A stretch of 64,000 nucleotides of DNA, taken from positions 1,409,708 through 1,473,707 of the forward strand of contig NC_015676.1 in NCBI RefSeq assembly GCF_000217995.1. Direction: 5' to 3'. Shown one piece after another: positions 1 to 64,000 of this stretch. The notes below the pieces were generated by a model, which made no database searches, was not told where the DNA came from, and was given only the letters and a program-made list of their open reading frames with translations. Both the position numbers and the translations under genes were made by a program. The stretch's first letter is position 1; every line of letters begins with the position of its first letter. The DNA is from Methanosalsum zhilinae DSM 4017 (GTDB lineage Archaea > Halobacteriota > Methanosarcinia > Methanosarcinales > Methanosarcinaceae).

Positions 1-1285
1 ATTGAGAATTGAACATGAGGATAGCTTGACTTTTTTCGCATCGGTGGCGTATTGAAGATAAAATCCACAAGTTCCTTTTTGTGTAGAAGTGGTGGACATG
101 AGTAATGCCTATACGGTCATTACGACGGGTTTCTTTACCTTCCATCATTCGATTAGTTGGGAACCAATAAGGAATCTCGCAATTTTCAATTTTATCGATC
201 AACTCAAAATCAAATTCATCAGGTTTTTTCTCAAAACGTTTTTTTTCTACTGAATAATTGATAAGCACTGGCACTTGTTTTACTTGTCTGACAGTTTCTT
301 TTATTGCCGTATCGTACTTAGTTATCAAAGCATGTTCCATACTGCGTTTGGTTAGCTTTGCTGAACAATGTGGACAAGGAAATTCATCTTTTACCTTGGA
401 AGCTTCTTTATCTACAGCTTCTTCCCAAAATATAACCTCATTAGCACACTCCGGACAAACAAATACATCTGACCAGACAATATAATTTACCTTTCCCATC
501 CTGCCATCAGAATGCCTGGTGTCATACATCCACCCACATTCTTCTTCGACTTCCATTAAGATACGTTTTGCTTCCTTTTCAAATGCCTTCACATCCACAG
601 GAGTGTTGTAATTGTAAGCAATAAAAGTCGCTGCCGGAGATAAATCATTCAAAACAGCTCTGCGCACACCAAGCTTTGAGAAAGGCACCCAACGAGTCTT
701 ACCGTCATCATCAGTCTCCTGTTGCATGATAGTGCCGTCGGGTTTAACCTGGTAGCCGAGGGATTCCACGGTCTTGCGGTCGCCACACATCTGTGCAGCC
801 ACACCAGTCATACCTGTACCACAGAAGCCGTCAAAGACTATGTCTCCAGGTTCGGTGTAGTGGAGGATGTAGCGCATGATGGCTTTGTGAGGCACTTTGG
901 TGTGATATGAGTGAGCATTGTAGATGGGATCGTTCTTGCCTTCGCTCACATCGGCTGCAAAGGGTTCCCTGTGGTACTTGTAGTCTGCAGGTTTTTCTGG
1001 CTTTTCTGATTCCCACTCGTTGATGAAATCTGCAATCCAGGGATTTGGGCAGGCAGTGTAGTATGGTGGGTCGCTCAGGTGCAGGATGTCTTCATCCGAG
1101 CCGATGGGGAAGCCTTCTATGTTACGGAACTTCTGATCCTGGAGTTTTTCACGCAGCTTTTCGGTGAAATAATTGCGGCGCTGCTCTTCGCTTTTAAAGG
1201 TCATTCCGAGGCAAGTAACAGTTCCTTCTTCTTTCTTAGTGGCCTGTATTTTATCAAATCCTAATTCTTGATTTTCACGCATCAT
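1..1285 (-). CDS. pglXI: Second PglXI-like DNA methyltransferase, 3' part outside window
   Basis: The reading frame is open from an ATG at 1285 to the left edge, so the gene is partial. Its product follows the complete methyltransferase at 4935..7739 closely along the whole visible length: the same DPPYYTACPNPW segment, the SAM-binding FDGFCGTGMTG motif and paired CPEC/CPHC zinc-type cysteines, with many scattered substitutions. It is therefore a diverged tandem paralogue, not an assembly duplicate. The start lies 10 bases after the RecD-like gene's stop behind a GGGG-rich site, so it is the last visible member of the leftward operon. It should methylate adenine or cytosine in host DNA; its downstream catalytic half cannot be seen. 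An alternative ATG lies at 1282. Confidence 0.85.
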   Translation of the reverse strand, partial: MMRENQELGFDKIQATKKEEGTVTCLGMTFKSEEQRRNYFTEKLREKLQDQKFRNIEGFPIGSDEDILHLSDPPYYTACPNPWIADFINEWESEKPEKPADYKYHREPFAADVSEGKNDPIYNAHSYHTKVPHKAIMRYILHYTEPGDIVFDGFCGTGMTGVAAQMCGDRKTVESLGYQVKPDGTIMQQETDDDGKTRWVPFSKLGVRRAVLNDLSPAATFIAYNYNTPVDVKAFEKEAKRILMEVEEECGWMYDTRHSDGRMGKVNYIVWSDVFVCPECANEVIFWEEAVDKEASKVKDEFPCPHCSAKLTKRSMEHALITKYDTAIKETVRQVKQVPVLINYSVEKKRFEKKPDEFDFELIDKIENCEIPYWFPTNRMMEGKETRRNDRIGITHVHHFYTKRNLWILSSIRHRCEKSQAILMFNSQ

Positions 1286-1295
1286 TATCCCCAGG

Positions 1296-4200
1296 TCATT
1301 CTAACAAGATCTTTTCCCTTGCAATCTTTTCAATATCTGCTGCATTGATGCTGCCATCCGGACCATCCTCAGAAGTAACTAGCTGGTCTTCATAACCATT
1401 GTCGATGTACCACTTTTGTTTTCTTTCCCAGCTCTGTCTATAGCTTGGTACACTGAGCATACCCAAGTGTTCCCAATAGAAGGTATCTCCTTCGAAACTG
1501 ACAGTGAAATCTGGGAGTCTGTAATCATTTGGATTACTGTCTTTATTCACCAATTTTTTTTCGTACTCATAGCTAATTCCTAATCTTGTCAGTGTATCAG
1601 CAACAATAACCTCAGATTTTGATCTGACAAGTACATTTTTGGCTGTGCGATGTATCAGATGGTTTGCATAATATCTTTCATCTGCTTCGGGCCTTACTGC
1701 CATTACAAACATGTTCGTGTTTCGCAGCAATGCTGCTGATTCCCGTGGACTGCGAAGCCTTTCAAGAACATCTGTATCCTTTTCGATAAGAAGTACCATT
1801 TTTTGGCGGAAACGGGTTAGACCAGTGTAGAGTAGTTCTTTAGATAAGGTAGAAGCATTCTTGGGAAGAATTAAGAATACATAATCAAAGTCGCTTCCTT
1901 GAGCTTTGTGAACTGTTAACGCGTATGCAAGCTCAAGACTTCCATCAACTTCGTTTCGATAATAACGATAAGATACTTCTGGCTGGGTCGAATACATTAC
2001 ATCAAGACTATTGTAGTTTTTGTTAGTTGAAGTGACCAGACCAATCTCGCCATTGGCAACATAGTTAATTCCTATTCCCTGAGGCCATGCTTTTCGGGAA
2101 CAGTTGTACAACTGAATTACTTTATCAGTCCAGACTATTTCTTGTTCTCCAAAAGGACGAGTACCTTTTCCTCGAGAAAAATTAATCATTCCACCTCTAT
2201 AACGGGCCTGAATCTTACGGTTTACTTCTGTAGTACCAAATTCATGATTCCTCACCGGACTAAGAATTTGCCAGTGCTCAGCATTACGTGGATCATGATC
2301 TTCATTCTTCTTGTTATTTCCAATTCCTATACTTTTATTGAATTGCAGGTAATCGGCACTACCTTCCTTTATACCAAGTAGGTGCTCCATTCTGGAAGAC
2401 AATAATTCATCAAGCTGCAGATGATCTCGCCAGTAATGAACTTCTAAATCTCCATCTACTTCCTTTCTAGCTACACGAGAAAGTAAAGCATCATCACCTG
2501 GTATTGGATCTTCACTCAGGTAACCATCTGCAAGTTGTAGTGCCAGGCTATTATGGTCTTCATGTCTGGCACGCTCAGTCAAATGTGCGAGACAAGCATC
2601 CCTTGTTTCTACTGAGAGTTGGAACTTTTCAGGATATAATTTCTTGATGGTATCAGCATCGGCCTTCAACCAGCTGACAATATCAACGAATGGACGACCT
2701 GGACCTATTGGAGGAAGTTGATTTGGGTCACCTACCAAAACCAAACGGGAAACTTTGTTTAAATCCAGTGCACGGAATAAAACACCCAATAGGTCCATTG
2801 GAATCATTGAAGCTTCATCAATAATGACTGTAGGTGCTCCTTTTTCTTCTCCACCATCATATCTAAGAGAAAAGTTACTTGGATTTATCCACTTATTTCG
2901 CATAAGAAACTGATGAATCGTATACGTGTCTCTTAAGGTTTTATCATCTCTTTTGGTACGTTCCATTAATCGCACGCGAGCTTTTCCAGTGGGTGCCAAG
3001 AGCAATATAGGACGTTTTCCTTCAAGCTCTTCCAGACCTTTGAGGAATACTTTAAGGACGCTTGTCTTTCCAGTGCCTGCTCTACCTGTAAGCACGCTAA
3101 AGCGCGATTCGTATATTTTGCTTAATGCTTTGGCTTTTTCGATTCGGGCACGTTCTTCTACTTCAGGTGGAAGCTTTGAACCCTTACCTTCTCCAAACTC
3201 TTCTTTTAGAAGAGTTTCCCAAGACAAATCCGAATCATGTGCATCGTTTTTCTTTTTGACTCTTCTTAAAAGCTTTCTACTGACTTCCTGTTCCAATTCG
3301 GATAAAATCTTAAGTGCCATGGTTGGAGGATTTGAATCTGTGTGGAAATCAATAACTTCCTGATAAAAACTCTGTTGTCCAAGCACCAGTTCCGAATCTG
3401 GTAGACATGCCCTTCTTTCCGGGAAAAGCTTTCTGATTCTCTCAATAACTTCACTAAAAGGTAACAGAGTATCCCCATTAGCAGCTGCCTCCTTTAGTAT
3501 AGAAACTGCACATCCTCTTACACGACGTGTATCATCCTGTGGAATAATATCATCTGCCGGAAGGAACCTGGCTGCATCTCCTTCAGGTCTCATTCCTCTA
3601 TCAATAACTTCCAATGAGATTATATCTCTATCAGGTCCACCCTGATCCATCTCTGAAATCAGATATGGATTCTCAACAAGTTCGTCATCTGTTGCATCAA
3701 TTCCTGAATTATTCCTTTCATTTGGGTCAACAATTCTTCTCACTTGGATAGGAGTGAGTTCAAATCGTACGAGTAATGCAAGCAACTTGCGACGTGATGA
3801 AGGATAAGCAGACCACCTTTTGACTGCCTCTTTCATTGGTTTAGCATATTTTTTTTCTTCGCATTCCTGTCGACCTTCAAGTATTGACAATAGGTATTCC
3901 CAGGCATTTTCCCCTTTCTTTATGCGAGGCATCAATACCTGCTTATGAAATGCGGTGCCTACATCCACACCAAGGAACTGAAGTACACTTCCTGCACCAG
4001 GGAAAGGTCCACGATTGTGCCAAACCTCAGACAGCACATCATTCAACCATGCAAGATGTCGGTTCCATTCTCCAGCTACTTTATTTTCAGCTATAACAGC
4101 TTGAAGGGATTGTATCAAACGTTCGAGTGCACCTATTGATGTATCATCGCTGACATGTTCTCCCACATAAGAGAAATCCAGCATTGTTCCATCTGGAATA

Positions 4201-4934
4201 CGACAAATGATATTGGATGTATCATAGCCCTCGCGCAGATATTCATGATAAGGGAGTAAAAAGCCTTGGTTCTCAAAGTCATGAGTAATACATCGAGACC
4301 ATATTGGGTAATCATCATCGTACTTAGGAGGTTTCTTGTCAAAGAATTGCTGTGGCCCTATGTTGGAGATCCGACCAACACCAACCAAAATTCGATTCAG
4401 AGTTTCGTCGAGTGGATTTCCTTGGTTACAATAGAAGAAGACAAGCGAACTGTCCTTTTCCAATTGTTTCCAAAAATTATTCAACATCTCCAGTTGTCTA
4501 TCTGGTTCAAAGATCCAACCAAATTCTTTGTTGGGATCATCTGGACCTCGAACACTAAGATGCTCATCTTCACAGATCTGCCTGAAATTTTCCTCACGCA
4601 TCCAGCGATATGGTGATGGGCAAACTGAGTATGGAGGAATCATTTCCTTTTTGGATGGGAGTTTTCTGAAATCAAGAGGATCATTATGAGTAATCTCAAA
4701 ACCAATGGATGAAAAAGCAATAGGATCCCTTGAACAGGGAGGCTGCCACCCCTCCAATTCTGCCAGCGGCTTACCAGCACATTCCACTTCTCTTTCAAGT
4801 TTCGCAGGATCAGCCAAATTTTCCCTTATATGTTTCTGGACAACACAATATGCATTCTGGTCTGGATGGTCACAAATATGACCATCCCACCCTCGGTCAT
4901 GCCAAACCAAACGAACTGAAAGATGCTTACTCAT
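1296..4934 (-). CDS. RecD-like helicase fused to C-terminal PD-(D/E)XK nuclease
   Basis: 1212 residues. About 500 N-terminal residues are unrecognised. A superfamily 1 helicase core follows, with Walker A GRAGTGKTS near residue 615, Walker B VIIDEAS near 703, a DPNQLPP motif, and the late TVHKAQGSDFD motif near 1008, which is typical of RecD-like enzymes. The last 110 residues look like a PD-(D/E)XK nuclease: a glutamate in SEVIVADTL, then RLPDF, then WEHLG and a basic WERKQKW segment. The enzyme would unwind and cut DNA. Its ATG abuts the stop of pglXI (TAAATG), so it is translationally coupled inside the BREX-like operon. A canonical type 3 BREX has the BrxHII helicase; this RecD-nuclease is not a standard member, and its role as effector is inference. 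Confidence 0.8.
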   Translation of the reverse strand: MSKHLSVRLVWHDRGWDGHICDHPDQNAYCVVQKHIRENLADPAKLEREVECAGKPLAELEGWQPPCSRDPIAFSSIGFEITHNDPLDFRKLPSKKEMIPPYSVCPSPYRWMREENFRQICEDEHLSVRGPDDPNKEFGWIFEPDRQLEMLNNFWKQLEKDSSLVFFYCNQGNPLDETLNRILVGVGRISNIGPQQFFDKKPPKYDDDYPIWSRCITHDFENQGFLLPYHEYLREGYDTSNIICRIPDGTMLDFSYVGEHVSDDTSIGALERLIQSLQAVIAENKVAGEWNRHLAWLNDVLSEVWHNRGPFPGAGSVLQFLGVDVGTAFHKQVLMPRIKKGENAWEYLLSILEGRQECEEKKYAKPMKEAVKRWSAYPSSRRKLLALLVRFELTPIQVRRIVDPNERNNSGIDATDDELVENPYLISEMDQGGPDRDIISLEVIDRGMRPEGDAARFLPADDIIPQDDTRRVRGCAVSILKEAAANGDTLLPFSEVIERIRKLFPERRACLPDSELVLGQQSFYQEVIDFHTDSNPPTMALKILSELEQEVSRKLLRRVKKKNDAHDSDLSWETLLKEEFGEGKGSKLPPEVEERARIEKAKALSKIYESRFSVLTGRAGTGKTSVLKVFLKGLEELEGKRPILLLAPTGKARVRLMERTKRDDKTLRDTYTIHQFLMRNKWINPSNFSLRYDGGEEKGAPTVIIDEASMIPMDLLGVLFRALDLNKVSRLVLVGDPNQLPPIGPGRPFVDIVSWLKADADTIKKLYPEKFQLSVETRDACLAHLTERARHEDHNSLALQLADGYLSEDPIPGDDALLSRVARKEVDGDLEVHYWRDHLQLDELLSSRMEHLLGIKEGSADYLQFNKSIGIGNNKKNEDHDPRNAEHWQILSPVRNHEFGTTEVNRKIQARYRGGMINFSRGKGTRPFGEQEIVWTDKVIQLYNCSRKAWPQGIGINYVANGEIGLVTSTNKNYNSLDVMYSTQPEVSYRYYRNEVDGSLELAYALTVHKAQGSDFDYVFLILPKNASTLSKELLYTGLTRFRQKMVLLIEKDTDVLERLRSPRESAALLRNTNMFVMAVRPEADERYYANHLIHRTAKNVLVRSKSEVIVADTLTRLGISYEYEKKLVNKDSNPNDYRLPDFTVSFEGDTFYWEHLGMLSVPSYRQSWERKQKWYIDNGYEDQLVTSEDGPDGSINAADIEKIAREKILLE

Positions 4935-7739
4935 TTAAATACCTCCAACCCTAGTCACAGCCTGATCATACCACATCAACAATTTCGGATCCTCTTCCAG
5001 AACCTTGTTCGGTATCAGATCAGCCACCTTAATTATCGTAGAATAATCCCTCTCCTGCCATGCCTTCTTAAAACCAGCCCGTACAGCCTCCATCCTGAAC
5101 ACTTTGAGCTTCTTGGTAGACTGCCTGTACTCCTCGAACTCTTTCAACAGCGACTTCTCACGCAGTTTCTCCAGGTCCCCTGCCTTGTTGGGATCTGGCA
5201 CATACCACCTATCCTTAGCCTTAGTCATCAATCCCGAATCATTCTTCTGGCGATTACGCATCTCTGGCCAGTTGGTAGAAAGATAACTATGGATCTGGCT
5301 TGGCACGTCACCAATACCATTGTAGCTGAGGAAATTCTGGTTTAGCAATTCCCTCAGGTCCAGTTCCTGTTCATTCTTACTCCAGCCACCAAGCTCCTGC
5401 ATGAACTGCGGATTAATATCCTGGAATGTCTGCGGTTTTACCTTCAGAAGCTGGCGTAACCACTGAATTGCAGAAGCTTCATCTGAAACAAAAAGCTTTG
5501 TTTGTACAAGCTGTCCTGATGTCAGTTTCTTCCGATCGTACTCTGCAGCCTGCTCTGGCAGGAAATACATGCCGTCGCGTTCAATGAATCGCTGTCCAAG
5601 TCCTATCTGGAACTCCTGGCTTGAGATTGGCACAGGATAGCCTTTACGAACATAGTAGGCTACCATCTGGTCAAAAAGAATACGCGGGTCACGTTCTGGT
5701 ATCAGTTGTAGCAAAGCGCCCTGATATTTAGTTACAGCAAGGTATTCTAAATGGGTTCGTACGAAGTCCCAAACACCTTCTTCAGTTGCTGCTTCATTCT
5801 TAAAGCGCTCTTCAAAGCCACCGTTAGGTTTGTAGGCGGAGATGACAAGATCCTGTTTGACGGCTGTTGGTGTAGTACACGCTTTAAAGCTCCCTTTTTT
5901 CTTATCCAACGCTGATATATTTGCAACAATGAAACCTGCATCTGTTAAAGCTGTTTGGATACTGTTCCAGACAGAAGCCTTTGTATTAGAGAATTCAACT
6001 GTCATCCAGCGTCCAGGTTTTAACAAATTGTAGGCAGTTTTAAAGCAGTTTGTCATCAATAATCTATACTCATTCAATCCTTTATTTTGCACATTATTTT
6101 GAATCGCTTCTGGAGTATTATCCGTTAAGATTCCTAACCAAGACTCAAGGAGGCTATTTAACTCAGAATAATTTAAATTAGAACCAAATGGAGGATCAAG
6201 AAAAATATAATCATAACATTCTTTACTTACAGAAGCAGCAGCTGCACTACACGTTTCAGAAATACATTCACCTTCTTTCAAATTACTTCTAAATGCTTGC
6301 CATCGAACACGTAAAGCAAGACGTTCAAGTACATTTGTTTCAACTGAAAGTGATGCTACATAGAGTGTTCCACGAAGACTCGTGATAACACCACCACCAC
6401 CACCAAAATAATTACCCAAATGAAGTCTCAATTCTCTTCCAACCCAACTCATCGTAGATGTATACCATGCAGTATATCTTGGATTTTTATCTCTTAATTT
6501 CTTAAGAACAGAAGACAACACCCATAAATTTCGTTTAGTGTAAAACTGATGTACATGAGTGATACCATGAGAAGTCTTTGGCTGTCGAGTATTATAACCA
6601 TTTGGCAATTTAGTTGAGGGAAAATGGTAAGGAATTTCAGCATTTACTATATTTTCAATCAGCTTTAAATCAAATTGATCAGGAATCTTTTCAAAACGCT
6701 TTTTATCAACAGAATAATTAATTAGAACTGGCACCTGTTTTGCCTGTTTTACATTTTCCTTAATCGCGGAATCGTACTTTGTTACCCAAGCCCTTTCCAT
6801 ATTACGCTTGGTAAGGTTGGCTGAGCAGTAAGGACAGGGAAAAACATCATTTACTTTTCCTCCTTCCCGATCTAATGCTGCTTCCCAGAATATAACCTCA
6901 TTAGCACACTCAGGACAAACATAAACATCCGACCAAACGGTATAATTTATTCTTCCCATCTTTCCATCAGTGTGCTTAGTCTCATACATCCAGCCACATT
7001 CTTCTTCAACTTCTTTGAGGATGCGTGTTGCTTCTTTTTCAAATGCCTTCACATCCATAGGAGTGTTGTAGTTGTAGGCGATGAAAGTAGCTGCCGGAGA
7101 AAGATCATTAAGGACCGCCCTTCGCACACCAAGCTGCGAAAAAGGCACCCATCGAGTCTTTCCATCATCGCCAGTCTTCTGCTGCAAAATGGTTCCGTCA
7201 GGTTTGACTTGGTAGCCAAGGGATTCCACAGTCTTGCGGTCACCACACATCTGTGCAGCCACACCGGTCATACCTGTGCCACAGAAACCGTCAAAAACTA
7301 TGTCTCCGGGTTCTGTATAGTGGAGAATATACCGCATGATGGCTTTGTGAGGTACTTTGGTGTGGTATGAGTGAGCATTGTAGATGGGATCGTTCTTGCC
7401 TTCGCTCACGTCGGCTGCAAAGGGTTCCCTGTGGTACTTGTAATCTGCAGATTTTTCTGGTTTTTCTGCTTCCCACTCGTTAATGAAATCCGTGATCCAG
7501 GGATTTGGGCAAGCAGTGTAGTATGGTGGGTCACTCAGGTGAAGGATGTCTTCGTCCGAACCTATGGGGAAACCTTCTATCTTGCGGAACTCCGGGTCCT
7601 GCAGTTTTTCACGCAGCTTTTCGGTGAAGTAGTTGCGGCGTTCCTCTTCGTTTTTAAAGGTCATGCCGAGACAGGTGACCTGCTTTGGAGAGTTGTTGCT
7701 GCCTTCGGAGAAATTGTCAAATAAGGTGGTATCAGTCAT
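4935..7739 (-). CDS. pglXI: BREX type 3-like DNA methyltransferase PglXI
   Basis: 934 residues. Visible are an early DPPYYTACPNPW segment near residue 72, the SAM-binding FDGFCGTGMTG motif near 150, two CxxC pairs (CPEC, CPYC) near 276-306 that resemble a zinc ribbon, and a catalytic-type LDPPFGSNLNYSEL motif near 515. This fits an N6-adenine or N4-cytosine methyltransferase. In BREX systems such an enzyme marks host DNA so that phage DNA can be recognised as unmarked. It starts 9 bases after the stop of brxC and abuts the next gene, so brxF, brxC, pglXI and the helicase form one operon. Methylation type and target cannot be read from sequence. Confidence 0.85.
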   Translation of the reverse strand: MTDTTLFDNFSEGSNNSPKQVTCLGMTFKNEEERRNYFTEKLREKLQDPEFRKIEGFPIGSDEDILHLSDPPYYTACPNPWITDFINEWEAEKPEKSADYKYHREPFAADVSEGKNDPIYNAHSYHTKVPHKAIMRYILHYTEPGDIVFDGFCGTGMTGVAAQMCGDRKTVESLGYQVKPDGTILQQKTGDDGKTRWVPFSQLGVRRAVLNDLSPAATFIAYNYNTPMDVKAFEKEATRILKEVEEECGWMYETKHTDGKMGRINYTVWSDVYVCPECANEVIFWEAALDREGGKVNDVFPCPYCSANLTKRNMERAWVTKYDSAIKENVKQAKQVPVLINYSVDKKRFEKIPDQFDLKLIENIVNAEIPYHFPSTKLPNGYNTRQPKTSHGITHVHQFYTKRNLWVLSSVLKKLRDKNPRYTAWYTSTMSWVGRELRLHLGNYFGGGGGVITSLRGTLYVASLSVETNVLERLALRVRWQAFRSNLKEGECISETCSAAAASVSKECYDYIFLDPPFGSNLNYSELNSLLESWLGILTDNTPEAIQNNVQNKGLNEYRLLMTNCFKTAYNLLKPGRWMTVEFSNTKASVWNSIQTALTDAGFIVANISALDKKKGSFKACTTPTAVKQDLVISAYKPNGGFEERFKNEAATEEGVWDFVRTHLEYLAVTKYQGALLQLIPERDPRILFDQMVAYYVRKGYPVPISSQEFQIGLGQRFIERDGMYFLPEQAAEYDRKKLTSGQLVQTKLFVSDEASAIQWLRQLLKVKPQTFQDINPQFMQELGGWSKNEQELDLRELLNQNFLSYNGIGDVPSQIHSYLSTNWPEMRNRQKNDSGLMTKAKDRWYVPDPNKAGDLEKLREKSLLKEFEEYRQSTKKLKVFRMEAVRAGFKKAWQERDYSTIIKVADLIPNKVLEEDPKLLMWYDQAVTRVGGI

Positions 7740-7748
7740 TTTTAATCC

Positions 7749-10700
7749 TCATTCTAGCACAATACGTACTTTGTTCGGATCCTTGCCTCTTGTGAGACTG
7801 TCCACATAGTCATTGAACATACTCTTGAACTCAGCCGGGCTTACAGGTCCTATCTCCACCATTTTTTCGATCAGTTCAGATTTTTTCACCGGAACCTTTT
7901 GCAGACCAGCTAGAACAGTTCTGACTATCTGTATAAACTCATTATTCAAAGGCTGAGGTAGCTCTCCTTTAATTATGAAATCCTGAACCATCTTTCTTTC
8001 ATCATCCTGAAGAAGTTGATTTACATTTTCCTGTGTCACAGGATCTTCCAGGTTGTTCAGAAGAATTGTGGTCCACTGATCAGTTATCTGGTCAAGTTGT
8101 AATTCCATTTGATTAAGAAGAGTTGACGCCTGTACTTCACCTTCCATAGATGGTTTGAATTGGCAGTGTGGACATACCGGATTTGAGATAAGTTCTTGCT
8201 CCATAAGGTTAAAACAACTCTTCAATCCAGCCAAACGATTACGGAAATCAGTAAGTTGTTGTTTTGGCATCAGGTCTATACCTGCCAGTTTATCTAAATT
8301 CTGTAAAAGGGCGTCATTTATTAATGCTGACTTCTGTTTGTCATCATTGACACCCAGGCGTGACCTTGAGTGTAATGTACTGTAAATATTGATATATTCC
8401 TGCTTAAGCTGCTGCAGCTTTGTGTTTATTTCCTGAGATTTATTGGATAGCTCTGATAGCTTTGCCTGTTGCAGATCCATCAGGACATCATTACGTGTGG
8501 CTCTCAGGCGATCTGTCCACTCATGATCAGTAGGCAGTACCGTTTCTGCAGTGGTCAGCCATGATACAATACTACTCTGATTCATTACGAACTCACGCAA
8601 TGATTCGAGTTCATCCAGTGCCTGAACGGCCTTTTCATGAGAAGATACTTCTTGAGCACTGTAACGGAAATTCTTAAGCTTTCCTGGTGTAGAGTAAACC
8701 TGTAACGATTCAAAAAAGTTTTTTGCATCCTCTATCCCGCTTGTCTGATTGGCAAGTTCAGTACCAACCAGCAGGTTCTGTCCCCAGAATGAAATACCTT
8801 CTCTCATAATCTGTTGTGCCATTACCATCCTATTAACGATCTTCCCCACAGCATCCTGAAGGTTCTGTACAGGCTCGTCCTTTCCCTGGGTCAGGAGTTG
8901 TGCCATTCCTGGCGACATGTTCAAAAGCTCGAAAAGTGCCTTAAGAGCAGGTAAATTCCATTCCTTAGGTTGTTCAACGTGCTTGAATCTGATCAGTTCA
9001 TCCATGGAAGTAGCAGCTAATTGTTGAAGGCCTGTAGCATCGAACTTTTTACCAGGGATTGATAACACAACATCACCGGAATTCACAAGTGCAGCTAGAA
9101 TAACTACAACCCATTCAGGTTCAAGTCTTGCACCAACTGGATTCATATATTCAAGTCCATGGTCGTCGAGGATGATCTCACTACGGTTGACCACTTGTCC
9201 ATGTCCTTTAGACTTAAATTCTTCAAGGATTAAATCAGCATATCTTGATTTATGTGGATCTATCTTCTCCCCGTCCAACAGTTCCAGAGCATCCAGAACA
9301 GCAACAGCCTGTTTTGTACGACTCTGGCCGGCAATAGCCCTCAATGCATCCTGAGCAGCCTGCGGTCTATTATTTCCAGTGATCATTACTGAGAATATTG
9401 GATAATCTGGAGCCTGATCTGCAAAGTGTGGTTCCAGACATACACCTGCAATAGTATTGACCAGATCGCGGAAGTTAACGGTCTCCTGTGAAGTTAAACC
9501 AGGCAGACCTTTTATGGATTTTCCTTTTGCCCACTCGGTCATCAATTTCGTTCGTCCCTGATATGTTATTTCAAAAGTATCTGTCATATGTTTCTGCAGC
9601 CATTGTACCAGTTTCTTCAGGAATTCATTTGCCTTTGATTCATAGGTGGCTTTAGCGTGTCCCGAAGATGTGGAAGCAAGGTCTAAAGCTGCAGCATAGC
9701 TTTTTAAGACAGAATGGAACTCTTCATCTGTTACTTTTAGTCGGAAGAATACTTCATCGGAGTTCTTTTCGTTTATGTAACGCGATAATTTGTTACTGTA
9801 ATCAAAAACCTGGATAAAATATAGATAAAAATCTCTCTGAGGCACTGCAGTAGAACGTTCATCAGGAGAACCGAAGAATAGATAACCTGTCCTTGCTGCC
9901 CTGTGCTCCCGCCATTCAAGTTCATGCTGCCATATTTTATAACCTGTAACATATGTCGAATCCGTAGATTCCATCACCCTTTTAAGCGCCTCATAGTAAT
10001 ACCTATCAAGTTGGGACTCCTCAAGGCTTTCAGTTCTCTTTTCTATTAAAGCATCGAAGTCATCGGTCTTTTTCAGATCCAGATAGAACTGACGGTTTTC
10101 CTGGTTGAAGGAAATGAACTGTCCGCTTACGGTCTTATGTATCTCGCGAAGTACAGTTTCCACATGAGTTTGAAGATCCTTATCTGGATCATCACTACCC
10201 ATCTCAGCGATCATTGGTTCAAAAAGTAGCAAACTGTCACGCAGCTCTTCAGCTGTAGCACCTAAACTTGAATAGATATCACCTGTTGTAAGGCGATGCA
10301 CAGACAAAGCATGTATGAGACGTAAAGCCATAGGCTTATATTGAGGTCGAGTAAAAGCCCGTTGTATAAGGGACTCTAATACTTGGCTGCAGTCAACCAC
10401 TTTTCTTATTTCAGGAATAGAACGGAAAGAAGCATTCTGCTTCAACGTATCCCAATAACTATCAAAAGATATAAGCCCAGGATAATCCTCAGGCACCTCT
10501 CTATCCATAATGGATTTCATTTCGATAGAAAGCGTTTTGAGCACTTCACGCTTCTCTATTATCTTGACACGTTCGAATGTATCAATATAATCTGGGTGTA
10601 CCGGGAAAAGCCGGACAAATTCATCCATCCTTTCATTAAGCCCGCCATAGAACTTAGCAAAAGGAGTCAGATATTCACGTATTTGTGCTTGCTGCTCTGT

Positions 10701-11489
10701 TGTTTTCTTAAGCAAACGTTCAGACACAACGAATTTAACATCACTACGTGCAATAACAACCTGTTCAAAACGATCCTTTACTCTGCGGATACTATCAGCT
10801 ACGAATGCAAAACGAGGGCTATCAAATATTGCTTCCTGTACCCCAGCAATAAAGCGGAAACGCAGGTCTTTGCAAACCTCGCCCACTTCCCTTAAGAAAT
10901 TCAGATCAAGAATCAGTTCTTGATCCTTACGGCTACGTAAATAATCCAGAAGTTCATCCACTACCAGTAGTAGCCCATGATCAGGATACACTTGATGGAA
11001 AACAGTCATCATTTCTTCAAAGGACCTCTTATTACTGACTACTTCACTCGCTTCAGGGAAAACATAATCAACATGCAGTTTGTCAAGTTTCTCCTCAAGT
11101 TCGGCTACCAGAATGTCCCTCAAAGACATCGTTGTTGAACCAATCTCTGTACGGATAACCTTGAATCTGCCAGCAATCTGCTTAGCAGAATCTTTAACAC
11201 CATCATGTTTAAGTGAATCCAGTAAAGAATCGTCTTCTGCAAGGCTGGATATTACTGACATCAAGTGAGACTTACCAGTACCATAATTACCAACAACCAA
11301 TATTCCTTTATTATCTATAGGCTGATCGAATTGTAATTGAGGAATGACAATATCAGTAAGCCGTTCTGCCATTTCTTCTGAAATTACATATGTATTTACC
11401 AAATGATGAGCTGCAGTGGATTTATCAGCAGCCCGTAGCTGAACCACCGATTCAATAGGATCGAATTGGATAAGATCTTCATATTTCAT
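7749..11489 (-). CDS. brxC: BrxC-type P-loop ATPase (DUF6079 family)
   Basis: 1246 residues, the usual very large size of BrxC/PglY ATPases. Walker [10 protein letters not shown] lies near residues 67-77 and Walker [13 protein letters not shown] near 174. The middle and C-terminal parts are rich in charged helices, and a CPHC pair lies near residue 1130. The N-terminal [15 protein letters not shown] region is typical of the DUF6079 ATPases found in BREX loci. BrxC is essential for BREX defence but its biochemical action is poorly understood. It lies directly downstream of brxF and upstream of pglXI, the order of type 3 BREX. The start at 11489 follows a weak AGGTAGG-like site. Confidence 0.85.
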
Positions 11490-11520
11490 ATTTTACCTAC
11501 CTTTAATCATTTTTGCTAAA

Positions 11521-11998
11521 TCAATTGCTCTTGCTATCCATTTCCACAATTAACACATCATCCATATCATAGCTTCTATACTCTGGATGACCGGGTTCAG
11601 CATATATCAGCTTTCCATCCTCTACATAACCATTCCAAGATGCAACGACAGCGTGATTTCTTGAGATTTTTTTGCAAGATTCTGAGAGGATCTAACTTTA
11701 ATTTTCTATCAAAAAGCATCTCAACATTGTCCAAAAATTTAATTGAAAAATTATTATCAATAATATCCTCTAAAATTTGAGAAATATGGAGAGAACGTTG
11801 TTTTGATGTTAACTCTATTAATTGCTCCGAAATACTTACATTTACGTTAATGACTGGTACACTAAGTTCATCTGCAACATCTTTAATAACAGCTGTTTTA
11901 CCTGAGCCTTGTTTCCCTACTAACAGAATAAGCTTGTAATAAAGATCATCTGTATCTTTAAGGTATTGTTTTAACTTATTTTGAATCTTATGTGCCAT
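11521..11998 (-). CDS. brxF: BrxF, BREX type 3 P-loop protein, with apparent frameshift
   Basis: The first frame gives MAHKIQNKL, Walker A GKQGSGKT near residue 30 and an FLDNVEML Walker B-like strand, then runs out of homology and stops at 11597. Skipping one base in the A7 run (T7 on the plus strand at 11667..11673) restores a continuous frame with RNHAVVASWNGYVEDGKL and YAEPGHPEYRSYD, ending at 11521. That tail is the hallmark end of BrxF, a small ATPase specific to type 3 BREX. The complete protein would be about 158 residues. It is the first gene of the leftward operon. The extra A may be a homopolymer sequencing error, a real inactivating indel, or a site of transcriptional slippage. 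Confidence 0.8.
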
Positions 11999-12149
11999 AT
12001 TTTATCCACTTACTTAATAAACTCATTGACTATTTGTAAATTTATCTATTTATTTGAATTATGGCTATATAGACTCTAGAGAAAACTTATCTGAATAATA
12101 ACTGTAAATGGGTAGAGTTTGCAATATCATATCTTAATAATCTTACTTT

Positions 12150-12465
12150 TTGACTTCCTTGTTTGCGTCTTATGGTCTAATGAAGTTGACTTCATACTTT
12201 ACCGCATAAAGAACATGAATCTATTCAGAATCATACCTTTACTCTGGATAACAAAGTCTGTGATATTACATCAACAAATTCTTTTTATGTTTAATATCGT
12301 GTACATGCCTACTTGAGATCTTAAAATCTGTAACAATAAATTACTCAATAGCGATTGCTATACGTGTTTTCAGATATTATCTCATTTTCTGTCCTTTTCT
12401 CATTGAATAATAGCAACTACAATATCTACCCTGTAAATCCACTTGAATCAATAGCGTTAATGTGT
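12150..12465 (-). pseudogene. Degraded transposase remnant (DDE type)
   Basis: On the minus strand a stop-riddled frame reads AIDSSGFTG, YYSMRKGQK, YLKTRIAIAIE, then YDSE-IHVLYAVKYEVNFIRP. This follows the pattern of methanogen IS5/IS1182-like transposases (DSSGFT, then VHDIKH, then KGYDSEEIH). At least five in-frame stops mark it as dead. It fills most of the 970-base gap between the two divergent defence operons. Confidence 0.55.
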
Positions 12466-12505
12466 TATCTGAAAGAAAACTGAAAGTCTATTCAATTTTC
12501 TAAAC

Positions 12506-12595
12506 CCTTTGTGTAGTTTATACTCAGTTTCGTTGAAACTTTGTTTCAACTCAAGTCTTAAAGAAGTATTACGAAGGTGAGCAAACAAGTCAAAT
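12506..12595. repeat. Dispersed repeat with 8-bp hairpin, copy 1
   Basis: A stretch of about 85 bases is repeated with few changes at 21632..21716. It contains a perfect inverted repeat GTTGAAAC-TTT-GTTTCAAC at 12532..12550. It is probably part of a mobile-element end; no gene is evident inside it. Confidence 0.7.
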
Positions 12596-12918
12596 CATCA
12601 GTCATATTGTAAAGTCAAAAATTGAGACTCTGAAAAAAATACCTATCGAGATCATCGACTGCAGATCACAAATGACAAATATCAACGATAACCGACAGTA
12701 TATTTTGACTTATTGTAGCTCTAGCAATTTGTTCGATTATAGATGATTTCTACATAGCATGCTTGTGGTTAATTATCATGGAGACACTTAGTCTCCTTTG
12801 TATCATCATTCTATATTTGGGAGACAATGGACAAAGAGAAAATTAAGAGACAGTGAGATAAAATGGTAAGGAAAAATTTTAAGTCTAGTTTTTTTTTGAA
12901 AAAAAATATTTGAACAAA

Positions 12919-12936
12919 TGTATAAATATATTTATA
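12919..12936 (+). promoter_or_regulatory. TATA-box promoter of the methyltransferase-NurA-HerA operon
   Basis: TATAAATATATTTATA lies about 50 bases upstream of the methyltransferase ATG, within a T/A-rich stretch. This fits an archaeal TATA box with transcription starting near 12950 and a short leader carrying an AGAGAG site. Confidence 0.6.
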
Positions 12937-12975
12937 CCATATTTTAGTATATAATGTATTAAAAGAGAGAAATGA

Positions 12976-14136
12976 ATGGCACAAAACAATTTTCCTGGAA
13001 ACGACTTATCTTTTCCTCTTAATAAGCTTCCTAATAAAAGTAATTCTTATCTGAGGCTCAACACCATTTGCCCGTATTTTACTATGTTTCCGCTTGATTA
13101 TCCTTTTGAAGTTTTAAAATACGCAAAATCAAATGATAAAGTTTTAGATCCTTTTTGTGGGAGAGGGACAACAAATTTTGCTGCAAGATTAAGAGGGCTG
13201 TCTTCTGTTGGAATTGATGCAAGTCCTATAGCATCCGCAATTGCCATTTCAAAATTTACGAATACGACACCTGAACAAATAATATCTTTATGTCAGGAGA
13301 TATTGACAGATTCAGATAAACCCGAAAATGTTCCAGAAGGTCCTTTTTGGACTCTGTGTTATCATTCTTCTACCCTAAACCAGATATGCAAATTGAGAGA
13401 ATCTTTTTCGGAAGAATGTAATACGGATACATCTATTGCTTTAAGGGCATTAACTTTGGGAATTCTGCATGGACCACTCGGAAAAACAGTTGATTCATAT
13501 CTATCGAACCAAATGCCAAGAACATATGCTTCAAAACCAAATTATTCAGTGAAATACTGGGAAGAACGTGGTCTTTTACCTAAAAATATTGATTTGCTGG
13601 AGGTAGTAAAAAGAAGGGCAAAATACTCATTGTCTTCATTACCACCATATGTAGATGGCGGAATATTGAAAGAGGACAGTCGCAACCCTATAAAAAACAG
13701 TTCACTTCCACTAGAAGAGTTTGATTGGGTAATTACATCTCCACCCTATTACAATATGAACACATATATCCCTGATCAATGGATAAGGAACTGGTTTTTG
13801 GGTGGGAATGATAAAGTTGAATATTCATATTCTAAGCAAGTTTCACATTCATCAAAAAAGAAATTTAGCTCAGAATTAGCAAAGGTTTGGAAAAGCGTTG
13901 CTGACATATGTAATCCAAATGCTAATTTAATGATTCGTTTTGGATCACTTCCTAGTAGTCCTTGTAATCCTTCAGAACTGCTAGAAGAATCTCTCGAAGA
14001 AGCAAACTGTGGATGGGAAATAAATAATATAAAATCGGCAGGAACAGCAGAAAATGGTAGACGTCAATCTGAACAATGTGTAAAGAACTTGGGAAAAGCT
14101 ATCGAAGAAATAGATTTGCATGCCATACTGAGGTGA
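12976..14136 (+). CDS. Site-specific DNA methyltransferase, probably N4-cytosine or N6-adenine
   Basis: 386 residues. The SAM-binding motif DPFCGRGTTNFAAR lies near residue 57 and the catalytic TSPPYYNMNTY near 255; SPPY is most common in N4-cytosine enzymes. The intervening 190 residues probably contain the target recognition part. It is the first gene of a rightward operon, and its TGA overlaps the ATG of the NurA-type gene (ATGA at 14133-14138), indicating translational coupling with the nuclease and the HerA ATPase. The most natural reading is a protective methylase for a NurA-HerA restriction complex, which is inference. It is unrelated in length and layout to the PglXI proteins next door. 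Confidence 0.85.
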   Translation: MAQNNFPGNDLSFPLNKLPNKSNSYLRLNTICPYFTMFPLDYPFEVLKYAKSNDKVLDPFCGRGTTNFAARLRGLSSVGIDASPIASAIAISKFTNTTPEQIISLCQEILTDSDKPENVPEGPFWTLCYHSSTLNQICKLRESFSEECNTDTSIALRALTLGILHGPLGKTVDSYLSNQMPRTYASKPNYSVKYWEERGLLPKNIDLLEVVKRRAKYSLSSLPPYVDGGILKEDSRNPIKNSSLPLEEFDWVITSPPYYNMNTYIPDQWIRNWFLGGNDKVEYSYSKQVSHSSKKKFSSELAKVWKSVADICNPNANLMIRFGSLPSSPCNPSELLEESLEEANCGWEINNIKSAGTAENGRRQSEQCVKNLGKAIEEIDLHAILR

Positions 14137-15309
14137 TGAAAGACGTTTGATGTTCATTCTCTCCCCGAACTGAAAAAAGCAATATATGAAAGAGCTCAGT
14201 CAGATAAAAAAATACTAGATTCACTTAGACGAGAAGTTCGTTCCTTTGCTTCAGAAGTCCACACAATTAAGCCCTATACTACGACAGCTGTTTCGTTAGT
14301 TGCAAGTGATGGTGGAAATAATCAACTTTCCTTTGATCCTTTTTATGTTCAATTAGTTCGTGTTACCGATTCCTATGGAAAAGAATTATGTGTAGATGCT
14401 GTGTCTCCTTCAACTGATACAGATGAATTAGGCAAGGCGCAGTTTAATTCTGACGGTACTCCCAAAACTGCTCTTGGAAAGATGATGAAAGATCTTGGAG
14501 TAGATAATCCTCCATTTTTGAATAGATTAAGTCCTATGATACCTAAAGGATCTGACATTCGCAAAAATCCAAATTCTGTTAATCAAAGATGGGTATTAAC
14601 TTATAGGGATCTATGTGAGTGGGCCGTATTGTATGAAAGAATATGTCACGCAAATTTTGCCACAGACACTTTAATTGTTAGAGACGGGTTACTTAGAAGT
14701 AAAATATTTTCTGGGGAATTGTTCATAAGATGGAGAAAGAAAGTAGAGGAAGCAATAGATAGGATTTACAAAGAAGACCATCGAAGAATTTTTCTTGTTG
14801 GGTTAGCTAAACACAGTAAAGTTATCGTGCGATATCAACTGGCAATGGCTATTGATGATACCTTTCCATCAGGGGATGCCAGATTTGTTCGAATACCACG
14901 TGATTTAGAAGCTAAAGCATACATTTGGAATGAATATGCTAGAGGCGTAGAAGTTGAGGGGGAAGGTATCGAGGCTCCTAAGTTTGTGGCAGGTGATATG
15001 TTCCTTGTTAGATTTGGGCCAATGAGTGGTGATCCTATATGGGCTGTAGATATATTTTCCAAGCAAAAAGAGGATGCATCGGAAATATTTGGTTATCTTC
15101 TTAATGATGCGATAAATGGGTTTCCTGTTCCTTTCTATCCTCGATGTTTACAAAAGGCACATGAATTTGCACAAGTAGTAGATTTTGATCTTGAAATATT
15201 TCAAGATCATATTTATGAAGCTGTTAGAGATCTTCTTCCAGACAATAAAAAAAGTATTGTGGATTCTTGGAGATTCCGTTCAGATCTTTCAATGAGGCGA
15301 TATGGATGA
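14136..15309 (+). CDS. nurA: NurA-domain nuclease with frameshift at the 5' end
   Basis: A NurA nuclease would be the end-resection partner of HerA. Motifs visible in one frame are SLVASDGGNN (first catalytic aspartate), LIVRDGLLRSKIF (second aspartate) and LVGLAKHSK. That frame has no start codon between a TGA at 14137 and a GTG at 14401, and a start at 14401 would lose the first catalytic motif. The ATG at 14136, coupled to the methyltransferase stop, reads ATG AAA GAC GTT TGA and stops; dropping one T of GTTT joins it to the NurA frame (MKDV-DVHSLPELKKA). So the gene is either frameshifted by one base or read by +1 frameshifting at GTT TGA. The full product would be about 390 residues. Confidence 0.75.
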
Positions 15310-17423
15310 AATTATTTCCTAAAGACAAAGTAGTTGGTATTTTCAGGGGTTTCAGTCAAGGTGGTATGGAGTTTCATGCAGAAATTATGCTCCCTTATAG
15401 AAATGAATTTCAAAGTGTTCCCATGCATGGACAATTTTTACTTGTTCAATTGGAGAATGAAAATGAAGCTGTTTTGGGAAGAATAACATCTCTCTCATCT
15501 GAAGGTCGATTAGCGTCTAGTTCCGGGGAAGATTATGGCATCCGTGCTATCAATGATGATAGAGTCATTCCAGAAGATTTGCGTAAACAGTATCTGAAAT
15601 ATCGTGTTGATATTCGGGTATTGGGCGTCTTGAGGCTGGAAGATGGATCTATTGTTTTCGCACCATCTCATAGAAGACTACCTCATGTAGGGAGCAAAGT
15701 AGCTTTTCTTTCCGATAATATAATGAGAGAAGTTGCAGGCCACAATTTAGACGGTGTGGAATTAGGATATTTTGCACTTGGAGAGTTTGTCTTTGGAGGC
15801 ACTGATGATAGACTCAAACAAGAGCCATGGATTCGAATTAAATCACCAGATGTTATTCCACGTTTTCAAATCAAAAATCTAGTTTCTAGGAGATCATTTA
15901 TTTTTGCTAGAGCTGGTTTTGGTAAATCTAATCTCAACAAACTCCTTTTTAGTAATTTATACAAAGTAACTCCTACAATCGAAAAAAGGAATGGTAGAAA
16001 GGTTCCAGTTGGAACTATAATTTTTGATCCTGATGGTGAATATTATTGGCCAGACGACAGACATAGACCAGGTCTTTGTGATGTTCCTGAATTGGAAGAT
16101 AAATTAGTAATTTTTACTAAAAAGAAAGGGCCAAGTGATTTCTACAACTCATTTGTTGCTTCCGACATTAAACTTGATATTCGTAGATTAAGACCAAGCG
16201 ATGTAATTTCCATTGCATTGGGTCCAGATAAGCAAGAGCAACAAAATGTTAGAAAGCTAAAAGGCCTTCGTGATCAAAACTGGAAGGAATTAGTTGATTT
16301 AATACACGATCAAGGTAATCTAGCAGATGAGGAAAAAGTGAAAGAATTACTCCATCTCAAAGATGATCAGAATGCAGAAATGGCTGCCGCTAGAGCCAAC
16401 ATGACAGCAATCGTAAAAATGTTGCATGACCCAGGAAGTTGGATGCTTGATATGCTTATTTATAGTCTTAAAAAAGGTAAACTTTGCATTATAGATATTT
16501 CTCAACTAAGAGGAGAACCGGCATTAATTCTTTCAGGAATTATTCTCCAAACAATATTTGAGTTTAATCAAGCCCAGTTCACCAATTCAAATCCTGAAAC
16601 TATCCCTACCATTGCGGTAGTAGAGGAAGCACAATCTGTATTAGGAAATAAAGGTAGTTTGCGAACTTATGTCGAATGGGTAAAAGAAGGAAGGAAATAT
16701 GATTTGGGTGCTGTGCTTATTACTCAGCAACCAGGAAGTATCTCTAGTGAAATATTGAGCCAGGGTGACAATTGGTTTGCATTCCATCTACTTTCAGCTG
16801 GTGATCTCCAAGCTCTCAAAAAAGCTAATGCCCATTTTAGTGACGATATACTAAGCACGCTTCTGAATGAACCAATCGTAGGAAATGGTGTTTTTTGGAG
16901 CAGTGCAGGTGGTAAAAGTTATCCTATTCCTCTTAGAGTCATGTCCTTTGAAGAAATATATAAAGTTAGAGATGAAGAATACAATTTACCAAAAGCAAAA
17001 ACATTTGTTCAGGAACTCAAGGATACTTTTGGGAGAACAATTAAACCTAAGACAGTACAGGAACCCCCATCAATAGATAAAGTATCCGAAAAATCAACAT
17101 TAGATGATTTTGAATCTGAAGAAGAAGAGGTAGAAATCGATTATATGGAAACTTACATTATCGATACAATTGAACTTTTTAAAACAGATGAATTAACAAT
17201 AGGTAAAATCAAAAATAATGGATTGCCATGGTTTGGAGTTCAAAAAAGGATTAGTGAATTATTACCTGATGTGATCGATAAGGATGAAAGGCTCTATAAA
17301 ATAGCATACACTATAACTCCAAGAGTTCTAAATGAAGTTTTTGGAGAAGGTAATTGGGATACTGAAGCAAGGCCAAAAAGTTCGGGATCAGGAACAACCA
17401 AATGGATAATTCTTAATAAATAA
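15306..17423 (+). CDS. herA: HerA-type ATPase / DNA translocase
   Basis: About 705 residues from the ATG at 15306, which overlaps the NurA stop (ATGA) and follows a GAGG site; an in-frame TTG at 15267 is less likely. An N-terminal HAS-barrel-like beta domain precedes Walker A ARAGFGKSNL near residue 203 and Walker B TIAVVEEAQSVLG near 434, then a GRKYDLGAVLITQQP segment typical of HerA/FtsK-class hexameric ATPases. The acidic C-terminus (EEEEVEIDY) leads into a possible winged-helix end. HerA drives DNA through the NurA nuclease. No Mre11 or Rad50 lies nearby; instead the pair sits with a methyltransferase in a defence island, so a restriction role is inferred over housekeeping repair. Confidence 0.85.
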   Translation: MKLFPKDKVVGIFRGFSQGGMEFHAEIMLPYRNEFQSVPMHGQFLLVQLENENEAVLGRITSLSSEGRLASSSGEDYGIRAINDDRVIPEDLRKQYLKYRVDIRVLGVLRLEDGSIVFAPSHRRLPHVGSKVAFLSDNIMREVAGHNLDGVELGYFALGEFVFGGTDDRLKQEPWIRIKSPDVIPRFQIKNLVSRRSFIFARAGFGKSNLNKLLFSNLYKVTPTIEKRNGRKVPVGTIIFDPDGEYYWPDDRHRPGLCDVPELEDKLVIFTKKKGPSDFYNSFVASDIKLDIRRLRPSDVISIALGPDKQEQQNVRKLKGLRDQNWKELVDLIHDQGNLADEEKVKELLHLKDDQNAEMAAARANMTAIVKMLHDPGSWMLDMLIYSLKKGKLCIIDISQLRGEPALILSGIILQTIFEFNQAQFTNSNPETIPTIAVVEEAQSVLGNKGSLRTYVEWVKEGRKYDLGAVLITQQPGSISSEILSQGDNWFAFHLLSAGDLQALKKANAHFSDDILSTLLNEPIVGNGVFWSSAGGKSYPIPLRVMSFEEIYKVRDEEYNLPKAKTFVQELKDTFGRTIKPKTVQEPPSIDKVSEKSTLDDFESEEEEVEIDYMETYIIDTIELFKTDELTIGKIKNNGLPWFGVQKRISELLPDVIDKDERLYKIAYTITPRVLNEVFGEGNWDTEARPKSSGSGTTKWIILNK

Positions 17424-17457
17424 TTTTATCAGACTTAACAAAAATTACTTGAGCAGT

Positions 17458-17800
17458 ATGAGTTGGAATGAATACACCGAAAGATATCAATGTTTTTGTG
17501 GTAAAGGCGAATATGAAGTATTACATCGTGAAAATGATTGGTTCCAGCAATTATACAATGTTATGCCCTGAATGTAAAGAAAAATATGTCTATATTAGAG
17601 GAAATTACGTAGATCGTAAATGGATACCCTATGATAGAGGCTGGGTTTTAAAGTCAACTCTAGAAGAAAAGAGAAAGTATAGAGAAAATGTTGAGAAAAA
17701 ATCAGAGAGTTATATTTTGATACATGGAAAAATAATTTCTCCGATGTTAAAAATAATTAGGCTCTTTAGAAATCCTTATGTGAATAATAATTGTAAATGA
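17458..17800 (+). CDS. Small zinc-ribbon protein, apparently frameshifted
   Basis: Two overlapping frames make one sensible protein. The first, from ATG 17458, reads MSWNEYTERYQCFCGKGEYE and continues to ENDWFQQ before a stop; the second supplies NYTMLCPECKEKYVY and RGWVLKSTLEEKRKYRE. Together the C-x-C and C-x2-C pairs form a zinc ribbon like small proteins often found near restriction genes. A one-base shift is needed near 17540. The last 15 residues come from a dispersed repeat that begins at 17759, so the natural C-terminus was probably replaced. It is 34 bases downstream of herA and may be the fourth operon gene. Function unknown. Confidence 0.5.
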
Positions 17801-17930
17801 ATTATACCTTTCGATGTTATGTTTAACATTTTGCAGTTACTTCCCTTAACTGGATTCTATACTTTCTTGACTTAATTTCTTCATCATATTTTCATTTCAG
17901 AACTAAGAACATTGTTTATACAGACTTCTC
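17759..17930. repeat. GGCTCTGTAGAAATCC-type dispersed element, copy 1
   Basis: The sequence from AGGCTCTTTAGAAATCCTTATG to AGAACATTGTTT recurs at 25739..25905 with high identity and, more diverged, at 43679..43780. The edge resembles terminal inverted repeats seen elsewhere in the window (32793..32809, 31902..31913). It is probably a non-autonomous or decayed insertion element. Confidence 0.7.
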
Positions 17931-18012
17931 GAATGAGAGAGTTGCATGATGTACAAGCTCGTTTAATTCCTTCAATCAAATAAGCTGGAAATGATTCTTT
18001 TGAAAAACGAAG

Positions 18013-18213
18013 TCATTTGTCCAGATCAGTCTGTTTTAAGGATACGTATATTATATAAGCATTTGTTATCACTGCAATAACAATTAACGCTATTAAATAA
18101 TCACTGAATATTTCATTCCAGTAAGCACCAATAGCAATGCCGATGGCAAGAAGTGCAAGTTTGAATATTCCAATTTGCCACCAGGTAAATGTATACGATT
18201 TGAAAAGCTGCAT
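18013..18213 (-). CDS. Small two-helix membrane protein
   Basis: 66 residues with the N-terminal motif FTWWQIGIFKLALLAIG, then two hydrophobic segments (about residues 13-30 and 37-57) and a polar tail. Similar short FTWWQ proteins occur in methanogens without known function. The start is preceded by a long TATATA-rich stretch rather than a ribosome site, so the mRNA may be nearly leaderless. Confidence 0.6.
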   Translation of the reverse strand: MQLFKSYTFTWWQIGIFKLALLAIGIAIGAYWNEIFSDYLIALIVIAVITNAYIIYVSLKQTDLDK

Positions 18214-18611
18214 ATATATTTATTATATATTATAGTATATAAGATGCTTTACCTATATGAACTATTCAAATATTTTCAAACAAGGATATTCATTCCTTTT
18301 AGCTTTAGTTTAATTTTCAAAGAAAAACAGCTCTTACCTTTTTCATAATACAGGAATTGAATTGATGGAGAAAACGAATTTCTATAGACTTTAAAATAGA
18401 GAAACTATAAATATCTATGAAAATAATTGCTGCTGAGCATTAATTTGAATGGAGTCCTAAGATTTAAAAAACGTCTGAAAATGATCCTCTTTGGATTTAT
18501 AGTTTGGATCATACCTTTTAGTGTATCTTGCACCTTGATAGCGTTACTAAAAAATAGTCGAACTGACTAAAGCGAAAGTATTGTGATCCGCCAATTTGGT
18601 TGCCTTTTCAG

Positions 18612-18670
18612 ATTTTTATAGATGGGCGTAAAGCCCCTATGTCTTTAGCATAGGGAATGTAAGCGTCAAC
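18612..18670 (+). ncRNA. Orphan IS200/IS605-type right-end hairpin (omega-RNA scaffold-like)
   Basis: GGGCGTAAAGCCCCTATG, a TCTTTAG loop and CATAGGGAATGTAAGCG form a hairpin of the kind that follows tnpB genes, where the overlapping omega RNA scaffold lies. No tnpB remains upstream. Without TnpB it is best read as a relic or a target for a TnpB elsewhere. Confidence 0.55.
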
Positions 18671-18675
18671 TATAT

Positions 18676-18882
18676 TTATACATCATTCTCAATGTGTATG
18701 TAATTAACCGATAGCAAGAACCAAGCCAAAGGTAATTTAAACTGGGTGTCCAGGGAATAGGGGTCTTCGTAAAGAGTTCCTATTGTTCGTTGCCTTTCCA
18801 GTTGGGTATGAACTGTAATATCAGATTCCTTAAGGAATCGGTCGAAGAAATCCACGAAGTCTTTAGCTTTGGAGTAGTTCAC
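18676..18882 (-). other. Short open frame of unknown meaning
   Basis: A frame open to about 18925 upstream reads IIKDYEVNYSKAKDFVDFFDRFLKES and more. The composition looks protein-like, and a GTG at 18882 follows a GAGG. I recognise no family. It lies between the orphan hairpin and the SRPBCC gene and may be the end of a lost gene. Confidence 0.25.
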
Positions 18883-18994
18883 CTCATAGTCCTTGATTAT
18901 AAGTATAGCACCATTCCAAAAAAGATAGCATAGGGGAGAATTGAGGTCATAAATCTATGAAAATTTGAAAAGGAACATGAAATGGGGAAATAGA

Positions 18995-19450
18995 ATGCAT
19001 AAATTATATTATTCGATCGTTATCGATGCACCAAAAGAAAAAGTATGGGACACTATGATTGACATAGATTCTTATCGGCTCTGGACGGAGGTATTTTCAC
19101 CGGGGTCACACTATGTGGGTGACTGGAGCAAAGGAAGCAAGATACTTTTTGGATCCAACGAGACCGGTTCTATGTCCGGAATGGTGAGCCAGATAAAAGA
19201 GTACGAACCATATGAGTATATATCCATCAAGCACATCGGTTTTCTTCAAGACGGAAAAGAGGACACTTCAAGTGAATTAGTAAAGGAATGGAGTGGAGCA
19301 CTTGAAAACTACACATTTAAGGAAAAGGACGGAAGAACTGAATTGCTGGTAGATATAGATGTTCTAAGCGAGGAACACGAGGATATGGCACAAAAATGGC
19401 CTGAAGCACTTCAAAAGCTTAAGCAACTTGCTGAGAACGAGGCACACTAA
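18995..19450 (+). CDS. SRPBCC (START-like, AHSA1-type) domain protein
   Basis: About 151 residues from the ATG at 18995, which follows a GGGG site; an upstream TTG at 18965 and ATG at 18977 are weaker. The start MHKLYYSIVIDAPKEKVWD is the typical first strand and helix of the fold, followed by a LWTEVFSPG loop, and a long C-terminal helix closes the cavity. Such proteins bind hydrophobic ligands; the ligand is unknown. The end overlaps the next frame by 23 bases. Confidence 0.75.
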   Translation: MHKLYYSIVIDAPKEKVWDTMIDIDSYRLWTEVFSPGSHYVGDWSKGSKILFGSNETGSMSGMVSQIKEYEPYEYISIKHIGFLQDGKEDTSSELVKEWSGALENYTFKEKDGRTELLVDIDVLSEEHEDMAQKWPEALQKLKQLAENEAH

Positions 19451-19691
19451 AAGGCAGATTGCAATACCAAAGAATCTTAGAAATGATATGTTTCCCGAAG
19501 GTTCACAGGCCGCAATAGTTGCATATTCGAATCACATAGAAATTCGGCCATTTTCATACGTGTTGGATAAATTAGAATGTGCTTTAGCATCCGCACCTTC
19601 ATTTGCGAAGGAATGGGATTCTCCGGATGAAGATCAAGCATGGGAAAATCTTCTTGAACATGCTATGAAGAATGAGCAGACTGAAAAGTGA
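19428..19691 (+). CDS. AbrB/MazE-like antitoxin, N-terminus uncertain
   Basis: The product contains TKRQIAIPKNLRNDMFPEG, a swapped-hairpin AbrB-type DNA-binding motif, then an acidic tail (EWDSPDEDQAWENLLEH) of the kind that wraps a toxin. The only starts are TTG 19428 or internal codons, so the N-terminus may be truncated where it meets the SRPBCC gene. Directly downstream lies a decayed MazF-like toxin, supporting an antitoxin role. An antitoxin kept after loss of its toxin is common. Confidence 0.6.
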   Translation: MLRTRHTKRQIAIPKNLRNDMFPEGSQAAIVAYSNHIEIRPFSYVLDKLECALASAPSFAKEWDSPDEDQAWENLLEHAMKNEQTEK

Positions 19692-20002
19692 GGTTTTAGC
19701 ATATGCCCATCAGAACAGTCGGAAAGCCGGCCAGTTTTGGTTATTGCATAATAGAGGTAGTAATGTAATTGTGTGCTAGATAACAAGTCAAAAAGCACAT
19801 AATGACGAATATGCAATACCTTTAAGCACCGAAGATTTTATTACCGGCTCATTACCATCACCCAGTTTAGTCAAAGCTAACATGATAATGACGTTGAATA
19901 TAAATGCAATTCTTGCAAAATCGGGAACCCTTACTAATGAAAGAAATACGAGAAATTGAATATAAATTGGTAGAACTGATTACTTCACAATTTTTCTTAT
20001 AG
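19692..20002 (+). pseudogene. Decayed MazF/PemK-like toxin
   Basis: A frame reads RGSNVIVC, stop (TAG), ITSQKAHNDEYAIPLSTEDF, GSLPSPSLVKANMIMTLN, then after a frameshift EIEYKLVELITSQFFL. This is the pattern of the second half of MazF-type endoribonucleases (ITSQ, then SLVKA). The N-terminal GDIV-FPF part is lost or scrambled. It follows the antitoxin-like gene immediately, as in mazEF pairs. Confidence 0.6.
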
Positions 20003-20033
20003 ATAAAATTGAAAAATCCATAAACCTTAGCTT

Positions 20034-20723
20034 TCAGCTATGCTTTATAGTAAAATCACCCAGTATAACCGTACCCGTGATTATAATATCTGGTTTTTTG
20101 GTTGTGCTCTCTCTATCATTTGAATGACTTCGCCTTTTATCATAGATATCCCCAAGTACGTTAAGTACATCTATCTCAGCCCACCAGTCTTCCGGGATAA
20201 TTATATCGATTTCACCGAGCAGGACTGTAATATCAACCTTAACAGGAGAAGATCCAATCACAGCATCCCTTAGATCCAGTTCCGTTTCTCCCAGTATTGA
20301 GACTATATTTCCTCCTTTAAAATCTGGAGAGTTGTTTGATAAATTTACTTCATCAAAAACTGCAATAATGTCAACTTTCGGATCACTTCTTTTTGGAAAA
20401 GAAGGCCGACGTTTCCTTTTAAAGAGTATATCAAGACCTATGAGAATGAAAATAATTGGCCACCAGTTAAAGATAATACCCCAGGTAACAATTTCAAGGA
20501 CTAACAGTTGAACAAACGTAGCTATAAGTATTATAATTACAGGGCCTGTTATACTGGTAAATCTAGATTTAATAAGTATATAGATACCCAGCAAAATAAA
20601 TAGTGATGGAATATACTGCAACAACTGACCTGTATCATATATTTCTAGATTTCTGATTAGAAATAAAATACCAAGAATTAGTATAAGGATTCCTAACAGT
20701 GTCTGGGTTGAAATTTTTGCCAT
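20034..20723 (-). CDS. LiaF/PspC-like membrane protein, paralogue 1
   Basis: About 229 residues from ATG 20723 (a TTG at 20732 is less likely). Three or four hydrophobic segments fill residues 1-100, with the SLFILLGIYILIKSR and WWPIIFILIGLDIL pattern of LiaI/LiaF transmembrane repeats, then a KRKRR stop-transfer patch and a C-terminal domain with FDEVNLSN and ITVLLGEIDIIIPEDW. The C-terminal domain is the beta-helix-like LiaF/DUF2154 fold with repeated GD/GE turns. In bacteria these proteins modulate envelope-stress signalling; the role in archaea is unknown. A nearly identical paralogue lies at 33879..34568 on the other strand. Confidence 0.75.
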   Translation of the reverse strand: MAKISTQTLLGILILILGILFLIRNLEIYDTGQLLQYIPSLFILLGIYILIKSRFTSITGPVIIILIATFVQLLVLEIVTWGIIFNWWPIIFILIGLDILFKRKRRPSFPKRSDPKVDIIAVFDEVNLSNNSPDFKGGNIVSILGETELDLRDAVIGSSPVKVDITVLLGEIDIIIPEDWWAEIDVLNVLGDIYDKRRSHSNDRESTTKKPDIIITGTVILGDFTIKHS

Positions 20724-20878
20724 ATTAGTCAATTATCCATTTGATTAAATATCTATTAATCTTTTCCGAGCCGTGTAATAATAACTATCATCAAATCTTT
20801 TTTATCATACTGAAAGGCATCGAAACAGAACTTTAGTACCTATATATAGCCAATACCACAGTAACCATTAATTAAACG

Positions 20879-21070
20879 TTACTTTTTATGATACCTTTTT
20901 CTTATCCTTTCCAGCTCTCTTGTCGGCGGAAGTACATGACCCAATGTCTTACGACATTTTGGACAGGTAACATGCTCTTTCAGTATCGCTTCATTTTTGA
21001 ATAACCGTTTTTCAACCCATATATTGTTCATACATTCTGGGCAAGCAGACATTATTTTTTCAGGTTGCAT
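20879..21070 (-). CDS. Small zinc-ribbon protein
   Basis: 63 residues with CPEC near residue 10 and CPKC near 37, forming one zinc ribbon, then a basic C-terminal helix (RELERIRKRYHKK). A GGAGGAAATG-like site precedes the start (AATGACGGAGGAAATGATTAATG). The function is not recognisable; such proteins often bind nucleic acid. Confidence 0.6.
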   Translation of the reverse strand: MQPEKIMSACPECMNNIWVEKRLFKNEAILKEHVTCPKCRKTLGHVLPPTRELERIRKRYHKK

Positions 21071-21546
21071 TAATCATTTCCTCCGTCATTAAAAGTTACG
21101 GTCTAGTTATTCAAAAATGGTCACAATCCGTCTAATAACCTTACCATCGTCATCTTCGTTTTCACTGTACAGATACTCGTGCCTTGCTTCTGGGTGCTCG
21201 TTGGGTAATTTAATTGTGTGTGGATTGGTTGAGGATCCTAGGTTAGTTTTTTTATTTTTCAAGAAAAAACTGGCATTCTATCAGCCTGATTTTCAAATTA
21301 TAAAAAATTTTTAGAATAGCTGAGATTCTTTGTACATCCTAGAATATTTTGAAGCTAATTCTGCCATAACAGTTGCTACAAAATTTGATATAATATAGAA
21401 ATATCTTGCTCCTATAGATCTTCACCCTCTTTTTTTATATATAGACTGAATATTGCACTTAAAGCTTCTTTTTTTGCCTGATTGTGCCACATAATTACCC
21501 AATACTACTATGCTAAGCATTGTTATATAATGTGATCTGAAACTAT

Positions 21547-21573
21547 ATTATTATTATTATTATTATTATTATT
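21547..21573. repeat. ATT trinucleotide repeat (9 units)
   Basis: Nine uninterrupted ATT units lie in an otherwise gene-free stretch (21071-22031). The same stretch holds a 31-base piece of an IS1634-like transposase gene at 21584..21614 and two dispersed repeats. Confidence 0.9.
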
Positions 21574-21583
21574 GCAATTAGAA

Positions 21584-21614
21584 ATCAAGTCCATTCTTCT
21601 TATGCTTTCCAAAA
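21584..21614 (-). pseudogene. 31-base relic of an IS1634-like transposase
   Basis: The bases are identical to 29144..29174 inside the chimeric gene at 28550..29305 and encode GKHKKNGLD on the minus strand. It shows that the same element once touched this site. Confidence 0.6.
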
Positions 21615-21631
21615 TGATTTCATTTTATAAT

Positions 21632-21716
21632 TCCTTTGTGTAGTTTATACTCAGTTTCGTTGAAACTTTGTTTCAACTCAGGTTTTAAAGAAGCATTAAG
21701 AAGGTGAGCAAACAAA
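21632..21716. repeat. Dispersed repeat with 8-bp hairpin, copy 2
   Basis: The sequence matches 12506..12595 and includes the same GTTGAAAC-TTT-GTTTCAAC hairpin at about 21659..21677. Confidence 0.7.
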
Positions 21717-21822
21717 TCTGGACCATAGTTCATGTTGTAAAATCAAAAATTATGATTCTGTAAAATAAATTATCTGAGCAATAATTGTAAATGAATTATA
21801 TCTTTCTGTATTACGTATTATT

Positions 21823-21894
21823 ACTAGGCTTGATTTTCTTTTACCCATTTCTAAATAAAGTATATGAGATTTTTCAGCAAAATCGTAACACAGT
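21823..21894. repeat. CTAGGCTTGATTTTCTTTTACC dispersed repeat, copy 1
   Basis: About 72 bases ending GCAAAATCGTAACACAG recur inverted at 32139..32211 and direct at 44061..44131, with partial copies near 40352..40396 and 44703..44745. It is probably the end of a decayed insertion element. Confidence 0.7.
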
Positions 21895-22031
21895 CTAGAT
21901 TTATTCTGGATGAATGATTCCAGGTAAACTTTGTAATCTATCAGTCATTCAAAAAAGATATATAGATTTAAATGTATTTTATTATTATCAAATCGTATCA
22001 ATAATATACCAATTCATAATAGGGTGAATAT

Positions 22032-22310
22032 ATGAAAGAAATAGAATCCATAAATAAACCTAGTCGCTCGCCTACATTGAAAACAATCAAAATGGTAGAA
22101 GATACTCTTCAAAATATGGATGATAGCATTACTTCTATCGCTGAACTTAAACGTCATTTACCCAAGCAGGTAAATCACAGTACTCTTAAGACCATACTAG
22201 AGTACCTTGAAGAGAGCAATAAGATTGCAGTAAGCATTAAAGGCATCACCTGGATACACAATGGCAATGAAAGACTTAACAAAGCAATATCTAGAGACAC
22301 CGAATTATGA
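22032..22310 (+). CDS. Winged-helix protein, probable antitoxin
   Basis: 92 residues. VNHSTLKTILEYLEESNKIAVS followed by KGITWIHN is a winged-helix recognition helix and wing. The TGA overlaps the ATG of a short downstream frame (ATGA at 22307), which begins like a RelE/ParE-type toxin. The pair resembles a methanogen toxin-antitoxin operon, so this is the likely antitoxin; the alternative is a simple regulator. Confidence 0.6.
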   Translation: MKEIESINKPSRSPTLKTIKMVEDTLQNMDDSITSIAELKRHLPKQVNHSTLKTILEYLEESNKIAVSIKGITWIHNGNERLNKAISRDTEL

Positions 22311-22432
22311 AAGATGTTCGGATAGTCCTTATTGATGAAGCTGATATCAAATATCGATCTTTGCAAGAAAAGGTGTCCGAATCAAAAACAAAACTAACAA
22401 TAGTTGAATCAATAAAGCTGACAACCACATAA
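22307..22432 (+). pseudogene. Truncated toxin-like gene
   Basis: Only 41 codons remain, starting MKDVRIVLIDEADIKYRSLQEKV and stopping before the catalytic region expected of a RelE/ParE-type toxin of about 110 residues. It overlaps the upstream antitoxin-like gene by four bases. The loss explains how the antitoxin can persist alone. Confidence 0.45.
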
Positions 22433-22549
22433 TTTTACTAACTTTTGTCATTGGAGTAGGCCAGAAATAACATCAGTAACAAAAAACGCTTATTTATGTT
22501 CATTTCATATCGATTAATTATTCAAATGGCGAGATCTTTAATATCACTA

Positions 22550-25500
22550 TTAATTCAGCGATGTAAATTTTATATTATAACGTGTTCCTTTTTTTGAAGT
22601 ATCAATATTAATATTTGCATGTAGCTGTTCAACTAAAAGATTTATTATCTTAAACCCTAGAGATTTTGATTGATCGTAATCAAAGTTTTCTGGAATTCCA
22701 GTACCATTGTCTTCAACAATTAATTCATAAAAGTCATCCAATTCCTTAAATGAAATTGAGATATGTCCTTCAGCCCTATTTACGAATGCATGCTTATATG
22801 AATTTGTAACTATCTCGTTGATAATTAGACCAAGTGGAATTGTTGCATCCATACCCAGATAAACGTTGTCGAGATCTAGGTTTATCTTAATAGATTTATC
22901 ATATGAATAATAAATCTGTGATATGTGATTTACAAGGCTGCTGACATAGTCCGAAATTTCAATGCTGGCAACATTATTTGTGCTATAAAGTTTTTCATGT
23001 GCCAAGGACATTGACCTTATTCTGTTTTGACTATCAATAAATGCATTTTTAATACTATCTTGATTCTTAAACAGCCTCGCTTGCATATTGAGTAAGCTGA
23101 TTATAACCTGTAAGTTATTTTTTACTCTATGATGGATTTCACTTACAATTAATTGATTTTTATTAATTTCTTCCAATTGTTTCTTTTCAGTTATATCCTG
23201 CTGAACTCCAAAGTAACCTAATATTTTTCCCTCATCATCGTATAGGCATATGTAATCACCTTCAACACACATGATAGTGTCATCCATTCTACATTCACTT
23301 GTCTTTGTGTACCAGTGCCCATTATCAAATAACTGCCTACATATATTACGGCAGCTTTCTAAATCGTTTTTAAACAGATTGTATAGTGTTCTACCAATGA
23401 ATTCGTCTTCAGTAGCACGATACTGATCCAGCATTGCCTGATTGGCTTTTGTTATTCTTTGGTTGTGAATAGCATAATCCAGTACTTTTTCCTTATCTAC
23501 AGAATCATTCCATTCTATTGGTTCGTCCAACATCATGAAGAAAAAACCAATAAGTGATTGTGAAAAAAAGTTATTTAGCATTTTCTCGCTTTCCATTAGC
23601 TCAAGTTCAGCTTGTTTCTGTTCAGTAACATCTACTATAACTCCATCGATATATAGCAAATTATCATTCTGGTCAAAAACTCCACTTGCATTTTCATGTA
23701 TCCACCTGGAATTTCCATCTTTTCTAATTAATCTATATTTTAATTGATAGGATTCTTTATTATGAATATTTTTTAAGACTTCACGATATACCATCTCCTG
23801 ATCATCTTTATGAATGAGACTGTTGTATGTTCTTTTATTGCTATTAATTAATTCAGAAGGATCATAGCCTGAAATGTCTTTCATCTTATCACTTACAAAG
23901 AGCATTGTCCAGTCTCTATCCATCTTGCACCTAAAAATAGCTCCTGGAATATTTCCAACTAATGTCTTAAACCTCCCTTCACTTTGTTTTAGAGCCTCAT
24001 TCGTCTGCTTGCGTTCAATTAAACTCCATAATCCCTGCATCAAAAGTTCAAGATGCTGAACATCCGTTTTATTATATTCTTCATCTTTGTTTCCAACTCC
24101 TGCGAGCATAACGATTTGATCACCACTAAAAATAGGAGCGTTCATGTGTCTGAACAATTTTACATGCCCTTCTGGCAGTCCTTTTTTTAAAGGGTTTGCA
24201 GAATAGTAATTATTTATTATGATTGGTCTTTGTTGTCTGACAGCTTCACCCCAGAGTCCAGTGCTTTCAAGTGGATATTCAGTTGGTTTTTCAACTATGT
24301 TACATTGATCCATAGCAGATCTTGACCAGGAATACATTATGAGCACATTTTCATCTTCATTGACAAAGGCTAAATATCCAGTCTTACTTTGTGTAATTTC
24401 TATGGCTTTCTCCAGTGCATAGTCTGTCATTTCCTGAAGAGTAGCTGTTGTCATTTGACCGAGTTGCAGTAATGCATGAATACGTTTGTAGTTGAGAGAT
24501 TTTGCATTTTCGGCCACCTTCTTTTCAGTTATATCTATAATCATCGTTAAAATACAGGGTGTATCTTCAACATCAATTATTGTTGCTGATAGCAGGCCGT
24601 ACAATATTGTGCCATCTTTACATTTAAGGGTTACTTCTTCACTTTGAATCTGTTCTTTATTCTTCAACTTCTTTGTAAGTTCGACTCTTATCTCTGGACT
24701 TGAATATATTTCAAGATCTGCTACATTTTTTCCAATGACTTCTTCTCGTGAATACTTAAGAGTTCTAAGATAGCTTGTATTAACTTCAAGAATGGACCCA
24801 TCTTCAATCGAAGATATTACCATAGATGTGGGGTTGGCTTCAAAAACATCATGGAATTTTTTCTCAGATGCCTCCAGAAATAATTTTTTACGAAGGATAC
24901 GCTCCTGAGTAGACCCTAAAAAGAAAATCAAAACCGACAAAAAAATAGATGCACCAAATATGGGTATCGAACCTTTCATCAGCATTGAATAATAATTGCT
25001 TGCATCTACATCCATTCCAATAACAGCTACTGCTTGACCTGTAGCAGGATCTATAATTGGAGCATAGCCAGTTATCCAAGTTCCCCAGCTATCAGTATAA
25101 GGCCCATCTACTAGCATCATTCCGGTTTCAAAAGCAAGCCTTGCTGTATCTGGGGCATCATGATAAATCTGGCCTGGATATGCGTGATCTGGGGATTCAG
25201 GTGGTTCACCATCTGCCATGAAAAATATGCTATCATCTTTCCTCATATCCAGTATGTATACAAATCTAATCTCATCGTTGATATTCTGAATTTCCTGAAG
25301 TACTGATACTAATTCTTCATGTCCATGTGTGACATCTTCTTTATAGTCTATTAAAGTAGATATATCATTAGTAGAAATAGAAGCTTTTACAATGCTTGTC
25401 TTGATAAGAAGGTCTTCTCTAAATGAAGAATCCTGCTGGTAAACAGATAATACTGTAATTAGAATTCCACATACTAAAATTGCCAGCGCAAGAATTTGCC

Positions 25501-25561
25501 ACCAATGAATCCTTCTTTCCAAGGATTCATCTATTTTATGTGAAATCCTTTTGCTACCCAT
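22550..25561 (-). CDS. Membrane-bound hybrid-free histidine kinase, Cache-PAS-GAF-PAS-PAS-HisKA_2
   Basis: 1003 residues. Transmembrane helices lie near residues 20-40 and 198-216 and enclose an extracytoplasmic Cache-like sensor (YVLDMRK-type strand, then WGTWITGYAPI). The cytoplasmic part reads PAS (about 236-350), GAF (365-510), PAS (530-645), PAS (655-785), then the HisKA_2 phosphoacceptor EIHHRVKNNLQVIISLL with its histidine near 803, and an HATPase domain ending in DNGTGIPENF and SLGFKIINLL. No receiver domain or response regulator gene is near, so it is an orphan sensor. The multi-PAS/GAF layout is common in Methanosarcinaceae. The ligand is unknown. Confidence 0.9.
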   Translation of the reverse strand: MGSKRISHKIDESLERRIHWWQILALAILVCGILITVLSVYQQDSSFREDLLIKTSIVKASISTNDISTLIDYKEDVTHGHEELVSVLQEIQNINDEIRFVYILDMRKDDSIFFMADGEPPESPDHAYPGQIYHDAPDTARLAFETGMMLVDGPYTDSWGTWITGYAPIIDPATGQAVAVIGMDVDASNYYSMLMKGSIPIFGASIFLSVLIFFLGSTQERILRKKLFLEASEKKFHDVFEANPTSMVISSIEDGSILEVNTSYLRTLKYSREEVIGKNVADLEIYSSPEIRVELTKKLKNKEQIQSEEVTLKCKDGTILYGLLSATIIDVEDTPCILTMIIDITEKKVAENAKSLNYKRIHALLQLGQMTTATLQEMTDYALEKAIEITQSKTGYLAFVNEDENVLIMYSWSRSAMDQCNIVEKPTEYPLESTGLWGEAVRQQRPIIINNYYSANPLKKGLPEGHVKLFRHMNAPIFSGDQIVMLAGVGNKDEEYNKTDVQHLELLMQGLWSLIERKQTNEALKQSEGRFKTLVGNIPGAIFRCKMDRDWTMLFVSDKMKDISGYDPSELINSNKRTYNSLIHKDDQEMVYREVLKNIHNKESYQLKYRLIRKDGNSRWIHENASGVFDQNDNLLYIDGVIVDVTEQKQAELELMESEKMLNNFFSQSLIGFFFMMLDEPIEWNDSVDKEKVLDYAIHNQRITKANQAMLDQYRATEDEFIGRTLYNLFKNDLESCRNICRQLFDNGHWYTKTSECRMDDTIMCVEGDYICLYDDEGKILGYFGVQQDITEKKQLEEINKNQLIVSEIHHRVKNNLQVIISLLNMQARLFKNQDSIKNAFIDSQNRIRSMSLAHEKLYSTNNVASIEISDYVSSLVNHISQIYYSYDKSIKINLDLDNVYLGMDATIPLGLIINEIVTNSYKHAFVNRAEGHISISFKELDDFYELIVEDNGTGIPENFDYDQSKSLGFKIINLLVEQLHANINIDTSKKGTRYNIKFTSLN

Positions 25562-25738
25562 TAAAATCTTCTACAATAAACCGCCTATGATTAACTGTAA
25601 ACTTTTATTTTATTCATTCAAGACCGATATTACGGGATCATAAAATTTTGTTCCTTACTCCTAAATATTTAATATTTTGTATATAATCTTTTCTTTTATT
25701 TTTGTACAGTTCAACAAGTTACATAGAATTTTCATTTT

Positions 25739-25905
25739 GGCTCTGTAGAAATCCTTATGTAAATAATAATTGTAAATGAGTTATACCTTTCGATGTTATG
25801 TATTAACATCTTACATTTTAATTCCTTTACCTAGTTTCTGTATTTTCTTGACTTAATTTCTTCACCATATTTTCTATTCAGAACTGAGAACATTGTTTCT
25901 ATAAT
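25739..25905. repeat. GGCTCTGTAGAAATCC-type dispersed element, copy 2
   Basis: The best preserved copy: GGCTCTGTAGAAATCCTTATG to GAACATTGTTTC. It ends about 140 bases before the FAD-linked oxidase gene and lies in the 480-base gap behind the histidine kinase, which otherwise holds no gene. Confidence 0.7.
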
Positions 25906-26045
25906 GTTTTTATTTATTTGACGTATAATATAATGGGACGGCGTCACTAAATTAACAATAAATAGTAGAAAAAAATGAACAATTCTACAGACCAAATTTC
26001 ATCGTTTTTGTATACATGTGAAACATAAAGGATAGATTGATAGAT

Positions 26046-27431
26046 ATGAGAGAACAAATAGATCAAGCTGCTCTTGAAGAACTACGTAGGGACTTTAAGG
26101 GGCAGATACTATTACCCAGTGATCCAGCTTATAATGATGCCCGTCAGATATATAATGGAATGATAGATCGACGTCCTGCGATCATAGCCCAGTGCAACGA
26201 GGTTGAAGACGTAGTGCAAGCAGTTCTTTTTGGCCGAAAACATGACCTTGAGATTGCGGTTCGCAGTGGAGGTCACAGTGTTGAAGGCTGGGGCCTCACT
26301 GACGGAGGAATTGTAATTGACATGCGTAAAATGAACTCTGTCAGAGTTGACCCCGTTGCCCGTATTGCTTATGTTGGGGGAGGTGCAACTTGGAGAGATG
26401 TTGATAGTGCCTGCCAACCTCACGATTTAGCCACAACTGGCGGTACTATTTCAACTACAGGCGTTGCTGGAATCACACTTGGTGGTGGGTGGGGTTATCT
26501 AGCCCGTAAATTAGGATTGGCATGTGATAATCTGATATCGGTGGAGCTGGTCACTGCCGATGGTAGTATTGTGGTCACTTCTGAAGAAGATAATCCTGAG
26601 TTGTTCTGGGCACTGCATGGAGGTGGAGGTAACTTTGGTGTGGCTACATCGTTTACTTTCAGATTACATCATCTTCCTGCTACTACTCTAGCCTTATTAG
26701 TCTTCTCGCCTACGGAGGGACCAAATGTTATACGTCGCTTTCGCGATGTTATAGAAAGGTCAGCGCCAGATGAACTGAGCGGAGAAATTTCCTACATGAC
26801 CGGTCCACCTGAAGATCCTGTTCCACCCGAGTTGGTCAACCAGCTATGCTTATTTCTTGAACTGTTCTATGTAGGTCCGGAAGATGAGATGCGTAAGTTT
26901 ATCAATCCACTCATGGAACTTGAACCTGAAGGAGTGATGATCTCGGAGTTGCCCTATGCGGATATACAGAGTGCATTTGATATGGAACCTGGTCTCCGCA
27001 ACTATTGGACTGCACAACCTCTTGAAGTATTATCCGATGAAGCTGTAGAGTTATTCTGTAAACGTGCTTATGATATGATCGTGCCTTCCAATTCCATTCA
27101 AGTTCTTTCATCATGGGGAGGGGCTATTGCTCGTCAAGATGATAAATGGCCCATGGGCAATCGCAAATCAGCATGGCTTGTGTATTCCTTTGGTCAATGG
27201 ACCGACCCTGCAGACGACAAGCGTGGTATCGCCTGGGCAAATGCATTATGTTCTGATATGATTCCACATGCAACTGAAGGCACTTACCTTAATCTCATCA
27301 CCAACGAGGGAAGGGAGCGCATTATCGCAGGGTATGGAAGACAGGATAAATACAAACGGCTTGCTAGGGTCAAAGCAAAATACGACCCACATAATGTTTT
27401 TCACATGAATCACAACATCAGGCCTGATTGA
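26046..27431 (+). CDS. FAD-linked oxidase, berberine-bridge-enzyme-like
   Basis: 461 residues from ATG 26046; TTG 26037 is possible. RSGGHSVEGWG near residue 80 has the histidine that binds FAD covalently. The segment GGTISTTGVAGITLGGGWG carries the PP-loop-like glycines, but the cysteine usual for a second flavin bond in this family is replaced. HGGGGNFGVATSF and the final YDPHNVFHMNHNI are the typical closing motifs. The substrate may be a sugar or aromatic alcohol; it cannot be inferred. By eye the gene is more GC-rich than its surroundings, and it lies between two mobile-element relics (25739..25905 and 27470..27512), so arrival by transfer from bacteria is plausible. Confidence 0.85.
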   Translation: MREQIDQAALEELRRDFKGQILLPSDPAYNDARQIYNGMIDRRPAIIAQCNEVEDVVQAVLFGRKHDLEIAVRSGGHSVEGWGLTDGGIVIDMRKMNSVRVDPVARIAYVGGGATWRDVDSACQPHDLATTGGTISTTGVAGITLGGGWGYLARKLGLACDNLISVELVTADGSIVVTSEEDNPELFWALHGGGGNFGVATSFTFRLHHLPATTLALLVFSPTEGPNVIRRFRDVIERSAPDELSGEISYMTGPPEDPVPPELVNQLCLFLELFYVGPEDEMRKFINPLMELEPEGVMISELPYADIQSAFDMEPGLRNYWTAQPLEVLSDEAVELFCKRAYDMIVPSNSIQVLSSWGGAIARQDDKWPMGNRKSAWLVYSFGQWTDPADDKRGIAWANALCSDMIPHATEGTYLNLITNEGRERIIAGYGRQDKYKRLARVKAKYDPHNVFHMNHNIRPD

Positions 27432-27469
27432 CAGCGTCTGATACCTATAAATTTTTTACGATTAACGGG

Positions 27470-27512
27470 GTGTAGAGAAAGCCCACTGCTTTAGCTGTGG
27501 GAGCAGTCACTA
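27470..27512 (+). ncRNA. Orphan IS200/IS605-type right-end hairpin
   Basis: GTAGAGAAAGCCCAC, a TGCTTTAGCT loop and GTGGGAGCAGTCAC form the hairpin that typically closes tnpB elements. No transposase or tnpB is adjacent. Confidence 0.6.
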
Positions 27513-27668
27513 AACCGAAATAACTATGTTGAATTAACAATTCCAAAAAAGAAAATGCATTTTCCGATCAAGGATAACATTTTTCAAAATAATTTTTTGA
27601 TAATGTCCTCATGCTTTTGATTATCAAGAACATTATGAAAATGAACCAAATTGCCAACCTTGGAATAA

Positions 27669-28091
27669 TTACGTCTTCTCCTTCCACTCCCATATTTTCC
27701 AGTGAATATTGTCCTCACTATCGACCTCATATGTGACCGGAAAGGAACTGCCATCGAGACTGCTCCATTCAGAGGTAGAAGAGCGGAAATTGATGATTCC
27801 ATGTAATTTTACTTCCGAACTTCCCACAGTTCCTTTACCAAATGCTGACGCAGTGTACGTTGCTATTTCGCCGCTTTTTGACGTGATTACACCGATACCC
27901 TCTCCGGAAATTTTATCCGGAAATCGCCATACATTCCAGTCTGTTCCAATGTGCTCTGCATCGGTTCCAAGTAGCCTGCCGGTTGCTTGGTCCGTTGATT
28001 CGGTCTTCATTCCGTTCTCGAGAATTTCGACTATTCTCATGCCAATAGTCTTTCCTCTAAATTCACCTATCGGTTTTCCACTCACTTTCAT
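27669..28091 (-). CDS. Unknown beta-rich protein
   Basis: 140 residues with a strong AGGAGG site. The protein alternates short strands (GEFRGKTIGMRIVEIL; GEIATYTASAFGKGT; VKLHGIINFRSS) and ends in NIHWKIWEWKEKT. It resembles single-barrel proteins in overall pattern, but I cannot assign a family. A relic with a matching WKLWEWK end lies just upstream at 28170..28255. No signal peptide or membrane segment is seen. Confidence 0.65.
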   Translation of the reverse strand: MKVSGKPIGEFRGKTIGMRIVEILENGMKTESTDQATGRLLGTDAEHIGTDWNVWRFPDKISGEGIGVITSKSGEIATYTASAFGKGTVGSSEVKLHGIINFRSSTSEWSSLDGSSFPVTYEVDSEDNIHWKIWEWKEKT

Positions 28092-28169
28092 ATTCCTCCT
28101 GTTGTTGCTAAACTCTCCTTAGCTTTCTGCAATCAGGATTATTTCTAGGACGTAGAGTCCTAGAAGCCA

Positions 28170-28255
28170 TTGCGTTGTCACCTTCCACTCCCAGAGTTTC
28201 CAGATGTAATTGTCACCATCCTGATAGGGATACTAAAAGCTACCCTCGCCTTTTT
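28170..28255 (-). pseudogene. Short relic similar to the end of the neighbouring gene
   Basis: On the minus strand it reads GEGSF-stop-YPYQDGDNYIWKLWEWKVTT, paralleling the NIHWKIWEWKEKT end of the gene at 27669..28091. It is probably the tail of a lost tandem paralogue. Confidence 0.4.
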
Positions 28256-28549
28256 TCTGGTAGGCAATGCATAAACCAGCATTTTTAATTTCATCCATAT
28301 ATCCCCATAAGCAAACTTCGAGTCAGGGATTATCTACTTTATGAAACTTACATAAGGATAAGCAGGTTCTTTTTGAATAATAAAAGATTTAATCAACTAT
28401 TCACATCAGAATTTATACAGATTTTAATTTTTTGTCCCGTAGAAATCCTAGCAAAGCCATCATCAAAAAAGTTTAATATGTAATGACTATATTCAGTTAG
28501 AGATACTTTGTAAATTATCAATGGATTAAATTGTTATCGAAAAATATAA

Positions 28550-29305
28550 TCAAATTTTATTTATTGGCGTAGAGTCCTTCAGGTAATAGTTAAAAAGCTC
28601 TGATCCCCATTCAAGTGCCTTCTGTCTATTACCTAAAATACGTACATTATCTAAATTTCCATCTTTTCTTAATAAGGTAAACATTAAATAGTGTTTACTT
28701 ATTCCTAAGGACAAAAACCCTAAATTTTCAGGGTGTAAATAAAAATTGAATTTATTGGTATTAATCAGATTAGTAAAAATTTTATTATAATCTTCGGTCA
28801 TATTATCCAATAAATCTTGAGAAAGTATAAAATGTATTTCAACATCATTACGAATCAAGTCGTCAAATAATTCTATAAAATTTGGATGGAAAAAGGTGTT
28901 TATACTATAAAGAACCCCGGAATCCTTTGAACTTTCATGGAACTCTTTAAGTATATAGTGAGTTTTTGGAATAGGAGGAGTTTTCCCTATCGTTTCAAGA
29001 ACTCTATATAGAGTCCTTTCACTGAATTCGGGAAGATTGAAGATGTCCAGTACTTCATTTCTGTTGATCCACTTATGAGCTTTACTTATACTGAAATTAT
29101 CAGTAAGCTTGTAGCTTACTAACGCTTTGAGCAACTTGCTGATATCAAGTCCATTCTTCTTATGCTTTCCAAAAACAGTAGAAAAATTAAGTGATTCATA
29201 GAAGTAGTCAACAGCTAGAATGGTTCCAATCGGAAAAGATATATTCTCATTTGGTGTAATCTTATGTGTTCTTAGCTTTTGTTGCGTTTTCATCGAATAA
29301 TACAA
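28550..29305 (-). CDS. Chimera: IS1634-like transposase N-terminus fused to DUF1724 sensor domain
   Basis: 251 residues in one open frame. Residues 1 to about 110 (RTHKITPNENISFPIGTILA, YDLGNI-less start, then FSISKAHKWINRNEVLDIF and ERTLYRVLETIG) match the N-terminal part of IS1634-family transposases of methanogens. From about residue 118 on (HYILKEFHESSKDSG, VEIHFILSQDLLDNM, NFYLHPENLGFLSLG, WGSELFNYYLKDSTPI) it matches the C-terminal DUF1724 domain of methanogen winged-helix regulators, as at 40941..41741. The junction is near 28970. The catalytic transposase core and the usual regulator HTH are both absent. Whether the protein acts, for example with the transposase DNA-binding part replacing the HTH, is unknown. 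Confidence 0.7.
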   Translation of the reverse strand: MYYSMKTQQKLRTHKITPNENISFPIGTILAVDYFYESLNFSTVFGKHKKNGLDISKLLKALVSYKLTDNFSISKAHKWINRNEVLDIFNLPEFSERTLYRVLETIGKTPPIPKTHYILKEFHESSKDSGVLYSINTFFHPNFIELFDDLIRNDVEIHFILSQDLLDNMTEDYNKIFTNLINTNKFNFYLHPENLGFLSLGISKHYLMFTLLRKDGNLDNVRILGNRQKALEWGSELFNYYLKDSTPINKI

Positions 29306-29408
29306 AGGCTAAGAACACTTTTATTAATTGTGACTGGCAAACTTGGGATAATATGAAATGAATAATTCATTATTTGTGCTATATGTATAAGGGATACAGG
29401 GGGGTACA

Positions 29409-30488
29409 ATGGAACATTCCAGTAAAATGTGGCAGGCGATAATTGTTCTTGTTATCCTGACAAGTGTACTTGCTTATGCATTGTACCCATTTATAAATGC
29501 CTTCTTAACTGCATTCATACTGTATGTAATATTCAAACCACTCCATAGGTTTTTGACAGTAGATCACAAGATTAGATCAGATATTTCTGCAATTATTGTT
29601 TTAATTGTATCTGCTCTTATCATCCTGATCCCTGTACACATCTTGTTGGCACTGGTCTATTTGCAAATACAGGCTTTGTTCTTAGATACCACTTGGCTGT
29701 TTTCGTATATTGAGCTGGCTACCAGCTATATCCATATAATCGAAAGCATAGTACTTCCATTTGAGATTGATCTGGAACTTGAAAATCGGCTTATGGAGTT
29801 CTTTTCCACTCTTTCTAATCTTATAAGTGGTGCAGCTGTAGACGCAATGTCTGCAATCGGTCAAATACTGATAGAGATTGTCATAATGTACTTTTTGTTT
29901 TTTTATCTCCTGATTGGAGATAAGTCTAAATTTGCGCAGACTTTTAGAAACGCCATTCCTTTTAACGAGGATAATACAAAAAAATTACTTGATAAGTTCA
30001 GCTCCCTTGTAAAGACAATTCTTTTTAGCTCAGGTATAATTGCATTTATACAGGGAGCCATATTGACTATAACATTCCTTCTCCTTGGTATTGAAGGTGC
30101 TTTCTTCTGGGGTTTTGTAACTCTTATCCTTTCCTTCCTCCCGATGGTTGGTCCACCTGTTATATGGGTGCCGACCCTTGCATTACAGTTGATACAGGGT
30201 GATTATTTCATTGCAGTCGGTGTGCTCATAGGTGGAATAATACACACACTTGTAGATGAGGTTCTTCGACCACTTGTTCAAAAAAGAGTAGGACAGATAC
30301 ACCCTCTTGTTACCATTGTAGGTGTCTTAACAGGTTTGAAAATGTTTGGCTTATTGGGGATAATCCTGGGACCTTTACTGATCTCATATGTCCTGCTTAT
30401 AGCTTTAATGGTACATGATGAATACCTGTCAGGCCCGGATAGCAATAAATATGAGCAGCTAATATGTGAACTTATCAAACATGACTGA
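29409..30488 (+). CDS. AI-2E family (UPF0118) membrane transporter
   Basis: 359 residues with about seven hydrophobic segments, the family pattern FFYLLIGD in the middle, and the C-terminal signature FLPMVGPPVIWVPTLALQL followed by VDEVLRPLVQKR and HPLVTIVGVLTGL. A GGGGGG site precedes the start. The family includes autoinducer-2 exporters and Na+/H+ antiporters, and substrate cannot be told from sequence; in a methanogen an ion or osmolyte role is possible. It is a single-gene unit facing the chimeric gene's 5' side. Confidence 0.85.
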   Translation: MEHSSKMWQAIIVLVILTSVLAYALYPFINAFLTAFILYVIFKPLHRFLTVDHKIRSDISAIIVLIVSALIILIPVHILLALVYLQIQALFLDTTWLFSYIELATSYIHIIESIVLPFEIDLELENRLMEFFSTLSNLISGAAVDAMSAIGQILIEIVIMYFLFFYLLIGDKSKFAQTFRNAIPFNEDNTKKLLDKFSSLVKTILFSSGIIAFIQGAILTITFLLLGIEGAFFWGFVTLILSFLPMVGPPVIWVPTLALQLIQGDYFIAVGVLIGGIIHTLVDEVLRPLVQKRVGQIHPLVTIVGVLTGLKMFGLLGIILGPLLISYVLLIALMVHDEYLSGPDSNKYEQLICELIKHD

Positions 30489-30698
30489 CTATAATTCCTG
30501 TATACACCCCATACCATTAAGGAGATATTGGTTCATTGGTCATCGTTTAAAGAGCCTTATTTACCTGATAGCTATTGATTCTGTGCTAAATATCTGCCAT
30601 AAACTCGGGTCAATTTTTAATGAAATCAACACCATTTCCTGCATATAATAGGCCCACATTTTTTCCAACGGTTATATACATTAAGATAATGGGTATAA

Positions 30699-30856
30699 TT
30701 ATCTTTTTAACCGGTAACATATGGATGAGTTCCAAAAGCACAAAGGAAACAATGACTTGGCATTCTGTTTCATGTAATGCAAAGTATCTTTTGAAAACCC
30801 AATTTCTTTCCATTGCTTGCCAGCATTAAGATCCTTGAAACCTAGCCAGCACATTG
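30699..30856 (-). pseudogene. cas1: Relic of the Cas1 C-terminus
   Basis: A minus frame reads LGFKDLNAGKQWKEIGFSKD followed by TLHYMKQNAKS and ends with a stop at 30699. GFSKGTLHYMKQNAKS is the characteristic C-terminal segment of CRISPR integrase Cas1. The active-site region, cas2 and repeats are absent. It sits in the 520-base gap between the transporter and the IS5-like element, which otherwise shows no gene. Confidence 0.5.
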
Positions 30857-31008
30857 GAAGTACTGACAGTCATTCTGAAATAGCATAATATCGACATAAT
30901 CTTAAGTTCTAATAGGAGATATTCTCATCAAAAAAAGTAGATCCTATTATTGAACTGATTTCAAAAGTATAAATACTATTTATTCCATTTATAGTTTGAG
31001 GGGATTAA

Positions 31009-31770
31009 ATGGAATTTAAAGAACTCACTGATGAACAGTGGAAATATATTAAACCGTATTTACCTCCACAACCAATAACTGGACGAAAGAGAGCAAATGA
31101 CCGTAATGTCATCAATGGTATTCTCTTTGTCCTGATTACAGGTTGTAGATGGTCAGATATGCCTGAATGTTATGGATCACCTTAAATGCATGAGAAGAGC
31201 GAAAACATGGTCTCAGAAAGAAGTATTCTCACTGGAAACAGTTTGTGTAGATAGTAGCCTGATTGAAACAAAAAAAGGGGAGAATCAACCGCCTACAACG
31301 GCCACAAGAAACTAAAAGGAATAAAAATACATACATGTGTAACCTGTGACTGTTTTCCTCTTGAAATTATCATTTCACCAGGAAATGAACATGATAGTAA
31401 AAGGTTCATTGAAGTAATGGATAGCATTAAAATAAAATCCAGTAGAAGACCACGAACAAGACCTTTAGAAGTTCTTGTAGATTCTGCATATGACAATAAG
31501 GATATTCGTGAATATCTCAGATCAAGATTAATAAAGAGCGATATCCCAGTAAATCCAAGAAACCTGAAAAAGATACCAAGAGGCAGACCTACCCGATTTG
31601 AATACGAATCGTATCATAAAAGAGGTGCAATTGAGAGATTCTTTGGATGGCTGAAAATGGGATTTAGAAAAATAGCACAGAGATATGAACGTCTTAACCT
31701 TATTTTTAAAGGATTGCTAGATATTGCATGTTTCATGCTATGCTGGAAAAAGGTGTCTCCGGAGTTTTAA
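31009..31770 (+). pseudogene. IS5-like transposase, broken (copy 1)
   Basis: The 5' part reads MEFKELTDEQWKYIKPYLPP to GCRWSDMPECYGSP and then stops; later frames give SLIETKKGE and then, from 31417, MDSIKIKSSRRPRTRPLEVL, DSAYDNKDIREYLR and ESYHKRGAIERFFGWLK, the end of an IS5-family DDE transposase. An internal deletion and frameshifts separate the parts. The probable element ends are CCTATTATTGAACTG near 30948 and the matching GTTTTAAATAGG near 31775. A second broken copy is at 41759..42532. Confidence 0.8.
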
Positions 31771-31780
31771 ATAGGAGTTA

Positions 31781-31913
31781 TGTAGAAATCCTCATTTGAA
31801 CAAAATACTGCTCATCCCCCCTTGTGTTTTCGCTAGCAAGTTAACACTTTGGGATTTTATCATTTTTAAAGCAACAAGTAATTTTTAGCAGGAAATAAGT
31901 TTTCTACAGAGCC
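31781..31913. repeat. Short element with GTAGAAATCC / TTTCTACAGAGCC ends
   Basis: The 133 bases start TGTAGAAATCCTC and end TTTTCTACAGAGCC, an imperfect inverted pair of the terminal motif seen at 25739 and 32793. It looks like a miniature inverted-repeat element. Confidence 0.5.
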
Positions 31914-32138
31914 TAAATAGGCTCATATTTAATAATAAATCAAAATAATTTTTTTGCCAGTATAATTAATATTATAACTGTGCTATTACATAATTATAAT
32001 AATGATCCGATAGAAATTTTTTTACCCCACGTTCCCAACTTCTATCGGATTATTTTTTTGAACTTTTCCATAAATTTTTTATATATTTTCCCGCCATAGG
32101 ACGAAACATGCAATTTTCATCCACTATCCCTCAAACAG

Positions 32139-32211
32139 AGTTGTGTCACTATTTTGCTGTAAAAGTTCATATTTTTATTTAGAAATAGATAAAAAGAAAT
32201 CAAGCCTAGTA
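32139..32211. repeat. CTAGGCTTGATTTC dispersed repeat, copy 2 (inverted)
   Basis: The reverse complement of the repeat at 21823..21894 and 44061..44131, very close in sequence to the latter. Confidence 0.7.
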
Positions 32212-32230
32212 ATAAAAAACAGAAACATAT

Positions 32231-32311
32231 AATCAATCTCTGACACTTGCATATAAGATTGCGCGTGCTTTTGGAGAAAATATTGAACATGTGTTCATAT
32301 TTGGAGATTGA
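32231..32311 (+). pseudogene. C-terminal relic of an Xre-family regulator
   Basis: The frame reads NQSLTLAYKIARAFGENIEH followed by VFIFGD and a stop. This is the closing helix and tail of small Xre-type HTH regulators (NPSL-LAYKIARVFG-IE-VF). The HTH itself was replaced by the repeat that ends at 32211. Confidence 0.55.
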
Positions 32312-32462
32312 GTTTAGTTCCCTGACTTATCTGGTTTAAAGATACCTTTAGTCTGAAGTTGGTAGCTAAACTCCACAATTTCTCCATTTTCATTCTTTGT
32401 TTATCTTAATTAGTAGAAGACTCTTTCCTCGCAACATAGTGACAGGTGGATGATGAAGCCGA

Positions 32463-32669
32463 TTGATATGGGAAAACCTTCTGCTTATTGGACAGTTTGA
32501 GCCATCAACAAAAATATGTAACATCTATGGCTACCATAACAGAAAACATAAGCCTGGAAGACCGGCAATGGTATGCCTGAACTGCAATACAAATCATGAC
32601 ATAGATATTAATGCTGCTATCAATATTAAGAAATTCGCTCTTCAAGAGCAGAATCTAATAGGTATATAA
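32463..32669 (+). pseudogene. tnpB: TnpB C-terminal remnant (IS200/IS605 group)
   Basis: The frame contains FEPSTKICNIYGYHNR, then CLNCNTNHDIDINAAINIKKF and ALQEQNLIGI. These are the zinc-ribbon and final RuvC aspartate regions of TnpB (here the first C-x2-C is C-x2-Y). The N-terminal and central RuvC parts are gone, so no active nuclease is made. Confidence 0.75.
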
Positions 32670-32762
32670 TCATCGTAGGAACTATGGGATGAGTCTGTGT
32701 ATTTATCTTAAAAAGAGGAAAAAGTGAAGCAGAAAACTACATGCATGATCGTGGGTACTCAC
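32670..32762 (+). ncRNA. Right end / omega-RNA-like tail of the TnpB remnant
   Basis: Downstream of the tnpB stop come GAACTATGGGATGAGTCTGTG and GAAGCAGAAAAC with a CATGATCGTGGGTACTCAC end, the usual tail of these elements. Pairing is imperfect, so the structure is degraded. Confidence 0.5.
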
Positions 32763-32792
32763 ATGTTATAGCCACTCACTGATATAGGAAAT

Positions 32793-32809
32793 AGGATTTC
32801 TACAGAACC
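32793..32809. repeat. Terminal-repeat motif AGGATTTCTACAGAACC
   Basis: An inverted copy of the GGCTCTGTAGAAATCCT end found at 25739; it may mark the right boundary of a composite stretch 31.8-32.8 kb filled with relics. Confidence 0.5.
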
Positions 32810-32818
32810 TTTTACAAT

Positions 32819-33514
32819 TTATTTTTGCCTTATTTTTTTAACCAGAGCTGCAATAGCAAATAAGCTTGTAATAGCAAATATTATTCCAAAACCCGGTATT
32901 GGTGAAGGCTCATCATCTACTGGATGTCCAACTGTAATTGTTTCCTCAGCAGAATCTTCTCCAACTTCGTTGCTTACTGTAAGTGTAACAGTATAGACAT
33001 CCGGTGTTAGGTATGTATGCGTTGGGTTGACTTCTGCTGATGTATTACCATCACCAAAATCCCAGTGGTATTCAACTGCATTTTCGGAATTGTCGGTAAA
33101 GGTTACTTCAAGCGGTGCTACACCACTTGTAGGGTTGGCAGTAAAGTCTGCAACAGGTGGCACATCATCATCGACTTCGGCTTCTACAATCACAGTTCCC
33201 TGCATTTGTGGATGGTAGATACACATATAGTCATAGGTTCCAGTTTCATTGAATGTGTAACTGAAACTGTCTCCATCTTGCAAATCACCTGAATCAAATT
33301 CATCAGCAGTAACCGTATGCGTCTCTGCATCCATGTTGATCCAGATGACAGTATCATTTTCATAAATTGTTAATTCAGAAGGATTATACTCAAATCCCTG
33401 GATTATAATTTCATATTCAGCTGGTTCTGAATTCTGGTTAGCACCTGCTTGCAATGCAAATAAAGATAGTACCACCAGCAACATTAAAAATTTTAAAATA
33501 CTTTTATTAATCAT
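32819..33514 (-). CDS. Secreted cupredoxin-PKD protein with PGF-CTERM-like tail
   Basis: 231 residues from ATG 33514, chosen because GGGGGAG sits 7 bases upstream; ATG 33529 lies on that site. A signal peptide (LLVVLSLFALQAGA) is followed by a plastocyanin-like domain with copper ligands visible as the histidine in ETHTVTA and C, H and M in MCIYHPQM. A PKD domain follows (ADFTANPTSGVAPLEVTF, YHWDFGDGNTS). The tail PIPGFGIIFAITSLFAI with a final KKIRQK resembles a PGF-CTERM archaeosortase signal. The protein should be exported and anchored to the S-layer side of the membrane, with a role in electron transfer or copper binding. Confidence 0.85.
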   Translation of the reverse strand: MINKSILKFLMLLVVLSLFALQAGANQNSEPAEYEIIIQGFEYNPSELTIYENDTVIWINMDAETHTVTADEFDSGDLQDGDSFSYTFNETGTYDYMCIYHPQMQGTVIVEAEVDDDVPPVADFTANPTSGVAPLEVTFTDNSENAVEYHWDFGDGNTSAEVNPTHTYLTPDVYTVTLTVSNEVGEDSAEETITVGHPVDDEPSPIPGFGIIFAITSLFAIAALVKKIRQK

Positions 33515-33878
33515 AAATATCTCCCCCATATGATATGATATGATATTTAATTTGGTAACCCAGAAATAAAATAAATCCGGGTTACCTTTACCGAGTACAG
33601 TTTTTTCAGAGTGCCGACATGGCTATTGCAATTGAAAAATAATACAAAATGGGAACTAAGGGAACTTTTCTGTATATTTTTGCAATTACAAATGTACCCC
33701 CACACGATCCAACCCGCACATCGGTTGCTAATTTATATAATGTTAGCACTATAATGTATGATAAGCAAATATATAAAACTCATAGGATCTTTAATACAAA
33801 ATCAAGTACTAATTGCTTTTCTAAAAAGCCGCTACTAGAAAGAAATTAATATATGTTCAAACTAAACATCAATTGAAC

Positions 33879-34568
33879 ATGGTTAAAATCTCATCTCAAG
33901 TATTGCTGGGCATTCTCGTTCTTCTTCTTGGAATTTTACTTCTGATCAGGAATCTAGAAATATATGATACAGGTCAGCTGTTGCAGTATATTCCATCACT
34001 ATTTATTTTGCTGGGTGTCTATATACTTATTAAATCTAGATTTACCAGTATAACAGGCCCTGTAATTATAATACTTATAGCTACGTTTGTTCAACTGTTA
34101 GTCCTTGAAATTGTTACCTGGGGTACTCTTATCACATGGTGGCCAATTATTTTCATTCTTATAGGACTTGATATACTGCTTAAAAGAAAACGCCGTTCAT
34201 CTACTCCAAAAAGAAGTGATCAGAAGGTTGACATTACTGCAGTTTTTGATGAAGTAAATCTATCAAACAACTCTCCAGATTTTAAAGGAGGAAATATAAG
34301 TGTAGTCCTGGGAGATTCTGAGCTGGATCTAAAGGATGCTGAAATTGGCTCTTCACCTGCTAAAATCAATGTTACAGTTTTACTTGGTGAAGCTGATATA
34401 ATAGTTCCTGAAGACTGGCAGGTTGAAATGGATCTCATCAATATACTTGGAGATATCTATGATAAGAGGCCAAATCGTTCAGGAGATAAAGAAGTGTCAA
34501 CCGAAAAACCAGACCTTATAATAACAGGAACAGTTATACTAGGCGATTTTTCAATAAAAGACAAATGA
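33879..34568 (+). CDS. LiaF/PspC-like membrane protein, paralogue 2
   Basis: About 229 residues from ATG 33879. The layout equals the gene at 20034..20723: N-terminal transmembrane repeats (LLIRNLEIYDTGQLLQYIPS identical in both), KRKRRS patch, and C-terminal LiaF-like domain (ITAVFDEVNLSNNSPDFKGG). The two differ mostly in the C-terminal domain. They lie 13 kb apart in opposite directions with relic-filled DNA between. Function in archaea unknown; envelope-stress sensing is a guess from bacterial LiaF. Confidence 0.75.
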   Translation: MVKISSQVLLGILVLLLGILLLIRNLEIYDTGQLLQYIPSLFILLGVYILIKSRFTSITGPVIIILIATFVQLLVLEIVTWGTLITWWPIIFILIGLDILLKRKRRSSTPKRSDQKVDITAVFDEVNLSNNSPDFKGGNISVVLGDSELDLKDAEIGSSPAKINVTVLLGEADIIVPEDWQVEMDLINILGDIYDKRPNRSGDKEVSTEKPDLIITGTVILGDFSIKDK

Positions 34569-34930
34569 AATGTTAAGGTGTAAGGAGTTTTTAAAATCTT
34601 AAAAAATAGTTATTAAGTAATCATTTCTATTACTATATCTTCAATTTCCCTATCTTTTCTGCAGTCAAAGCTTCCGATTTTGTAAAATTTGCATCTGTAT
34701 CCAAAGTCATTACATGTTATTTTGACTAAACTCGGTGATGTTAATTAATTACCAATAAAATTTTCGGATTTTATTATTTTACAGATAGTTCTCCATTCAT
34801 TCCTCATTTTACGGAAAGAATCTTCTTGGCTTAAAAGTCAAATTTAGATCGATTGCTTTCAGGGTAAAAAAACCGATGAATATGTATAGTTGAATTACTC
34901 TATGTATTTAATTATCAAGAGGGGATTATT

Positions 34931-35812
34931 TTGCCAATAACTATAGAAGAAGTATTGAATCGAGGCTTTAAAGCCTGGACTAAGAATTTGAAGATATCCG
35001 TGCCATTTATTCTTGCTGCTCTTGTGGTAGGAATTATGTGGATTGCATACATGGCTCTGTTTGTGATAGCTGTCATGCCATCTTTGATAGTAGATCCTAA
35101 TATGGTTGTGGAAGCACTCAGACCATATCTTTTGCCGTTTGGTGTAGGTGTTTTAGTAATCATACTTATTAGTATGCTTATTGAATCATTTTTTACAGCT
35201 GGTGCAATTGGGATGGCAAAAGATGTCACAGTAAATGGTAGAACTAGCTATGAAGAAATGATCAATTCCGGGAAAACACATTTTTTCAACTATTTCCTGT
35301 TATATATCTTGTTCTATCTGATAACGCTGGTGGGTATTATATTTGTAATACCTGGTATTTTACAGATCGGAGATATTACTAACTTTGATGCGATCATACA
35401 GAATCTGCTTGTAATAGGTGCTGGATTTGTACTCTGGATTATTTACGGCATTTTTGTAAGTATTATTCTGGCAGTATCCTACTACGCACTTGTTGTTGAT
35501 AAGCTTGGACCCATTCAGGCAATAAAGGCCAGTTACAGGTTCTTTATGGACAACAAGGCTGCTGTAGTAATACTCTGGTTGCTTACAGTTGTAGTTGTGA
35601 TTGCACTCAGTTTTATAGGGATGCTCTTTCAATTCAATGAAACGCTTGCAATCATATGGAGTGTAATAAGCACTATAGTGAGTATTGTTGTAATTCCTGC
35701 AGTATTTACTCTATGGTGGACGTTCCTGTACATGGGTAAAACAGGCCATGATGTACGCGACCCAAAGACTATTGATACTCCAAAGGTAAGTGAATTGCAG
35801 TCCAATGAATAA
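34931..35812 (+). CDS. Multi-pass membrane protein (DUF7847-like)
   Basis: 293 residues with about six hydrophobic segments, beginning TIEEVLNRGFKAWTKNLKIS, the amphipathic opening typical of archaeal glycerophosphodiester-phosphodiesterase membrane-domain-like proteins, and later GPIQAIKASYRFFMDNK, the repeated family motif. The start is TTG behind GAGGGGAT. No catalytic motif is seen; it may help membrane organisation or transport. Confidence 0.7.
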   Translation: MPITIEEVLNRGFKAWTKNLKISVPFILAALVVGIMWIAYMALFVIAVMPSLIVDPNMVVEALRPYLLPFGVGVLVIILISMLIESFFTAGAIGMAKDVTVNGRTSYEEMINSGKTHFFNYFLLYILFYLITLVGIIFVIPGILQIGDITNFDAIIQNLLVIGAGFVLWIIYGIFVSIILAVSYYALVVDKLGPIQAIKASYRFFMDNKAAVVILWLLTVVVVIALSFIGMLFQFNETLAIIWSVISTIVSIVVIPAVFTLWWTFLYMGKTGHDVRDPKTIDTPKVSELQSNE

Positions 35813-35884
35813 AATTTTAACTTGCAGGCTTTGCTGAAAAGTTCAAAGCCTTACTATTTTTTTTAACAGAAAAGAGAAGAATAT

Positions 35885-36184
35885 ATGAAAATTAAAAGAA
35901 ATCTATTAGCAACTTCAGCAGCTGTTACGATGTGTAGTGTGTTTTTATTGCCCTATTCATCCAGTGATGGCTTTAGGTTTAATTTCGGTTACCCGTTCCC
36001 TTATTTTACTACCTATGACTGGCCAAGCCCAATAGCAGCTAATGAAATTCTGTTAATGAGAGTTAGTATTGATCTATTTCCTTTTTTGATAAATGTAATT
36101 CTAATATACCTGGTTATGCATCTGATATTGAGTGGAATCAATAAGCTCAGAAGTTCCTTAAGTAGTGAAAAAACCAGAAATTAG
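35885..36184 (+). CDS. Small membrane protein
   Basis: 99 residues with an N-terminal signal-anchor (LLATSAAVTMCSVFLL), a Phe/Tyr/Pro-rich loop and a second helix (FLINVILIYLVMHLIL). A GAAGAATAT site lies upstream. It follows the DUF7847-like gene by 70 bases and may be cotranscribed. Family unknown. Confidence 0.6.
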   Translation: MKIKRNLLATSAAVTMCSVFLLPYSSSDGFRFNFGYPFPYFTTYDWPSPIAANEILLMRVSIDLFPFLINVILIYLVMHLILSGINKLRSSLSSEKTRN

Positions 36185-36296
36185 AACAATAGCTACACAA
36201 AGTTAATAGTACAGGATGCTCATGATTATTATTTAGTGGAATTTTAATTTCACCCTGTTTCAACCTTAAACCAGTTAGCTTACGGTAGGTGACTTT

Positions 36297-37190
36297 ATGC
36301 AAAAAATTAGTCCTCATTTATGGTTTGACAAAGAAGCTGTCCAAGCAGCTGAATTTTACACGGGCCTTATAGAGAATTCAAAGATCAAAGACATAACAAC
36401 ACTTCAAAATACTCCCTCCGGGACAGCTGAAACGGTTACTATTGAACTGGCAGGCCAGGAATTTATGCTGCTCTCAGCCGGTCCTCTATTCAAATTTAAT
36501 CCCTCGATTTCATTCATTATTGCATGTAAAACAATAGAGGAAGTTGACTCGCTATGGAACAAACTGGCTGATGGTGGTACGGAACTTATGCCCCTGGATT
36601 CATATGATTTTAGTGAAAAATACGGATGGATCGAGGATAAATTTGGAGTTTCATGGCAATTGATTTACGTAGATGATTATGGAGCAATGGATACACAGAA
36701 AATTACTCCAACGCTTTTGTTTACTGGTGATCAGTGTGGAAAAGCAGATGAGGCAATCAGCTATTACACATCTGTTTTCAGTAATTCAAAAATTGGTGAT
36801 ATTTATCGATATGGTCCAGATGAGGAACCTGACAAAGAAGGAACAGTCAAACACGCTGGATTCGTAATAGAAGGTCAGGAATTTGCGGCTATGGATAGTG
36901 CTCTGGCCCATGCTTTTAATTTTAATGAAGCCATTTCATTCATCGTCTACTGCAAGACACAGAAAGAAATTGATTACTACTGGGATAAATTATCGGCTGT
37001 TCCTGAAGCCGAACAGTGCGGCTGGCTCAAAGATAAATTTGGAGTTTCGTGGCAAATTATTCCTACTGCCATGAAAGAAATGATGAAGACTAAAGATCCA
37101 GAAAAAATGAAGAGAGTAACTGAAGCATTTCTTAAAATGAAAAAATTTGATATTGAAGAATTAAAACGAGCATACGAAGGAAAAATCTAA
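36297..37190 (+). CDS. VOC / PhnB-like protein with two tandem domains
   Basis: 297 residues with two copies of a PhnB-type VOC fold. Each begins ISPHLWFD or ITPTLLFTG and ends GWIEDKFGVSWQL or GWLKDKFGVSWQI, with EAISFIV and EFMLL/EFAAM strands between. The domains often carry metal-binding residues of glyoxalase-type enzymes, but the reaction of this subfamily is not known. The gene is monocistronic. Confidence 0.85.
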   Translation: MQKISPHLWFDKEAVQAAEFYTGLIENSKIKDITTLQNTPSGTAETVTIELAGQEFMLLSAGPLFKFNPSISFIIACKTIEEVDSLWNKLADGGTELMPLDSYDFSEKYGWIEDKFGVSWQLIYVDDYGAMDTQKITPTLLFTGDQCGKADEAISYYTSVFSNSKIGDIYRYGPDEEPDKEGTVKHAGFVIEGQEFAAMDSALAHAFNFNEAISFIVYCKTQKEIDYYWDKLSAVPEAEQCGWLKDKFGVSWQIIPTAMKEMMKTKDPEKMKRVTEAFLKMKKFDIEELKRAYEGKI

Positions 37191-37353
37191 AATTTTAATT
37201 ATGATCAAAAGCTCAATTGCTGACTGAAACTCTATATGTTGACATCATAAGTGCGCTTATTGTCCAGGTTGCAGGATTCAGATGTATATCTGTGTCACAA
37301 TCTGCGATATATACAGTTAATATCCGAAATCTGAAAAAGAAAAATAGGTTAAT

Positions 37354-37814
37354 TTAGGTTAAAGGGAATACTATTTTTGTCAACAATTCAAATTCTGGTA
37401 CCTCCTCTGGCGAATTGTAATAGAATTCATATGATACTCCAGTGACTTCCTCGCCCTGTTCCTTAATCCATTCCAGCAATTTGATGTACCCCTGTTCACT
37501 TGCGGCATACGGTCCTTTGTGTACGAAAGATGCTTCGCGACCTCCTGGTATTGTACTAGACCGTATATCATCCTTACCTTCTACTTTGGCAGGCACGATG
37601 AATCCCATTTCAACATCGAGGTTTTCCATATCCATGCTATAATATATGACAAAAGGTACATCCATTGGCTGTACATTGATCGAGTCCATATATTCCATGA
37701 TTTTATGGTATGCCTCACCTATAATTTCAGGTAATCTGGCTACTGAAGTGGATTTGTGCGTATTGTTAACGTATTCTTTTCAGGCATTGTATCTATATTA
37801 AATTCTTGTTTCAT
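37354..37814 (-). pseudogene. GyrI-like effector-binding domain protein, frameshifted
   Basis: The frame from ATG 37814 gives MKQEFNIDTMPEKNTLTIRT, then a stop; another frame supplies VARLPEIIGEAYHKIMEYMDS, VPFVIYYSMDMENLDVEMGF, RSSTIPGGREASFVHKG and LLTKIVFPL, a full GyrI/AraC-type effector-binding fold. One added base near 37745 would join them into a protein of about 153 residues. A start at 37698 would lack the first strand and has no ribosome site. It could be a live gene with a sequencing error. Confidence 0.65.
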
Positions 37815-38273
37815 CTGGCATAACAACTCCATTCAACAATTTTGTGTCGAAAAATGAAATTTATAGTATTTTCTATTTATAGTTTCTCAGGCAACTGGGC
37901 TTGACTAAAAAATAGTAAATTTGACTAATTAGTATCCTTTCAATCAAATTTCTCTTTGAATTTTAATTTTTGAAAAAATTATCAGAATTATTTGCAAAAT
38001 AATAGATACCAAGAAAAAATTATGCTAAATACTTCACTTTATCAATATTAGAACTGTTTAGGATGATGTGTACAGTTAAATCCAAAATTCGTCACCATTT
38101 TAAATTTGAGTGAAGTATTGCAAATATGTCTGTATGATTAAAGAAATTAACACTCTAAGTTATTTAGATTCATTTAGATATTATCTAGAATCTTATTTCC
38201 TGAGAAATTATTCCTATTCATATATTTATAACATTTTATAAACTGTTTATATACTTCTAGGAGGAATTCTTGT

Positions 38274-40100
38274 ATGTGGGGAATTGGGAATACAAAATAT
38301 AATTTACTTGCTAAATTGGTACTAGTGCTATCTGCAATACTGATATTATTAACTATATTTTTAATAAGCCCAGTATCAGCATTTGCAGGTGGCGATGGTT
38401 CAACAGACAATCCATATCAGATATCTAACATTGATCAACTGCAAAACATGAAATTAGATCTATCTGCGCATTATGTTCTAATTGATAATATTGATGCATC
38501 TGATACTGTGAACTGGAATGATGGTGCTGGATTTGAGCCGATAGGTAATACTACTGGTTATCATTTCACTGGCTCATTTGATGGTAATGGTTATGAGATT
38601 ACTGGATTTTATATTAATAGGTCTGGTACAAGTTATATTGGACTATTTGGATATACTGGCTTTGGTTCAGAAATTAAAAATGTTGGATTAGTTGATGTAG
38701 ATATTATAACAGGCCAACTAGGCCAAAGTTATGTGGGTGCATTGGTTGGTTATAATAATGGATTTATTGAAAGTTCATATGCAACTGGGAATGTTGATGG
38801 TTTTGCTAATGTTGGAGGACTTGCTGGGTCGAATTCAGGCACAATAAACAATTCATATGCAACTGGAAATGTAAACGGTTTTGTTAGTGTTGGTGGACTT
38901 GTTGGACACAATAATTATGGTGCAATTGAAAATTCATATGCGACCGGAAATGTTGAAGGTAATTTTTATGTTGGTGGACTGGTTGGAGATAATCGAGGAA
39001 ACATTGAAAATTCATATGCAACTGGAAATGTTGATGGTTGGGATTATGTCGGTGGACTTGCTGGGTCGAATTCAGGTACAGTAAACAATTCATATGCAAC
39101 AGGAGGTGTTGAAGGCTCTAATTGGATCGGTGGACTGGTTGGAGATAATCGAGGAAACATCGAAAAATCATATGCAACTGGAAATGTAAATGGTTTTGCT
39201 AATGTTGGTGGACTGGTTGGTCAAAGTCGTGATGATGGAGCAATTATTACTTCATATGCAACTGGAAATGTTGACGGGAGTTGGTCTGTCGGTGGGTTGG
39301 TTGGAAATAACCGAGGAAACATCGAAAACTCATATGCAACTGGAAATGTTGATGGTTGGTGGGATTATATTGGTGGACTGGTTGGTTGGAATAGTGGAAC
39401 TATTAAGAATTCATATGCAACTGGAAATGTAAATGGTAATGATTATATCGGTGGACTGGTTGGAGATAATGATGGTGGTACAATTAGCAATTCATATTGG
39501 AACACCGAAACATCGGGACTTAATAAATCAGGCGGTGGAGATGGTCGTACAACAGAAGAAATGACGTATCCACATGCAAACGATACTTATGTTGAATGGG
39601 ATTTTGAAAATATCTGGATCATACAAGCAGATATTAATGATGGATATCCATGTTTCCATCACTTACATGAAATTGGAACACCAAACATCAGTATTCAAAA
39701 ATTTATCAATGGTGAACATGTGAATGAACCACCAGGACCGGTAATTCATCTGGGAAGTATTATCGAATGGAAATTCAATGTTACAAACAATGGTAATGTT
39801 CAACTTACAAATATTACAGTAGTTGATGATAAACTTGGTATTATCTGTGAAATCGATGAACTTGAACCAGGTGAATCAAAGGTATGTATAGTGACAGATC
39901 AAGCATCTGCTAAACAACAGATGAATACCGTTACAGTAACTGGATGGTATGATGAGATAGAAATGCTGCAAGATACTGATTCTGCATACTACTTTGGATA
40001 TAGGGGTGCGACAAGTGCTGATGTTCCAACTGCTTCGGGTATAATTACAGTCTTATTTATAGGATTTTTCTCATTGTTATATATGAGAAGGAATCATTGA
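38274..40100 (+). CDS. Surface protein with about eleven GLUG repeats and membrane-anchor tail
   Basis: 608 residues with a strong GGAGGAATTC site. A signal peptide (LVLVLSAILILLTIFLI, SAFA cleavage) is followed by a GDGSTDNPYQISN opening and GLUG-type repeats of about 25-30 residues (VGGLVGxNxGxIENSYATGNVxG), forming a beta-helix. A DUF11/CARDB-like domain follows (FNVTNNGNVQLTNITVVDD), then VPTASGIITVLFIGFFSLLYMRRNH, a PEF/PGF-like sorting tail. Exported, probably an adhesin or S-layer-associated protein. The DNA of the repeats is itself highly repetitive, so copy number could vary between strains. Confidence 0.9.
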   Translation: MWGIGNTKYNLLAKLVLVLSAILILLTIFLISPVSAFAGGDGSTDNPYQISNIDQLQNMKLDLSAHYVLIDNIDASDTVNWNDGAGFEPIGNTTGYHFTGSFDGNGYEITGFYINRSGTSYIGLFGYTGFGSEIKNVGLVDVDIITGQLGQSYVGALVGYNNGFIESSYATGNVDGFANVGGLAGSNSGTINNSYATGNVNGFVSVGGLVGHNNYGAIENSYATGNVEGNFYVGGLVGDNRGNIENSYATGNVDGWDYVGGLAGSNSGTVNNSYATGGVEGSNWIGGLVGDNRGNIEKSYATGNVNGFANVGGLVGQSRDDGAIITSYATGNVDGSWSVGGLVGNNRGNIENSYATGNVDGWWDYIGGLVGWNSGTIKNSYATGNVNGNDYIGGLVGDNDGGTISNSYWNTETSGLNKSGGGDGRTTEEMTYPHANDTYVEWDFENIWIIQADINDGYPCFHHLHEIGTPNISIQKFINGEHVNEPPGPVIHLGSIIEWKFNVTNNGNVQLTNITVVDDKLGIICEIDELEPGESKVCIVTDQASAKQQMNTVTVTGWYDEIEMLQDTDSAYYFGYRGATSADVPTASGIITVLFIGFFSLLYMRRNH

Positions 40101-40164
40101 AGACTGAATTGATCTGAGGGGAAATACAATAGAAAAAGATTTGTTTGAATTTAAGTATCTTTTC

Positions 40165-40192
40165 AAGCTGGAATCGAGATAAATTCCAGCTT
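40165..40192 (+). terminator. Hairpin downstream of the GLUG gene
   Basis: AAGCTGGAAT, an 8-base loop and ATTCCAGCTT form a perfect 10-bp stem 65 bases after the stop, followed by a T-rich run. The remaining gap up to 40940 has a TCTCTGTAGAAATCC terminal-repeat motif at 40246 and no convincing gene. Confidence 0.6.
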
Positions 40193-40940
40193 ACATTGTT
40201 TCTAAAATCCTAACCAAACCGCTCTAGAAATATATTATTATATTGTCTCTGTAGAAATCCTATTTTTCATTAAGGATTGAACCTAATATATAAAAAAATG
40301 AAAAACGTATTGTTTTAGTTTACTGAATAGTTTCATTTGACATCTTCTAGGGCTATGTTACTATTTTATTGTAAAGTCTCATATATTTTTCTTAAAATCA
40401 CGCTTACGGTAATTAAAACCTCTATTTACTTCTCACTTAAGCAGCGACAGGTCTCAGTAAGGTTAATAAAAAGTGGACGTATACAAACGATTTATAAAAT
40501 TTATAGAACGGTAAAGGGAATTGGATTTCAAAATGGGAAAACATAAAAGCTTTTTTAAAAATACTAGATGCACTACAATATCACTATAACATTATTTTTA
40601 TTCCAATATGGCATGAAGAAGGAGGTACCCAATTATATGTGTTTCGCGTTCTAGTGTGTATATCTAGTGCAACCCACCGAGTTCCCCAACCCGCTCTTTT
40701 TAAGAGTGAGATATTTATTCTTCCCACCCATACAATAAAATAACACTTTTTGTACTTAATCTAAATCCTTTATAATTTAAAATTATTCTTTAAATTTTAA
40801 ACCCATTATGATTTCAAAACTGAATTGAAATTAAATTATTGATGTTCATATATAATATTATGCAAAACTAGAAATCTATTATATCAAAAATTCTAATTTG
40901 ATATACAATAAACTATAAATCCTTAGATAAATTATTTTAC

Positions 40941-41741
40941 ATGATGAAGAAATCATTAATTGATGTTTTGTTCATGTCTGAGAAGAGAAAAAAAGTTCTT
41001 CTATTGTTAATAGAAGAACCCAAAGAAATGAAACATCTTCTCAAATCTATTAATACTACCAGACAAGCTTTGCTTCCCCAGATGAGACTATTAGAAGAAC
41101 ACCATCTTATAGTTCAGTGTAACGGTAAATATGAACTAACTACAGTTGGAAATTTAATAGTCAATGAAATGATTCCTTTATTAAATACTATTGAGGTATT
41201 TGATAATAATATTGACTACTGGGGAACTCGAAATCTTAAAATCATACCAAAAAGATTTTTGAAAAGAACAAGCGAATTAAAAGGATGTAAAATGATAGAA
41301 CCCAGTTTGGTGGATATATTCGAGGCTAATAAAGATTTTATTAAAAATGCTCAAAAATCCAGTTCATTATATTTTATATTTACTTTTATGCATCCCAGTT
41401 TATTACCACTTGCAATTCAACTTGTTAATAATGATATTGACATTTCGGTCATCATTAACAAAGATATGCTGCAAAAGATTGAATCTGAATTGTCTAATGA
41501 ATTTAATCAGCTCATTAAAACTGGGAAAATTAAGTTTTATTTGTATCAGGAAGAGATTGGAATTTTATCCTTAGCACTAAGTGATGATTACTTAGTTTTA
41601 AGATTATTCTCTAAAACTTATTTTGGTAATAACAAATTCAGTAATGAACATGTCTTTTGCTCTACTTCACAAGCACATCAATGGGGTGAAGACCTTTTCA
41701 GTTATTACTTGAAAAACTCAACACTGATAGCTGAAATCTGA
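40941..41741 (+). CDS. Winged-helix regulator with DUF1724 domain
   Basis: 266 residues. The N-terminal winged helix spans about residues 10-75 (HLLKSINTTRQALLPQMRLLEEHHLI, YELTTVGNLIVNEM). The C-terminal DUF1724 domain spans about 130-266 (SSLYFIFTFMHPSLL, ISVIINKDMLQKI, KFYLYQEEIGILSLAL, WGEDLFSYYLKNSTLI). This architecture is methanogen-specific and occurs in many paralogues; ligands are unknown. The same C-terminal domain is found, without the winged helix, at 28550..29305. An alternative start is the second ATG at 40944. Confidence 0.85.
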   Translation: MMKKSLIDVLFMSEKRKKVLLLLIEEPKEMKHLLKSINTTRQALLPQMRLLEEHHLIVQCNGKYELTTVGNLIVNEMIPLLNTIEVFDNNIDYWGTRNLKIIPKRFLKRTSELKGCKMIEPSLVDIFEANKDFIKNAQKSSSLYFIFTFMHPSLLPLAIQLVNNDIDISVIINKDMLQKIESELSNEFNQLIKTGKIKFYLYQEEIGILSLALSDDYLVLRLFSKTYFGNNKFSNEHVFCSTSQAHQWGEDLFSYYLKNSTLIAEI

Positions 41742-41758
41742 ATAATAAATTTATGTTG

Positions 41759-42532
41759 AGCCTATTTCAAAACACCGGATACACCTTTTTCCAGCATATC
41801 ATGAAGCATGCAATATCTAACAATCCTTTAAAAATAAGGTTAAGACGTTCATATCTCTGTGCTATTTTTCTAAATCTTTTTTCAGCCATCCAAATAATTT
41901 CTCTATTGCACCTCTTTTATGATACGATTCGTATTCAAACCGGGTAGGTCTACCTCTTGGAATCTTTTTCAGGTTTCTTGGATTTACTGGTATATTGTTC
42001 TTTATTGATCTTGATCTGAGATATTCACGAATATCCTTATTGTCATATGCAGAATCTGCAAGAACTTCTAAGGGTCTTGTTCGTGGTCTTCTACTGGATT
42101 TTAATTTAATGCTATCCATTACTTCAATGAACCTTTTACTATCATGTTCATTTCCTGGTAAAATGATAATTGCAAGAGAAAAACCGTCACAGGTTACACA
42201 TGCATGTATTTTTATTCCATTTCGTTTCTTGTGGCCGTTGTAGGCGGTTGGTTCTCCCCTTTTTTTGATTCAATCAGGCTACTATCTACACAAACTGTTT
42301 CCAGTGAGAATACTTCTTTCTGAGACCATGTCTTCGGTCATCTCCATGCAGTTATAGGTGACCATAACATTCAGGCATATCTTACCATCTACAACCTGTA
42401 ATCAGAACAAAAAAAATACCATTGATGGCCTTACGGTCATCTGTTCTCTTTTATCCAGTTATCGCTTGTGGAGGTAAATGCGGTTTAATGTATTTCCACT
42501 GCTCATCAACGAGTTGCCTAAACTCTATTCAT
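41759..42532 (-). pseudogene. IS5-like transposase, broken (copy 2)
   Basis: Minus-strand homologue of 31009..31770. The end region MDSIKLKSSRRPRTRPLEVL, DSAYDNKDIREYLRSRSI and GRPTRFEYESYHKRGAIEK is clear, and the beginning EFRQLVDEQWKYIKPHLPPQ is clear but in another frame with a stop after the ATG. The probable element end GCCTATTTCAAAACACCGG is at 41759. It abuts the archaellin leader region on its right. Confidence 0.8.
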
Positions 42533-42627
42533 TGCACTTCAAGCTTAATTAGTAAAAGTCGTGTTTATATTTTTGACACAAAACTCATTTTTTATTTTGG
42601 AACTGTTAAAAAAACAAACTGTTTATA

Positions 42628-42747
42628 TATTAGATAAAACATATTGAATTTATTAGGATTTAAGTCCTTTATTATATTTGGGGAACGTATTAGATAAAAA
42701 TATATCCAATTTATTGGGATTTAAAATCCTTTTAAAATTTTGGAGAT
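42628..42747 (+). promoter_or_regulatory. Tandem 60-bp repeat in the archaellin leader
   Basis: TATTAGATAAAA is repeated at 60-base spacing (42628 and 42688), followed in each unit by an AATTTATT-GGATTTAA-TCC core with a small hairpin (AGGATTTAAGTCCT; GGATTTAAAATCC) and a TTGGGGA/TTGGAGA ribosome-site-like end. The leader and ribosome site have evidently been duplicated. Confidence 0.6.
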
Positions 42748-42753
42748 ATGTCA

Positions 42754-43509
42754 ATGAAAGCAAATAGATGCACACATCTGAACGAAGATAAGAGTGCACA
42801 GGTAGGTATCGGTACACTCATTATCTTCATTGCAATGGTGCTTGTAGCAGCCGTTGCAGCCGCAGTACTGATCCAGACCTCTGGTGTACTGCAGCAGAGA
42901 GCACAACAGACAGGTGCTGAGGCAACTCGGGAAGTATCATCTAACCTTGATGTCAAAAATATTGAAGGAATTAGGGCGGCAAATGGTACAGGTGACAATG
43001 TTAACTTATCAGGAACAATTGATCTATTAAGACTACAAATAGGCCTTCAGGCTGGGAGTTCTCCAGTTGATATGAACCAAGTTGTGGTCACGATTAGTGA
43101 TGGGAGTCATACAAATACACTTAGATACCTCAATGAAACTGTATTGAAAGATAATCATAAAGAGAACATAGAAAATATAATCAAAAATCATTCAACTGAG
43201 TTCTTTGCCCTCAATGATATTCGAGACCATGATAATTCATTTAATCAGAAAAATCCTGTAATAAATACTGGCGATCTTATTAACATGTATATCTCAACAG
43301 CCTATTCTGATGTCACCCACAACCATGAGTTGTCAATTGATTCTGCAGAGGTAGATGAAGGGACTGAGATTTCAGATTCTAAACTGAAATTGTCTCCAAG
43401 AACGCATGTTGAGATTATGCTGATTCCAGAAGCTGGTGCCCTTACACATGCAAACTTTGTTACTCCGTCTACATATGGTGTTAACAATATCGTTAAAATG
43501 TATCCATAA
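42754..43509 (+). CDS. flaB: Archaellin (FlaB/ArlB type)
   Basis: About 251 residues from ATG 42754, 8 bases after GGAG (ATG 42748 is alternative). The N-terminus has a class III signal peptide: basic residues, then AQVGIGTLIIFIAMVLVAAVAAAVL, the strongly conserved filament core helix, followed by the SGVLQQRAQQTG motif. The surface domain ends with EIMLIPEAGALTHANFVTP, also typical. Processed by FlaK-type prepilin peptidase and assembled into archaella. No other fla/arl gene is near, so this is an isolated copy, with a broken IS5-like element upstream. Confidence 0.9.
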   Translation: MKANRCTHLNEDKSAQVGIGTLIIFIAMVLVAAVAAAVLIQTSGVLQQRAQQTGAEATREVSSNLDVKNIEGIRAANGTGDNVNLSGTIDLLRLQIGLQAGSSPVDMNQVVVTISDGSHTNTLRYLNETVLKDNHKENIENIIKNHSTEFFALNDIRDHDNSFNQKNPVINTGDLINMYISTAYSDVTHNHELSIDSAEVDEGTEISDSKLKLSPRTHVEIMLIPEAGALTHANFVTPSTYGVNNIVKMYP

Positions 43510-43678
43510 AGTTTAAATTTTTGTTTCCATTTTTTTTGGAAACATGTTTATTTATTTGATTGATTTTGATCTTTTAATTGAAAATCTGCCCACAAACAGG
43601 GTTTATTCTGAATCGAGATTAAAACTTTTTAATAAATTTACATTTTATATTGACTATTTTAAAATGTAAACTAAAACT

Positions 43679-43780
43679 CTCCAGAAACCATACCTGAATA
43701 ATAATTGCAAATGAGTTTTTGTTGATTTAACTTATTCTCCATATATTCTTTTCAGAATAGAGAACATTGTTTCTACAAGG
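43679..43780. repeat. GGCTCTGTAGAAATCC-type dispersed element, copy 3 (diverged)
   Basis: Shares CCTGAATAATAATTGCAAATGAG and CAGAATAGAGAACATTGTTTC with copies 1 and 2, with a long deletion between. It ends 80 bases before the ferredoxin gene. Confidence 0.6.
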
Positions 43781-43859
43781 CTTTTATTGACTTGGTGTAA
43801 TATCAATATAGTTTGATGAAATATTCATTTAAACTAACAAAAGAGAGGAGAAAATATAC

Positions 43860-44036
43860 ATGGTAGCAATAATAGATCCCGATAAATGCAATGGATATAC
43901 ACTGTGTGCTGATGCATGCCCCGTTGATGCAATTACGATCCGCGAGGATGACATTGCGATTGTTGATCCAGATATATGCACAGATTGCGGAGAATGTGTC
44001 GATGCATGTCCTGTAGGTGCAATTACAATAAAATAA
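43860..44036 (+). CDS. Small 2x[4Fe-4S]-type ferredoxin lacking one cysteine
   Basis: 58 residues, with GAGAGGAG upstream of the ATG. The second cluster motif is complete (CTDCGECVDACP). The first reads CNGYTLCADACP, where CxxCxxCxxxCP is expected, so the second cysteine of that cluster is a tyrosine (TAT codon, one base from TGT). The first site could hold a [3Fe-4S] cluster, a site with another ligand, or nothing. Ferredoxins of this size carry electrons to and from methanogenic enzymes in the cytoplasm. The gene lies between dispersed repeat 43679..43780 and the AGGATTTCTCCAGAGCC motif at 44045. Confidence 0.85.
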   Translation: MVAIIDPDKCNGYTLCADACPVDAITIREDDIAIVDPDICTDCGECVDACPVGAITIK

Positions 44037-44044
44037 TGAAAAAT

Positions 44045-44131
44045 AGGATTTCTCCAGAGCCTATGCTTGATTTCTTTTTACCTATTTCTAAATAAAAATA
44101 TGAACTTTTACAGCAAAATAGTGACACAACC
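44045..44131. repeat. Terminal motif plus CTATGCTTGATTTC repeat, copy 3
   Basis: Starts with AGGATTTCTCCAGAGCC, then the sequence shared with 21823..21894 and 32139..32211 up to GCAAAATAGTGACACAA. From 44132 to 44321 I see no gene. Confidence 0.65.
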
Positions 44132-44321
44132 GATTATTAATACATTAACTCTATATAGCAGGAAAAAGATACTTTAATACAATAAAAAGTGAATATATCA
44201 TTTATTGGGGTACAAAAAGAATATGAAAGTAAACTTCAAAACTTTCCAAAATAATTCATTTTTATCTTACTAAATTAAATCTAAATGATATATTAATATT
44301 ACTTTTATACTCCAGCATGCA

Positions 44322-44528
44322 TCAATTATTATAAGCATCAAATATCTGCCATATCCAGATAATTGGAGTGGTAATGTACCCAATCAAGATTATTGTCAGT
44401 GCACCGCTTATTGCCATTGCTATCCAGATGAAGATAGCTTTAAGAATTTGACCTTTTATTAGCTGTCCCAGTCCAGGTATAAAAAATGAAAGTAATGCAG
44501 GAACTCCATGCGTTTTATTGTCACCCAT
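44322..44528 (-). CDS. Small TM2-like membrane protein
   Basis: 68 residues: ALLSFFIPGLGQLIKGQILKA is the typical opening of TM2/DUF5683-type membrane proteins, followed by two helices and a WQIFDAYNN end. A GAGGTAAG site precedes it. Function unknown. Confidence 0.75.
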   Translation of the reverse strand: MGDNKTHGVPALLSFFIPGLGQLIKGQILKAIFIWIAMAISGALTIILIGYITTPIIWIWQIFDAYNN

Positions 44529-44747
44529 TCAACTTACCTCTCTCTATTTCTACTTCTATCTCAGCTTTTATTATTTTGTAACTGAATAAGATAACATAAT
44601 ACCAGAACTATAAACCTGTTGTTTTATACTCATATTTAGTGTTATTCTGACTTATTCAGGTAAATGAAGAATAGTAACTGAAAATACATATTTAAGCATG
44701 AACCTCTAAATAAAGTTAGGTACAGAGAATTTACAGCAAAATAGTCC

Positions 44748-45635
44748 ATGACTTTTAAGCAATTTAGTGACGATATATCAAGACCTGGTTGTATGAAAGA
44801 AATAAAAAATATTGCTATAAAAACAGTGCAAAAATGGAAAGATAATGAGGGTATTACTTACAGTGCTGCACTTTCATTTATGGTATTGATGAGTCTTCCG
44901 GCATTGTTTTTATTCGTATTATCTATCAGCAGCTTCTTTTTAAGAGAAAAGGTTATCCAGGAATCAATTATACAATATATTTCCCCAGTTGCAACTGAAT
45001 CAGCAATTGAATTATTATATTTACTTTTCCAACAGATACCGGATACTGACATTATTTCTTTGAGTCTGTTAATAAGCTTTATTTTATTTTTGTGGATAGC
45101 GAGCAATCTATTCATACAGTTTCAGAAGACCATTAATCGCATGTGGGATGTATCTTATGAGAGCAACAGCTGGTATGATAAGGTTATAAGAAAAAGGAAA
45201 GCTGCTTTTGTTGCAGTATTCATATTTACGTTCCTGGTTGTGATGGCAACTGCTTTTGAGGTTCTATTTTTCAGCATTTCACCACAACTTAAACAATTTT
45301 TACCAATATCCTCCTGGTTAATACAGCTCATAAGTTCAGCATTTAATTTTTTAATCCTTGTACTCTTTTTAGTTTATCTTTACAGAGTACTTCCTGATAC
45401 AAAAATGGATTACAGGTATATTGTACCAGGATGTTTTTTTACAGCAGTCCTTATTACATTGGGAAAATATGCTTTTAGTCTGTACCTCAGGTATTCCAGT
45501 CCTGCAGGATTGTATGGTAGTATAGGCTCATTAATTGCGATTTTCCTCTGGATATACCTGTTCTCGATTATTATAACGATCATGGTGGAATTTACAAAAG
45601 TATATGCAGATTATGAAAAGGAAAATAAAATATAA
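44748..45635 (+). CDS. YihY/UPF0761 family membrane protein
   Basis: 295 residues with six hydrophobic segments. Family features: ITYSAALSFMVLMSLPALFLF near residue 40, WDVSYESNSWYDKVIRKRKAA in the middle, LPDTKMDYRYIVPGCFFTAV and YGSIGSLIAIFLWIYLFSII towards the end. Although once called ribonuclease BN, the family is an inner-membrane protein of unknown transport or envelope role. Monocistronic. Confidence 0.9.
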   Translation: MTFKQFSDDISRPGCMKEIKNIAIKTVQKWKDNEGITYSAALSFMVLMSLPALFLFVLSISSFFLREKVIQESIIQYISPVATESAIELLYLLFQQIPDTDIISLSLLISFILFLWIASNLFIQFQKTINRMWDVSYESNSWYDKVIRKRKAAFVAVFIFTFLVVMATAFEVLFFSISPQLKQFLPISSWLIQLISSAFNFLILVLFLVYLYRVLPDTKMDYRYIVPGCFFTAVLITLGKYAFSLYLRYSSPAGLYGSIGSLIAIFLWIYLFSIIITIMVEFTKVYADYEKENKI

Positions 45636-45864
45636 CAAAGCAGAAAGCAAGTCAGAATCTATATGTGATATAAATCCTTAAATAAGTCTAATGAAAGCAA
45701 ATGCTATAAATGATCATATATCTGGATAGCTATGTAAATATTTGTAGAAAATTTTAAAATTATAAATGCAGTATTTAACTTCTCCTAATAGTCTTAAGCA
45801 TTGGTCCTCTAAAAGCAGATTTAACCTTAACAATCAACAATATTTGTTTAAAAGGTGATACTCT

Positions 45865-46524
45865 ATGAAAATTCTTGCAATTGCAGATCCCCATGGAAAT
45901 TATTCAAAGATCAGTCCTATTATTGAAAAGGCAGGTAAAGTTGATCTGGTACTGATAGCAGGTGATATTACAAACTTTGGTCCCGATGAAAATGCAAGCG
46001 AGCTCATTGGAATGTTTCAGGTGCCTGTAATGGCAGTACCAGGTAACTGTGATATGGAAAGCATACTTAATACCCTTGAAAGGTCAGATGCTATCAGCCT
46101 GCATAACAAGCATAAATGTATTGACAATATAACATTCATCGGTCTTGGAGGATCAAATCCAACACCATTCAATACACCATTCGAACTTGATGAGGAAGAG
46201 ATCGAACAAAAGCTATTAGATCTGATAGCTTCAGCAAAATTAAATTCTGCCAGCAAATACCGGATTCTTCTCAGCCATGCCCCTCCACATGAAACACTGG
46301 ATAGCGTTGGAACAAATCATGTCGGAAGCCGCTCCATTCGAAATGTTCTTGACCAATTTGATCTTGTTGTGTGTGCCCATATCCATGAATCCAGAGGAGT
46401 TATGAAGCATAATGAAACATTTATCCTGAATCCGGGAATGGCATGTGAAGGATATGCAGCCCTTATATATATAGATGATAAAACAGAAACAAAAGATATA
46501 CAGATAGAACTTATAGAAGCCTGA
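45865..46524 (+). CDS. Calcineurin-like metallophosphoesterase
   Basis: 219 residues. Metal-binding motifs in order: DPHGN (residues 8-12), GDITNFG near 33, GNCD near 59, HAPPHE near 138 and a closing C-A-HIHES near 172. This is the class III phosphoesterase (YfcE/MJ0936-like) pattern with two metals. The natural substrate, perhaps a nucleotide or phosphodiester, is unknown. An AAAAGGTGA site precedes the ATG. The MgtC-like gene follows 120 bases later. Confidence 0.9.
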   Translation: MKILAIADPHGNYSKISPIIEKAGKVDLVLIAGDITNFGPDENASELIGMFQVPVMAVPGNCDMESILNTLERSDAISLHNKHKCIDNITFIGLGGSNPTPFNTPFELDEEEIEQKLLDLIASAKLNSASKYRILLSHAPPHETLDSVGTNHVGSRSIRNVLDQFDLVVCAHIHESRGVMKHNETFILNPGMACEGYAALIYIDDKTETKDIQIELIEA

Positions 46525-46648
46525 AATTCATACACTTCAAATTAGAATATATGAATATAATGATGGGGGCATAAACTTAGAAAATTTTCTTTATTCAATC
46601 GGAATTGACATTGTACTTTCAGAATCACTCCAGAAACTTGGCCTTTCG

Positions 46649-47872
46649 TTGCTAATAGGCATTCTGATCGGAATTGAACGGGAGCACTGGAGGAGTGAGA
46701 AAAAGGTATACGCAGGTGTTAGAACATTTGCAATTACAGCAATAAGTGGAACAATTGCAACCATAATATCAGAAGTGGTGGGAATTGAGATACTGTTCAT
46801 AGCTACTTTTTTTGTTGCAATGGTCTGCCTTCTAATGATATATTCCATAAACGTTTTGCAGCAGGGATCGGGGCTGACAAGCGGTATAGCCCTCTTCTCA
46901 ACCTATCTTCTTGGAATACTCGTTGCCAAGGAATATTTTCTTTTCTCTATAATAGTTGCTATTGTTATAACATTTCTGCTGATAGAAAAAAGGCACCTTC
47001 ATACCTTTGCAGAGAATCTGACTGAAAAAGAGATACTTGGTGCTGTCCAGTTTTTGGCTGTATCTTTTATATTGTATCCGATACTACCTCAAGAACCTGT
47101 ATTTGGTGTTATCAATCTAAGATCTGTGATAATGATCGTATTACTGGTATCCACAATAAGTTTCATAAGCTACATATTCCTTAAAAAATTCGGTCCTCAC
47201 GGAGGAATACCATATTCTGGATTTTTTGGAGGTTTTGTTAGCAGTGAAGCCACAACCGGAGCACTTTCTTCCCTTTCAAGAGTAAAAGAGGGACTTATCA
47301 ATTCATTGTTTGTAGGAATCCTGCTGGCAAATCTGGCAATGCTTGTAAGTAATCTTATAATTGCATTCATTGTTGATACCAGCGGAAGAACAACCCTGAT
47401 GATGTTGCCACCTCATCTGATTATGATAGCAGTTTCAATATATATCATAAAAAAGCAAAGACTCGCACCTACTTCACTTAAAGAAACAATTGATCTTGAA
47501 TCACCATTTGCACTAAAACCTGCATTTAAGTTTGGTTTGATATTTATGGTTCTGATGGTAACTGCAGATGTAGCAAACCAGGTTGCAGGTCCTGCCGGAA
47601 TATATGCAACTGCTCTTGGAGGAATCATTAGCAGTTCTGCAGTAACGGCATCTGTTGCATCCCTTGCGATCCAGGGACATATATCCTATATTGCTGCAGC
47701 TGAAACAGCAGTTACAGCAAGCATAATAAGTACATTCAGTAAAATATTATTTGTCCGTTCAACAGGTACCATTGAGTTGTTCAAAAGCTCAAAAAGTACA
47801 TTTCTGCTAATAGGAGCTGCAGGTGTGGCCTCGCTTGTCATATGGGGATACCTGTTAAGATTTTCAATATAA
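46649..47872 (+). CDS. MgtC/SapB family membrane protein with DUF4010 domain
   Basis: 407 residues from TTG 46649, with about a dozen hydrophobic segments. The MgtC signature GILIGIEREHW, VYAGVRTFAI and GLTSGIALFSTYLLGILV lies in the first 100 residues; the DUF4010 part follows with GFFGGFVSSEATTGAL and ADVANQVAGPAGIYATALGG. In-frame codons continue upstream to about 46571 (LYSIGIDIVLSESLQKLGLS), which looks like the real first helix, but no ATG, GTG or TTG precedes it. The true start may be a rare codon (ATA or ATT), or an indel hides it. The family affects magnesium or membrane homeostasis; the substrate is unknown. Confidence 0.8.
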   Translation: MLIGILIGIEREHWRSEKKVYAGVRTFAITAISGTIATIISEVVGIEILFIATFFVAMVCLLMIYSINVLQQGSGLTSGIALFSTYLLGILVAKEYFLFSIIVAIVITFLLIEKRHLHTFAENLTEKEILGAVQFLAVSFILYPILPQEPVFGVINLRSVIMIVLLVSTISFISYIFLKKFGPHGGIPYSGFFGGFVSSEATTGALSSLSRVKEGLINSLFVGILLANLAMLVSNLIIAFIVDTSGRTTLMMLPPHLIMIAVSIYIIKKQRLAPTSLKETIDLESPFALKPAFKFGLIFMVLMVTADVANQVAGPAGIYATALGGIISSSAVTASVASLAIQGHISYIAAAETAVTASIISTFSKILFVRSTGTIELFKSSKSTFLLIGAAGVASLVIWGYLLRFSI

Positions 47873-47954
47873 GCAGGTATATTTCTAATATTTGATATTA
47901 GCAATAAATAAGACCATTAAAGTAAAATAACAATTTTATATCTAATACTATCAA

Positions 47955-49115
47955 ATGAAAACAAGAACCGTTATAGAAGGAAATACAAGGGTGGAGGTTC
48001 CATTATCTGAAGACAGTTCAGGTATTTCTTCACCTTCAACCGTTTTTTATAATCCTGAAATGGAGCTAAACAGAGATATCACCGTTGCCGCAACTCTTGC
48101 ATATGCCCTGACCATTTCAGATGAAAAAGGAATACCATTATCTGAAATAAAGTATATTGATGCCCTTTCAGCATCCGGGATCCGGGGTCTCAGGGTTGCG
48201 AATGAGACTGGAATCAATACAACATTAAATGACTGGAGCAATGAAGCCTATGAATTCATACTGAAAAATATCGAAATGAATGACCTTGCAGAAAGGGTCA
48301 TTGCAACACGAAAGAATGCTAATGTTGCCCTTCATGAAAATAAATATCACATAGTTGATCTGGATCCTTTCGGAACCCCTGCACCATTTCTAAATGCTGC
48401 TTCATCCTCCACAATTAGTTTTCTGGAAGTAACCGCTACAGATACGGCTCCACTATGCGGAGCACATCTTAAATCGGGGATAAGAAAATATTCATCCGTA
48501 CCTCTAAACAACGAGTATCACAGTGAAATGGGAATAAGGGTGCTAATCGGAAAGATTGTACGAGAATTTGCCAGCAATGACAAAGCCATCTATCCAGTTT
48601 TATCACATGCAACCAGACATTACCTGAGAATTTATGCAGAAGTCAGGCGTGGTGCTAAGAGGGCAGACCGGATGATGGAAAATATGGGGTTCATTGAGAA
48701 TTGTCAACATTGCGGATTCAGAGAGCCACTATACGGTCTTGCAGTACACTCGCAATATGAGTGTCCTTCATGCAAAAGCCCAATGAGCATAGCTGGCCCT
48801 CTATGGCTTGGGTCATTGCACAGCAGAGTGTTCTGCAATGGCGTTCTGGAACAAATAGATGCCCTTCAGCTGGGGAAAAAAGACGCTGCAAAAAAAATAA
48901 TTACACTTTGCAGGGAAGAGCTGGATATACCCATGTTCTATGACCAGCATGTAATGTGCAAACAGATAGGTATATCTGCCCCTGGTATGGATTCACTTAT
49001 CAATAAACTTCTTGAAAAGGGATTTAATGCATCCAGAACTCATTTTAGTGGGACTTCTTTCAAGACCAATGCCCCTGTAAATGACATAAAACAAATAATG
49101 CGATCACTGGATTGA
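47955..49115 (+). CDS. trm1: tRNA (guanine26-N2)-dimethyltransferase Trm1
   Basis: 386 residues. The SAM-binding loop DALSASGIRGLRVANE lies near residue 75, and DLDPFGTPAPFLNAA, the diagnostic Trm1 active-site segment, near 135. A C4 zinc finger follows (CQHCGF, then CPSC) near 255-275. Trm1 makes m2G26 and m2,2G26 in tRNA. The ATG lies just after a TTTTATATC TATA-like box, so the transcript is nearly leaderless. The regulator at 49218 follows about 100 bases later. Confidence 0.95.
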   Translation: MKTRTVIEGNTRVEVPLSEDSSGISSPSTVFYNPEMELNRDITVAATLAYALTISDEKGIPLSEIKYIDALSASGIRGLRVANETGINTTLNDWSNEAYEFILKNIEMNDLAERVIATRKNANVALHENKYHIVDLDPFGTPAPFLNAASSSTISFLEVTATDTAPLCGAHLKSGIRKYSSVPLNNEYHSEMGIRVLIGKIVREFASNDKAIYPVLSHATRHYLRIYAEVRRGAKRADRMMENMGFIENCQHCGFREPLYGLAVHSQYECPSCKSPMSIAGPLWLGSLHSRVFCNGVLEQIDALQLGKKDAAKKIITLCREELDIPMFYDQHVMCKQIGISAPGMDSLINKLLEKGFNASRTHFSGTSFKTNAPVNDIKQIMRSLD

Positions 49116-49217
49116 ATGAGCCTGCCATTAGCCATATAGTTATAGAAAAAAATATATAATAATGTATATGTTACTGAGTTATATTACTACATTAAGCTAA
49201 ATCCAGCGAGAATTACT

Positions 49218-49811
49218 ATGAGAAAGGAACATCCAGAACACCTTTTCTTACAGGAAAAACCCACTCTTGCATTACTGGCCATATGGTCATTCCAGAAAAC
49301 ATATGCATCAGTTATTGCAAAAGAGATAAATTCAACCTTTGCCCACACAACTAAAATACTATCAAAGATGGAAGATGCGGGTCTGGTAACTACCAGCATT
49401 GAAGGAAGAATAAAATACGTAGAACTCACCCTTCACGGACACCAGGTCGTTGATGCCCTGAAAAATTTGATACTGGTTCTGGAGAACAGGAACCCAGACC
49501 AGTATAATTTAACGGATGGGGGATCTGAAAGTCATATCTTTCAAGCTGAAAATAACGGACAGGTAATCAATAAAACCTTCAAGGGAAAGGTCAATCATCT
49601 GAGATTGAAAATCGAAAATATATATAAAGGACTACTTGAAAACGACGTAGACCCGGAAACCATAGCTCGCAAGCTGGGTCCATTTAAGAGAGATTTGCAG
49701 ATACTGGAACAGCAGATGGATACAGCAGACAATATTGATGAAATCGACCGCCTTTCCCTTATTGATGCTAAGAACCGACTGGAAGAAATGATCCGCAAAG
49801 ACAATAACTAA
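49218..49811 (+). CDS. MarR-like winged-helix regulator with coiled-coil tail
   Basis: 197 residues. The winged helix covers about residues 15-80 (ASVIAKEINSTFAHTTKILSKM, LVTTSIEGRIKYVELTLHG). The rest is charged and helical (LRLKIENIYKGLLENDVDPE, GPFKRDLQILEQQM), suggesting dimerisation. A DUF2110 gene follows 44 bases later and may be cotranscribed. Target and effector unknown. Confidence 0.8.
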   Translation: MRKEHPEHLFLQEKPTLALLAIWSFQKTYASVIAKEINSTFAHTTKILSKMEDAGLVTTSIEGRIKYVELTLHGHQVVDALKNLILVLENRNPDQYNLTDGGSESHIFQAENNGQVINKTFKGKVNHLRLKIENIYKGLLENDVDPETIARKLGPFKRDLQILEQQMDTADNIDEIDRLSLIDAKNRLEEMIRKDNN

Positions 49812-49855
49812 AGACCTCTACAAGCCAAATAAAATTACCAAAGGTATCTATTATT

Positions 49856-50557
49856 ATGAAAACTGTGACTATACTCCTCCACATATACGGAAATCGCGAA
49901 AGGGCAATACATTCTGCTGAAACACTTCTTCAAAATGATCTTAATGGACTGGAAGTATCATTTTCAGTAACTGAAGACAAAAATGGATGGACACATCTGG
50001 AGTTGTCAGGAGAAGATGAAGAGTTTGCTGTGAACCTGTTGGTAAAAAAGTACGGGCAACCAGCAAAAAAGGCAGAAACTGATAAATCATACCGGGGATA
50101 CGTTAAATCTGTTGAGGATGATGGAATTATCGTAAATATCGGGACACATGTCAGAATTGGCCCTGAAGAACTTAAGTCACTGGGAACCGGTACAGTTAAA
50201 CAGAAAGCATCACGCTTTTCAATCATACCACATCTACCGGTATCGATCAAAATTATTCAAAAAAACAGTAGTACCGGATTGGCTTCGCCTACAAAGGAGC
50301 AGGAAGATGTGTGGTGGACATGGAAAAAATCAATTTCTGACAGGGTTATTGTTAATTCCGTAACTCGCTCTCAACTAAAAGCTGCCATTAAGAAAACAGG
50401 ACATGAGCGCGACATTTATGGAATTGAAAGAATAGGTTTAATGGAACATGCAGTTGTATGCCGGGAAAATACCGATGGTCCAGGTATTGTTTCAGAGATT
50501 GGTCCATTGCTGGATGCAGACATCGGAGTGATAATCGGTTCCGGAACGGCCAGATAA
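49856..50557 (+). CDS. DUF2110 family archaeal protein
   Basis: 233 residues. GYVKSVEDDGIIVNIGTHVRIGPEEL around residue 85-110 reads like an S1/OB-type beta barrel, and a later helical part has SRSQLK-like TRSQLKAAIKKTGHERDIYGIERIGLMEHAVVC. DUF2110 is restricted to archaea and may bind RNA; no function is proven. It follows a winged-helix regulator in the same direction. Confidence 0.8.
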   Translation: MKTVTILLHIYGNRERAIHSAETLLQNDLNGLEVSFSVTEDKNGWTHLELSGEDEEFAVNLLVKKYGQPAKKAETDKSYRGYVKSVEDDGIIVNIGTHVRIGPEELKSLGTGTVKQKASRFSIIPHLPVSIKIIQKNSSTGLASPTKEQEDVWWTWKKSISDRVIVNSVTRSQLKAAIKKTGHERDIYGIERIGLMEHAVVCRENTDGPGIVSEIGPLLDADIGVIIGSGTAR

Positions 50558-50676
50558 ACAATTCAACTTTTGAAACAGGAGTCTCCTTTAGTAATGGAAG
50601 GGTAGTTGACTTATTGTAAAACTATAATATAGATCCTGGAAATTTTATCTAAAAGAATAATCTTCAGCGGGCCGGC

Positions 50677-51429
50677 TTAAAGGGTAAAATCGGGACATAC
50701 CAAAAACAAACAATGGTCATGACCTGTGCCACAACACTCAATTTCCCTTACTTTCAACTTTTTATTTAAGCTTTCAAAGAAAATTCCTTCAAAAATACCT
50801 TCTTCAAAAAAGCACAGTTTTCTATTCACACGGGGCATTGTCCTGCATCCAAAACAGTCACTAATTATCAATTGTACAGGATCACCATCAACCATTGAAA
50901 GGTTCCCCAGTCCATTTTCCTTCCAGAAGAGAGCTATTTCTTCTAGCAGATCATAAAAGTTAGAGGATTTGAAATTCAAAGCAATATGCCTTCCAATATC
51001 AGATCCAATCTTTCTTGATATTGGCCTGTGATTAATTCCGTATGCTTCAAATCCAAATCGCAATGCATGGAAAATAGATATGAAAAAATCGTTTTCACAG
51101 ATAAGATCTTTTGAAAAATTATGCAGCACACACTGGTAATGTTTGATCATAGGCTCCTGAGAATGAGCCATGCAGTGGGATTTTAATACATATATTTTTT
51201 TTCTACGGTCATTTGAATCAGGTTTTTCTTCTACCAGATTGCAGGAGTTTAGATCTTTCAGATGCACCGAAACCGTAGATTTTGCTTTTCCTGTATATTT
51301 AACAAGTTCCTCAAAGGTTTTTGGGCCATCCTTTAAGAATTCTAATATCTGTAACTTCACTGCTCCGTTTAATGCAATGAATCCATCAACAGTCGAAAAC
51401 AGTGCAGTATAATCCGGTGAGTGCGACAT
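50677..51429 (-). CDS. msvR: MsvR-type ArsR/V4R redox regulator
   Basis: 250 residues. An ArsR-type winged helix spans about residues 20-90 (LNGAVKLQILEFLKDGPKTF, KAKSTVSVHLKDL), and a V4R domain spans about 115-245 with cysteines at ISDCFGCRTM and in REIECCGTGHDHC. MsvR proteins are methanogen-specific repressors that sense redox state through such V4R cysteines. The gene has an A/T-rich divergent promoter region shared with the taw2 gene (51430-51516), where autoregulation is likely. Assignment of the MsvR subfamily rests on this cysteine pattern. Confidence 0.8.
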   Translation of the reverse strand: MSHSPDYTALFSTVDGFIALNGAVKLQILEFLKDGPKTFEELVKYTGKAKSTVSVHLKDLNSCNLVEEKPDSNDRRKKIYVLKSHCMAHSQEPMIKHYQCVLHNFSKDLICENDFFISIFHALRFGFEAYGINHRPISRKIGSDIGRHIALNFKSSNFYDLLEEIALFWKENGLGNLSMVDGDPVQLIISDCFGCRTMPRVNRKLCFFEEGIFEGIFFESLNKKLKVREIECCGTGHDHCLFLVCPDFTL

Positions 51430-51516
51430 TAATTGAATAATGGTTCAATAGATATATAAAAGTTCGTAGATAAACGAATATTTAAATGTGATTAACGCTT
51501 ATACCAGACTCCACCA

Positions 51517-52563
51517 ATGTATGAGATAAAACCAGAATATCATCAAAATAAGGCAATCCGGGTACCTCTGAAAAGCGCAGAAGTTGTGAGGAAAATGCTT
51601 CTGGAATGTAACCTAATTGATAGGTCCAGAAAGATTCAGGTAAAAGATATCAATAATGAAAGAATACTGGAAATTCCTGTCAAAGGAGATGTAGAAGGAT
51701 ACATTACAGTTGAACAGGACGAGCCAGAGCATTACTTCCAGAAAATCTCACTTAAGGATAGATTGGATGGAGAACTGGAAGAACATGAACTACAGCTCCT
51801 GCCATCAGGCTGGCAGATTATAGGAGACATTATTATAGTGAACATCCCTGAAAAAATATGGGATAAAAAATATCTGATTGCTGCATCTCTACTTGATATG
51901 TATCCCAATTGTAAAACGGTTATGCAGGATCACGGAATCAAAGGTCAGTATAGAACACCTGATAGAGAGATTATTGTCGGATCATGTACAGAAACTGTCC
52001 ACAAAGAGAACGGCTGCTTATTTAAGATGGACGCTACAAAGGTCATGTTTTCTAAAGGAAATATGGCTGAAAGAACTTTGATGTCTGCATACGGCGATGA
52101 TGAAACTGTTGTGGATATGTTTGCCGGAATCGGTTATTTTACCATTCCTATAGCCACACATGCAAACCCAGAAAAAATCGTATCAATTGAAATGAACCCT
52201 ATGGCCTACGAATATCTTCTTAAAAATATAAAATTGAATCATGCAGAAAATATTGTTGAACCCCGAAATGGTGATTGTATGGATGTTACACCAGAGGGAA
52301 TAGCTGACAGAGTGATCATGGGGTATGTGGGTACTACTCACAAATATTTAAAGCCTGCAATAAATGCAGTTAAAAGCGAAGGAGGAGTCCTTCACTACCA
52401 TGAAACTGTTCCTGAGGACCTGATATATAAAAGACCATTTGAGAGAATTGAAAATGCTGCCCGGGGAAGTGGTAGATATGCTGAAATTCTGGAACTGCGA
52501 AAAATAAAAAAATATTCTCCCGGGGTATGGCATGTGGTTGTTGATGCCGCCATTAAAGATTGA
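51517..52563 (+). CDS. taw2: tRNA(Phe) wyosine pathway ACP transferase Taw2 (TYW2/Trm5 superfamily)
   Basis: 348 residues. The N-terminal part has a D1/D2-like layout (ALKIQVKDI-type strands, then GDIIIVNIPE near 110). The SAM-binding FAGIGYFTIPIA lies near residue 205 and SIEMNPMAYEYL near 227. The later segment DRVIMGYVGTTHKYL and the LHYHE motif resemble Taw2, the enzyme that adds a 3-amino-3-carboxypropyl group to 4-demethylwyosine at G37; Trm5 methyltransferases usually show an NLP-type motif there. A Trm5 identity cannot be excluded. It is divergent to msvR and convergent with mch. Confidence 0.8.
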   Translation: MYEIKPEYHQNKAIRVPLKSAEVVRKMLLECNLIDRSRKIQVKDINNERILEIPVKGDVEGYITVEQDEPEHYFQKISLKDRLDGELEEHELQLLPSGWQIIGDIIIVNIPEKIWDKKYLIAASLLDMYPNCKTVMQDHGIKGQYRTPDREIIVGSCTETVHKENGCLFKMDATKVMFSKGNMAERTLMSAYGDDETVVDMFAGIGYFTIPIATHANPEKIVSIEMNPMAYEYLLKNIKLNHAENIVEPRNGDCMDVTPEGIADRVIMGYVGTTHKYLKPAINAVKSEGGVLHYHETVPEDLIYKRPFERIENAARGSGRYAEILELRKIKKYSPGVWHVVVDAAIKD

Positions 52564-52583
52564 GCAGCCCGATAAAAAAATAT

Positions 52584-52602
52584 ACCACCATCATATGGTG
52601 GT
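52584..52602. terminator. Shared hairpin between convergent taw2 and mch
   Basis: ACCACCA-TCATA-TGGTGGT forms a perfect 7-bp stem, flanked by A- and T-rich runs on both sides, halfway between the two convergent stops. A bidirectional terminator is likely. Confidence 0.65.
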
Positions 52603-52617
52603 TGGTATATCTGTGGA

Positions 52618-53580
52618 TCACAGAGATTCGATTCCAAAGGATTCAAGCAAAATATCAGGATTGATCTTTCCACTGGTAAATGTCTTCTGGCTTGCCAGAT
52701 CATTTACAGTGATTTTAGCCGGAGCAAACATTCCTGCATCCACTTTGAAAAAGTCAAAATCCGCCTCTTTAAATGTTGTATAGAACGGCTTACCATAGTC
52801 CTTTGATGTTACCGATGGAGTCTTCTGGACAAAATCCTTCAGTTTTTCAGTATCTTCATATTCTACAGTATAATAGGTCTCACCACAGTAAATAACACAG
52901 TCATTGGTGGATCCCATACATTTAGTATCATCACCTACTATTGGTGCTATTGGAGCAACTCCAAACCCACTTTTAATGCTATTTATATCAAATCCTATAG
53001 ATTCGAGCTTGTGGATGCCGGTTTCAACAACACGTGCTGATATCTGTACCGAGCCTGCTATTGATGCTGTAGGTGCCACTGCTATGAATACATTTTCAGG
53101 ATCCACACTGCAATGTTTTGCTATATACTCAACCACTTCTTCATTGGGAATCTTGTTTGATTCCATAACCAGGACTGCTGCAGAAAAGTCGTCCTTGTAA
53201 TCAATTTCTTCATATAGTTCTTTTGGCTTGAGTCCAAGGGATCGGGCCGGTCCTGAACCCATTCCAAAATATTTCCCAACTGATATCCGCCATCCTGCAT
53301 ACTGGGATGCCATACAGGCTATTGTTGGAAGATCTGTAGCTACCTGGATTGCCGGTACAGGAATACCATTTAGATCAAATTTTGTATAATTTATATCTGC
53401 AAGATCTGCAAGGCACAGGCGTGAAAGATACATACCTGCATCATATCCACCTTCCGCATTCACACCACAATCTATAACGATCGCTCCGTTTTCAAGTTCC
53501 TGTGACTCAACTTTAAGTTCTTCTTCCCAGTCGAGCATTTCATCTATTATATAAAGTCCCTTTTCATTGACACTTACCAT
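52618..53580 (-). CDS. mch: Methenyltetrahydromethanopterin cyclohydrolase
   Basis: 320 residues, the normal length. Family features include [20 protein letters not shown] near residue 33, [11 protein letters not shown] near 88, [12 protein letters not shown] near 103, and [18 protein letters not shown] near 170. Mch converts N5,N10-methenyl-H4MPT to N5-formyl-H4MPT in the cytoplasm, a core step of the methanogenic C1 pathway (run in reverse by methylotrophs to oxidise methyl groups to CO2). The gene stands alone with a ribosome site GGTTAACC upstream and shares a terminator with taw2. It is among the strongest taxonomic clues in the window. Confidence 0.97.
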
Positions 53581-53867
53581 GGTTAACCATCCTGATATTA
53601 TCTAATTGCCTTTGAATTGATAGATTAGGATATATAATTGACGATTTTTTTTGAATAAGAACAGCTTGTTCCATAAACAAAAAAATGGTTTGTGTATAAT
53701 TGAAATTACCATAACCTCTAATTAATCATTAAGTTTTTACTGATTCAGATAAAATTATCAACTCTGAACCTGAGCAGATATTTGTAGAAACCGAATTTGC
53801 ATAATATTCAGGAAACTTTAACAAATTTAGATACATTTCCACAAAATATTCATTTCAAAAGGAGCTG

Positions 53868-54566
53868 ATGCAAATGAAGGATATTACAAAGTCTTTGATA
53901 GATAATGCCTTTGCCTCAGGAGTTGATTTTATTGGTATTACAGACCCTTCCTGTTTTGAAAAAAAAGATTACACCGGGAACAGGCCGCAGGATGTAATGC
54001 CGGATTTGAAATCGGTTGTTATTCTGGGCGTGGCTGTACCAAAGGGATCTTTTAATACTCTACCAGAAGGCAGAGCTGAATACACTAATACACTTCTGGC
54101 AGCAACTGCGACCCTGAGAATTGTTGCATATCGTCTTGCCCGGTTAATTGAAAGTAAAGGATACATGGCAACAATCTCTCCGAGTGAAGGAAGCGAGTTT
54201 GGGTACTGGTATGCAGACCGCCGAACCCTTAAAGCAAATTTTTCTTTCAAATACGCTGCTTATCATGCAGGACTGGGAAATTTTGGTATGAACCATCTTC
54301 TCATCACAGAGGATTTTGGACCTAAAGTGCGTATGACTGCACTGCTTACAGATGCACCTCTTGAAAGTGGAACAGCAGAGCTACCCTTCATAAATCAGGA
54401 GTGCAAAAACTGTATGAAATGCATAGAAATATGTCCTGCCAAAGCCCTTACATCAGAAGGAACAATTCACAGAGAAAGATGTGCAGAATATATGTTTAAT
54501 GAACTTGGTGGACTACGTTGCGGTCTCTGCATAAAAATATGTCCACTTGAAAACATCAAACAATGA
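53868..54566 (+). CDS. QueG-like [4Fe-4S] ferredoxin-domain protein
   Basis: 232 residues. The N-terminal 160 residues resemble the epoxyqueuosine-reductase fold (VVILGVAVPKGS, YWYADRRTLKANFSFKYAAYHAGLGNFGMNHLL). Two cluster motifs follow: CKNCMKCIEICPAKAL and CGLCIKICP, preceded by a lone C in HRERCAEYM. Shorter than QueG and lacking its C-terminal HEAT-like domain, it is likely one of the uncharacterised archaeal relatives, possibly linked to corrinoid reduction or electron transfer. An in-frame ATG at 53874 gives better spacing from AAGGAG. The upstream gap of 280 bases shows no gene. Confidence 0.8.
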   Translation: MQMKDITKSLIDNAFASGVDFIGITDPSCFEKKDYTGNRPQDVMPDLKSVVILGVAVPKGSFNTLPEGRAEYTNTLLAATATLRIVAYRLARLIESKGYMATISPSEGSEFGYWYADRRTLKANFSFKYAAYHAGLGNFGMNHLLITEDFGPKVRMTALLTDAPLESGTAELPFINQECKNCMKCIEICPAKALTSEGTIHRERCAEYMFNELGGLRCGLCIKICPLENIKQ

Positions 54567-54596
54567 AAAGAGCACTTTTATGAAAAGCTCAATCCC

Positions 54597-55211
54597 TTAT
54601 AGTTTTATTGACAGAAGTTCAGGTTTAACTTTTGCAATATATAGAACAACAGAACCGGTAAGGATACCTTCTATCAGTATAAGGGGTAGATGTGCCACAA
54701 CTGTAACTTTCGCAAGACCAAAGAACTCTGATCCCATCAATATCAGTACCATTACTGTAAAAAGAGCTGACAGACCTATTGCAAGTCCCCCACAAACTAA
54801 TCCAAGAATCTTTACTGATACTCCGTCTTTATATCCCCTTTTGAAGATATAATACACTATTATCGAAGGTATCCCTAAAAGAGCTGCATTGATTCCCAGG
54901 GTAGTGATCCCACCGTGCTGGAAAATGAATGCTTGAAGAATAAGTCCAATAAACATCGAAATGTATGCAATTGGACCAAGTACAATTCCCATAAGTCCAT
55001 TAAGCATAGGATGAGCACTTGTAGGACCCAGCGGAAGATGAATCAGGGATACAACAAAAAATGCAGCTGTCATGATTGAAAATTTAGGAATTTCTTCCGC
55101 TATGTTGGCGTTACTCATTTTCAATCTGAATATCAGGAGCAGGAACACAATAGTAATCGCCCAGCCTGCTGCAATAATGGGTGCGGATAGTACACCATCT
55201 GATATATGCAT
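54597..55211 (-). CDS. cbiM: Cobalt transport protein CbiM (ECF substrate-binding component)
   Basis: 204 residues from the ATG at 55211, which opens MHISDGVLSAPI, the N-terminus that binds cobalt in CbiM/NikM proteins; upstream in-frame starts extend it without a ribosome site. Six hydrophobic segments and LPLGPTSAHPMLNGLMGIVLGP match the family. CbiM captures Co2+ for the CbiQ/CbiO energy-coupling module; those genes are not in the window. Methanogens need cobalt for corrinoid methyltransferases. Nickel (NikM) specificity is the alternative. Confidence 0.9.
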   Translation of the reverse strand: MHISDGVLSAPIIAAGWAITIVFLLLIFRLKMSNANIAEEIPKFSIMTAAFFVVSLIHLPLGPTSAHPMLNGLMGIVLGPIAYISMFIGLILQAFIFQHGGITTLGINAALLGIPSIIVYYIFKRGYKDGVSVKILGLVCGGLAIGLSALFTVMVLILMGSEFFGLAKVTVVAHLPLILIEGILTGSVVLYIAKVKPELLSIKL

Positions 55212-55418
55212 ACCTATTCCTCTTTTTGGCAATAAACAATTCAATTATTTAGTTGAGGAACTTTATATAAATAATTTCTATTATGGGAAATATATATTAT
55301 CTATAGAGATTAGAACGTGAACATCATAAAAATAACTTGGATCCTCTCCATTAAAGGGCGGGGATCAATACATCAGGGTCATATTCAGTATAGAATATAT
55401 TACAAGCTTTATGGGTAA

Positions 55419-56123
55419 TCACACTTTAGTATGATTCATACATTTGATTATCGATATCAAGTCTATAATATCGGTAAGAACATGATCTGGTTGAAGCAAC
55501 ACATCATAACTACTGTTTTTATCCCCATATGCAGCATATGCGGTTAGCATCCCGATTTTCTTTGCAGGCTCAATGTCACGCCTGATACTGTCACCTACGA
55601 ACATTACTTCCCGGGGTAAAAAATTAAATTCATCAAGTGCATAGCGAAAAACCTCCGGATCAGGCTTTTTAGCTCCGGATATATCACGGGTAATGACCTT
55701 ATCGATCAGATCACATATTCCAGCTTTCTTCAGTCTTTTGAGAGCGTTTTTTTTATAAGCATCAGTAACTATTGCAATTGAAATGTCCATCATTTTCAGA
55801 GATTCAAGCGTTTCAATGACATTTGGATACAGCCGGATGTTATCAATTGTTACCTTCCCATATATCTCACAGCATTTTACATATAGTGATTCTGAAAAAA
55901 TTCCTTTATCCACCATATAGTCATGGATATTGCCATGGTGTTCAAAATGATATTTCCTCCTTAAAAAATAATTGAACATATCTTCAGGATTACCGCAGCC
56001 TATATGATCGATCATATGTTCACAGGCAACCAACTTAGCTTCAACAAAATCAAAAAGTGTATTATCCATATCAAAATATACACCTCTTGGAGCTCTATCC
56101 CTGGAGTTTAGTTCTTGCTGCAT
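55419..56123 (-). CDS. HAD-superfamily phosphatase
   Basis: 234 residues from the ATG at 56123, behind GGAAAGG, 29 bases after the MFS gene's stop. HAD motifs: YFDMDNTLFDF (nucleophile Asp) near residue 16, VTDAY near 115, then KKPDPEVFRYAL with the lysine, and MFVGDSIRRDIEPAKKIG with the acidic pair near 195. It resembles the phosphoglycolate-phosphatase/YjjG branch. Substrate unknown; it is probably cotranscribed with the MFS exporter upstream. Confidence 0.85.
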   Translation of the reverse strand: MQQELNSRDRAPRGVYFDMDNTLFDFVEAKLVACEHMIDHIGCGNPEDMFNYFLRRKYHFEHHGNIHDYMVDKGIFSESLYVKCCEIYGKVTIDNIRLYPNVIETLESLKMMDISIAIVTDAYKKNALKRLKKAGICDLIDKVITRDISGAKKPDPEVFRYALDEFNFLPREVMFVGDSIRRDIEPAKKIGMLTAYAAYGDKNSSYDVLLQPDHVLTDIIDLISIIKCMNHTKV

Positions 56124-56151
56124 ATATATCAAAACCTTTCCAGATAAATGA

Positions 56152-57459
56152 TTACACTTTTTTGCAGGGTTCATTAAAAGATATCATCCTGAAAGATAAA
56201 ACAAACACACAATATATTATTATCGCTGAAATAAGAAATGCTGCAGACCCAGCTAATTCGTACAGCAGTCCACCAGCTATAAGGCCTGATATACTGGCAA
56301 TGCTCATGATACCGGTAGATGTACCCTGTACAGCTCCCTGATACCTGTTACCTGCCAGTGTGGATAGGATTGAAAGGACTGAAGGCCACATAAGTCCATT
56401 ACCGGCTGCAAAGAAGATCAGCGCCACATAGGTAAGGATTATTTCTCCAGGGTAGAGCAGCAAAAAATTAATACCTAATATAAAACTGCCTGCAACCGCC
56501 AGAATGCCTTCCGAATATTTTTTTGAGATCCTGCTAAGAATTGGCCCCTCCACAGTGGCCATCATGAGGCTGAGCAGTGAAAAGTATATTCCAAGGTTTA
56601 CCATATCCCATTGAAGAACCTCGATTGCATGTACCGGAAAAGATGTGTAGTATATATTAAATCCAAGAAATATCAGGAAGTAAATAAGGAACATATACGG
56701 GATATGGTCTAATTTCATCACATCAGCGAACATGATCCTGTTAACCTGTCTGCCTGAAGTACATTCTCTAATTTCCAGTCCCATTGCATTCCTGAAATCC
56801 TTTTTCTGGGGAATATCATTAATCACACATTTTCTGGACTCAGGAAGTAGCAGGGCTATAAGAAGTATCCCAACAAAAGATATTATCACAGCCGCCAGCA
56901 CAGGTAGTATTTCCGCATAAACAGTAATACTCAATATTCCCGCTATTGCAGGACCCGCAATAAATCCAAGATTGGTAGAAACAGACATTTTACCAAAGCT
57001 TTCATTTCTCTTTGATTCAGGTGTGATATCAGCAAGATAAGCATTGGCTACTGATACATTACCTCCGGTGATTCCATCCAGAGAACGAGCAACAAAAAGC
57101 AGTATAAGAGGAACAGTGATTACAAAGCTGCCTAAATATTCTGAATCAACGTTCGATATAGCAACAACAGGTATAACAAGAGCTACAAGGAATATCATCC
57201 ATGAGATAAAGGTCCCAACCTGGCTTATCAATAATATTTTCCGTCTACCATATATATCAGACCATCTTCCCAGCAATGGTGCTCCTATAAGCTGAAATGC
57301 TGGATACATAGCAGCTATCAGACCATAGATTATAGCATTTCCTCCAAAGGCCTCTACCAGAAATACCAGAAAAGGAAGAACAAGACTAAAGCCCAGGGTA
57401 CCTATAAAATTTACAAGAAGTATAGGATATAAAGACATTCTGAACTTATCTGATAACAT
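56152..57459 (-). CDS. Major facilitator superfamily transporter
   Basis: About 435 residues from ATG 57459 (TTG 57474 upstream is weaker). Twelve hydrophobic segments, LLGRWSDIYGRRKILLISQ near residue 65 is the classic MFS loop motif A, and SLDGITGGNVSVANAYLADITPESKR is the loop 4-5 pattern of TetA-like drug exporters. Likely a proton-driven efflux protein of the DHA1 type; substrate unknown. Its own stop is followed closely by the HAD gene. Confidence 0.9.
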   Translation of the reverse strand: MLSDKFRMSLYPILLVNFIGTLGFSLVLPFLVFLVEAFGGNAIIYGLIAAMYPAFQLIGAPLLGRWSDIYGRRKILLISQVGTFISWMIFLVALVIPVVAISNVDSEYLGSFVITVPLILLFVARSLDGITGGNVSVANAYLADITPESKRNESFGKMSVSTNLGFIAGPAIAGILSITVYAEILPVLAAVIISFVGILLIALLLPESRKCVINDIPQKKDFRNAMGLEIRECTSGRQVNRIMFADVMKLDHIPYMFLIYFLIFLGFNIYYTSFPVHAIEVLQWDMVNLGIYFSLLSLMMATVEGPILSRISKKYSEGILAVAGSFILGINFLLLYPGEIILTYVALIFFAAGNGLMWPSVLSILSTLAGNRYQGAVQGTSTGIMSIASISGLIAGGLLYELAGSAAFLISAIIIYCVFVLSFRMISFNEPCKKV

Positions 57460-57709
57460 TATTTCACGGATCAATTTTATACAAGTTCTATTTTTTATAT
57501 GTGAGGAATCTCAAATTAGCCCAAAGAATTCTTTTTTAAAAAAATAATATTTACCGATGGTTTCCAGTAAAAAAATTGACCCGTGTATCCGGGCTTTAAA
57601 AATATTGATTAACCGACCTTTTGGGCGATTACTATAATGAAGGAATCAATAGAACTATGAAAAAAATAGAAGCAAAAATGCTCCACATCTATTGTACAGA
57701 CAGATATTT

Positions 57710-58126
57710 TCAGATCTTCGGTACAACCATAACAGGTTTTTTTGAATGACGGACGACGTTTTCAGCTACACTCCCCAGCATAAACCTCTTTATACCAGAC
57801 ATGCCCTTTGTACCCATGACTATCAGATCAGCATCTTTTTTTTGTGCATAGTCAATTAGCATTTCTGCTGGGTTTCCTATTAAAATGACTCCTTCAACAC
57901 TGACATTCTCTTTATTTCCCTTTTCTTCAACATAACCAACTATTTTTTCTGCCTCATCCCTGAGCTCAGAGTCAACTTCAGTTTCCCAGGCAGCATGAAT
58001 TACATGTACTGCATCTACTGAAGCCCCCATGGACCCGGCTATTTTAATACCAGTTTCCACAGCATATTTAGAATTATCTGAACCATCTGTTGCAATTACT
58101 ATTTTTTTAAAAAATGATTTTTCCAT
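57710..58126 (-). CDS. Universal stress protein (UspA family)
   Basis: 138 residues. IVIATDGSDNSKYAVE at the start and VMGTKGMSGIKRFMLGSVAE followed by KPVMVVPKI at the end are the UspA motifs; the G-x2-G-x9-GS pattern is that of ATP-binding members. A cytoplasmic dimer. It is followed upstream by the broken GYD gene in the same direction. Confidence 0.95.
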   Translation of the reverse strand: MEKSFFKKIVIATDGSDNSKYAVETGIKIAGSMGASVDAVHVIHAAWETEVDSELRDEAEKIVGYVEEKGNKENVSVEGVILIGNPAEMLIDYAQKKDADLIVMGTKGMSGIKRFMLGSVAENVVRHSKKPVMVVPKI

Positions 58127-58171
58127 AATCTTGTCCCTCAGAGTTTTAGGTTTAAAAGTATTGTACAGATT

Positions 58172-58456
58172 TTATTCCATATATCCACTAAACTCATCTA
58201 CAGGTATAGCAGTGTAAGTTTGAGTTCTTATACTTCCACGGGATGCAAGTTCAACCATAGCTCTGGAAATTGCAGTTTCATCCTTTGCTTCCACAATATT
58301 GAGAAAATCAAAATTACCAAGTATAAAGAACTGTTCCAGGACTTCCACACCCATTTATTTTAATTCTTCATTAACTTCTTTGATTCTCTTTGGATTTTTC
58401 TTTAATGTTTCTGCCCCTTCATCGGTCAGTCTGGAAATTATCACATATTTTGTCAT
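58172..58456 (-). pseudogene. GYD-domain protein interrupted by an in-frame TAA
   Basis: ATG 58456 behind GGGAGG reads MTKYVIISRLTDEGAETLKK, IKEVNEELK, then TAA at 58357..58355, then ATG and MGVEVLEQFFILGNFDFLNI, AISRAMVELASRGSIRTQTY in the same frame. Together these are one complete GYD domain of about 95 residues (typical end G-R-T-T-TAIPVDEF). So a single nonsense change splits it; the TAAATG arrangement could allow reinitiation and two half-domain peptides. A pyrrolysine explanation fails because the stop is UAA. Confidence 0.7.
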
Positions 58457-58575
58457 ATTATCTGCCTCCCTATCCCCGTTAACTTATGTATAAATTTAAA
58501 TCTTGTCTATTAAGATATATATTTTACTGCATAATCCAGTATTTTCGAAGCTAAATCAATCAATAAATAAATATT

Positions 58576-59388
58576 TCAGCAGCTATCCGGATCACACAGG
58601 TATTGTCTAATTTTCTTCAGCACTTCTTCAAATACATAATTATCAGGAATCAGGTCCACCTGGATATTGTATTTGTTCAGAGTTCTGGCAGTAGGTTCAC
58701 CTATTGCTGCAACTACTGAACTGTTAAGAGAAGAGATTATTTTGTCTGTTAGACCCAGTGATTCTGCAAGCTTGAAAAAGCTGTGTACCATCATGGAGCT
58801 TGTAAAAGCAAAAGCTGAAATCTGGCCATTTACTGCTGACTCTATCAGCTCTTTTTGATCTTCGCCAGCCAGCATACGAAGAGTATATACATGGGTCTCA
58901 AAGACCTCTGCACCACAATCTTTCAGACCTGATACAAGTTCAGGTGCACCATAAGAACTTCTGGGAATTTCAATGACCCTGTTCTTCACTGAGGAGCATA
59001 GGTGTTTTACCATCCCCTGGGAACTGTAAACATCGGGTACCGAATATGTCCGTATTTTATATTTCTCAAGTTCCCGGCGTGTATTAGGACCAATTGCCAC
59101 AACTTTTGTAGTATTGAGGGCATCTATAAACTCCTGCTTCCTGGATTGGGCCAGTTTCTTAAGTGTAAATACAATTCCATTTGCACTTGTAAATATAACA
59201 TAATCTGACTTTTTTTCAAGTACACGTTCTATGAAAGGATCAAATCCTTCATCTGTATTATCCACAAGCTCAACAAATGGAACTGCCAGAGGATCAAAAC
59301 CCATTGATCTGGCAAGTCTGGAAGATTCATCCAGATATCTTTCAGGTCTCATAATAGCAAGAACTGGACTGTCATTTTCTTTATTCAT
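58576..59388 (-). CDS. hemD: Uroporphyrinogen-III synthase
   Basis: 270 residues from ATG 59388, placed 9 bases after GGTGGAG; an upstream start lies on that site. The two-domain HemD fold shows in SSRLARSMGFDPLAVPFVEL, DYVIFTSANGIVFTLKKLAQ, VVAIGPNTRRELEKY, AFTSSMMVHSFFKLAESLG and VVAIGEPTARTLNKY. It closes the hydroxymethylbilane ring to uroporphyrinogen III, the last common precursor of siroheme, cobalamin and coenzyme F430. CobA, the next enzyme, is encoded 45 bases upstream in the same operon. Confidence 0.93.
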   Translation of the reverse strand: MNKENDSPVLAIMRPERYLDESSRLARSMGFDPLAVPFVELVDNTDEGFDPFIERVLEKKSDYVIFTSANGIVFTLKKLAQSRKQEFIDALNTTKVVAIGPNTRRELEKYKIRTYSVPDVYSSQGMVKHLCSSVKNRVIEIPRSSYGAPELVSGLKDCGAEVFETHVYTLRMLAGEDQKELIESAVNGQISAFAFTSSMMVHSFFKLAESLGLTDKIISSLNSSVVAAIGEPTARTLNKYNIQVDLIPDNYVFEEVLKKIRQYLCDPDSC

Positions 59389-59433
59389 TGAAAATCTCCA
59401 CCTCATTTCCGGATTACCCAGTAAACTATGTAA

Positions 59434-60198
59434 TCAACAATGGTCTATGCAACCAAGTATTTTGTTTATTTCAACAACATTTCCCACTACAGTGATAGCA
59501 GGAGCTTTTACTCCTCTTTCTCTGGAAATGTTTACAATATTTTCCAGGTTTCCAGTAGTCAAACGCTGATCCGGACGTGTACCTCGTTCAATGATTGCAA
59601 CAGGTGTTGAAGGGTTCTTGCCATATTTTAGAAGCTGTTTGACATTCTTTTCAAGCATCTTGACACCCATCAGTATCACAATTGTACCTTCAAAACCTGC
59701 CAGATATTTCCAGTCAAGAGCAGATTCTTCTTTAGTAGGATCTTCATGTCCTGTCATAAATAATACCATGGATGCATAATTACGGTGTGTAAGGGGTATG
59801 CCTGCATATGCAGGTACAGCAATCGCAGAAGTAATCCCTGGAACAGTTTCAAATTCAATACCTGCATTTACAAGTTCCTCTGCCTCCTCGCCACCCCTGC
59901 CGAAAATATAAGGGTCGCCCCCTTTTAGCCTTACAACCATATTACCTTCTTTTGCTTTTTTAATTATGAGCTGGTTGATCTCTGTCTGAGACAGGCGATG
60001 ATTGCCGGCGTATTTTCCTGCATCGATCTTTTCGGCCCCTTGTGGAAGGGAAGCGATAATTGCCTCTCCAGGAAGCTGATCATAAATAACAACATCTGCA
60101 GAGTCAATCAATCTTCTAGCCTTTATTGTAAGAAGTTCCGGATCTCCAGGGCCGGATCCTACCAGATAAACTTTACCTTTTTTTTCCATGATACTCAT
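59434..60198 (-). CDS. cobA: Uroporphyrinogen-III C-methyltransferase
   Basis: 254 residues with AGAAGGAATT upstream. Family motifs: [19 protein letters not shown] at the start, [20 protein letters not shown] near residue 85, and [24 protein letters not shown] near 115. It methylates C2 and C7 to give precorrin-2. It precedes hemD in one operon. The hemA/B/C/L genes lie outside the window. From 60199 to 60632 no gene is seen. Confidence 0.96.
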
Positions 60199-60632
60199 AA
60201 TTCCTTCTGTTTTTTTGTATAATGCAATATACCCTATTAAAATAAGTGGTTTCCTATCCTCTCTGATATTATAGATTCACACACCGGTTCAATATATCCA
60301 AAAATCTTTACCTTTCAGGATAATATCTGTGATCTTAAAAAATTGGTTTAAATCATTTAACTGTATATGATGAAGTGCCAATACTTCCGGATATTTTGTT
60401 TATTCTTTCAGTAGAATTAACAAAATCCGGACATCTTTCCATTAAATAATTAAAGACGAATTATAGATAATAATTTTGTTCTTCTCAGGAAAGGATTTAT
60501 ATTATCTCACCAATTTCTTATTACATCTATAATCTGTTTTCTGAATGGGAGTAGAGAACGCAGATTTAAAACATCATAAATTGACTATTATCAATTAGAC
60601 CAAGGTTACATTTAAGTTAAGGGGTTTTGAAT

Positions 60633-61868
60633 ATGGATTTTTTACAGGAAGAGATTACCACAATCCACGATTTTTGCTTTGATACTGATAAGATCGATCA
60701 GAAAATGAATGATCTAACACTTACAAGACCGGTTGTCCTCATAGTTCCAATACTATATAGTGAAATAAAAAATGAGCCATTGCACAATATTGTCGACCAG
60801 TTGAACAAATGCAGTTATATCAAACGAGTCATCATACCACTGGCAGCCGATAATTGGGAGGAATATTTTGAAGTTCTTGAATTTTTTGAATTCCTAAAAG
60901 TCCCTCATATGGTTATATGGTGTAATGGTCCAAGGGTTGAAAATATCCTTAAAAATATGAAAGAAAAAGCACTGGATATAACTTCATTCAAGGGTAAGGG
61001 CAAGGATGTATGGATTGCAATTGGTGTTGCAAGTCTCAACAGCTATGCAATAGCACTCCACGATGCAGACATTGTCAATTATACAAAAGATTTTCCTTCA
61101 AAGTTGCTGTACCCTATAGTTAACCCTGAGATGGACTTTTTTTTCAATAAAGGATATTACGCCAGAATAGACCCTGAGAATAAGATAATGTATGGCCGGG
61201 TTTATCGCCTTTTTGTGCGTCCTTTGATAGAGGCCCTTAGGATTGAAGTGGGATATCAGTCTGAGTTGCTTCAGTATATGCAGGCATTTAGATATCTTCT
61301 CTCAGGAGAATTTGCAATGACGACCGATATGGCGCTCAACATTAGAATTCCGGGAGATTGGGGGCTGGAAGTTGGAATTCTTGCAGAAATGTACAGAAAC
61401 GCCACCCTTAAAAGAATATGTCAGATAGACCTTGGTTTTTATGAGCACAAGCATCAGCCTCTTGGAAAGAGTAAGGAGGAAGGACTTCGTAAAATGTCCA
61501 GAGATATTCTCACAACCCTTTTAAGGGTAGTCAGTGAAACAACAAGTGCAAGCAGTCAGGAAGTTTCCATTCCATTTCTGCATAGTGTCAGGATCAAATA
61601 TAAAAGGATGGCACAGGATCTTATAAGGCAGTACAACACTGACGCTCTCTGCAATGGGATAAATTACAACAGACATATGGAAGAGAGATATGTAGATGTA
61701 TTTGCTGAAATAATTATGAAGGGAGGGGAAGAGTACCTGGACGATCCGGTAGATGTACTGATGCCCGACTGGAAAAGGGCGCTTTCAGCCATGCCTGACC
61801 TCAGGACAAGGATTCAGGAAGCAGCTCTGGCTGATGCAGCAGAATATGAAAAATCATCTGCTGAATGA
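60633..61868 (+). CDS. gpgS: Glucosyl-3-phosphoglycerate synthase
   Basis: 411 residues from ATG 60633 behind AGGGG. Family features: VLIVPILYSEIKNEPLHNIV near residue 33, GKGKDVWIAIGVASLNSYAI near 120, and ALHDADIVNYTKDF with the metal-binding D-x-D near 145, then FVRPLIEALR, GEFAMTTDMALNIRIPGDWG and HKHQPLGKSKEEGLRKMS. GpgS joins glucose from NDP-glucose to 3-phosphoglycerate, the first step to the solute glucosylglycerate, known from Methanococcoides burtonii. The phosphatase GpgP would be elsewhere; the HAD gene at 55419 is a possible but unproven candidate. Confidence 0.9.
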   Translation: MDFLQEEITTIHDFCFDTDKIDQKMNDLTLTRPVVLIVPILYSEIKNEPLHNIVDQLNKCSYIKRVIIPLAADNWEEYFEVLEFFEFLKVPHMVIWCNGPRVENILKNMKEKALDITSFKGKGKDVWIAIGVASLNSYAIALHDADIVNYTKDFPSKLLYPIVNPEMDFFFNKGYYARIDPENKIMYGRVYRLFVRPLIEALRIEVGYQSELLQYMQAFRYLLSGEFAMTTDMALNIRIPGDWGLEVGILAEMYRNATLKRICQIDLGFYEHKHQPLGKSKEEGLRKMSRDILTTLLRVVSETTSASSQEVSIPFLHSVRIKYKRMAQDLIRQYNTDALCNGINYNRHMEERYVDVFAEIIMKGGEEYLDDPVDVLMPDWKRALSAMPDLRTRIQEAALADAAEYEKSSAE

Positions 61869-62074
61869 ATTAAGACAGTCCCTCCACCCACCATTTCATA
61901 GCAATGAACTAAATATATGATCCGTGTTTTAGTGATCAATTTTTTCAGATATAATAATAATTCAAAGCCATATATCTGATAGAAATACACCATTATTATT
62001 AAATCCAGAAAAATATTTTGCATATAGTGGAGGTAATGGAAAAGCCGGGATAATTAAATGAATGTATCCACAGC

Positions 62075-62473
62075 TTATTCATTTTCCAGTATATATATTA
62101 ACATATCCTCATTGATCTTGGTCTCCCGTGAGAGTTTCTCAATAATCTGTGAGTCAGATTTTCCTTCATCCCGAAGAGCATTTATTTTCTCTTTTATTGT
62201 AGGAGATACTGTGTAGTATTCATTTATGTCTTTTCGGTGACCCCATACATCCCCTTCAATCAGTCTGATCCCCTGCATTTCAAGAAACATTTCAATTGAT
62301 TTGGATACGGTCCTTCTGTAAGATCCGGGTAACTGAATAACTTCAACATCAGGACATCTTTGCACAAGTGTAAAAATATCTTTATTGGATGGCCTGAATG
62401 CAAGGTGTATAACTTTCTCTCCAGGATTGAGTTCCTGAATTTCATTTCTTGAACTAACCACTCTTATTTTCAT
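62075..62473 (-). CDS. DUF1699 family protein
   Basis: 132 residues from ATG 62473 behind GGGGGT; an upstream start at 62506 is weaker. VIHLAFRPSNKDIF, QLPGSYRRTVSKSIEMFLEMQ and EGDVWGHRKDINEYYTV are the signature of this methanogen family. It has no known function; the C-terminal part is a small helical, charged region. Monocistronic. Confidence 0.85.
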   Translation of the reverse strand: MKIRVVSSRNEIQELNPGEKVIHLAFRPSNKDIFTLVQRCPDVEVIQLPGSYRRTVSKSIEMFLEMQGIRLIEGDVWGHRKDINEYYTVSPTIKEKINALRDEGKSDSQIIEKLSRETKINEDMLIYILENE

Positions 62474-62572
62474 ATAATACCCCCATAGAGTCAACCCTGA
62501 CTCCACTTATTAAAGTATTGTATGTGTCCACCTATTAAATAATTATCTATTGAAGAAATAAAAATAAAAAAA

Positions 62573-63853
62573 TCAGTGATCAAATCTTAATCTCACGGCA
62601 TCAGCATGGGAATATAATCCTTCTTCTTCTGCAATTGAAATAATTGGATCACAGATATTTTCCAGCCCCTTTTTAGTGATCTTCTGGATTGTTAAATATT
62701 TTATAAAATGATTGATATTAAGACCTGAGTAGATCTTTGCATATCCAGCAGTTGGAAGTACGTGATTGGTTCCAGATGCATAGTCTCCGGCAGATACAGG
62801 TGCATAACTGCCAACAAAAATCGATCCTGCATTCTCAATGCCCTCCAGGACACTTTCAGGATCTGAAACCACAATTTCCAGATGCTCTGGTGCAAACCTG
62901 TTGGAGAATTCAATGCATGACTGGACAGTATCAGTGATCAGAATCGCAGAATTCTCCAGTGATTTATCTATTATCTCATGTCTTTTTGCAGCAGCAGATT
63001 GCCTAATTACTTCATCTTTGACCTCTTTTGCAAGTATATCAGATGTTGTAATCAGAACAGAGACGGCTTGTGGATCATGTTCTGACTGTGCAACAATGTC
63101 TGAAGCTACCATTCTTGCATCTGCTGATTCATCTGCAATGATCAACACTTCACTGGGGCCTGCAGGAAAATCTATTTCCGCTTTATCCCTTACAAGCATT
63201 TTAGCTGTAGTAACATATACATTCCCAGGGCCAACGATCTTATCAACTTTTTTGATGGTCTCAGTACCATAAGCCATTGCTCCAATTGCTTGCACTCCAC
63301 CAACCCTGTATACATGATCGGCACCTGCGATCTTTGCAGCAGCAAGTGTCAGAGGGTTGATAGTGCCGTCAGCTCCTGGTGGAGTACACATGATCACATT
63401 TTTCACACCAGCGACTTTTGCAGGAATTATAGTCATCAGCGCAGTCGATGGATAGGAGGCTCTGCCACCGGGAACGTACGCACCAACATTTTCAAGAGGA
63501 CTAAATTTCTGCCCCAGCTCTACACCAGGTTCAATTTCAATAAACCACAATTTTTCAGGTAATTGTGCAAAATGGAATTTCCTTATGTTCTCTGCTGCTT
63601 TTTTGAGATTACGGATCAGTTTCTCATCGATCTTGTGAAAGGCGTTTTCTATCTCCTCGGGACTTATTTCGAACTGTTCAATCTCTGCACCATCGAACTT
63701 CTTTGTATAAAAATTAAGGGCAGAGTCACCCCTGTTTCTAATATCAGTCAGTATCGGTTCTACCTGGCTCTTAACTTCTGTCAGTTCACCGCCGCGATTA
63801 AGCAGGCTATCTATCTCCTCCTCACTGATATCCTGGAGTTTATTGTATAGCAT
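62573..63853 (-). CDS. hisD: Histidinol dehydrogenase
   Basis: 426 residues from ATG 63853 (the ATG at 63862 overlaps the AAGGA site). Motifs: [23 protein letters not shown] near residue 128, the [14 protein letters not shown] segment near 210, [14 protein letters not shown] near 240, the AQSEHDPQA zinc/catalytic region near 260 and NRFAPEHLE near 325. HisD oxidises L-histidinol to histidine with NAD+, the last two steps of the pathway. It is a lone gene here, separate from other his genes, as is common in archaea. Confidence 0.97.
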
Positions 63854-63912
63854 TGAGATCATTCCTTAAAAAATATATAGCGTTTAGTATTATCATTTAT
63901 TATATGATTATA

Positions 63913-64000
63913 TTATGTAAAGTCACTTATTGTTTTTTGTGAACTTTCAGGCTCCGGTACTGTATCTGAGTCTTTCTCTTTTATTTCACTTATATCAACA
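63913..64000 (-). CDS. C-terminus of an unidentified gene with PCNA-binding-like end
   Basis: The open frame enters from the right edge and stops at 63913. The last 29 residues read VDISEIKEKDSDTVPEPESS and then QKTISDFT. Q-x2-I-x2-F at an extreme C-terminus is a PIP-box-like motif, as found on archaeal replication factor C large subunit and other PCNA clients, after an acidic linker. Which protein it is cannot be told from this window. Confidence 0.45.
   Translation of the reverse strand, partial: VDISEIKEKDSDTVPEPESSQKTISDFT

Follow-up and report, generated by a model that had tools for sequence, protein, structure and literature searches.

A conserved methyltransferase-NurA-HerA module related to TdpAB as a candidate restriction-like defence system of archaea and bacteria

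TdpAB, the closest described relative of the locus analysed here, combines a HerA-type ATPase with a NurA-fold nuclease and is reportedly a phosphorothioate-linked anti-phage system that is sensitive to that modification. The partner of this pair, TdpC, is a phosphorothioation enzyme. Work on TdpAB by An et al. (2025; doi 10.1038/s41589-024-01832-w) is cited in PMC13251355, and the titles of the PDB entries (8wet and 8wfd) describe TdpAB in complex with AMPPNP and DNA. A second group is formed by the canonical HerA-NurA of archaea and Deinococcus (PF09376; PDB entries 3tai, 9x1m and 7f6d), which shares with our locus the fold classes, the neighbouring arrangement of the pair and conserved acidic residues. 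For the Thermococcus HerA-NurA, cutting of both strands was described in 2026 and a defence role was proposed without a methylase (PMC12977600); cutting of both strands fits degradation better than resection.

More distant likenesses are found in other defence systems. SIR2-HerA and DUF4297-HerA, which the preliminary description of the locus had mentioned, also combine a HerA ATPase with an effector, and structures of defence HerA proteins were among our matches, but that description left out the closest system, TdpAB. The effector in the locus is NurA-fold and a methylase is present, whereas no SIR2 or DUF4297 domain was found in the three proteins with Pfam and no such gene is shared in the flanks of the related loci. 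The locus resembles type II restriction-modification (RM) in having a methyltransferase beside a nuclease and type I RM in its predicted ATP-driven DNA translocation with a nuclease; it differs from both in that its nuclease is a HerA-coupled NurA and in lacking a known restriction endonuclease, an HsdS and any evident domain for target recognition. HerA/FtsK motors have likewise been recruited to defence, next to nucleases, in the HerA/FtsK capture systems and BRC (PMC10853773, PMC12839542), but the partners found there (the Orc/Cdc6 ATPase, PglZ, TGT and DUF4007) are absent from the set of genes shared by our loci, and NurA is mentioned in neither of these two comparisons of HerA defence. 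No name for the trio was found in the open-licence literature, in agreement with the preliminary description, and one may exist in a subscription paper or preprint.

The window (the whole stretch of 64,000 nucleotides of Methanosalsum zhilinae DSM 4017 that was analysed) carries three genes on the plus strand at 12976-17423, placed as described before. They encode a DNA-methyltransferase-like protein of 386 amino acids (12976-14136; identified with Pfam, PADLOC, alignment and a structure model), a NurA/TdpB-like nuclease of 388 codons when counted from a probable ACG start (about 14143-15309, in a frame that is open from 14140) and a HerA/TdpA-like ATPase/translocase of 705 amino acids (15306-17423; Pfam, profile and alignment). 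A TATA-like AT-rich stretch, gtataaatatatttata, at 12920-12936 on the same strand upstream of the methyltransferase gene is a putative promoter. An ATGA overlap had been claimed for both junctions. The one between the nurA stop and the herA start was confirmed by direct reading (15306-15309), but the ATG of the methyltransferase-nurA junction (14136) does not lie in the NurA frame and encodes just M-K-D-V-stop.

The NurA frame is instead the methyltransferase frame continued past two successive TGA codons, the methyltransferase stop and a second in-frame TGA, which are followed by AAG and by ACG where relatives have ATG (14134-14145, plus strand). The first ATG, GTG or TTG of this frame is at 14401, downstream of the catalytic DGG. 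In nearly all relatives nurA begins with ATG-TTY-GAY, so that in most of them the protein starts with M-F-D or similar, and the same site reads ACG TTT GAY in the window and in locus L006, which is of another genus; in both a GGTGA-type stretch lies about 6 bases upstream of the ACG. The NurA proteins of these two loci are 89% identical with a dN/dS of about 0.03, i.e. strong purifying selection, and because of this the gene is taken to be functional, with initiation at ACG as the likeliest solution. The window nurA is therefore very probably translated from the ACG at 14143, by coupling or as a near-cognate start, and the ACG would probably be a case of natural near-cognate initiation in an archaeon. 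ACG as the apparent start of nurA was seen in two genera (window, 14134-14145; L006, near 10895-10905), the other loci having ATG, GTG or TTG. A sequencing error at this site was judged unlikely, as L006 likewise reads ACG there and lacks an ATG.

The motor protein was recognized by PF01935 (2.9e-21), a Walker A motif ARAGFGKSN and a Walker B motif VVEEAQ, in line with its earlier designation as HerA, and the Walker residues K207, S208, E440 and E441 are invariant in the family. Its best relative in the PDB is TdpA, with 8.9e-21 for the single sequence and 9.2e-34 by profile, the next match of the profile being canonical HerA (1.3e-18). In contrast to TdpA (586 residues), the window protein (705 residues) carries at its C-terminus an extension of about 145 amino acids (residues 561-705) that is poorly conserved and lies outside the TdpA-aligned stretch. 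This variable extension may help in target choice.

The designation of the middle gene as NurA also proved right, although the window protein on its own had no match in Pfam, PADLOC or NCBIfam. A profile of the family gave TdpB as best match among the PDB sequences (0.014 with five sequences, 2.3e-08 with 29), and Pfam NurA (PF09376) was matched by 6 of the 29 family members, with 4.4e-07 as best value. The AlphaFold2 model (mean pLDDT 78) was related to TdpB by both Foldseek (1e-10) and VIA-align (Z 20.7, rmsd 4.3 over 298 residues), and less closely to the NurA crystal structures (3tai and others; Z 12.4) and to Thermococcus HerA-NurA (Z 11.0). The identity to TdpB is only 16-18%, and D57, E160 and D182 (numbered from 14140) are invariant in the family. 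By profile and model the middle gene is a NurA-fold nuclease nearest to TdpB. For both window proteins, TdpAB thus gives the best matches in sequence and in fold, those to canonical HerA-NurA being weaker. No counterpart of TdpC was found in the operon and the methyltransferase is the only conserved gene in the flanks of the pair; because the defining TdpC partner is absent from the operon, we consider the module to be a relative of Tdp in its nuclease and motor and, as far as its sequence tells, not to be a member.

We then looked at how general the association of the three genes is. A scan of genome contigs yielded 26 relatives, 44-85% identical. These were combined with the window, L006 (G053), L007 (G089), L011 (G126) and the viral contig L039, leaving out L030 and L037, where the contig ends lie too near to nurA, to give a set of 29 loci with enough flank. 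The methyltransferase gene adjoins the nurA-herA pair in 25 of these, so that the association is beyond chance, as had been supposed. In the genome of L030 (Dormiibacterota) a close methylase was found at the end of another contig. By record titles the trio loci belong to about twelve phyla, two archaeal (Methanosarcinales and ANME-2, Thermoplasmata) and ten bacterial (Acidobacteria, Myxococcota, Planctomycetota, Bipolaricaulota, Poribacteria, Dethiobacter (Bacillota), Spirochaetota, Actinobacteria, Cyanobacteria and Latescibacterota), where it should be noted that many of the loci are from metagenome-assembled genomes (MAGs) and that single titles may be wrong.

We found no fourth conserved gene and no widely shared family in the flanks of the loci, and therefore the conserved unit consists of exactly three genes. 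The few shared flank pairs came mostly from two Herbidospora loci or from related Planctomycetota, the sister Herbidospora loci being the only ones that have a flank set in common at length. All three genes are under purifying selection, the NurA and methyltransferase trees agree in their main clades, and the distance matrices of the three proteins are correlated (r 0.77-0.94). This correlation was matched in none of 2000 permutations and is in part due to common descent. In a search of 393 genomes from the phylum, members of the close methyltransferase family were confined to the three that carry the trio (5e-183 or better, the next match being at 4e-42), and three of the four genomes with a close NurA also have the methyltransferase. 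In the host family the module is patchy, as it occurs in 4 of 101 genomes, and the methylase is the only recurrent neighbour of the nuclease-motor pair, which is not the pattern of a repair HerA-NurA with Mre11-Rad50. An interrupted and a degraded copy were also seen, namely L019 (12099-14745), where an insertion with a transposase-like ORF (318 amino acids) splits herA and leaves the methyltransferase and nurA genes intact, and L038 (9998-11790), where nurA is broken, the first 386 residues of HerA are gone and the methylase is intact.

As judged from these comparisons, the trio is a conserved, mobile and self-contained three-gene module. We lean towards the view that it is a restriction-like defence module that spreads horizontally, with the methylase marking self DNA and the TdpAB-like pair destroying DNA that lacks the mark. 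We regard as evenly balanced whether it stands for a separate, unnamed RM class of archaea and bacteria, one where self DNA is shielded from a TdpAB-like HerA-NurA degradation motor by a base methyltransferase and not by phosphorothioation. In the proposed mechanism the HerA hexamer would thread double-stranded DNA and feed it to the nuclease docked on it, methylation of host DNA would make the pair load, translocate or cut less on self DNA, as phosphorothioation reportedly does for TdpAB, and unmodified phage or plasmid DNA would be degraded. The defence reading given in the preliminary description is supported in so far as the module is conserved, mobile, found beside defence genes in several genomes and not a housekeeping repair system; its strict mark-or-die form is weakened by relatives that keep the pair without the methylase, since the loss of the methylase from a strict restriction system would be expected to kill the host. 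The pair on its own is thus not simply lethal.

There are four such loci among the 29 (L011, L014, L015 and L031), with intact nuclease and motor genes, intact active sites and no adjacent methylase. In L014 (about 730-804) and L015 (about 236-310), from Methanoperedens, a remnant of about 20 codons from the 3' end of the methyltransferase gene (...IDLHAILEQ-stop) still precedes an intact nurA-herA, and the nuclease and motor genes of these two loci are under constraint (dN/dS 0.12-0.19 between the two). The genomes of the methylase-less relatives, two of which are MAGs, gave no close methylase at another site. In these pairs either a trigger would be needed or another modification would replace the mark. 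The former connects to the alternative that NurA-HerA is a stand-alone anti-phage nuclease, triggered by DNA ends or phage replication products, with the methylase as an accessory that tunes or protects and is not the self mark. The persistence of the methylase-less pairs with intact active sites and under constraint agrees with this, as does the Thermococcus study, which suggests defence without a methylase (PMC12977600). Nevertheless, the methylase adjoins the pair in the other 25 of the 29 loci and remains linked to it despite changes in gene order, and within the 393 genomes its close family never occurs without the pair, so that we consider this alternative unlikely, though deserving attention. 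One methylase-less NurA-HerA (L031, 1422-9887, Murinocardiopsis) lies beside a Wadjet-like DUF2397-DUF2398-SbcC-DUF2399 set. A distant NurA-HerA pair (L012, 5947-10123; 25-28% identical) without an adjoining methylase is arranged tail to tail with DruA (PF14236, 8e-88).

The TSPPY motif of the methyltransferase is characteristic of DNA methyltransferases of the m4C type. The GRG and TSPPYY motifs claimed before are both present, the former within FCGRGT, and the protein matches PF01555 at 1.5e-10. Motif I (FCGRGT) and motif IV (TSPPY) are invariant in 24 sequences, as are S.QMPR and KP in a helical insert (84-218), and apart from the N-terminal tail the alignment shows no hypervariable internal segment that could serve in target recognition, which sets the protein apart from most RM methylases and speaks against the restriction-like reading. 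By sequence the protein thus matches N6/N4 methylases, yet the fold of its model (pLDDT 86) is nearest to TrmN, Trm11 and Trm14 (Z 17-18), which leads to the alternative that the enzyme acts on RNA, like Trm11, or on another substrate and that a change in this substrate is what the module responds to. Foldseek returned generic class I methyltransferases, hence the substrate cannot be read from these matches. PADLOC gives a type II DNA methyltransferase as the top match (residues 45-321), the profile matches the TTHA0409-type structure 2zie and m4C enzymes, no THUMP domain was found with Pfam, and the partner proteins act on DNA, all of which makes an RNA substrate quite improbable. We infer from the motif and the partners that the substrate is DNA, with N4-methylcytosine (m4C) probably as the product, in view of TSPPY.

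The surroundings of the trio bear on its mobility. In the window, BREX-type genes, PglX (PglXI) and BrxC, are found near it (1296-11489); this region also holds a RecD/UvrD-like helicase that matches PADLOC PDC-S68 at E 0. The trio is not a constant component of BREX, as no flank family is common to the window and the other loci. Defence neighbours elsewhere are type I RM (L006, L022), type III RM (L026) and DpdF (L028). The proposed check of neighbours thus gave a conserved trio in archaea and bacteria, with an enrichment in defence islands that is suggestive only, the scanned flank proteins having been picked by hand without a control set. On the phage contig L039 (3636-8091) the genes are in the order NurA-HerA-methyltransferase between the terminase large subunit and portal genes, the phage genes being identified by reading; such a reordered trio inside a packaging module fits defence cargo. 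It adjoins a ParD/CopG-like gene. This phage-borne copy and the mobile distribution could also be read as a module that stabilizes or mobilizes genetic elements (phage or island addiction) and has no part in host defence, but contigs of cellular genomes carry most of the copies, several of which lie beside defence genes, and the plasmid collection gave no match to the module, which renders this very unlikely.

That an ordinary repair HerA-NurA has an unrelated methylase beside it by chance is extremely improbable despite the shared fold classes, because the trio recurs across phyla, is nearest to TdpA and TdpB, is patchily distributed, has a phage-borne copy and resides in a genome with separate HerA-type genes (four DUF87/HerA-type matches; no protein reaches Pfam NurA), so that a canonical repair function was ruled out by the linkage and similarity data. 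The preliminary description had equated a chance neighbourhood with a methylase found only here and a pair nearest to repair HerA-NurA; the methylase turned out to be present in many phyla and the pair to be nearest to TdpAB.

The association connects a base-methylation enzyme to HerA-NurA, a pair that was long assigned to archaeal DNA repair and that was lately suspected of a role in defence. The two Herbidospora isolates provide tractable bacterial copies of the module, and the methylase-less descendants make self-protection directly testable. If the restriction-like reading is true, one nuclease-motor chassis would be paired with chemically different self marks, and TdpAB, HerA-NurA and classical RM would be joined in one scheme with exchangeable self marks.
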